A stretch of 37,571 bases of DNA, taken from contig JALXEW010000273.1 of NCBI GenBank assembly GCA_027069285.1, forward strand, positions 1 through 37,571, read 5' to 3'. Of the stretch, positions 1 to 37,571 are shown piece after piece. Every line of letters starts with the position of its first letter. The first letter of the stretch is position 1. Made by a program: the position numbers and the translations under genes. Source of the DNA: Ardenticatenia bacterium. Its GTDB lineage: Bacteria; Chloroflexota; Anaerolineae; Aggregatilineales; JALXEW01. The notes under the pieces are model-generated. The model ran no database searches. It saw only the letters and a program-made list of their open reading frames with translations, and had not been told where the DNA came from.

Positions 1-521
1 CCGCCGATACCATAGGTCCGCCGTTAGCCGTCGCGGCCACACCTTCGCCGACGCCCACCTACACCCCCCTCCCCCGTTCCACTGACATATTCTCCGGCGA
101 AGTTGAGGCCACCTTCACATTCACGCCAACGCCGCCCGGCACCGTCATACCGGATGCCCCGCCGCCGATAGGCTGCAACGACCCAGGGGCGATCATAACA
201 TTGCCCGTTAACGGCCAGGTCATACAAGAGGCCATCCCGGTTACCGGCTCGGCCAGCACCCCTGGCTTTGCCTCATACAAATTCGAACTCAACGGCCCCA
301 GCACCAACGACGTCTGGTCGGTGCTGCGGACGTACACCACCCCCGTCGAAAACGGCGTCCTGGGTCAACTGGACGGATCGGCATTTCTGCCGGGCATGTA
401 CCAATTCCGGCTCACAGTAGTGGATACCACCGATCACCCGATAGCCAGCTGCACCATCACCATAGTGATCGCCGAGCCGGCCACGCCCACACCCACTCCC
501 AGCCCGATAGTCGGCCCCTGA
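1..521 (+). CDS. C-terminal part of a secreted/surface protein with Thr-Pro rich linkers (5' truncated by window)
   Basis: Frame 3 is open from the window start (ADTIGPPLAVAATPSPTPTYTPLPRST...) to TGA at 519-521. TPTP linkers are followed by a Gly/Thr/Val-rich beta-like domain ending ATPTPTPSPIVGP. Confidence 0.75.
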   Translation, partial: ADTIGPPLAVAATPSPTPTYTPLPRSTDIFSGEVEATFTFTPTPPGTVIPDAPPPIGCNDPGAIITLPVNGQVIQEAIPVTGSASTPGFASYKFELNGPSTNDVWSVLRTYTTPVENGVLGQLDGSAFLPGMYQFRLTVVDTTDHPIASCTITIVIAEPATPTPTPSPIVGP

Positions 522-522
522 A

Positions 523-1119
523 CTACTCCGACCTGCCGTCTGGCCGTCCGTAAAGCCACCAAAACGTATAGGAAGGATATGCCGGCAACAGAATCGGATC
601 CCAGATAAAATCGCCTGCGCGGAAAAATCCCCGCAGGCGCCCATCCAGCCTATCCTGGCGCTCCTGTGAGCTTTCCAGGTTCAAGTGCAGCGAATGGCCC
701 TCGGCGATCAAATGGTGGATTATCGTACGCTTTTCCGCCTCGGAAGGATAAGCATCCGAGCACCTCGCCACCGAATCATCGCACTCATCCAGGTACCACT
801 TCCAGGAATCCTGGCGGGCGTCCAACTCGCGCATGAGCTTAGCCTCGTAATGAGCCTGCCATTCGGCGCGGGCGATATTAAGGCTGGATTCGGCCAGTTC
901 CAGGATGGCACATTGCCGCTCGTCCAGGCGGTGACAGATGGCACGCAACCTGTGCAACCTCAGCAAAAACCCCCCAACCGTCATACGTGGCAGCTGAGGG
1001 TCTCCGAGATTGCCGTATAGGGGTTCCTCGTATAAGTAAACCTCAAGCGATTGGGCCATTGCCCGGATGGCCTGGACATCATGGTCTATATCGAATTTGA
1101 AATAACTTTTGCCGCTCAT
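523..1119 (-). CDS. Hypothetical protein (MSGKSYFKFDIDHDVQAIRAMAQ...)
   Basis: ORF 523..1245. The start at 1117-1119 is preferred because GGAGGGAATGTG-ATG gives a strong SD. No family recognised. Confidence 0.65.
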   Translation of the reverse strand: MSGKSYFKFDIDHDVQAIRAMAQSLEVYLYEEPLYGNLGDPQLPRMTVGGFLLRLHRLRAICHRLDERQCAILELAESSLNIARAEWQAHYEAKLMRELDARQDSWKWYLDECDDSVARCSDAYPSEAEKRTIIHHLIAEGHSLHLNLESSQERQDRLDGRLRGFFRAGDFIWDPILLPAYPSYTFWWLYGRPDGRSE

Positions 1120-1198
1120 CACATTCCCTCCGGGCCGGCGATCCGCCGCCTGGGCGTATAGGGGGCGGCGGAGCCGCCCCTGATTCCTTGTCGGTTCC

Positions 1199-1336
1199 TC
1201 ACGCGGGGGGTGTGATCTCCAGCCACTCCATAGCCTCATCGTCATCGTGCCTGAGCAAACGCCGTATGGTCATATAGGCACCGATGAGCATACCGACCAC
1301 CGCTCCCCATATCAGAGCCTTCTTCTCCAAGAGCAT
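1199..1336 (-). CDS. 45-aa single-pass membrane peptide MLLEKKALIWGAVVGMLIGAYMTIRRLLRHDDDEAMEWLEITPPA
   Basis: Read manually on the minus strand: 46 codons from ATG (1334-1336) to TGA (1199-1201). SD GGGAGGGAATGTC-ATG. Below the ORF-track length cut-off. Confidence 0.6.
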   Translation of the reverse strand: MLLEKKALIWGAVVGMLIGAYMTIRRLLRHDDDEAMEWLEITPPA

Positions 1337-1370
1337 GACATTCCCTCCCAAAAGGTACGATGGCACAGGC

Positions 1371-1775
1371 TCACACGTCCAGGCGCCTGGGGTTCTTATA
1401 AGCCGGGTGGCCCTGCACGGCCTGCCACCTGGCCTCGCGAGCCTTTGGGTCGGCGTGCCACTCGGTCACCACCCACCCATCAGAATCCTCATACCTCAGA
1501 GTTGGCGCGAACTTCAGCGCGTACCTGAGTGCCTCGGCCACCGCTGGCGCCTCACCTTCGCATCGCAAAGTCAGCCACCTGCCCGGCTCCCATTCGACGG
1601 CGATCCGCTTCCCCTTCCACCAGCCCTCGGCGCGGAACGGCGCCTCGGCTCGGACACATCTCACATAGGCACCGTTGACCCGTTCCGCCCACAGCGTGCG
1701 ATTTACCTGTGCAGTGATAACATGGGCCTGCGAGTCCGGTGAGCTGTAGAACCAGGCTCTGGCGTCAACGGTCAT
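1371..1775 (-). CDS. Hypothetical protein (134 aa)
   Basis: ORF with strong SD (GGAGGGAGAT-ATG); Trp-rich; no family recognised. Confidence 0.65.
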   Translation of the reverse strand: MTVDARAWFYSSPDSQAHVITAQVNRTLWAERVNGAYVRCVRAEAPFRAEGWWKGKRIAVEWEPGRWLTLRCEGEAPAVAEALRYALKFAPTLRYEDSDGWVVTEWHADPKAREARWQAVQGHPAYKNPRRLDV

Positions 1776-1824
1776 ATCTCCCTCCTATCGAAAGCGTGCC
1801 TCGTTGCGGACGTGAACGCATATG

Positions 1825-1854
1825 ACTATAGCTCGAAAGCGCACCACGGCGCAA
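1825..1854 (-). promoter_or_regulatory. Candidate sigma70-type promoter for the three minus-strand small ORFs
   Basis: On the minus strand: TTGCGC (1854-1849), 18-nt spacer, TATAGT (1830-1825). Confidence 0.4.
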
Positions 1855-1940
1855 AACCTTAACATAGAGGACAAGATCGCGGGCAAATCGGCCTGGGAAC
1901 CGGGCACACTCAGGTTGCCGTTGGGGGGATTCGTGCCGGT

Positions 1941-1969
1941 TTGGAGGGCGGCCAGACATCGAGTATGAT
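1941..1969 (+). promoter_or_regulatory. Candidate promoter for the MFS gene
   Basis: TTGGAG (1941-1946), N17, TATGAT (1964-1969). Confidence 0.45.
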
Positions 1970-2042
1970 AGGGTCACGCTCTTTTGCGAGGAGAAGAGGG
2001 CCGCTCCAGAAGTGGCCCGCCACAGATAGGCGTACACAGTGA

Positions 2043-3467
2043 GTGCAACTGGATATGGACCACACATTGCAGACGACCGGACAGGAGACCGCTGCCGGAG
2101 AAAAAATAGCCAGAATACCACCGACCGGGGATAACACCCATGCAACCCCCCGCACTATGGCCGATAGCATCAACACCGAGACCTTCCGCTCGCTGATGCG
2201 GAACCGCAGCTTCATGGTGCTATGGATCGGGCAGATAACCTCATATATAGGCGACCAATTCACGACGGTTGCCGCCATAGCAGTCATCAGCCAGATGGTC
2301 AGACTCGAGCAACTGGCCACCGGCGACGTGGGATTTTCCTCCGCCATGCCGGTAGCCTTGCTGGCCATCGCGATAACCCTTCCACAGATACTATTCGGCC
2401 TGGTTGCGGGCGTCTTCGTTGACCGGCTGGATCGTAAGTGGGTCATGTTTTCCACCGACGTAATTCGGGGCCTGCTCATCCTGATGACCCTATTTGTCCA
2501 CACGCCGGACGACTTCTGGATATTCTACCTGGTTGGCTTCGGCGTCTACACCGCCGGGATATTCTTCTACCCGGCTCGCAGCGCAGTCATGCCGAACATC
2601 ATGTCGACCGAGCGCCTGGCCGCTGCCAACGCGCTACTGGAAGCCGGATTCGTCATCGCACTGATATTCGGCTCCAGCATCGCCGGAGTGCTGGTTGACC
2701 ATAGCGGGCCATTTGGCACCAATGGGCCATACGTAGCCTTCACTTTTGACGCGGCCACCTACTTCTTCTCCGCCCTGATGATACTCATCATGCGTGTGCC
2801 CAAGCGCAAAGCACCGGAAACCCCACCGGCCACGTTCCGCGAGGTATGGAACGACCTCGTTACCGGGCTACGTTACACATGGAAGACCGTAGAGCTACGC
2901 TCCATCATGGCCCTATCGGTTGTCACCGCCTTCAGCCTGGGCATGGTCATAATCCTATCGCTGGAGTATCTGGAAAACACCTTGCATATCGGCCCATCGG
3001 GCTTTGGGCTGGTGATCGCGATGCTGGGCATAGGCGTGGTAGTCGGCGGCATCTTCATCCAGCGCCTTTCCAGGTACCTGCCGACCGACCGGCTGACCGC
3101 CCTGGCCCTCACCATCAACGGATTAGCCGTAATGGGATTTGTGCTCAAACCGCGATTCGGCATCGTACTCAGCTTCGCCTGGCTGATCGGCATAAGCCTG
3201 GTCGTGGCCCGGACGGTGCTCTCGACTCTCACCCAGGCCATTCCCCCGGACGATTTGCGCGGAAGAGTACAAAGCGCGTATAACCTGATCACACAGATAG
3301 CGACCACATCCGCCATAGGCATCGGGGGCGTGGCCGCGCAATACTTAAGCAGCCGGTCGGTATTCCTGACCGCCGGCCTGATCACCCTGGCATCTGCCGC
3401 AGCGTCGCTTGTGGCGCTGCGAGGGGTGGATGAAACCGTTTACGGTAAAGGAGGAGGTACAACATGA
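2043..3467 (+). CDS. MFS family transporter (MFS_3/enterobactin-exporter-like)
   Basis: 474-aa multi-TM protein, GTG start; motif-A-like VAGVFVDRLDRKWVM; 'MRNRSFMVLWIGQITSYIGDQF' N-terminus typical of this MFS group. Confidence 0.88.
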   Translation: MQLDMDHTLQTTGQETAAGEKIARIPPTGDNTHATPRTMADSINTETFRSLMRNRSFMVLWIGQITSYIGDQFTTVAAIAVISQMVRLEQLATGDVGFSSAMPVALLAIAITLPQILFGLVAGVFVDRLDRKWVMFSTDVIRGLLILMTLFVHTPDDFWIFYLVGFGVYTAGIFFYPARSAVMPNIMSTERLAAANALLEAGFVIALIFGSSIAGVLVDHSGPFGTNGPYVAFTFDAATYFFSALMILIMRVPKRKAPETPPATFREVWNDLVTGLRYTWKTVELRSIMALSVVTAFSLGMVIILSLEYLENTLHIGPSGFGLVIAMLGIGVVVGGIFIQRLSRYLPTDRLTALALTINGLAVMGFVLKPRFGIVLSFAWLIGISLVVARTVLSTLTQAIPPDDLRGRVQSAYNLITQIATTSAIGIGGVAAQYLSSRSVFLTAGLITLASAAASLVALRGVDETVYGKGGGTT

Positions 3468-3862
3468 GGAGCAAATTTTTCCTGCTGATAGTCGCTGTCC
3501 TATTGGGGGCGTGGCTACTTTCGGCCTGTGGCGGCGCCACTCCGACCCCTACACCGGAGCCAACCGAAGAAGAAGCCACCGTAGAGCCAACCGCTGAAGA
3601 AGCCGAAGAAGAACCCACCGCAGAGGAAGAAGAAGCCACACCGGAGGAAGCCGAAGAAGAAGGCGCAGCCGAAGAAGAAGCCATTGATGGCGAGACCCTG
3701 GTGCAGGAACGCTGCACCGTCTGTCACGACACTGGCCGCATCGATAGAGAAGATCACACCGAAGAAGAATGGGCCGAAGTCGTGGACGAAATGATCGAAA
3801 AAGGCGCCGAACTCACCGACGAAGAACGTCAGATCGTCATCGAATACCTGGCTTCCAGGTAA
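3464..3862 (+). CDS. Lipoprotein with a Glu-rich linker and a mini cytochrome-c-like CxxCH domain
   Basis: Lipobox LLSACGG; linker EEEATVEPTAEEAEEEPTAEEEEATPEEAEEEG; LVQERCTVCHDTGRI (CxxCH); ATGA overlap with the MFS stop. Confidence 0.8.
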   Translation: MRSKFFLLIVAVLLGAWLLSACGGATPTPTPEPTEEEATVEPTAEEAEEEPTAEEEEATPEEAEEEGAAEEEAIDGETLVQERCTVCHDTGRIDREDHTEEEWAEVVDEMIEKGAELTDEERQIVIEYLASR

Positions 3863-3890
3863 AACACCACCCCAGGCAGAGCTGGAACCC

Positions 3891-3924
3891 TTCGCACCTA
3901 CGGGGCCTACCCCGTGGGTGCGAA
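3891..3924 (+). terminator. Strong intrinsic terminator-like hairpin
   Basis: TTCGCACCTACGGGG-CCTA-CCCCGTGGGTGCGAA: 15-bp stem with one G-U pair, followed by TATTTATT. Confidence 0.85.
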
Positions 3925-3948
3925 TATTTATTGCCGATATAAGAATTA

Positions 3949-3977
3949 TTGACACCACCATCGCCGCGTGTTATAAT
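3949..3977 (+). promoter_or_regulatory. Consensus sigma70-type promoter for the suf operon
   Basis: TTGACA (3949-3954), N17, TATAAT (3972-3977), with extended -10 TGT; SD GAGGAGGTAAC precedes the sufC ATG at 4019. Confidence 0.88.
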
Positions 3978-4018
3978 CCCGCCCGCTTGAAGCCCCGGTA
4001 GGGGCACGAGGAGGTAAC

Positions 4019-4804
4019 ATGAGCGCCACGTTGGAGATACGCAACCTGCACGTCTCGGTGGAGGGACGACTCATACTTAACGGCGTGAACCTGACCGTGC
4101 GTCAGGGCGAAATCCATGCCCTGATGGGGCCTAACGGCTCCGGCAAAAGCACATTAGCCAACACCATCATGGGTCATCCGGCCTACATAGTCGAACAAGG
4201 CGACATCCTGTTTGACGGCCAAAGCATCCTCGACCTCAAAACCGACGAGCGTGCCAGACTGGGCCTCTTCCTGGCCTTCCAGTACCCGGTCGCGATACCC
4301 GGAGTCACCGTCGCCAACTTCATCCGCACCGCCATTAACGCCCGTCGCCGGGCACTCGACCCCCAGGATAAAGGCATCTCGATCCCCGAATTCCGCAAAC
4401 TGCTCAAGGCCAAAATGGACTTCCTGCAAATGGACTACAACTTTGCGGGCCGCTACCTGAACGACGGATTTTCCGGCGGCGAGAAAAAGCGAGTAGAAGT
4501 CCTGCAACTTGCCGCATTAGAACCCAAGATCGCCATCCTGGACGAGACCGATTCCGGCCTGGATATAGACGCCCTACGGATAGTAGCCGAAGGCGTCAAC
4601 GCCCTTGCCGGGCCGAGCCTGGGCGTACTGGTGATCACCCACTACCAACGCATACTCAACTACATCAAGCCCCAGTACGTGCACATCATGCTCGAAGGCC
4701 GGATAGTGGAAAGCGGTGGCGCCGATATGGCACTGAAACTGGAAGAAAAAGGCTACGACTGGGTTCGCGAGAAATACGGAAACGGCGCCCCACAGGCAGT
4801 CTGA
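4019..4804 (+). CDS. sufC: Fe-S cluster assembly ATPase SufC
   Basis: ABC ATPase: Walker [10 protein letters not shown], signature [26 protein letters not shown]; adjacent to sufB. Confidence 0.97.
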
Positions 4805-4834
4805 ACCGCCCGTGGGCCTTGTGAGAGGTGAAGC

Positions 4835-6256
4835 ATGGCAACCGGCGGCAAAGCCGATGAGCTACGTGGCATAAGAGAGGATTACGAACAAAAATACGGC
4901 TTCCACACCCCCGAAGAATACGTCTTCAAGGCCCGCAAGGGCCTTGACCGCGAAATAGTGGAGCAGATCTCGTACATGAAGGGCGAGCCGGACTGGATGC
5001 GCGAATTTCGGCTCCGGGCGCTCGACATATTCTTCAAAAAACCGATGCCCACCTGGGGCGCCGACCTGAGCGAGATAAACTTCGACGACATATACTACTA
5101 CATCAAGCCCGCCGACCAGCAAGTTCGCGATTGGGACGACGTACCCGAATACATCAAAGAGACCTTTGAACGTCTGGGGGTGCCGGAGGCCGAACGCAAA
5201 TTCCTGGCCGGAGTCGGCGCCCAATTCGAAAGCGAAGTCGTCTACCACAACATCCAAAAGCACCTGGAAGACCAGGGCGTGATCTTCCTGGATATGGACT
5301 CCGGCTTGCGGAAATACCCCGACCTGGTAAAAGAATACTTTGGCAAACTCGTCCCGCCCACCGATAACAAATTCGCCGCACTCAACTCGGCGGTATGGAG
5401 CGGCGGCACCTTCATATACGTCCCCCCCGGCGTACACGTAGACATGCCGCTCCAGGCATACTTCCGCATCAACGCCCAGAACATGGGCCAATTTGAGCGC
5501 ACCCTGATAATCGCCGACGAAGACTCCTACGTCCATTACGTCGAAGGCTGCACCGCCGTCATATACTCCACCGATAGCCTCCACAGCGCCGTAGTCGAGA
5601 TATTCGTCAAACCCGGTGCCAGAGTGCGCTACAGCACGATTCAGAACTGGTCGAACAACGTCTACAACCTGGTGACCAAACGGGCCGCTGCCTACCGTGA
5701 TGCCACCATGGAGTGGATTGACGGCAATATCGGCTCCAAAGTGACGATGAAATACCCTGCCGTATTGCTGATGGAGCCGGGCGCCCACGGCGAAATGCTC
5801 TCGATAGCGTTTGCCGGGCGCGGCCAGCATCAGGATGCGGGCGGCAAAATGATCCACCTGGCCCCCCATACCACCTCGCAGATCGTCAGCAAAAGCATCA
5901 GCAAAGACGGCGGCAGGTCCACCTATCGCGGACTGGTCAGAGTGCGCAAGGGCGCCCACGGCTGTCGCAGCAAAGTCACATGTGACGCCCTGATACTGGA
6001 CGAACACAGCCGCAGCGACACCTACCCCGTCATCGAAGTCGGCGAGCAAGACGTAGAGATCGGCCACGAAGCATCCGTCAGCCGGGTCACCGAAGAACAA
6101 CTCTTCTACCTGATGAGCCGTGGATTGGATGAGGAACAATCGAACGTCATGGTAGTCAGCGGGTTCATCGAACCATTTGTCAAAGAGCTCCCTATGGAAT
6201 ACGCCGTTGAGATGAACCGCCTGATCGCATTACAAATGGAAGGTTCCGTCGGATAA
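4835..6256 (+). CDS. sufB: Fe-S cluster assembly protein SufB
   Basis: SufB-type sequence ([20 protein letters not shown]..., [55 protein letters not shown]). Confidence 0.97.
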
Positions 6257-7566
6257 TGACCAAACGCATCACATCGCTCCGCCCGATACCATACATCCGC
6301 GCAGACGTGGAAGAACTATCCCGCTCCCGCTCCGAGCCGGCCTGGCTCCTGGAGCGTCGTTTGCGGGCGTGGGAGATATTCGAGTCGCTCCCCATGCCGG
6401 GACCCAAAGACGAAAGCTGGCGTCGCACCGACTACCGCGCCATTAAATGGGACGCCGTAGCTCACCTCGTCCCCGGTCGGCAAGCGCCGACCGGATTACC
6501 CGAAAGCGACTCCGACGGCGGCCTGATCGTCCAATCCGGCGCCGAGACCGTTCGGGCGCAACTTGCCGGAGAACTTGCCGCCAAAGGCGTCATATTCACC
6601 GACTTGACAACCGCGCTCGCCGAACACGGCGGACTCCTGCGCGAGCACCTGATGACCCGTGCCGTCCTGCCCGAAAACGGCAAATTCGCCGCCCTTCACG
6701 GCGCATTATGGACGCATGGGATACTACTTTACGTGCCGCGTGGGGTAGACGTGACATTACCGCTACACTCGATCTGGTGGGCGGGCGAACCCGGCACCAT
6801 CATGGGCCACGTGCTGATAGTCCTGGATGAAAACGCATCCGTCTCATACATCCACGAGACAGCATCGCCCACGCTGCAGGAACAGGCCCTATCGGTTGGG
6901 GCCACCGAGATCATCCTCGGCCCAAATTCATCCCTGAGATACGTCCAAATCCAGAACTGGGGGCGCCATACATTTGAATTCGGCCATAACCATGCCCTGT
7001 TGACCCGTGACGCCCATCTGGAATGGGTCATAAACAGCATCGGCTCCAGATTAAGCAAATCATTCGTGCGCGTGGAACTGGAAGGTGAGGGCGCCTCGGC
7101 CACCGTATCCGGCATCTACTTCGCCTCCGACGGCCAATTACTGGATCACGATACCCGGCAGAACCACAAAGCCCCTCGCACCACCAGCAACCTCCTGTTC
7201 AAAGGAGCCGTCAAAGGCACCGGACGCTCCGTATGGCAGGGCATGATCCACGTACATCCCGGCGCCCAAAAGATAGACGGCTTCCAGGAAAGTCGTACAC
7301 TGCTCCTGAGCGAGGGCGCACATGCCGATAACATCCCCGGCCTGGAGATCGAAGCCGATGACGTGAAATGCTCACATGCTGCAACCGTTGGCCGACTGGA
7401 AGAGGAACCGATATACTACCTGATGACACGTGGGGTTCCGCGCGCCGAAGCGGAAAGGCTCATCATCGAAGGCTTTTTCGCCCAGGTGATGGACCGTATA
7501 CCGTTTGCGAGCGTCAGGGAGCGGCTGGGAGAAGAGATCGCCGGTCGGCTGAACGGCTCCGGCTGA
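6256..7566 (+). CDS. sufD: Fe-S cluster assembly protein SufD
   Basis: SufB/D core fold; TAATG overlap with sufB; YVPRGVDVTLPLHSIWW, SDGQLLDHDTRQNHKAPRTTSNLLFKGAVKGTGRSVWQGMIHVHPGAQKIDGFQ. Confidence 0.95.
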   Translation: MTKRITSLRPIPYIRADVEELSRSRSEPAWLLERRLRAWEIFESLPMPGPKDESWRRTDYRAIKWDAVAHLVPGRQAPTGLPESDSDGGLIVQSGAETVRAQLAGELAAKGVIFTDLTTALAEHGGLLREHLMTRAVLPENGKFAALHGALWTHGILLYVPRGVDVTLPLHSIWWAGEPGTIMGHVLIVLDENASVSYIHETASPTLQEQALSVGATEIILGPNSSLRYVQIQNWGRHTFEFGHNHALLTRDAHLEWVINSIGSRLSKSFVRVELEGEGASATVSGIYFASDGQLLDHDTRQNHKAPRTTSNLLFKGAVKGTGRSVWQGMIHVHPGAQKIDGFQESRTLLLSEGAHADNIPGLEIEADDVKCSHAATVGRLEEEPIYYLMTRGVPRAEAERLIIEGFFAQVMDRIPFASVRERLGEEIAGRLNGSG

Positions 7567-7625
7567 GCCTCTCCACCCCGACGTGCCGTTTACAAGAGAG
7601 CCTCTTTTACGGACAAGGGGGGTAT

Positions 7626-8876
7626 ATGTGTAGCAGCGAGATACAATCTCCTCTCGACGCGGAAGCCATCCGCGCCGATTTCCCCGTCTTGGGCCGAGAA
7701 GCCAGGCCCGGAGTACCTCTGGTTTACCTTGACAATGCCGCAACTTCCCAAAAGCCCCGCCCGGTCATCGAAGCGATAGAACATTTCTACTCCCACTATA
7801 ATGCCAACGTCCATCGCGGCATCCACGCCCTGAGCGAGGAGGCCACCATTGCCTACGAAGGTGCCCGCGACAAAATCGCCGCCTTCATCAACGCCTCGTC
7901 TCGCAAAGAAGTCATATTCACTCGCGGCACCACCGAAGGCATCAACCTGGTTGCCTCCACCTGGGGGCGGGCCAACATCGGCCCGGGTGACGTGATCCTC
8001 ACCACGCAGATGGAGCACCACTCCAACCTGGTGCCCTGGCAACTGCTTGCCCAGGAAAAAGGCGCCGAACTTCGCTTCATCCCCGCCACCCAAGAGGGCG
8101 AACTCGACCTGAGTGGCCTGGATGACCTGCTGGACGGCCCGGTCAAGATCGTGGCCGTCATGCACGTATCCAACGTCCTGGGAACCATCAACCCCATCAA
8201 GCAGATCATAGATAAAGCCCATCAGGCCGGCGCCGTCGTGTTGATAGATGGTGCCCAGAGCGTCCCCCACATGCCGATTGACGTCCAGGAGCTGGGGATG
8301 GACTTTCTGGCCTTTTCCGGCCACAAAATGCTCGGCCCCACCGGGATCGGAGTGCTCTATGGGCGGCGCGAACTGCTTGAGGAAATGCCGCCTTATATGG
8401 GCGGCGGCGACATGATCAGGCGCGTTGAGCTGAGCCATAGCGAGTGGAACGAGCTACCCTGGAAATTCGAAGCCGGCACGCCAAACATCGCCGGTGGGAT
8501 CGGGCTGGGAGTTGCGGTCGAATACCTTTCCAGGATCGGCATGGAAAAAATACTCGCCCACGAGCAAGAGCTGACCGCCTACGCGCTCGAACGCCTTTCC
8601 GAAGTGCCCGGCCTGAAAGTCTACGGCCCGCCTGCCGAAAAGAAATGCGGAGTCGCCTCATTTTGCATCGAAGGCCTGCACCCGCATGACATGGCCCAAC
8701 TGCTTGATGCAGAAGGAGTTGCCGTACGGGCCGGTCACCACTGTGCGCAGCCGCTGCACATGGTGCTTGGAGCGCCGGCCACCACGCGCGCCAGCTTCTA
8801 CCTTTACAACCTACCGGGAGAAGTTGACGCCTTAATAGAGGCCATATACAAAGCAAAGGCCAGATTCTCGCTCTGA
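7626..8876 (+). CDS. sufS: Cysteine desulfurase SufS
   Basis: VYLDNAATSQKP, FSGHKMLGPTGIGVLYG (PLP Lys), RAGHHCAQP active-site Cys. ATG at 7626 preferred over the longer ORF start at 7368. Confidence 0.95.
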   Translation: MCSSEIQSPLDAEAIRADFPVLGREARPGVPLVYLDNAATSQKPRPVIEAIEHFYSHYNANVHRGIHALSEEATIAYEGARDKIAAFINASSRKEVIFTRGTTEGINLVASTWGRANIGPGDVILTTQMEHHSNLVPWQLLAQEKGAELRFIPATQEGELDLSGLDDLLDGPVKIVAVMHVSNVLGTINPIKQIIDKAHQAGAVVLIDGAQSVPHMPIDVQELGMDFLAFSGHKMLGPTGIGVLYGRRELLEEMPPYMGGGDMIRRVELSHSEWNELPWKFEAGTPNIAGGIGLGVAVEYLSRIGMEKILAHEQELTAYALERLSEVPGLKVYGPPAEKKCGVASFCIEGLHPHDMAQLLDAEGVAVRAGHHCAQPLHMVLGAPATTRASFYLYNLPGEVDALIEAIYKAKARFSL

Positions 8877-8980
8877 GGCGCCGGAAACCGTAACGCATGG
8901 GGCGCGGTGCCGGAGCGATAGCCAGAATGACCGTTCCCGGCCCGCGTCCCCATAACTCGCCCGCTCACGGGAGGGAGATT

Positions 8981-9376
8981 ATGGACGACCTTTACCGGGA
9001 TAACATCCTGGATCACTTCACAAACCCGCGCAATCGCGGGCTTTTGGAAAACCCGGATATAGAATTCGCCGACGACAACCCGTTATGTGGCGATCACCTC
9101 CACTTCACCATGAAAGTGGACGAGAACGACAGAGTCGTAGAAGTCGGCTGGGAAGGACAGGGATGTGCCATCAGCCAGGCATCTGCCTCGATGATGAGCG
9201 AACACATCATCGGCAAGACCCTGGACGAGATACGGGGAATGACCAAGCGGGACGTATTGGATTTGCTTGGGATCGAACTGGGAGCGGTGCGCATCAAATG
9301 CGCCCTGCTATCCCTCAAAGTCATCAAAGCCGGCGCATATGGCCTTGACGGGCTGCCGGGCGACGAGGAAATATAA
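8981..9376 (+). CDS. sufU: SufU-type Fe-S assembly / sulfur-transfer protein
   Basis: NifU-N/IscU-like: NPLCGDHLHF, GWEGQGCAISQASASMM, RIKCALLSL. ATG at 8981 with SD GGGAGGGAG. Confidence 0.93.
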   Translation: MDDLYRDNILDHFTNPRNRGLLENPDIEFADDNPLCGDHLHFTMKVDENDRVVEVGWEGQGCAISQASASMMSEHIIGKTLDEIRGMTKRDVLDLLGIELGAVRIKCALLSLKVIKAGAYGLDGLPGDEEI

Positions 9377-9424
9377 GCGGCATAAAGCAAGGGAACCTGC
9401 CTTGCGATGAGCCGGAGAGTCTGT

Positions 9425-9448
9425 AGGCCGGGTTTCCGCACCCGGCCT
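9425..9448. terminator. Hairpin between convergent genes, candidate bidirectional terminator
   Basis: AGGCCGGGT-TTCCGC-ACCCGGCCT perfect 9-bp stem; no clear U-tract. Confidence 0.5.
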
Positions 9449-9565
9449 TAGACGTAAGCGGAGCGGATAAGCGTAGAAGCCCCGCCCTGTAGTGACCCGC
9501 AGGCCATGCGCCCCGGTTCCCATCACCGCCTTTAACAGCATGTATGGGGAGAACCTGCCTCAAGG

Positions 9566-10294
9566 TCAAATTTTCAGCTTGCTTGTCAACCTGGCCCTGT
9601 GGAAGTTCATATTAACAGCCCGTACATAGACATCTCGCGGCACCAACTCCCGGCTGATCGTACTCAACGTCTCCGGCGACATCACCCCGTCCGTCACCAA
9701 CTGTCGTCCGGCTTCCCTGGCCGCCTCTAAAACATCCCCCATCGGCACCCCTAACTTTCGCATCACCTTCAAAGCGCCGCCGTGCGGGCGCAGGAGAGCG
9801 CCCGCGAACTCACGGCCTATATTTTTGCACATAGCCTTGACGTGAGTGACCATCGGATCGAAATTATCCAGCTCCCAGAACCCGCATACCGATACCAGCG
9901 CTATCTTCCCTGCCTTAGCATCCTCCCTCCTGGGGTGGCGGCAATGCTCATCCCTGATCTCGATAAACGGCTCCACCAACGGGAGCAGCCTATCTATCAA
10001 CATCTTGAGCGGTGCCGGGAGGCCATCCACATAAACCGGTGCCGCCAGCACCCAAATCTCAGCCTCGCGCATCTTAGGGTACACGTCGTTCATATCATCG
10101 TCGATGTAGCATCGCCCTGGCTCCTTGACCCAGCAGTGGAACTCGCCCGTACACGGCTTGATATTCAACCTCCTGGTGTACAAGACCTCCACATCCGTCC
10201 CCGCGTCCCTCATCCCCTCCAGGAAAGGCCCCAGGATCATAGCCGTATTACCGTGATCCATATGCGGGCTGGCATTGATCGCCACCACCTTCAT
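9566..10294 (-). CDS. Flavodoxin-like / NADPH-dependent FMN reductase family protein
   Basis: MKVVAINASPHMDHGNTAMILGPFLEGM flavin-binding start; Cys motif CTGEFHCWVKEPGRC; APVYVDGLPAPLKMLIDR. Confidence 0.85.
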   Translation of the reverse strand: MKVVAINASPHMDHGNTAMILGPFLEGMRDAGTDVEVLYTRRLNIKPCTGEFHCWVKEPGRCYIDDDMNDVYPKMREAEIWVLAAPVYVDGLPAPLKMLIDRLLPLVEPFIEIRDEHCRHPRREDAKAGKIALVSVCGFWELDNFDPMVTHVKAMCKNIGREFAGALLRPHGGALKVMRKLGVPMGDVLEAAREAGRQLVTDGVMSPETLSTISRELVPRDVYVRAVNMNFHRARLTSKLKI

Positions 10295-10317
10295 CAGCTC
10301 CCCCTCCTTGCCTGCGG

Positions 10318-11835
10318 TTATATATCGTATATCTGGCCGAACTTTTGGCGCAGATACCCCATGAAGGATCGTATCTGGATAGGCTCGCCGGTTGCGCGTT
10401 CCACCAACTCGGTCGGCATATACTTACGCCCGTGGTGGTGGATATTTTCCCTCATCCATCCGAGCAGCGTCCCGAACTCACCTCGCTCGATCTCCGACGG
10501 TATATCCGGATGTTCCTCCAGCGCCCTATCGTAAAGCTGTGCCGAGATCAAATTGCCCAGGGAATACGTTGGGAAATAACCTATAGCGCCCATTGACCAA
10601 TGGATGTCTTGCAAAATGCCCAGGGCGTCATTTGGCGGAGTCAGGCCCAGGAACTCATCCATTTTAGCGTTCCAGGCATCCGGTGCCTGATCCACCGTGA
10701 CCGTGCCGTCGATCAACTCATTTTCCAGCTCAAAGCGCAGCATGATGTGCAGGTTATAGCTCACCTCATCCGCGTCGACCCTGATATAGCCGGGCGCCAC
10801 CTTATTGATCGCCCGATAGAACGCATCCAACTTCACATCGCCGAGCTGATCTGGGAAAATCTCTTGCAGGCGGGGGTAGAAAGCGTGCCAGAACTCCCGG
10901 CTGCGCCCGACGATATTCTCCCACAGCCGGGATTGGCTCTCGTGTATCCCCAGGGACGTGCCATCTGCCAGGATAGAGCCTTCCAACTCCTGGGCGATAC
11001 CCTGCTCGTACATCGCGTGGCCTGCCTCGTGGATCGAGCTGAAGAGCGCCGACGTGAGAGAATCCGGCTCATACCTGGTCGTGATCCGCACGTCATTGAT
11101 CGAGAACGCGATCGTGAACGGATGTGCCGAGACATCCTGCCTGCCGCGCTCGAAATCGTACCCGATCTGTCTTATCACCTCGATTGCGAATTGCTCCTGC
11201 TTCTTCACATCGAAGTGCTGGTGCAGGAACGAATCGTCCACCGAGTCGGCCTGCTTGAAAATAGCCTGGGCCAGCGGAACCAACTCCTTCCTGAGCGCCC
11301 CGAATATCTCCCTGACCTGGGCCGTTTTCATCCCCGGCTCATATTCATCCAACAGCGCGTCGTACGGACAATCCTCGTATCCGAGATATTCCGCCTTGCG
11401 CAGATTCAGATCGATCATCTTAGCCAGCCAGGGCTTGAATATTGAGTAATCGGCCTCCTCCTTAGCCTTGACCCACTCACCGTGTGCCAGAGCTGCCGTG
11501 CGGGACATTTCCTCCACCCAATCCGGTGGCAGCTTAACCGCCAGGTCATAATCCCGCCTGGCCACGCGCAGGAGAGCGGCATCATCGCTATCGTAATCCA
11601 GCCCCTCGGCCTCCGTCTCCGCCGCCTCCAGCAGTCGGCCAGTTTCCTCAGACGTGAACAACTCGTGTGCCAGTCGGGAAAGGGTTGAGACCTGCTCTGC
11701 GCGGGCATTTGTGCCGCCGGGCGGCATATACGTTTGCTGATCCCAACGCAAAACCGCAGTGGCGGCCCGGATTCTATGCACCTCGCCGAGCCTTGCCTTA
11801 AGCTTTTGCAGACTTTCCATGTCGAGAATCTCCAT
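10318..11835 (-). CDS. M32 family metallocarboxypeptidase
   Basis: HEAGH zinc motif (SSIHEAGHAMYEQG), GTSLGIHESQSRLWEN, DEVSYNLHIMLRFELE. An alternative start at 11820 is plausible. Confidence 0.93.
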   Translation of the reverse strand: MEILDMESLQKLKARLGEVHRIRAATAVLRWDQQTYMPPGGTNARAEQVSTLSRLAHELFTSEETGRLLEAAETEAEGLDYDSDDAALLRVARRDYDLAVKLPPDWVEEMSRTAALAHGEWVKAKEEADYSIFKPWLAKMIDLNLRKAEYLGYEDCPYDALLDEYEPGMKTAQVREIFGALRKELVPLAQAIFKQADSVDDSFLHQHFDVKKQEQFAIEVIRQIGYDFERGRQDVSAHPFTIAFSINDVRITTRYEPDSLTSALFSSIHEAGHAMYEQGIAQELEGSILADGTSLGIHESQSRLWENIVGRSREFWHAFYPRLQEIFPDQLGDVKLDAFYRAINKVAPGYIRVDADEVSYNLHIMLRFELENELIDGTVTVDQAPDAWNAKMDEFLGLTPPNDALGILQDIHWSMGAIGYFPTYSLGNLISAQLYDRALEEHPDIPSEIERGEFGTLLGWMRENIHHHGRKYMPTELVERATGEPIQIRSFMGYLRQKFGQIYDI

Positions 11836-12361
11836 GTGGTGCTCTATACGCCGCGAACGAAGCAGCCGCCAGCCCCGATGCCAGAGCCATCACCTCTGGC
11901 CAGAGGCTACCGTCCTGAGCCGCGCACATCCAAAAGGCCGCAATCAGCCCAGCAGCCGTGGCGACCGCCTCGAACGCATTATATATCAGCGCCAACGCTA
12001 TGTACAGGCAAATGACAATACTAAGTGCGATCCACACCTGGGAGAAAAGCGCAGACGTCCTCCCGTAGAACGGGGCGTGAATCAGAGCAAAACCGTTCCA
12101 GCCCCTGGGGAAAAGATCGAAGCACAGATGCACTGCGTTGGCCAGCCCAAACCCAATTGCGAAACCCCTTGAGGCGAACGACCCGTGTCTGGGAGTGGGG
12201 GCAAAAGCCAGCAGCGGTAGAATGGCCCCATGCGTGAGCATTGAGCGATGCACCAGGAAGCCCAACTGCAAATCCAGATCCGGCACTCGCAAACCCGACC
12301 ATATCCCAAAGGCCAGCAGAACCACGCCTATCGCCTGGGAAGCGGGACGTTTACCGGACAT
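11798..12361 (-). CDS. Membrane protein, YdjM/DUF457-like metal-dependent hydrolase family
   Basis: Several TM segments; HRSMLTHGAILPLLAF resembles the HRG-x-THS motif of that family; overlaps the M32 start. Confidence 0.5.
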   Translation of the reverse strand: MSGKRPASQAIGVVLLAFGIWSGLRVPDLDLQLGFLVHRSMLTHGAILPLLAFAPTPRHGSFASRGFAIGFGLANAVHLCFDLFPRGWNGFALIHAPFYGRTSALFSQVWIALSIVICLYIALALIYNAFEAVATAAGLIAAFWMCAAQDGSLWPEVMALASGLAAASFAAYRAPHGDSRHGKSAKA

Positions 12362-12376
12362 TTGCCGAGCTTGCCC

Positions 12377-12790
12377 TTACAGAACCTTGAAGACCTTTGC
12401 CAGGGGTTCCCCGTATATACTCATCTCCCATTCGCATACCCATCCGAAAGGCGTCATCGTCACATCGTAACCGGTGCGGCGAAGGCGTTCGGCAGCCCCT
12501 TGCAAAAATCGGTCTGCGAACTCAGGTGGGGCATCGCTTTCCGAAAGGTGCGCGAACGAGTGCAAGACGATATTCCTGAAACCCCTCTTATTGGCCAACC
12601 ACTTCACATTCTTGACGAAACGGGTTTCCAGCTTTGGATCGTCCTCATCGCCCTCCTCGGCGTGGACGAAGATGACAGCAGCATCCCTGACCTCGGTATG
12701 CTCATCGGGATCGGCATCATCGGCGTCTTGCAGCACCTTCTGATATGGATTGAACGCGAATCGCTTAGCCATGAACATCAAAATGCGCAC
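12377..12790 (-). CDS. Stand-alone archaeal-type threonyl-tRNA synthetase editing domain (tRNA-Thr_ED-like, DTD-like fold)
   Basis: GTG start at 12790 with SD GGAGG. Protein VRILMFMAKRFAFNPYQKV...AAVIFVHAEEGDEDDP...VLHSFAHLSESDAPPEFA...YDVTMTPFGWVCEWEMSIYGEPLAKVFKVL matches the archaeal ThrRS N-terminal editing domain (E-x-GDE, YAHLS, APFGWYK...GHPLSE). No synthetase domain follows. Confidence 0.8.
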   Translation of the reverse strand: MRILMFMAKRFAFNPYQKVLQDADDADPDEHTEVRDAAVIFVHAEEGDEDDPKLETRFVKNVKWLANKRGFRNIVLHSFAHLSESDAPPEFADRFLQGAAERLRRTGYDVTMTPFGWVCEWEMSIYGEPLAKVFKVL

Positions 12791-12791
12791 C

Positions 12792-15700
12792 TCATACCTC
12801 CGGTTGGTGTCCGATGGGCAAACTGAAGTAAAACGTACTGCCCTTGCCGACCTCACTTTGCGCCCAGATACGGCCCCCGTGTTGCTCCACGATAGACTTG
12901 GCGATTGCCAGGCCCAAGCCCGTTCCCTCGATCTCACCTGCCCTATCACGGTCAAGCCGGTAAAACTTCTCGAATATACGCGGCAAATCCCTATCCGGGA
13001 TACCCAGACCGGTATCCTCCACGCTGATGACCACCTCGTCGCCGGATACATGGGCCGAGATCGTGACCCTGCCGCCTTCGGGCGTATACTTGATCGCATT
13101 GCTGAGCAAATTATCCAGCACCTGGCGGATCCGTCCCTCATCGCCCCTGACGGTTGGCAGGCCGGAAATCCCGTCGGTTGCCAGCTCTATACCCTTCCTG
13201 GCAGCGGAATCTGCATACCTGGATGCCGACTCCATGATCAGCGACGGTAACCTCACGTCCCCTATCGCCAACCCGATCCCGGCCTCGATCTTGCCCAGGT
13301 CCAGCAAATCATCGATCAGATCGCGCATCGCCTGCACATTATCCCGCATCTTCTCCAGGTAAGTTTTACCCTTCTCCTCGACCAGGTTTTGCATCTCCAG
13401 CAGGTCAACATAGCCTGCGATCACCGAGAGCGGATTCTTCAAATCATGTGACACAGTAGCGACGAAATCGCTTTTCATCTGATCCAACTCCTTGAAGTGT
13501 GTCACATCATTGAAGACCGCCACATAACCGATCACATTCCCGTCGGCATCCGATGCCGGGCTTAAGCTGGCGGCCAGAGCCCGCCCATTTGGGAGCGAAA
13601 GCTCGAACGCGCGCGGCTGCTTCGTCCTCAACATCGAGTTGACCTCTTTAGGGAACGGCGGGTGGGGGATCGCCTCGTATAGTGGCTTGCCGATCACCAC
13701 CTCCCGATTCACCCCCAGCAGATAGTGTGCCGATGGATTGACCAGCGTGACCTTGCCATGTGCATCCGTTGCCAGTACCGCGTCGGCGGCGCTATTCAAA
13801 ATAGCCTCCAGATAGCGCTTGGTGCGTTCCACCCTGTTGAAGAGCGTGGCATTTTCCAGCGCCACTGCTATCTGTATGCCGATGATCCTGGCGATTTCCA
13901 CGTCCTCTGGTGAGAAAATATGAGTCGGCCTCTTGGAATCCAGCCCTATCGTGCCGACCAGCTCGCCTTTGACCACCATCGGCACGATCATCATCGTCTT
14001 TATGCCGAGCCTTGCCAGAGTCTCTCTATTTGGCCCAAGCCGTGGGTTTTCGGCCACATTTTCCACGATCATCACCTGTGGGTTGGTGAGCATATCCTTC
14101 ATCAGGGGGTAATCCCTCAGCAGGATATGGACTCCCAATGCGCCCCAGTTCGGATACTCGGCCACCACGGTGCCGGATTCCGGCAGATTATCCCATAGCA
14201 GAATGCCACAGTGATCCACGTGCAAAAGTCGCACGATCTGCCTGGCGGCGTTATTCAGCACACTCTGTGTATCCAGCGTCGAGATCAACTCGGATACCTG
14301 GTGGAGTGAGGCAAGGCGATGGGCGTATACCTCCAATGCCTCCAGCGCCTCCTCACGTTCCGCGAAGAGCCTGGCCCGTTGTATCGCAGCGGCGGCCTGA
14401 TCGGCAAACGCCTGTACCAGCGAGACATGCTCATCCCGGTATCTGCCTGGCTCCTCGGCCCCCACTCCCAACACACCTATTGGCTTCCCCTGGAAGACCA
14501 ACGGCGCCCCTATCCACGACCTGATCTGCAGGCATCCCCTGGAGACCCACCTGGAGTCATCCTGAGTGTCGGCGATCAGGATAGGCTTGCCGGTTTCCAG
14601 CAGCTCCTTGTATAGCGGGTACGAGTCCACAGTCTGCACGCATGGGGTCGCATCATACACCGGCGGCTTGGAGACGGTACGGGCCATCCTATCGCCTTCC
14701 AGGAGCCACAGACTGGCCCTATCATATTCCACTATGCGGGCAAGCTGATCCAGGATCGACTCCAATACCTCGTCCAGGTCCATCGAAGAGGCGATCGCTT
14801 GCGAGATCTCCAAAAGCGTCCTGGCCGTCTCTCGGTATAACTTCAACCGGGCGCGTTCATGTTCACCGGTTACATCCCTTATCGTCACCACATAACTTGT
14901 CACGTCCCCTTGCGGTGAAAGATTCGGGATCACCTCTATCGAATAAAACTCCCCATCGTGCTCGATCTCGGTGCTACCGCCCATCTTATCCAGGGCGCAT
15001 CTGCGCACCGTATCGTACAGCCACCCCGGCATCACATCCGATGCAGCTTTCCTGGCTCCCACCTCCGGCAGCAGATACCCGGCCTGTCGGTTGGCCAGCA
15101 CCACATCCAGCTCCGGGCTTAATATGAGGATGGCGGTCGGCAGGCTATCTATCGCCGTCCTGATATTCCCGATCTCAGATGTCAGCAGCCCGCTCTGAAG
15201 CACCCCATAGCCTATCACCATCAGCGCGACAACCGAAGCGAATGCGTATACCATAAGGCTGTGCTCGTATGACCTGAGCACTATCATGCCCAACATCACC
15301 AATGCGCCGGGTGTCACCAGCAGCAGGTAGAGGGATGCCCGCCAGAGCCTGTCCCTGGGGCCTTTGACCAGGCGATATATCATCAAAGCGATCCCAACCA
15401 GGGCCAGCGCCGCATTCCATCCCAATATCAGCGTATTCGCCGTCGTGAAAATTATCTCCGGGCCAGACTCGGTGAGCAGAGTATCGTTCCAGCTCGTGTA
15501 CGGCGGGATAACACTATCCGCCAGCATGATCGCATTCAGCGCCGTTGCCCCGCCCACCACCCCGTAGACGATCGCCTTCCACACAGGCCCGCTCCGCACC
15601 GGCGAGTCCGGCTCGAACAGCAGCATCGCCACCACCATGAGCGTCAACCCGGTTCCCCACGGCAGGATCAGCATCAGCACCTGCTGCATATGTCGCAGGA

Positions 15701-15875
15701 GCGTCTCGTCATATACATCAAACATGGCTATAGTCAGCACGATCGCGGTGGTGGCCAGCGCGGTGATGATCGCGAACAGGCGGTTAGGCCGACCGGATGG
15801 GTTTAGCCAGTACACCCGGCTTCCCAAAGCCACCAGGGCTATAAGAGGGATTATCAGGAGATGTCCCAGCATCAT
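12792..15875 (-). CDS. Membrane sensor histidine kinase (7TM N-terminus, PAS, two GAF, PAS, HisKA, HATPase_c)
   Basis: DFVATVSHDLKNPLSVIAGYVDLLE (HisKA), DNLLSNAIKYTPEGG (N box), DTGLGIPD, GTGLGLAIAKSIVEQHGG; N-terminal hydrophobic helices; GAF-like repeats. Confidence 0.93.
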   Translation of the reverse strand: MMLGHLLIIPLIALVALGSRVYWLNPSGRPNRLFAIITALATTAIVLTIAMFDVYDETLLRHMQQVLMLILPWGTGLTLMVVAMLLFEPDSPVRSGPVWKAIVYGVVGGATALNAIMLADSVIPPYTSWNDTLLTESGPEIIFTTANTLILGWNAALALVGIALMIYRLVKGPRDRLWRASLYLLLVTPGALVMLGMIVLRSYEHSLMVYAFASVVALMVIGYGVLQSGLLTSEIGNIRTAIDSLPTAILILSPELDVVLANRQAGYLLPEVGARKAASDVMPGWLYDTVRRCALDKMGGSTEIEHDGEFYSIEVIPNLSPQGDVTSYVVTIRDVTGEHERARLKLYRETARTLLEISQAIASSMDLDEVLESILDQLARIVEYDRASLWLLEGDRMARTVSKPPVYDATPCVQTVDSYPLYKELLETGKPILIADTQDDSRWVSRGCLQIRSWIGAPLVFQGKPIGVLGVGAEEPGRYRDEHVSLVQAFADQAAAAIQRARLFAEREEALEALEVYAHRLASLHQVSELISTLDTQSVLNNAARQIVRLLHVDHCGILLWDNLPESGTVVAEYPNWGALGVHILLRDYPLMKDMLTNPQVMIVENVAENPRLGPNRETLARLGIKTMMIVPMVVKGELVGTIGLDSKRPTHIFSPEDVEIARIIGIQIAVALENATLFNRVERTKRYLEAILNSAADAVLATDAHGKVTLVNPSAHYLLGVNREVVIGKPLYEAIPHPPFPKEVNSMLRTKQPRAFELSLPNGRALAASLSPASDADGNVIGYVAVFNDVTHFKELDQMKSDFVATVSHDLKNPLSVIAGYVDLLEMQNLVEEKGKTYLEKMRDNVQAMRDLIDDLLDLGKIEAGIGLAIGDVRLPSLIMESASRYADSAARKGIELATDGISGLPTVRGDEGRIRQVLDNLLSNAIKYTPEGGRVTISAHVSGDEVVISVEDTGLGIPDRDLPRIFEKFYRLDRDRAGEIEGTGLGLAIAKSIVEQHGGRIWAQSEVGKGSTFYFSLPIGHQPEV

Positions 15876-15989
15876 CGCCGATTTTTGCCGATTCGCCTTC
15901 GGTACCCGGTGAGCGTTTTGGGAAGTTTATGACTCCGGAGCGGTTGTGGCAAGTCTCCGGTTTGCAGCGGCCTCAACGCGCCCGGACGT

Positions 15990-16019
15990 TTGGTGAGCCG
16001 CGGCCCTTTGTGATAAAAT
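15990..16019 (+). promoter_or_regulatory. Candidate promoter for ssb operon
   Basis: TTGGTG (15990-15995), N18, TAAAAT (16014-16019), in TGTGATAAAAT context. Confidence 0.4.
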
Positions 16020-16101
16020 CGCGCCACGTGTTAACATCGTCAATAGGTGCGGGCGTATCTGGGTACCATGCACCCGTGCCGGGGTCCGAATGGAGTGAAT
16101 T

Positions 16102-16494
16102 ATGTACCAATACACCATCATAGTCGGAAACCTGGGCCGCGATCCGGAACTCAGATATACCGGGCGCGGCGATGCCGTCTGTAGCTTCACCGTGGCCGTC
16201 AACCGCCGCTGGACCGATCCGCAAACCTCGGAACTGAAAGAGAAAACCACATGGTTCAGGGTATCGGCCTGGGGCAGATTGGCCGAGACAGCAGCCCAGT
16301 ACCTGCGCAAAGGATCGAAAGTCCTCGTGACCGGCTCGGTTGATGCCTCTGCCTGGATAACTCAGGAGGGCGAGCCTCGTGCCACATTGGAACTACGGGC
16401 CTGGACGATCAGATTCCTGGATAGCCGCCGCGACGTCGAACCGGAAGGTGCGCCCGAACCCCCGCCGGAGGAACTGGGCGACATCCCGTTCTAA
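16102..16494 (+). CDS. ssb: Single-stranded DNA-binding protein
   Basis: OB-fold SSB N-terminus (MYQYTIIVGNLGRDPELRYTGRGDAVCSFTVAVNRRW), acidic C-terminal tip ELGDIPF. Confidence 0.93.
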   Translation: MYQYTIIVGNLGRDPELRYTGRGDAVCSFTVAVNRRWTDPQTSELKEKTTWFRVSAWGRLAETAAQYLRKGSKVLVTGSVDASAWITQEGEPRATLELRAWTIRFLDSRRDVEPEGAPEPPPEELGDIPF

Positions 16495-16536
16495 CCTGGG
16501 CGCGCGGGCCTGCAAACGCCTGAGTACCCGATAACT

Positions 16537-16563
16537 GCCGGGCCGTCCTCATACCGGCCCGGC
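16537..16563 (+). other. Intergenic hairpin between ssb and the DUF3467 gene
   Basis: GCCGGGCCG-TCCTCATAC-CGGCCCGGC, perfect 9-bp GC stem; no U-tract. Confidence 0.6.
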
Positions 16564-16577
16564 CATCGGAGGTCGAA

Positions 16578-16916
16578 ATGAGCAAATCACCAAATCCGCG
16601 CCAGCTGAAACTGGAGATACCCGCCTCGGTGAACGCCACATATGCCAACTTCGTATTGATAAGCCACTCGCCGTCCGAATTCGTGCTGGACTTCGCGCAG
16701 ATATTGCCAGGGGTACCGCAGGCGCGGGTTTTCGCCAGGATCGTGCTCACCCCCACCAACGCCAAACTGCTTTACGACGCCCTGGGCGCGAACCTGGAAA
16801 AATACGAAGCCAAATTCTCCAAGATCAAAACCCCGCCCAGGCCGCCGTCCCTGGCCGATCAACTTTTCAGCAGCGTCAAACCACCTGAGCCACCTGAAAG
16901 CGGAGGCGAGGAGTGA
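16578..16916 (+). CDS. DUF3467 family protein
   Basis: Small protein with ANFVLISHSPSEFVLDFAQILPG...ARIVLTPTNAKLLYDALGANLEKYE, typical of DUF3467. Confidence 0.8.
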   Translation: MSKSPNPRQLKLEIPASVNATYANFVLISHSPSEFVLDFAQILPGVPQARVFARIVLTPTNAKLLYDALGANLEKYEAKFSKIKTPPRPPSLADQLFSSVKPPEPPESGGEE

Positions 16917-17572
16917 GCCTGCGTGAGACGACTGCCATCCTGAGCGAGATCGGCGAGCGGATACGCGAGGGCATGGAAGAGAAAAACCACGCCCGCGAGA
17001 TCGCGCTCGAACGCTCCCGCCACCTCATCCGCTTCTGCGCCACCGCCATCCAGGCCGTTCACAGGGGCGATTGGGAGACGGCAGAACTCCACCTGGCCGA
17101 AGCGGAAAAAGTAGCGACCGAACTTCTTGCCGAGACCGAGGCACATCCGGACATACGCTCCGCCGGATATACCCAGGATGCTCTCAAAGAATACGCCGAA
17201 GCGCGTCTCACATACGCCTTTGTCAGGGACATAGCCCCCCCGTCGCCAAGTGAGATATTAGTCGATGGAGCGGCCTACCTCAACGGCCTGGCAGAGGCCG
17301 CCTCGGAACTGCGCCGCAGCATCCTGGACCTTATCCGCAGAGACCAATTTAGCGAGGCCGAAAGACTCCTGGCGCTCATGGACGGGGTATACGGCCTGCT
17401 CGTCACGTTTGACTTCCCGGACATGATCTCCGGCGGGCTGAGACGCCGGGTGGATTCAATGCGCATGGTACTCGAACGTACCCGTGGTGACCTGACCGTC
17501 GCGTTGCGCCAGCAGAACTTGCAAGAGGCCCTGCGCCGTCTCGAATCCCGGCTGAGAGAGGATGAGCGGTGA
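16913..17572 (+). CDS. Translin family protein (bacterial/archaeal type)
   Basis: All-helical: ALERSRHLIRFCATAIQAVHRGDWETAELHLAEAE...HPDIRSAGYTQDALKEYAEARLTYA...DFPDMISGGLRRRVDSMRMVLERTRGDLTVALRQ. GTGA overlap with DUF3467. Confidence 0.8.
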   Translation: MSLRETTAILSEIGERIREGMEEKNHAREIALERSRHLIRFCATAIQAVHRGDWETAELHLAEAEKVATELLAETEAHPDIRSAGYTQDALKEYAEARLTYAFVRDIAPPSPSEILVDGAAYLNGLAEAASELRRSILDLIRRDQFSEAERLLALMDGVYGLLVTFDFPDMISGGLRRRVDSMRMVLERTRGDLTVALRQQNLQEALRRLESRLREDER

Positions 17573-17813
17573 GCGGCAACCCCCAGATCATCAGGGCGAG
17601 TGAAGTGGGCAGATACGTCTATTGCAACCGCGCGTGGTGGTACATGCGGCAGGGCATCGAACCTTCCAATCTGGCCGAAATGGCCGCCGGGAGCCGGTAC
17701 CATCACCTGCACGGATTGCGCGTGAGGGCAGCACGGATCATGGCGATCCTGGCCGTTACCCTGCTCGTCATCGGAGTCGTGCTTACCGTGATCGTGTGGC
17801 TGCTCGGAGGGGT

Positions 17814-17820
<7 letters not shown>
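17569..17820 (+). CDS. N-terminal half of a Cas4/RecB-like nuclease (first Fe-S Cys and GxxxH helix) with C-terminal TM anchor
   Basis: MSGNPQIIRASEVGRYVYCNRAWWYMRQGIEPSNLAEMAAGSRYHHLHGLRVRAARIMAILAVTLLVIGVVLTVIVWLLGGVW; YVYCNRAWW resembles the Cas4 N-terminal Cys motif. GTGA overlap with the translin-family gene. Confidence 0.7.
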
Positions 17821-19447
<1,627 letters not shown>

Positions 19448-19524
19448 AGCGCCTGTCCGCTTCTACTTTTGAGCGCTCGCGAACCCATCTACCACCGTAT
19501 TCCGGAGGGGCTTATACGTTCTGA

Positions 19525-21537
19525 TCATCTCTGCTTCGAGAGGAGCAACTCCTCCACCTCTCGCGCCACACGCTCCGCCGTAAAGCCGAACTTCTCTGCC
19601 AGCACCTTATACGGCGCCGAGGCCCCGAACCTCTCCACCGTCACATAGCGCCCGTTATTTCCGCCATATCGGCACCATCCCTGCGATACCCCTGCCTCGA
19701 CCACCACGCGGGCGGTGACGGTTGGTGGCAGGACGGCGTCCTTGTAGTCTTGTGGCTGCTCCTCGAAAAGCTCCCAACTGGGCATACTGATCACACGGGT
19801 TCTGATCCCCTTTCGGGCCAGCTCGGACTGAGCTTCCAGGGCCAGGGCCACCTCTGAGCCGCTGGCGATGATCAGCGCCTGCGGCTCCCCCTCGCAGTCC
19901 GAGATCACATAAGCGCCTCGTGCCAACCCGGATGCCGGGGATAACTTCGACCTATCCAGGACCGGCACTCCCTGTCTGGTCAGCGCCAGCGCCACCGGGC
20001 CGGATGCCCGTAGTGCGGCCTTCCATGCCTCGACCGTTTCATTAGCGTCGGCTGGCCGGATCACGGTCAGACCTGGGATGGCGCGGAGCGCTGCCAGATG
20101 CTCGACCGGTTGGTGGGTGGGGCCGTCCTCGCCCACGAAGATGCTATCATGCGTGAAGACATAGATCACGTGCAGGTGCGCCAATGCCGCGATTCTGATC
20201 GAAGGTCGCATATAATCGGAAAAGACCATGAACGTGGCGCCGTATGGAATCAACCCGCCGTGGTAGGCCATCCCGTTCAAGATCGCGCCCATAGCGTGCT
20301 CACGCACCCCAAAGTGCAGATTGCGTCCGCCTGGGGTATGTGGCCCGAAGTCATCCTCACCGTTCATCAATGTCTTAGTCGAGGGCGCCAAATCTGCCGA
20401 CCCGCCGATCAGATTCGGGATACGCCCGGCCAGCGCGTTTATCGTCGCCCCGGAAGCCTTCCTCGTGGCGACGGAGGGAGCTTCTGATGGGGAGAATGTG
20501 GGCAGATCGGCGTCCCAATCCGGCGGCAACTCGCCGGCGAAGAAGCGCTCGAACTCGTCGGCCAGGCGCGGGTACTTCTCCCGGTAAGCCTCGAACCGCC
20601 TTTGCCAGTCGGATTCCGCCTGCTTCCCCTTCTCTATCGCCTGTCGGTAGAATGTCAGCACCTCGTCCGGCACGTAAAAAGGCGGCTCCAGCGGCCATCC
20701 GAGCTTCTTCTTAGTCAGCATCACCTCTTCCTCGCCCAATGGGGAGCCATGCACCTCAGGCGTATCGGCCTTATGGGGACTGCCGTATCCGATCGTGGTA
20801 CGGACTATGATCAGGGATGGGCGTGGATCGGCCTTTGCCGACCGGATCGCCGTGGCTATCGCTTCCACGTTATTCCCATCTTCAACCCGGCTCACATGCC
20901 AGCCATAAGCGGCAAACCTGGCGCCCACATCCTCGGTGAACGTCAGCCCCGTGCGGCCCTCGATAGTGATACGGTTATCGTCGTAGAGCACTATCAGCTT
21001 CCCCAGCTGCAAATGTCCGGCCAGGGATGCTGCCTCCGAGGCGACCCCTTCCATCATATCGCCGTCGCTGGCGAGCACGTAAGTATAATGGTCTACGATC
21101 TCATGTCCGGGCCGGTTGAAGTAAGCTGCCAAATATCGCTCGGCCATTGCCATACCGACCCCATTGCCCACCCCCTGGCCGAGCGGACCGGTAGTCGTCT
21201 CCACGCCGGGGGTTAAATGGCTTTCCGGGTGTCCGGGCGTCAGGCTTCCCCACTGGCGGAAGTTCTTGATCTCATCCAGCGGCAGGTCATACCCGGTCAG
21301 GTAAAGCAGGGCATAAAGCAGCATCGATCCGTGCCCGGCTGAAAGCACAAACCTATCGCGGTCGGGCCAATTGGGATTTGCGGGATTATGCTTAAGGAAT
21401 CTGCTCCAGATGGTATACGCCATCGGTGCGGCCCCAAGTGGCAATCCCGGATGTCCGGAATTTGCCTTCTGGATCGCCTCGATGGCCAGGACCCGTAATG
21501 CGTTAATCGCAGTTCGTTCCAACTTTTCGCGGTGCAT
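19525..21537 (-). CDS. tkt: Transketolase
   Basis: [72 protein letters not shown]. Confidence 0.97.
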
Positions 21538-21570
21538 CGGCGATACTCCTATGACAGCATCCCTCGGTGA

Positions 21571-22620
21571 CTACTCCCCGGTACCCTCGGCGCCGGCCTC
21601 ATTAGCTCCCAGGCTTTCCAACAAGTTCCCGCCCCCGAAGCTCTCCAGACTTTGGAGATCGAACAGGAACGGTGAATCGGCTGGCAGGATTATCAGCCTC
21701 ACATTATCCGCCAGCAAATCCACGTAGCGGTACAAGATCAATTGTGGATTCTCCTGGAGCACCTCGTTGATCATACGGAGGGCCTCGGCTTCGGCCTCGG
21801 CGCGGATCAATGTGGCCTGGGCCTCGCCCTCGGCCTGGATTCTGGCGGCATCGGCCACGCCCTGAGCCGAGATCCTGGCGCGTTCGGCCTCATTACGGGC
21901 GCGTTCCGCCTCCTGCTCCGCGACCTGCTTGGCCTCGATTGCGGCCACGAATTCCTGGCTGAACGTGATATTACGCAGGATGACATCGATCAGCAGGAAC
22001 CCCTCATCCTCAAGGCGGGGTCGCAGCGTCTCCTCGATCTGATCCGGCAGCGAGCCGCGATTCTGATAGACTTCCTCGACCGACATCCCGGCTATCGCAT
22101 TCCTTATCTCCTCCCTGACGGCAGGCACCACCAGTCCGTCGACATAACCCTGTTGCCAGCGCTTATGTACCTCGTTAACCCTGGCGGGGTCTATGGCGAA
22201 TATCACCGTCGCGTCTATCGAGACCTGCTGGCCGTCGCGCGTCAGCGCCACCACGGCTGAGCGGCCCGGTATATTCGAGGCGGCCAGCATATCAACCGTC
22301 TGGCGGCTGGTTGAGTATATAGTGGGGGCGTCGATGAACGGGATCACCCAATGCAACCCCGGCCCCAGGGGCTGATCCAGCAGCGAATCGGCATCGCCCC
22401 CTAGTCTCCTGAAGACCACCGACACCTCATTTGGCTGCACCTCGATCAGCCCGGCATTAACGATCGTCAACAACGAACCGGACAGGACACCGGCGATTAT
22501 CAGCCCGAATGCCAGCTTGCGCGGCGCATTGGAGCGGCTTATTGCCATCGCCGTCATTATCACTCCCAGCACAGCCAGTCCCCAGCCCACCATCGCCATC
22601 ACACTTATCAGCTCGGTCAT
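21571..22620 (-). CDS. SPFH/prohibitin-family membrane protein
   Basis: N-terminal TM helices; IEVQPNEVSVVFRRLG; DVILRNITFSQEFVAAIEAKQVAEQEAERARNEAERARISAQG... flotillin/prohibitin-like coiled coil. Confidence 0.88.
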   Translation of the reverse strand: MTELISVMAMVGWGLAVLGVIMTAMAISRSNAPRKLAFGLIIAGVLSGSLLTIVNAGLIEVQPNEVSVVFRRLGGDADSLLDQPLGPGLHWVIPFIDAPTIYSTSRQTVDMLAASNIPGRSAVVALTRDGQQVSIDATVIFAIDPARVNEVHKRWQQGYVDGLVVPAVREEIRNAIAGMSVEEVYQNRGSLPDQIEETLRPRLEDEGFLLIDVILRNITFSQEFVAAIEAKQVAEQEAERARNEAERARISAQGVADAARIQAEGEAQATLIRAEAEAEALRMINEVLQENPQLILYRYVDLLADNVRLIILPADSPFLFDLQSLESFGGGNLLESLGANEAGAEGTGE

Positions 22621-22753
22621 GGGTCTATACCTCCTGCGTGTTCGAGTTTATTGGGGATTATAGCCGACCTCGTCGCCTTATAGCGAGCGGAGCAGGGTGG
22701 GGCCGATGCCGGGACAAGCCCCCACGCCTGCACCGATTGGGCATCTTCCCGAT

Positions 22754-22782
22754 TTTACACGATATATCTCACCGGTTAAAAT
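22754..22782 (+). promoter_or_regulatory. Candidate promoter immediately upstream of the GNAT ORF
   Basis: TTTACA (22754-22759), N17, TAAAAT (22777-22782); ATG at 22793. Confidence 0.5.
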
Positions 22783-22792
22783 CAAAGGCGCT

Positions 22793-23341
22793 ATGGAAAA
22801 GAAACGGCAATGGTCTGTGAGAGAGGCCCTGGCATCCGATCTGCCTCAGTGCCAGGGACTCGATCACGCATACGAGACCGATTACGTATGGCAAATGGAA
22901 TTTCACGAGGAGAACGGGCGGATAAGCATAGCCTTTCGCACCGCCCGACTACCTCGTACCATGCGCGTGGTCTACCCCAGGGGGCCGGATACCCTGGAAG
23001 CAGTCTGGGAGCGCCATGATTGCTTCCTGGTAGCCGAGGATGATGGCCGCATACTCGGCTACCTGACCATGCGCGAGATAATCTCACGTTCCACCGCCTG
23101 GGTGGAGGACCTGGTAGTTGGGTCGGAGTGGAGACGCCGGGGAGTGGGGAGCGCCCTGCTTGCGGCAGCCGAGCGTTGGGCCTACGAGCGTGGCCTCCAG
23201 AGGATAACCCTGGAGACCCAGACCAAAAACTACCCGGCCATCTGCTTTTGTCAAAAACACGGCATGGTCTTTTGCGGCTACAATGACCGTTACTACCCCA
23301 ACCAGGACATCGCCGTCTTCTTCTGCCGGGAGCTGAGGTGA
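22793..23341 (+). CDS. GNAT family N-acetyltransferase
   Basis: VEDLVVGSEWRRRGVGSALLAAAERWAYERGLQRITLETQTKNYPAICFCQKHGMVFCGYND (GNAT motif A/B). Confidence 0.9.
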   Translation: MEKKRQWSVREALASDLPQCQGLDHAYETDYVWQMEFHEENGRISIAFRTARLPRTMRVVYPRGPDTLEAVWERHDCFLVAEDDGRILGYLTMREIISRSTAWVEDLVVGSEWRRRGVGSALLAAAERWAYERGLQRITLETQTKNYPAICFCQKHGMVFCGYNDRYYPNQDIAVFFCRELR

Positions 23342-23364
23342 GCCGGATGTGCGGAGGTTAGGAG

Positions 23365-25362
23365 GTGTCTGCAGTAGCGATCAGGACGCTTGAGAGCCTG
23401 AACGAAACCCTCACAGCGGCCATAGTGATAATGGCGGCATCCATACTCCTGCACTTTCTCATTTACGGGCTACGCGAGATGGTTCCGCGTGCCGCCATAG
23501 TGCTATTAGGGCTGGTCACGATCTCATACGTTTGCGACGTTTTCCTCTCGATGGGGCCTTCCCCCGTCTCCGCTGCCGGATGGCTGAGATTCCAATGGAT
23601 TGGGATCGCATTAGTGCCGGCGGCCATGTTTCAACTTTCGGACGCATTGCTTGCCACCACCGGCCTGATCTCCAGATGGCGTCGTCGCACCGCCACCGTC
23701 ATCTTCTACATCATCGGCCTGACCCTGGCAGGTGCCGCCATCACATCGGATAACGTCGTACACGGCCTGGAAATGACCCCCGTCCCCCACATGAAGCCCG
23801 GCCCCTGGTTCCCGGCCTTCCTGCTCTACTTTGGGCTTGCGTTAGTGCTGGCGATGCACAACGTCCGGCGTGCCAGGCGCAGATGCCTCACCACCCCCAC
23901 CTACCGTCGGATGACATACCTGTTAGTCTCATTCCCCACCCCGGCACTGGGCCTGTTCCCATACTCCCTGCTTTTCACCGATCCCTCTCCGGGCAACACC
24001 ATACTATTCCTGCTCATGCTCAACGTGGGCAACCTGGGCATGGTGCTGATGCTGGCATTCATGGCATATCCGCTGGCGTTTTTCGGCACCACAGTACCGG
24101 ATCGTGTTCTCAAGGCCAGACTGCTGCAATTCATGTTGCGCGGACCGGTCATAGGCGTCATCGTCCTGGGAGTGATACTGCTATTGCCACAAGCCGGGAG
24201 AGTTCTGGGGCTACCGGGTGAGGAATTCATGCCTTTTGCAGCCGTCGGCGCCCTGTTGATTTGGGAATGGGCGGTCACATGGGCCTGGCCACATCTGGAG
24301 CGCCTGCTTATCTACACAGACGATCAGGAAGAGGCACGCCGCATACAAGAGCTAGGCCGCAGGCTACTGACCCGTGCCGACCTGGCCCAATTACTGGAAG
24401 CGATACTCGCATCAGTCTGCGATTACCTGCGGGCGCCTTCGGCGTTCGTACTTGGGGTCAACGGCGACGGTTTCAAATTGGAGCAATCGGTCGGGCGGCT
24501 GGAAATGAACGGTAACTGGACGGAAGCCCCGGAGCTGATCGCCCTTGCGAGGATCGACCCCGCAGAGGCGGACGCCCTGCCCGATGGGATAGAGCGCTAT
24601 GGTGACATATTCAGCTGGCAGGGGTATTGGCTTATCCGGCTCGAAGCCAGGCGTGGCCTCGAATCACGGTTAGTTGGCCTCATGGGCGTGCGTGCCAGGG
24701 CGCGGTACCCAGACCTGGAGTATGAGGAGTGGGAGATATTGAGAACCCTTGCCGATAGGGCCGCCGATGCCCTGGACGACAGGCGCCTGCAACAGGAGGT
24801 ATTCGCCTCCCTGGAGGGACTCCTGCCGGAGATCGAAGCCATCCAGAAATGGCGTGGTGAGGCCAGATACGGGCATTTCCCCTCCATATCACCGAACGGG
24901 CGGGCGCCCGAAAGCCCCGACTTCGTGACAATGGTCAAAGGGGCGCTCACCCACTACTGGGGCGGCCCCAGACTCAGCCAAAGCCCACTATTGCAACTGG
25001 AAATAGTCAGGCAGGCACTTGCCGAAAACGACAACAACCCCACCAGAGCGCTACGTGCAGTCCTGCACCGCGCCATAGAGAAGCTGCGGCCCGAAGGCGA
25101 ACGCAGCATGACCGCTGCCGAGTGGCTGCTTTACAACATACTCGACCTGCGATTCGTGCAGGGGCGCAAAGTCAAAGACGTCGCCCGGCGCCTGGCCATG
25201 AGCGAATCCGACCTGTATCGCAAACAGCGCGTTGCCGTCGAGGAAGTCGCCAGGGCAATTGCGGATATGGAACGAACGCTGACCGGCTCCGACGAGACCC
25301 TACGCCAACTGGCCGGCGCCTCGGCAGATGAAACCAATACCGGTAGGGATAATGCCGCATGA
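23365..25362 (+). CDS. Membrane-anchored sensor/regulator: multi-TM N-terminus, GAF-like domain, C-terminal HTH
   Basis: About 8 hydrophobic segments, central GAF-like region, C-terminal FVQGRKVKDVARRLAMSESDLYRKQRVAVEEVARAIADMERTL (HTH/sigma-region-4-like). GTG start with GGAG. Confidence 0.7.
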   Translation: MSAVAIRTLESLNETLTAAIVIMAASILLHFLIYGLREMVPRAAIVLLGLVTISYVCDVFLSMGPSPVSAAGWLRFQWIGIALVPAAMFQLSDALLATTGLISRWRRRTATVIFYIIGLTLAGAAITSDNVVHGLEMTPVPHMKPGPWFPAFLLYFGLALVLAMHNVRRARRRCLTTPTYRRMTYLLVSFPTPALGLFPYSLLFTDPSPGNTILFLLMLNVGNLGMVLMLAFMAYPLAFFGTTVPDRVLKARLLQFMLRGPVIGVIVLGVILLLPQAGRVLGLPGEEFMPFAAVGALLIWEWAVTWAWPHLERLLIYTDDQEEARRIQELGRRLLTRADLAQLLEAILASVCDYLRAPSAFVLGVNGDGFKLEQSVGRLEMNGNWTEAPELIALARIDPAEADALPDGIERYGDIFSWQGYWLIRLEARRGLESRLVGLMGVRARARYPDLEYEEWEILRTLADRAADALDDRRLQQEVFASLEGLLPEIEAIQKWRGEARYGHFPSISPNGRAPESPDFVTMVKGALTHYWGGPRLSQSPLLQLEIVRQALAENDNNPTRALRAVLHRAIEKLRPEGERSMTAAEWLLYNILDLRFVQGRKVKDVARRLAMSESDLYRKQRVAVEEVARAIADMERTLTGSDETLRQLAGASADETNTGRDNAA

Positions 25363-25421
25363 CCGCCATACCTGCCTCCGGGTTACGGCGTCCGGTGGCT
25401 TCTTACGAGTCTCTGATACGG

Positions 25422-25440
25422 CGCTAATGTCTCGCTAATG
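25422..25440 (+). promoter_or_regulatory. Tandem direct repeat CGCTAATG-tct-CGCTAATG upstream of clpB
   Basis: Perfect 8-mers at 25422-25429 and 25433-25440 (11-bp period); -10-like TACACT at 25450-25455. Confidence 0.45.
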
Positions 25441-25490
25441 CCGGTGCCATACACTGCTTTGCGAGACAATCGAAAGCGAGAGGTGGTGTT

Positions 25491-28082
25491 ATGGATTTGA
25501 ATCGGTTCACGCACAAGGCACAGGAAGCAATACTGGCTGCCCAGTCGCTGGCCGTTGAATACAATCACAGCGAATTGGAGCCGGCGCACATCCTGCTGGC
25601 CCTGCTTCGCCAGTCGGATGGTGTTGTGCCGGAAGTGATCGCCAAGATCGGAGTGCGTCCGGCCAACGTGATCGCCGACCTGGAAGCAATGCTGGATAAC
25701 CGTCCGAAAGTATACGGGGCCACCGGACAGCCGGCGCTATCCCGCGCCGCGCTGGAAGTACTGACCCGTGCTGAAAAAGAAGCGAAGAAAATGCGCGATG
25801 AATACGTCAGCACCGAGCACATCCTGCTGGCGCTGACCGAAGATCGGACGGTAGGCGACTTCCTGGCCCGGCGTGGCATCACGCATGACGTTGTATTGCA
25901 GGCCCTGGCCGGCATTCGTGGCGGTCAGCGTGTCACCAGTCAAGACCCGGAGGCCACATACCAGGCTCTGGAAAAATACGGGCGTGACCTGACCCAATTG
26001 GCACGTCAGGGCAAACTCGACCCGGTTATCGGTCGAGATGAGGAAATACGGCGCGTCATCCAGGTGCTGAGCCGACGCACCAAAAACAACCCGGTCCTGA
26101 TCGGTGACGCCGGTGTCGGCAAGACCGCCATAGTTGAGGGCCTGGCGCAACGGATCGTGCGTGGCGATGTGCCGGAAGGCCTCAAAGACAAACGCATCGT
26201 GGCGCTCGATATGGGCGCACTGATCGCAGGTGCCAAATATCGCGGCGAATTCGAAGAGCGGTTGAAAGCCGTACTTAAAGAAGTGACCGACGCCGAGGGG
26301 GAGATAATACTATTCCTGGACGAATTACACACCATCGTCGGTGCCGGTGCTGCCGAAGGCGCTATGGACGCGGGCAACATGCTCAAACCGATGCTTGCCC
26401 GTGGGGAATTGCACGCCATCGGCGCCACCACACTTGACGAATACCGCAAATACATCGAAAAAGACGCGGCCCTGGAGCGTCGGTTCCAGCCGATCTACGT
26501 TGACGAACCGAGCGTCGAAGATACCATCAGCATCCTGCGCGGCCTGAAGGAGCGGTACGAAGTACACCACGGCGTCCGCATCCAGGACTCGGCAGTGATC
26601 GCGGCGGCGGTTCTAAGCCATCGCTACATCCCGGATCGCAAACTGCCGGATAAAGCGATCGACCTGATTGACGAGGCCGCCAGCCGCCTGCGCATGGAGA
26701 TCGACTCCAAGCCCGCCGAACTGGACGCGGTTGACCGTCAGATCATGCAGCTTGAGATCGAGCGCGAGGCCCTCCGCAAAGAGCGTGACAAGGCCTCGAA
26801 GGAGCGGCTGAAGCGCCTGGAGCAGGAACTTGCCGACCTGCGTGAGAAATCCAACGCGCTGCGGGCCAGGTGGGAAAAGGAAAAAGCCGCCATCCACGCG
26901 ATCCGCGAGACCAAAGCCAAGATCGAAGAGATCAAAACCCAGATCGAGCAGGCCGAACGTCGCGCCGACCTGGAAGAGGCAGCGAGACTGCGTTACGGCG
27001 CATTACCGGAGCTGGAAGAAAAACTCGTCGGCCTGGAAAAGCAACTGCGCGAGATACAAGGCGACGATCCGCTCCTGAAAGAGGAAGTGGATGCAGAAGA
27101 GATCGCATTGGTAGTCTCCCGGTGGACGGGTATACCCGTCAGCAAACTGCTGGAAGGCGAACGGGAGAAACTGCTCAGGATGGAAGAGAGGCTGCATCAG
27201 CGCGTGGTCGGCCAGGACGACGCCATCCGCGCCGTCTCCAACGCAGTACGGCGTGCGCGTGCCGGCCTGCAAGACCCGAATCGGCCCATCGGTACCTTCA
27301 TGTTCCTGGGGCCGACCGGAGTCGGTAAGACAGAACTGGCCCGCGCGCTGGCCGAATTCCTCTTTGACGACGAGAACGCAATGGTTCGCATTGACATGAG
27401 CGAATATCAGGAGCGGCATACCGTCTCGCGCCTGATCGGTGCTCCGCCCGGCTACGTAGGCTACGAAGAGGGCGGCCAACTCACCGAGGCAGTGCGTCGC
27501 AGGCCGTATTCGGTCGTCCTCTTTGACGAGATCGAAAAGGCGCACCCAGAAGTCTTCAACACACTACTGCAACTGCTCGATGAGGGCCGCCTGACCGATG
27601 GGCACGGGCGAACGGTGGACTTCAAGAACACGGTCATCATTATGACGTCCAACATCGGCAGTCACATCATCAAAGAAATGGGCGATACCGAAGAGGCAAG
27701 GCGTCTGGTGATGCGGGAACTGGATAAGCACTTCCGGCCCGAATTCCTGAACCGTGTGGACGAGATCATAATCTTCCACAGCCTGACCAGGGAACACCTG
27801 AAGCAGATCGTGGACATCCAGCTACGGCGTCTGAAGGAACTACTGGCCGAGCGCGACCTGACAATCGAGCTGACCGACGCGGCGAAGGAATTCCTGGCCG
27901 AGCGAGGATACGACCCGGTATTCGGCGCCAGGCCGCTGAAACGGGCGATCCAGCGCGAATTGCAAGACCCATTAGCCCTGGCCTTGCTGGAAGGGCGGTT
28001 TGTGGATGGCGATCACATCCTGGTGGACGTGGAAGGCGATCACCTGGTATTCACCAAAGCAGCCGAACCTGTAGCTGCGTGA
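25491..28082 (+). CDS. clpB: ATP-dependent chaperone ClpB
   Basis: Two AAA modules ([37 protein letters not shown]), long coiled-coil middle domain, Clp N-domain, C-terminal [24 protein letters not shown]. Confidence 0.96.
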
Positions 28083-28089
28083 TGATCAC

Positions 28090-28130
28090 GGGGCGACCCG
28101 GTACGATCCGCATAGTAACCGGGCCGCCCC
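28090..28130 (+). other. Intergenic hairpin between clpB and the rhomboid gene
   Basis: GGGGCGACCCGGT (28090-28102) and ACCGGGCCGCCCC (28118-28130): 13-bp stem with one A-C mismatch, 15-nt loop, no U-tract. Confidence 0.6.
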
Positions 28131-28149
28131 AGATCGAAAGGATGAGGAC

Positions 28150-28848
28150 ATGATCCCGATAACCGATACCGTCAGAGCACGGCGCCCGGCTGTGATGACA
28201 TGGACAATAATCGCGATCAACGTGCTGATCTTCCTCAACGAAACACTCATGGGGCGACGTACCCTCATGCGCTTCACATACCACTACGGCCTGGTGCCGG
28301 CTCACTTCTGGTCGGACCCCACCTTATGGCGATGGGTTCCGGTTTTCACCTCGATGTTCATACACGGCGGATGGGCGCACATAATCTCCAACATGCTGGC
28401 GCTCTACATATTCGGCGATAACGTCGAAGACCGCATGGGGCCATTCCGATTCCTGGTGTTTTACCTGCTATCGGGCTTCATCGCGGCGATGGCGCACCTG
28501 TGGTTTTATCCGGATTCGACCGTGCCGACCGTCGGCGCAAGTGGCGCCATAGCCGGCGTCCTCGGCGCCTACCTGGTGCTATACCCGACCGCCAGCGTGA
28601 TCACAATGATCCCGGTGTTCTTCTTCTGGCCCCTGTTTATAGACATTCCGGCCCTGATCTACCTGGGTTTCTGGTTCGTATCGCAACTACTCAACGGCGT
28701 CCTGGCCCTCTCGGTCAGGACCTTTCAGAGCGGGGGAGTGGCATGGTGGGCGCATATCGGCGGATTCATAGCCGGGATAGCGCTGGTATGGCTTTTCATA
28801 GAGCGCCCGCGTCGCCGATTCTACCCGGACGAATACTTCCCGTGGTGA
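28150..28848 (+). CDS. Rhomboid family intramembrane serine protease
   Basis: FTSMFIHGGWAHIISNMLALYIFG, VGASGAIAGVLGAY (GxSG), AHIGGFIAGI. Confidence 0.94.
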   Translation: MIPITDTVRARRPAVMTWTIIAINVLIFLNETLMGRRTLMRFTYHYGLVPAHFWSDPTLWRWVPVFTSMFIHGGWAHIISNMLALYIFGDNVEDRMGPFRFLVFYLLSGFIAAMAHLWFYPDSTVPTVGASGAIAGVLGAYLVLYPTASVITMIPVFFFWPLFIDIPALIYLGFWFVSQLLNGVLALSVRTFQSGGVAWWAHIGGFIAGIALVWLFIERPRRRFYPDEYFPW

Positions 28849-28879
28849 TGAATAACCACCGACTACATGGAGAGGGAAA

Positions 28880-29728
28880 ATGGGAATCTTCGACCTATTC
28901 TGGCTGTTCTTCATGGTAACCAGCGTATGGCCCGCGATCCGGCAGAAAATGCTGGAGGCCGAGCGCCTGCGTCTGATACACGACATCGAAAAGAAGCGCA
29001 ACAGCCGCGTGATCGTAATGATCCATCGTCAGGAGACTATGGCCCTGCTTGGGTTCCCGATCTTTCGTTACATCAACATAGAAGATAGCGAGGAAGTCCT
29101 CAGGGCCATCAAAATGACGGATGATAGCATCCCCATAGACCTGATCATCCACACGCCCGGCGGGTTGGTGCTGGCTGCGGAGCAAATAGCTCATGCGCTA
29201 TGTCGCCATCCTTCCAAAGTGACCGTCTTCGTCCCGCACTACGCCATGTCCGGCGGCACCCTGATCGCGTTAGCTGCCGACGAGATCATACTGGACGAGA
29301 ACGCCGTCCTGGGGCCGGTTGACCCGCAGCTAAGCGACATGCCCGCAGCATCCATCCTGAAAGTAGTCGAGCGCAAGCCGATAGAGGAGATCGACGACCG
29401 TACACTCGTCCTGGCGGATATAGCCGAAAAAGCCATCCGACAGGTGCGGGATACCGTCAAAGACATACTGATGCATCGGGGCAAAATGTCGGAAGATAAA
29501 GCCGACGAACTGGCCGAGAAATTCTCCACCGGCACCTGGACGCACGATTACCCGATCACCGTCGAGGAAGCAAGGGAACTGGGACTGCCGGTCAGCACCG
29601 AGATGCCGGAAGAAGTCTACAAACTGATGAACCTTTACCGCCAACCGGCCCAAAAGCGCCCCTCCGTCCAATACATCCCCATACCGTACCTGCCGGACGA
29701 GAAAGGGAAACGCATCAACAACAGGTGA
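28880..29728 (+). CDS. Clp-class serine protease, SDH/SppA-like (PF01972-type)
   Basis: N-terminal hydrophobic segment; IDLIIHTPGGLVLAAEQIAHAL...VPHYAMSGGTLIALAADEIILDENAVLGPVDPQL. Confidence 0.9.
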   Translation: MGIFDLFWLFFMVTSVWPAIRQKMLEAERLRLIHDIEKKRNSRVIVMIHRQETMALLGFPIFRYINIEDSEEVLRAIKMTDDSIPIDLIIHTPGGLVLAAEQIAHALCRHPSKVTVFVPHYAMSGGTLIALAADEIILDENAVLGPVDPQLSDMPAASILKVVERKPIEEIDDRTLVLADIAEKAIRQVRDTVKDILMHRGKMSEDKADELAEKFSTGTWTHDYPITVEEARELGLPVSTEMPEEVYKLMNLYRQPAQKRPSVQYIPIPYLPDEKGKRINNR

Positions 29729-29734
29729 GACATC

Positions 29735-29758
29735 GGGGGCGTCGGCACCGGCGCCCCC
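29735..29758. terminator. Hairpin between convergent genes
   Basis: GGGGGCG-TCGGCACCGG-CGCCCCC between the SDH-protease stop and the CPBP stop. Confidence 0.5.
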
Positions 29759-30705
29759 TAGCGTGCCAACATCGAGGCGGCGATGACGGCCAGATCGTAG
29801 ACGAAATGGCCGATCACAGCGGCAGTAGTGTTAAAGCGCTCCCGGAGCCATCCGAACGCCAAAGCTATCCCGAACACCACCAATAGCGCCGGCCCGAATC
29901 CATACTGGACGTGCGAGAGCGCGAAGAACACCGACGTGGCCCAAAGCCCGAATATCGGTTGCAGAGCGCCCCGGTACAGCACCTCCTCACCGATGGCTGC
30001 TCCGGCTGCCACGATCAGCGCCTCGTGCCATGATCCCACCGCGCCCAGCAGCGCATCAACATCCGAAGATTGGCGACTCGCCCCTGCCGGATCGACCAAC
30101 GCCCACGCCGCCAGCGCCATATACTCCACAGCCAGAACCGCGAACGCCGTCACCGTCGCGGTCAAAAGCCCCTCGAAATCCGGGATACCCAGCCCAAGCC
30201 GCTTCAGCGCCTCAGCCGGCCCCCTCCGCATCCACATACCGACGCCGACCAATGAGGCCGCAGTCAGCGCCAGCGTATTGAGCGCGACCAGCGTCACCAT
30301 CCCCTCGGCTTCCAGCTCCGAGACCAGCCCGGTCACCCCGCCGGCCCTGGAAATATCGACCACCTGTTGCCAGATTGCCAGCAACAGCAACGCCGGCGCC
30401 AGCGTATGAACCGGCGAGTCGGGATCGAACCGGCGGGTGAAGAGAGGAGCCAGTGCCCTCCTGACCTGTGGCAGCAGCCATATCCACATAAGCACCCCCA
30501 TTCCCACCGAGAGGGCGGTAACGATCGGGTCGCTGCCGGCATATGGCCGGGTACCGAACCCGACGGCGATCATAAAGACGCCCATCATACCCAGCCCCGC
30601 ATAAAGGAGCCACCTGTACCAGGGATACCTCACCGCGTGATTGGCGAGCGCGATCACAAAGATCAGCGCCGCGAAACTGAGCATCACCGCGACCGACGCA
30701 CCCAC
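29758..30705 (-). CDS. CPBP family intramembrane metalloprotease
   Basis: Multi-TM; AAIGEEVLYRGALQPIFG (EExxxR), FFALSHVQYGFGP, IGHFVYDLAV. Confidence 0.9.
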   Translation of the reverse strand: MGASVAVMLSFAALIFVIALANHAVRYPWYRWLLYAGLGMMGVFMIAVGFGTRPYAGSDPIVTALSVGMGVLMWIWLLPQVRRALAPLFTRRFDPDSPVHTLAPALLLLAIWQQVVDISRAGGVTGLVSELEAEGMVTLVALNTLALTAASLVGVGMWMRRGPAEALKRLGLGIPDFEGLLTATVTAFAVLAVEYMALAAWALVDPAGASRQSSDVDALLGAVGSWHEALIVAAGAAIGEEVLYRGALQPIFGLWATSVFFALSHVQYGFGPALLVVFGIALAFGWLRERFNTTAAVIGHFVYDLAVIAASMLAR

Positions 30706-30789
30706 ATCACACCTCCGTTTCCGCCTGATGTATCAACATCCTACCCGGCATCGCGCAACCGGGCCAGACCGGTTGGCATGGGAGAGCCT

Positions 30790-30817
30790 TTGCGTTATCC
30801 TGGATAAGGGATAAACA
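30790..30817 (+). promoter_or_regulatory. Candidate promoter with embedded palindromic operator-like element for the methylase-HNH pair
   Basis: TTGCGT (30790-30795), N16, TAAACA (30812-30817); the spacer contains TTATCC-T-GGATAA (30795-30807) and another GGATAA (30809-30814). Confidence 0.4.
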
Positions 30818-30839
30818 CCGTTTGAGAGCAAGGTGAGAC

Positions 30840-31772
30840 GTGGCAAAAGTACCACAGCCCATCCCGTATCAGGGTAGCAAGCGTCGTGTAGCCGGGTTGA
30901 TACTTTCTTTTCTTCCGCCTGGCGTTGAGACCCTTATAGAGCCTTTTGCCGGTTCTGCTGCCGTATCACTTGCAGCAGCGGCGTATGGTAAAGCTTCCAG
31001 ATTCCACCTAAATGACCTCAATGCCGTGCTTATGGAGCTATGGCGAGAGATCATAGAGAGGCCGTATACCGTCATAGAGGGGTATAGGAGGCTATGGACG
31101 GAGCAGATCGGACGGGAGAAGGAATTCTACCATCTGGTACGTGACGATTTCAACAGAACCGGCGATCCCATTAAACTGCTTTACCTGCTTGCCAGATGTG
31201 TCAAAGCAGCAGTTCGCTATAACTCCAGGGGTGAGTTCAACCAATCCGCCGATAATAGACGGAAAGGCCGCCACCCAGATCGTATGGCTGCCGACATACT
31301 TGCCGCGTCGTGGCTCCTACGGGGCAGAGTGCGGCTTACCTCGGTGGATTATGCCGAAGTTGTCGATGAGATCGGTGAAAACGACGTTTTGTACCTGGAC
31401 CCGCCATACCAGGGTGTTTCCGCCGGGACAGACCCGCGTTACTATGGTGGCGTGGACTTCGAGAGATTCGTGAGCTACCTGGAGTCGTTGATCGAGCGTG
31501 GAGTCGCATTTATATTGAGTTACGATGGCCGCAGAGGACAAGCGGTATACGGGAACCCGTTGCCGTTCGGAGATGAACTTTACGGGATAGAAGTCGAAAG
31601 CGGTCGCTCGGCCCAGGCCACCTTGCTAGGGAGGAACGAAGTGACCTATGAGTCCTTGTACCTATCGCGAGCTCTGCTGGAACGGATAGGTCTCTCCCCA
31701 GGCGAATTAGCACACGGCTTCTGGGCCGGAGGTTTTGCTCAACTACCCTTACCAATGGCGGATCGGCTGTGA
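30840..31772 (+). CDS. DNA adenine methyltransferase (Dam/alpha-class N6-adenine)
   Basis: Motif X IPYQGSKRRVAG, motif I LIEPFAGSAAVSL, motif IV LYLDPPYQGVS; GTG start. Confidence 0.92.
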   Translation: MAKVPQPIPYQGSKRRVAGLILSFLPPGVETLIEPFAGSAAVSLAAAAYGKASRFHLNDLNAVLMELWREIIERPYTVIEGYRRLWTEQIGREKEFYHLVRDDFNRTGDPIKLLYLLARCVKAAVRYNSRGEFNQSADNRRKGRHPDRMAADILAASWLLRGRVRLTSVDYAEVVDEIGENDVLYLDPPYQGVSAGTDPRYYGGVDFERFVSYLESLIERGVAFILSYDGRRGQAVYGNPLPFGDELYGIEVESGRSAQATLLGRNEVTYESLYLSRALLERIGLSPGELAHGFWAGGFAQLPLPMADRL

Positions 31773-32497
31773 GCAGTGAGTTACTGCCCGACGAGATCGC
31801 GGCCCTTCTAAAATCGGTCAAGAGCAGGCGGGCTAAGATCGTCATAGAGCATATCGTCAAGCACGGCTTCGTGACTACCGAGGAACTGGAGAAAATATAC
31901 GGTTACAAGCATCCTCCCAGGGCGGCCCGGGACGTGAGAGAAGCCGGGATACCGTTGGAGACATTTAGAGTCAGGGCATCCAATGGACGTTGGATAGCTG
32001 CTTATAGACTCGGGGATGTCTCGGACATCATCGCCGGTAGAGCCGGAGGTAGAGAAACGATCCCAAAGGCCGTAAAAAGGGAATTATATTCCAAAAGCGG
32101 CGGGAGATGTGCTATATGCTATGCTCATTTCGAGCTTAGGTACCTGCAGGTGGATCATAGAGTTCCATATGAGGTATCCGGCGGCGGAAAAGGCGACCCC
32201 GCCGAATTCATGTTGCTTTGTGCCTCGTGTAACAGGGCCAAATCCTGGTCGTGTGAACATTGCGCGAATTGGCTGAGTGAGAAATCCGCCGACGTATGCC
32301 GACGTTGTTATTGGGCCGATCCGGAGAGCTACACCCACGTGGCACTGCTAGAAGTCAGGCGCGTGGATGTACAGTGGAGTGGGGAAGAGATAGAAGTATA
32401 CGAGCGGCTAAGGCGCGCTGCGCGAGATGGTGGTTTTCCGCTGCCGGATTATGTCAAAGCGATCATAGCCAAGTGCCTTAACGACAACAAGGGGTAG
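31769..32497 (+). CDS. wHTH-HNH endonuclease, putative restriction partner of the methylase
   Basis: N-terminal winged-helix-like region; CAICYAHFELRYLQVDHRVPYEVSGGGKGDPAEFMLLCASCNRAKSW (HNH), extra CEHC...CRRC zinc knuckle. GTGA overlap with the methylase stop. Confidence 0.82.
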   Translation: MSSELLPDEIAALLKSVKSRRAKIVIEHIVKHGFVTTEELEKIYGYKHPPRAARDVREAGIPLETFRVRASNGRWIAAYRLGDVSDIIAGRAGGRETIPKAVKRELYSKSGGRCAICYAHFELRYLQVDHRVPYEVSGGGKGDPAEFMLLCASCNRAKSWSCEHCANWLSEKSADVCRRCYWADPESYTHVALLEVRRVDVQWSGEEIEVYERLRRAARDGGFPLPDYVKAIIAKCLNDNKG

Positions 32498-32500
32498 GCC

Positions 32501-33517
32501 ATGCACATTGTACTGGACGCAATGGGAAGCGACGCACACCCGGTGCCCGATGTTGAAGGCGCAGTACTTGCGGCCAGGGAATACGGCATCTCACTCTCCC
32601 TGGTGGGGAATCGGGTGCTCATCGAACAGGAACTTCAAAAACACGATACCACCGGCCTGGACATCCGAGTGGTGCATACCGACGAGTTCATCAGCATGAC
32701 CGATAAACCGGTCGAGGCGGCAAAGGCCAAGCAAAACTCCTCGATGCACATAGGGATGCGCATGGTCGAAAGCGGAGAAGCCGACGCCTTCGTCACAGCA
32801 GGCAACACCGGCGGCGTGCTGGCCGTGGCCACACTCCACGTTCCCAGGCGCATACCCGGCGTCAAACGCCCCACGCTGACCACCATAATCAACATACGTG
32901 GCAACAGAATAGTGCTCACCGACATCGGCGCCAACGCCGAGTGCCGTCCGGAGCACCTGTATCAATTTGCCATCATGGCCGGGCTATATGCCGAGCGGGC
33001 GCTCGGAGTGCACAACCCTCGGATCGCGTTACTTTCCAACGCCGAGGAAGAGGGCAAAGGCACCGAGCTGGTGCGTGAGGCGGCCAAACTACTGGCCGCA
33101 AGCGATCTTAACTACATCGGCCCCGTGGAGCCAAAAGAAGTCCTGGCCGGCAAGGCCGATGCCGTGATAAGCGATGGCTTCAGCGGCAATATCCTGATCA
33201 AGAGCCTGGAAGCGATGGCAAGCACCATATTCGCCATGCTCAAAGACGAACTACCCAAATCCCCACTGACCGTGCTCGGCGGCCTGTTGGCCAGGCCGGC
33301 CTTCAAGCGGGTTTACAAACACCTGGACCCGTTTGAAATCGGCGGGGCGCCGTTACTGGGCGTCAACGGCGTGGTCATCATAGCGCATGGCCGTAGCAAT
33401 TCCAGGGGCATCAAAAACGCCATCCGCCAGGCCGTGAGAGCGGTGGAAGGAGACATCATAACCGCCATCAGGCGTGGGATCGCCGCCAATTCCGGCGCCG
33501 GCGCCACCTCGGAGTAA
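32501..33517 (+). CDS. plsX: Phosphate acyltransferase PlsX
   Basis: MHIVLDAMGSDAHPVPDVEGAV, FVTAGNTGGVLAVA, DIGANAECRPEHLYQFAIMG-like, SDGFSGNILIKSLEA. Confidence 0.96.
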   Translation: MHIVLDAMGSDAHPVPDVEGAVLAAREYGISLSLVGNRVLIEQELQKHDTTGLDIRVVHTDEFISMTDKPVEAAKAKQNSSMHIGMRMVESGEADAFVTAGNTGGVLAVATLHVPRRIPGVKRPTLTTIINIRGNRIVLTDIGANAECRPEHLYQFAIMAGLYAERALGVHNPRIALLSNAEEEGKGTELVREAAKLLAASDLNYIGPVEPKEVLAGKADAVISDGFSGNILIKSLEAMASTIFAMLKDELPKSPLTVLGGLLARPAFKRVYKHLDPFEIGGAPLLGVNGVVIIAHGRSNSRGIKNAIRQAVRAVEGDIITAIRRGIAANSGAGATSE

Positions 33518-33523
33518 CCACCT

Positions 33524-34789
33524 ATGGAACTGAGCAGGAACGGAACTCCCAGAGTTGTCATCACCGGAATGGCCGTACTCTCCCCACTGGGCAAACTCCA
33601 ACAGATGTGGGAAGGCCTCAAAGAGGGCAGATCGGGCATCAGCCTTATAGAAAGCTTTGACCTGAGCGACTTCCCGGTTCACATCGCAGGCGAGATCAAA
33701 GACTTTAACCCTGCGGACTACGGCCTGGGTCGCAAAGAAGCCCGACGCATGGCCCGTTCCTCACAATTCGTCATCGCCACCACAAAGCTGCTGATGGAGG
33801 ATGCCGGTCTCACCAAAGAGGCCATAGCGCCGGAAGCGGATCGAGTTGCCGTTGTAGTTGGGTCTGGCATGGCCGGGCACGAAATGGCAACGCGGGCCAC
33901 GCTGGAATACATGGCCCGTGGTCGCAAGCGTGCCAGTCCGTACGGACTGGTTGCCTCGATGATAAACGCCCCGGCCTTCTACGTGAGTCACGAAACCGGC
34001 GCGGTTGGGCACATAGTAGTTCCCTCCACGGCCTGCGCCACCGGCACCCAGAGCATTGGCGAAGCCGCCGAACTGATACGTCATGGCCGGGCGGACATGG
34101 CGATCGCGGGTGGGGTAGAAGCCCTGATACAGGACTACGCCATCGCCGGATTTGATGCCACAGGTGCCGTCACCCGTGACTACAACGACCGTCCGGAAGC
34201 TGCCAGCAGGCCATTTGACGGGCGCAGATCGGGCCTGGTTTTCAGCGAAGGGTGCGGGTTAGTTCTCCTGGAGAGCTTGGAGCACGCCCTGGCGCGCGAT
34301 GCTCGCATATACGCCGAAGTATTGGGCTACGGCGCCTCATCGGATGCCTATCACATCGCCGCCCCTGATCCCGAAGGCAAAGGGGCCGCGCTTGCCATCA
34401 GAAGGGCGCTTGAGGATGCCCGCATATCGGTTGACGAAATTGACTACATCAACGCGCACGCCACGTCCACCATCGCGGGCGATATAGCCGAGACGAAAGC
34501 GGTCAAACTGGCATTTGGCCCTCGCGCGTACGACCTGCCGATCAGCGCTCCGAAGAGTATGCTCGGCCACATGATGGGAGCCGGTGGCGCGGTCGAAACC
34601 ATCGCCTGCGTGATGAGCCTGCTTGATGGGGTGATACACCCAACCATCAACCAGGAATACCCCGACCCGGAGTGCGACCTGGATTACGTACCGAATCGGG
34701 CCAGGGACGCTAAACTAAACACAGTGCTCAAGAACTCGTTTGGACTGGGCGGGATAAACGCCTGCCTGGTGATCGGGAAAGTGCGATGA
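33524..34789 (+). CDS. fabF: Beta-ketoacyl-ACP synthase II
   Basis: VVITGMAVLSPLG, VVPSTACATGTQSIGEAAELI (active Cys), NAHATSTIAGDIAETKAV, SAPKSMLGHMMGAGGAVE, NSFGLGGINACLV. Confidence 0.96.
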   Translation: MELSRNGTPRVVITGMAVLSPLGKLQQMWEGLKEGRSGISLIESFDLSDFPVHIAGEIKDFNPADYGLGRKEARRMARSSQFVIATTKLLMEDAGLTKEAIAPEADRVAVVVGSGMAGHEMATRATLEYMARGRKRASPYGLVASMINAPAFYVSHETGAVGHIVVPSTACATGTQSIGEAAELIRHGRADMAIAGGVEALIQDYAIAGFDATGAVTRDYNDRPEAASRPFDGRRSGLVFSEGCGLVLLESLEHALARDARIYAEVLGYGASSDAYHIAAPDPEGKGAALAIRRALEDARISVDEIDYINAHATSTIAGDIAETKAVKLAFGPRAYDLPISAPKSMLGHMMGAGGAVETIACVMSLLDGVIHPTINQEYPDPECDLDYVPNRARDAKLNTVLKNSFGLGGINACLVIGKVR

Positions 34790-35499
34790 GAAAAGAAATG
34801 CCACGTGGACTGATAGCCCTCACATTTGTGAGCGCGGCCTTGATCGTATTTGCCCTTTGGATGGTATTCGGGTATGCGCCGCGTGAAGCCGTGATGGGCG
34901 ACGTACAGCGGGTTTTCTACTTTCACCTCTCGGCCTTTATCGGCGCCTCGGTTGCCTTCCTGGGCACGCTGGTCGCATCCGTGGCCTACCTGCGAACCAG
35001 GAACCGCTCCTGGGATCGGATCGCCAAATCCTCTGTGGAGATCGGACTGGCGTTATCGGCCATGACAATACTATCCGGCCCGGTTTGGGCCTCGGTTGCC
35101 TGGAATGCGCTCTGGGCCTGGGACCCGCGCCTGACCGCCGTAGCGATCATGTGGCTGATATACGCCGCCTACCTGATGCTGCGTGGCGGGATAGACGATC
35201 CGGATAAAAGCGCCAGATTCGGTGCCGTATACGGCATAGTTGCCTTTGCCAGCGTGATCATGACATTTGTATTGCCGCGCGTGGTTTCCACATTTGGATC
35301 GCCACATCCGACGGTGATCGGCCCCGGCTCCGAAAGCGGCGGCTCCATGACCCTGACGCCGAAAATGAAGCACACACTTTACGTGAGCATGGTAGCCTTC
35401 GTCGTGCTCTACTTCACATTACTATGGCACCGTGTGCGTCTGGAAGAGCTGGCCGATAAAGTGCGAGAGCTACAGGCGCGGGCCTTTGAGCGCGATTGA
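34786..35499 (+). CDS. ccmC: CcmC-like heme exporter / cytochrome c biogenesis protein
   Basis: Six-TM protein, WAWDPRLTAVAIMWLIYAAYLMLR Trp-rich signature, QRVFYFHLSAF; ATGA overlap with fabF. Confidence 0.88.
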   Translation: MRKEMPRGLIALTFVSAALIVFALWMVFGYAPREAVMGDVQRVFYFHLSAFIGASVAFLGTLVASVAYLRTRNRSWDRIAKSSVEIGLALSAMTILSGPVWASVAWNALWAWDPRLTAVAIMWLIYAAYLMLRGGIDDPDKSARFGAVYGIVAFASVIMTFVLPRVVSTFGSPHPTVIGPGSESGGSMTLTPKMKHTLYVSMVAFVVLYFTLLWHRVRLEELADKVRELQARAFERD

Positions 35500-35511
35500 C
35501 CGGAGGGGGAA

Positions 35512-35679
35512 ATGTACACCTTACAGCAGGCCACGCCGGATACATTCAACCTGATGCTACTGGGGTACGGCATCATATTCGGGATAGGGGCCGCATACAT
35601 AGCGTGGCTGGCGCTAAAGTGGCGTGCCCTACGGCGCCGGCTGCAGGCCCTGGAAGCCGCTGCTGGAGATGAGGATTGA
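35512..35679 (+). CDS. CcmD-like small membrane protein (55 aa)
   Basis: Manual read: MYTLQQATPDTFNLMLLGYGIIFGIGAAYIAWLALKWRALRRRLQALEAAAGDED*, one TM then basic helix; SD CGGAGGGGG; directly follows ccmC. Not in the ORF track. Confidence 0.7.
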   Translation: MYTLQQATPDTFNLMLLGYGIIFGIGAAYIAWLALKWRALRRRLQALEAAAGDED

Positions 35680-35684
35680 CGGAA

Positions 35685-35708
35685 AGGCCGAGCTGATACG
35701 CTCGGCCT
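35685..35708. terminator. Hairpin between ccmD-like gene and convergent SCP2 gene
   Basis: AGGCCGAGC-TGATAC-GCTCGGCCT, perfect 9-bp stem. Confidence 0.6.
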
Positions 35709-35764
35709 GTTCAGATTCGGAGTGGCGGGTGCCATAACGGCCTGGGCTGTCCGCGCGTCTGTGT

Positions 35765-36097
35765 CTATAGCCCGAAGATCACCTGCAACTTAAGCGCGGC
35801 GCCCATATCACCGTCTATCTTAAGCTTGCCCTGCATGAACGCGGCTGTTGCGTTTAACTCGCCGTTGCCGATCTTCAGGTAGTCCTCTGCCGTGGCGGTG
35901 ATCGTACAGGTTGGGTTTCCCGCCGTCCCCTCGGCAACCTCGCATTTACCTTCCGAGACCGTCATATACCATTGGCCGCCGCCCTCACCGGTCAGGTTAA
36001 ACTGGTACACCGCGTTCACCCCGGCTGCCTTTTCGGGATTGAACCTTGTGACCATATTCTCGAACAGGTCTTTGAGATTGTCGAACTTATCGGCCAT
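35765..36097 (-). CDS. SCP2 sterol-binding domain protein
   Basis: NAVYQFNLTGEGGGQWYMTVSEGKCEVAEGTAGNPTCTITATAEDYLKIGNGELNATAAFMQGKLKIDGDMGAALKLQ; ATG 36097 with AGGAGG upstream. Confidence 0.92.
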   Translation of the reverse strand: MADKFDNLKDLFENMVTRFNPEKAAGVNAVYQFNLTGEGGGQWYMTVSEGKCEVAEGTAGNPTCTITATAEDYLKIGNGELNATAAFMQGKLKIDGDMGAALKLQVIFGL

Positions 36098-36330
36098 TGT
36101 GGCTTTTCCTCCTGGTTTCTTTGCGAAAGGCCGGATCGGCAATAACTTTAAGCGACAGGCGCGGTCGTGTCAAGCTTCATTCCCCTGCCATCTCCCGTTC
36201 TCCTTACGGCGTGGCCCTGGCTCGGACTCTCTGTGGCACAAACGTTCCATAGATGTCGGGCCGAGTCCGTTCGTAGTACAATCTTGCCGGGCAGGCGTGT
36301 CTGCTGTATATGTTTTATAGCACGATTCCG

Positions 36331-36370
36331 TATAATAAAAGTTGACATCACGCGAGAAAGGTGCTAAACT
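36331..36370 (+). promoter_or_regulatory. Stacked promoter-like elements upstream of the DUF364 gene
   Basis: TATAAT at 36331-36336; separately TTGACA (36342-36347)-N17-TAAACT (36365-36370), ending just before the ATG at 36372. Confidence 0.4.
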
Positions 36371-36371
36371 G

Positions 36372-37178
36372 ATGGGCGATGAGGAAAAATCGCAGAACGC
36401 ATACCCGGCAGATAAGCCGGTTCTGACAAAAGTGCTGGAATCTCTCCCGCCCGAACTCGACCTGAAGGCCGAGGCAGTATGGGTGGGTGTCCATTGGACG
36501 CTCGTGGTCGGGCGGCTCGGAGGGCAGACCTACGGTGGACTGGCCTCAACGCAGATGCCGGTGCACCAAGCCCACGGCCAGATCGACGTGGTCGGAGCGG
36601 GGGAGCTGCAACGGCATACCCTGCGGTGGTTGGCCGGGAACCTGGCCGCATCCGAGCGACCGATGGAAACCAGCATCGGCTGGGCGGCGGTGAACGCACT
36701 GTTAGCGGCAGCCGACCCCGGCTACAGGATGCAGGAGATCAACGCCGGTGAGCTGCTCATCGAGCGTGGGCGCGGCAAAAGAGTAGCTCTCGTGGGCCAC
36801 TTCCCGTTCATCGAGAGATTGCGGGAGGCCGTCGGGACGCTTTGGGTGCTTGAGCTGCGCCCCACCGGCAGTGAGCTGCCCGCCGAGGCCGCGCCAGAGG
36901 TGATGCCGCAGGCAGATGTGGTGGCGATAACCGGCACCACATTACTCAACGGCACCTTTGACGGCCTGATCCGGTTATGCCGACCGGATGCGCTGGTTGT
37001 GATGTTGGGGCCGACCACGCCGCTATCGCCGGTACTATTCGACTACGGCGTGGACGTGCTGGCAGGCGCCCGCGTGGATGATCCGGATACAGTTTTGCGG
37101 GTTGTCGGCCAGGGCGGGAACCTCCGGCAAATGCGGGGTGTGCGCCTGGTGACAATGACAAGGGAGGGAGCGAAGTGA
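36372..37178 (+). CDS. DUF364 (DUF4213/DUF364) putative heavy-metal chelation protein
   Basis: SIGWAAVNALLA...KRVALVGHFPFIERLREAVGTLWVLELRP...ADVVAITGTTLLNGTFDGLIRLCRPDALVVMLGPTTPLSPVLFDYGVDVLAGARVDDP. Confidence 0.88.
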   Translation: MGDEEKSQNAYPADKPVLTKVLESLPPELDLKAEAVWVGVHWTLVVGRLGGQTYGGLASTQMPVHQAHGQIDVVGAGELQRHTLRWLAGNLAASERPMETSIGWAAVNALLAAADPGYRMQEINAGELLIERGRGKRVALVGHFPFIERLREAVGTLWVLELRPTGSELPAEAAPEVMPQADVVAITGTTLLNGTFDGLIRLCRPDALVVMLGPTTPLSPVLFDYGVDVLAGARVDDPDTVLRVVGQGGNLRQMRGVRLVTMTREGAK

Positions 37179-37571
37179 AGATCGCCGCGATAACCGATGA
37201 CGGCGTGACCATAAGTCAACACTTTGGGCGTGCCCGGTTTTACAAAGTGCTGACGGTGGAAAACGGAGAGATCGTGGCCGAGGAAATGCGTGACAAACTT
37301 GGGCACCACAACTTCGGTGCCGAATCGCACGCAGAGGATGCCGACCCACGTGGGCACGGCTTTGGGCCATCGGCACAAGATCGTCATACCCGCATGGCAG
37401 CAGCGATCTCGGATTGCGAGGTACTGCTATGCCGTGGCATGGGCCGTGGCGCCTACGTCAGCATGGAACAGGCGGGCATTCGCCCGATAGTGACCGACAT
37501 TGAGGACATTCACCAGGCCGTCAGGGCATATCTAGACGACGAGATCGAAGATCACGTGGAGTACCTGCATT
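37175..37571 (+). CDS. NifX/NifB-like dinitrogenase Fe-Mo cofactor-binding family protein (3' truncated by window)
   Basis: Read manually from GTG 37175 (GTGA overlap): MKIAAITDDGVTISQHFGRARFYKVLTVENGEIV...HHNFGAESHAEDADPRGHG...AISDCEVLLCRGMGRGAYVSMEQAGIRPIVTDIEDI, open to window end. Confidence 0.85.
   Translation, partial: MKIAAITDDGVTISQHFGRARFYKVLTVENGEIVAEEMRDKLGHHNFGAESHAEDADPRGHGFGPSAQDRHTRMAAAISDCEVLLCRGMGRGAYVSMEQAGIRPIVTDIEDIHQAVRAYLDDEIEDHVEYLH

Follow-up and report, generated by a model that had tools for sequence, protein, structure and literature searches.

Does a bacterium encode the editing domain of archaeal threonyl-tRNA synthetase (ThrRS) as a protein of its own, and what might such a protein do? 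The question is raised by a short gene in the window, that is, the whole stretch of 37,571 nucleotides analysed here (contig JALXEW010000273.1 of an Ardenticatenia bacterium). The gene lies on the (-) strand at 12377..12790, stop codon included, and encodes 137 aa from a GTG start. An earlier note on this DNA had held that the ORF track hides the gene behind spurious upstream codons, and the 254-aa ORF of the mechanical list (12377-13141) is indeed a run-on, in which about 117 codons ahead of the gene, overlapping the histidine kinase gene upstream, are joined to it. The start proposed in that note, GTG 12790, is upheld because a Shine-Dalgarno-like GGAGG, read from the sequence at 12797..12801 (-), precedes it with a 6-nt spacer and because the ATG of homologues aligns with the same residue. 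The gene is single-copy in the genome, and the segments EEGDEDDP, HSFAHLS and TPFGWVCEWEMSIYGEPLAKV are all present in the translation of 12790-12377.

The protein matches PF08915 end to end (residues 1-136 of 137 to profile positions 1-136 of 137, E = 1e-38), with 132.9 bits at a gathering cut-off of 30.2 bits, compared with 188 bits for the Pyrococcus abyssi domain. No other Pfam family was found in it up to E = 1, and the Pfam search gave no synthetase or anticodon-binding domain. With phmmer it retrieved the editing domains of M. jannaschii (E 1.8e-12), P. abyssi (E 2.3e-11 to 1.5e-10) and A. pernix (E about 1e-8), while the NCBIfam models of full-length ThrRS and of the Ser-tRNAThr hydrolase were matched in their editing part only and far below cut-off. 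An AF2 monomer model based on an input alignment of 80 sequences reached a pLDDT of 96.7 and a pTM of 0.91, and Foldseek placed this model closest to the N-terminal domain (NTD) of P. abyssi ThrRS among PDB structures (TM 0.92-0.94), followed by the NTDs of M. jannaschii and A. pernix (TM 0.88-0.90) and only then by DTD and mouse ATD (TM about 0.7). Sequence and predicted fold together confirm the protein as a free-standing editing domain of archaeal ThrRS type in a bacterium.

The gene is neither a lone transfer nor an oddity of one bacterial genome. A scan of genome contigs with the single protein as query gave no relative; an alignment-based scan gave 452 confirmed loci, of which 80 were kept for further survey. 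The kept loci belong to Chloroflexota, Planctomycetota, Myxococcota and other 'Deltaproteobacteria', Pseudomonadota, Acidobacteriota, Bipolaricaulota, Nitrospirota and Thermodesulfobacteriota; in all, hundreds of loci from at least eight bacterial phyla encode a relative. Those read are single-domain proteins of about 136 aa, and all that were examined are free-standing. The spread is patchy: none of the 60 nearest genomes, from the same order, has the gene, which was found above cut-off in 48/396 genomes of the class, in 20 of 301 genomes sampled across the phylum and in 10/149 genomes of the phylum of G443, titled Planctomycetota; the class and G443-phylum counts show that the gene is dispensable in most relatives. 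Viral contigs, phage records and plasmid records yielded no relative. A quick tree, with few columns, many open forks and two sequences on its archaeal side, set the bacterial proteins apart from the archaeal ones across a long branch. Several phyla are intermixed in it, and the window protein lies nearest to Chloroflexi proteins, its closest relatives at 66-67% identity, with Gammaproteobacteria close by. The picture is that of an accessory gene with frequent gain and loss, probably also transferred between phyla. Two subfamilies can be told apart: subfamily I, to which the window protein belongs, reads MKLLMFQAKRFW...TPFGYFCEWELSVYGESLAKVWK, and subfamily II reads MRxLIWHVDxF...FGWFNxLExxAKGHPLSRxAR (L021, L029, L165-L171 and others).

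What sets the bacterial family apart is its active site, which we describe in P. abyssi (Pab) numbering, the alignment being ungapped through this region. In the archaeal domains, Lys121 positions the catalytic water, and the mutants K121M, K116M and K122M of the P. abyssi, A. pernix and M. jannaschii domains are all severely impaired; Glu134 enters the site from the other subunit and binds the substrate amine, both residues lie <6 A from the scissile bond, and catalysis is by the 2'-OH of the tRNA (Ahmad et al. 2015, PMC4491819). P. abyssi and A. pernix tolerate the loss of Tyr120 and Glu134, and their Y120A/E134A double mutants keep Ser/Thr specificity, while M. jannaschii needs Glu135, since E135A inactivates its NTD (PMC4491819). 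For the archaeal conservation of Lys121 and Glu134 we rely on that study, the archaeal sequences compared here being those in the PDB. The segment TPFGWVCEWEMSIYGEPLAKV, taken as a hallmark in the earlier note, is thus present but departs from the archaeal enzymes: the window protein has Val118-Cys119 (codons 12434..12439, (-)) in place of Tyr120-Lys121 and Lys132 (codon 12395..12397, (-)) in place of the cross-subunit Glu134. These changes are general. The Pfam profile yielded 72 distinct sequences from Chloroflexota and Planctomycetota; not one of them has Lys at position 121, which is Cys in 39, Asn in 24, Ser in 4, Thr in 3 and His in 2, or Glu at position 134, which is Lys in 44, Arg in 27 and Gln in 1. 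In a wider sample of 110, Lys121 is again found in 0/110 and position 134 is Lys in 95, Arg in 14 and Gln in 1, so that a basic residue stands there in 71/72 and 109/110 sequences. By comparison, Glu46, Asp49, Phe81, His83 and Gly118 are invariant in 72/72, the PFG loop is largely retained and Gly129 is nearly invariant across phyla. The equivalent of His83, His81 of the window protein (codon 12548..12550, (-)), is found in 110/110 and 72/72 sequences, with the qualification that the seed pattern of the 80 loci, LHSF[TA]HL, partly fixes His79 and His83 while leaving residues 121 and 134 unaffected.

Judged by these alignments, the bacterial site is under selection and not in decay, because His83 and Gly118 are invariant and the PFG loop is mostly kept while a basic residue 134 is nearly fixed and Lys121 is gone throughout. 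The family appears as one in which the scaffold for RNA-based chemistry is kept, the water-positioning Lys is absent and a basic residue replaces the partner subunit's Glu. Of the two points on which the earlier note had staked the assignment, the profile match is strong, but other residues stand throughout the sampled bacterial family at two pocket positions, those of Lys121 and Glu134. A zinc site, for which the HxxxH spacing of HSFxH and Cys119 might be read, was also considered and rejected, the Cys being Asn, Ser, Thr or Leu in many members; moreover, the first His corresponds to Pab Tyr79, which was among the positions redesigned in 4S0J and related entries, along with residues 11, 42 and 123.

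The surroundings of the gene differ among lineages. In the window it follows a GAF/PAS sensor histidine kinase gene (12792..15875, (-)), and the two genes probably form one transcription unit because the TGA of the kinase (12794-12792) ends only 1 nt before the GTG, a gap that also suggests translational coupling; the kinase is no conserved partner elsewhere in the neighbour surveys. Downstream, 15 nt past the stop codon, starts a gene for a hydrophobic 187-aa protein without a Pfam family (11798..12361, (-)), followed by a Peptidase M32 carboxypeptidase gene (10318..11835, (-)). Elsewhere in the window, at 16913-17572 (+), a 219-aa protein with a weak Translin match (PF01997, E 0.034, below cut-off) follows a DUF3467 gene (16578-16916) and is possibly a distant bacterial translin. 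No general operon partner is common to the 80 loci surveyed. Within subfamily I, an M19 membrane dipeptidase gene stands immediately upstream in several Anaerolineae with a gap of 1-13 nt (L036, L038, L039, L049, L054 and L101), Pfam-confirmed in six, a serine dehydratase gene lies directly downstream in two of these (L049 and L054), a glutamine amidotransferase reading as TrpG, behind TrpE, is the neighbour in seven 'Deltaproteobacteria', and three or four Anaerolineae have a class-II synthetase that resembles AsnRS beside the gene. Subfamily II has a same-strand cluster of thioredoxin, Zn-ribbon, FrmR/CsoR-type repressor, thioredoxin-like, editing-domain, CoA-binding and OsmC genes in four genera of one family (example L191:4116-7198), the thioredoxin-like, or thiol-oxidoreductase-like, member being assigned by eye with no Pfam hit. 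As a separate observation, an ORF cut by the contig start in a Muproteobacterium (L055:1-615, (+)) looks AlaX/AlaRS-editing-like by eye (YPMGGGQPGD) and lies upstream of the editing-domain gene at a distance of 78 nt, possibly forming a trans-editing cluster with it.

We propose, at about an even chance, that the protein is a second-tier, trans-acting aminoacyl-tRNA deacylase of DTD fold, which most likely clears Ser (or Ala/Gly) from tRNA-Thr. It would work as a stand-alone dimer and bind mischarged tRNA by its 3' end, mainly Ser- and possibly Ala- or Gly-tRNAThr that has escaped ThrRS or is resampled after it. The ester would be hydrolysed with the help of the A76 2'-OH, as in the archaeal ThrRS NTD; the partner subunit's Lys/Arg134 may replace the same-subunit Lys121 as the basic side chain that positions the water, and Glu/Asp130 possibly takes over the contact with the substrate amine in most members. 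The likeliest selective advantage would be a back-up under oxidative stress, because the bacterial ThrRS N2 site depends on a catalytic cysteine and this chemistry does not. Cys182 of the bacterial ThrRS editing site is peroxide-sensitive (PMC4041444), and animal ATD, another factor of DTD fold, backs up oxidation-sensitive ThrRS editing (PMC7302879); together with the redox cluster of subfamily II, these precedents suggest a role of this kind. For the window's own subfamily the support is indirect, the redox operon being found only in subfamily II and in one family, and the argument from oxidation-proof chemistry is weaker there because most members of subfamily I, the window protein with its C119 included, have an active-site Cys. 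The fullest form of the proposal is decidedly doubtful: a trans-editing family, widespread in bacteria, whose essential Lys has moved to the partner subunit, forming an obligate-dimer, cysteine-independent site that backs up N2 once this has been oxidised, as a counterpart of ATD. Trans-acting proofreading, as the earlier note had suggested, is plausible, but hydrolysis of Ser-tRNAThr is not to be assumed because no sampled member of the family keeps Lys121 or Glu134; given the effects of K121M and E135A (PMC4491819), the bacterial pocket may not act on this substrate, and Ser is already cleared by ThrRS N2.

The state of ThrRS in the carriers bears on one alternative, that the protein stands in for a defective editing site, the part played by ThrRS-ed in some Crenarchaea. 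While separate editing proteins are known from archaea (Korencic 2004, as cited in PMC5424206), the genome's own ThrRS (597 aa, L032:1144-2937) has an intact bacterial N2 site with the motifs RHSAAH and DLCRGPH, thus no lost function is being filled, and among >40 ThrRS genes from carriers and non-carriers HxxxH is retained in every complete gene and CxGPH in all except one, which has CRGNH (G446); this makes replacement very improbable. Whether or not the genome carries the gene, Chloroflexota ThrRS begins directly at N2. Two carriers of family f52 hold two ThrRS genes each, in tandem in G321 (C1:1257797-1261533, both copies with intact N2 motifs) and on C750 and C379 in G251. A place in the SepRS/SepCysS pathway of RNA-dependent cysteine synthesis, like that of standalone archaeal tRNA-Thr-ED genes, would agree with the archaeal linkage and with SepRS fusions in some bacteria (PMC5424206, PMC8762117), yet SepCysS (TIGR02539) was above cut-off in 0/39 carrier genomes, that of the window included, and SepRS-fused domains reportedly keep the serine motif, which the free-standing bacterial ones do not, so we regard this as exceedingly improbable. 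The chance of archaeal contamination is likewise close to nil: the assembly is metagenome-like, with 320 contigs and a contamination estimate of 2.5%, but only 1 nt separates the gene from the bacterial histidine kinase gene ahead of it on a 37.9-kb contig, its closest relatives are from Chloroflexi and the gene recurs across the class.

Two further alternatives concern what the altered pocket does. It is possible, if somewhat unlikely, that the protein is a deacylase of DTD fold for a substrate other than L-Ser-tRNAThr, for example a tRNA mischarged with an acidic residue, a D-amino acid or a non-proteinogenic analogue of Thr or Ser. The replacement of Lys121 and Glu134 throughout the sample, with fold and His83 persisting, fits such a change, as do the lineage-specific neighbours (M19 in six, TrpG-like in seven and AsnRS-like in three loci), which suggest ties to amino-acid or peptide metabolism, and stand-alone editors of analogues are known, e.g. 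the canavanyl-tRNAArg deacylase (PMC10018355). On the other hand, an identical swap over many phyla favours one shared activity, and the retained Ser/Thr specificity of the archaeal double mutants argues against a new one. A role as DTD substitute was rejected: a canonical DTD is encoded separately in this genome (G000:C139), most carriers have one, and its absence (5/48 carriers vs 34/348 non-carriers) does not correlate with the gene, which also counts against a changed substrate. A non-catalytic descendant, binding aminoacyl-tRNA or nucleotide for regulation or ester protection, seems improbable. The loss of the water-positioning Lys, the binding of cognate Thr analogues by archaeal NTDs without hydrolysis (PMC4491819) and the coupling to a sensor kinase would suit it, but His83, Gly118, Gly129 and the PFG loop at the RNA-protein interface are invariant or nearly so across phyla, the tRNA 2'-OH does the catalysis in the DTD-like fold, and the kinase is not conserved as a neighbour.

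The editing domain and its trans-acting use are already known from archaea, and the annotation as such is not new either, public pipelines labelling proteins of this kind 'threonyl-tRNA synthetase editing domain-containing protein'. The open-licence PubMed Central papers searched hold no study of the free-standing bacterial family, and the residue swap, the breadth and the co-existence with intact N2 editing appear to be undescribed. Pfam describes the domain as archaea-specific, and the leading study argued that, for lack of side-chain roles, the fold was held back from new functional contexts (PMC4491819). The domain's occurrence as a stand-alone gene in many phyla, with two pocket residues fixedly changed and beside a fully equipped bacterial ThrRS, offers a natural experiment on the residues that the fold requires, and threonine codons in bacteria may turn out to have a second layer of proofreading.

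Among known systems, DTD (PF02580) and ATD share the fold and the lack of Lys at 121, where DTD has Met (PMC4491819), but the window protein has no PF02580 match up to E = 1 and lacks the adjacent Gly-cisPro motif of DTD, with GEP instead of GP. ThrRS-ed, or A. pernix ThrRS-2, which hydrolyses Ser-tRNAThr in trans (NF011500/PRK14938), likewise has its editing domain apart from the synthetase; unlike the window protein and genome, it carries a C-terminal anticodon-binding domain and has an editing-less partner ThrRS, and its model scores the window protein at 61 bits against a cut-off of 362. Standalone tRNA-Thr-ED proteins of archaea are single-domain PF08915 proteins too, and the bacterial occurrences described are SepRS fusions; the archaeal genes lie near SepCysS, which the carriers here are without, and the SepRS fusions keep the serine-recognition residues that the free-standing bacterial family has changed (PMC5424206, PMC8762117). 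Closest is the archaeal ThrRS NTD itself (1Y2Q/3PD4; M. jannaschii 4RRF), with which the window protein shares the fold (TM 0.88-0.94), the full-length PF08915 match, Glu46, Asp49, His83, Gly118 and Gly129 and, in most members of its family, the PFG loop, and from which it differs in being unfused and about 24% identical to Pab, in having Val, Cys and Lys for Tyr120, Lys121 and Glu134, and in belonging to bacterial hosts whose own ThrRS edits with N2.
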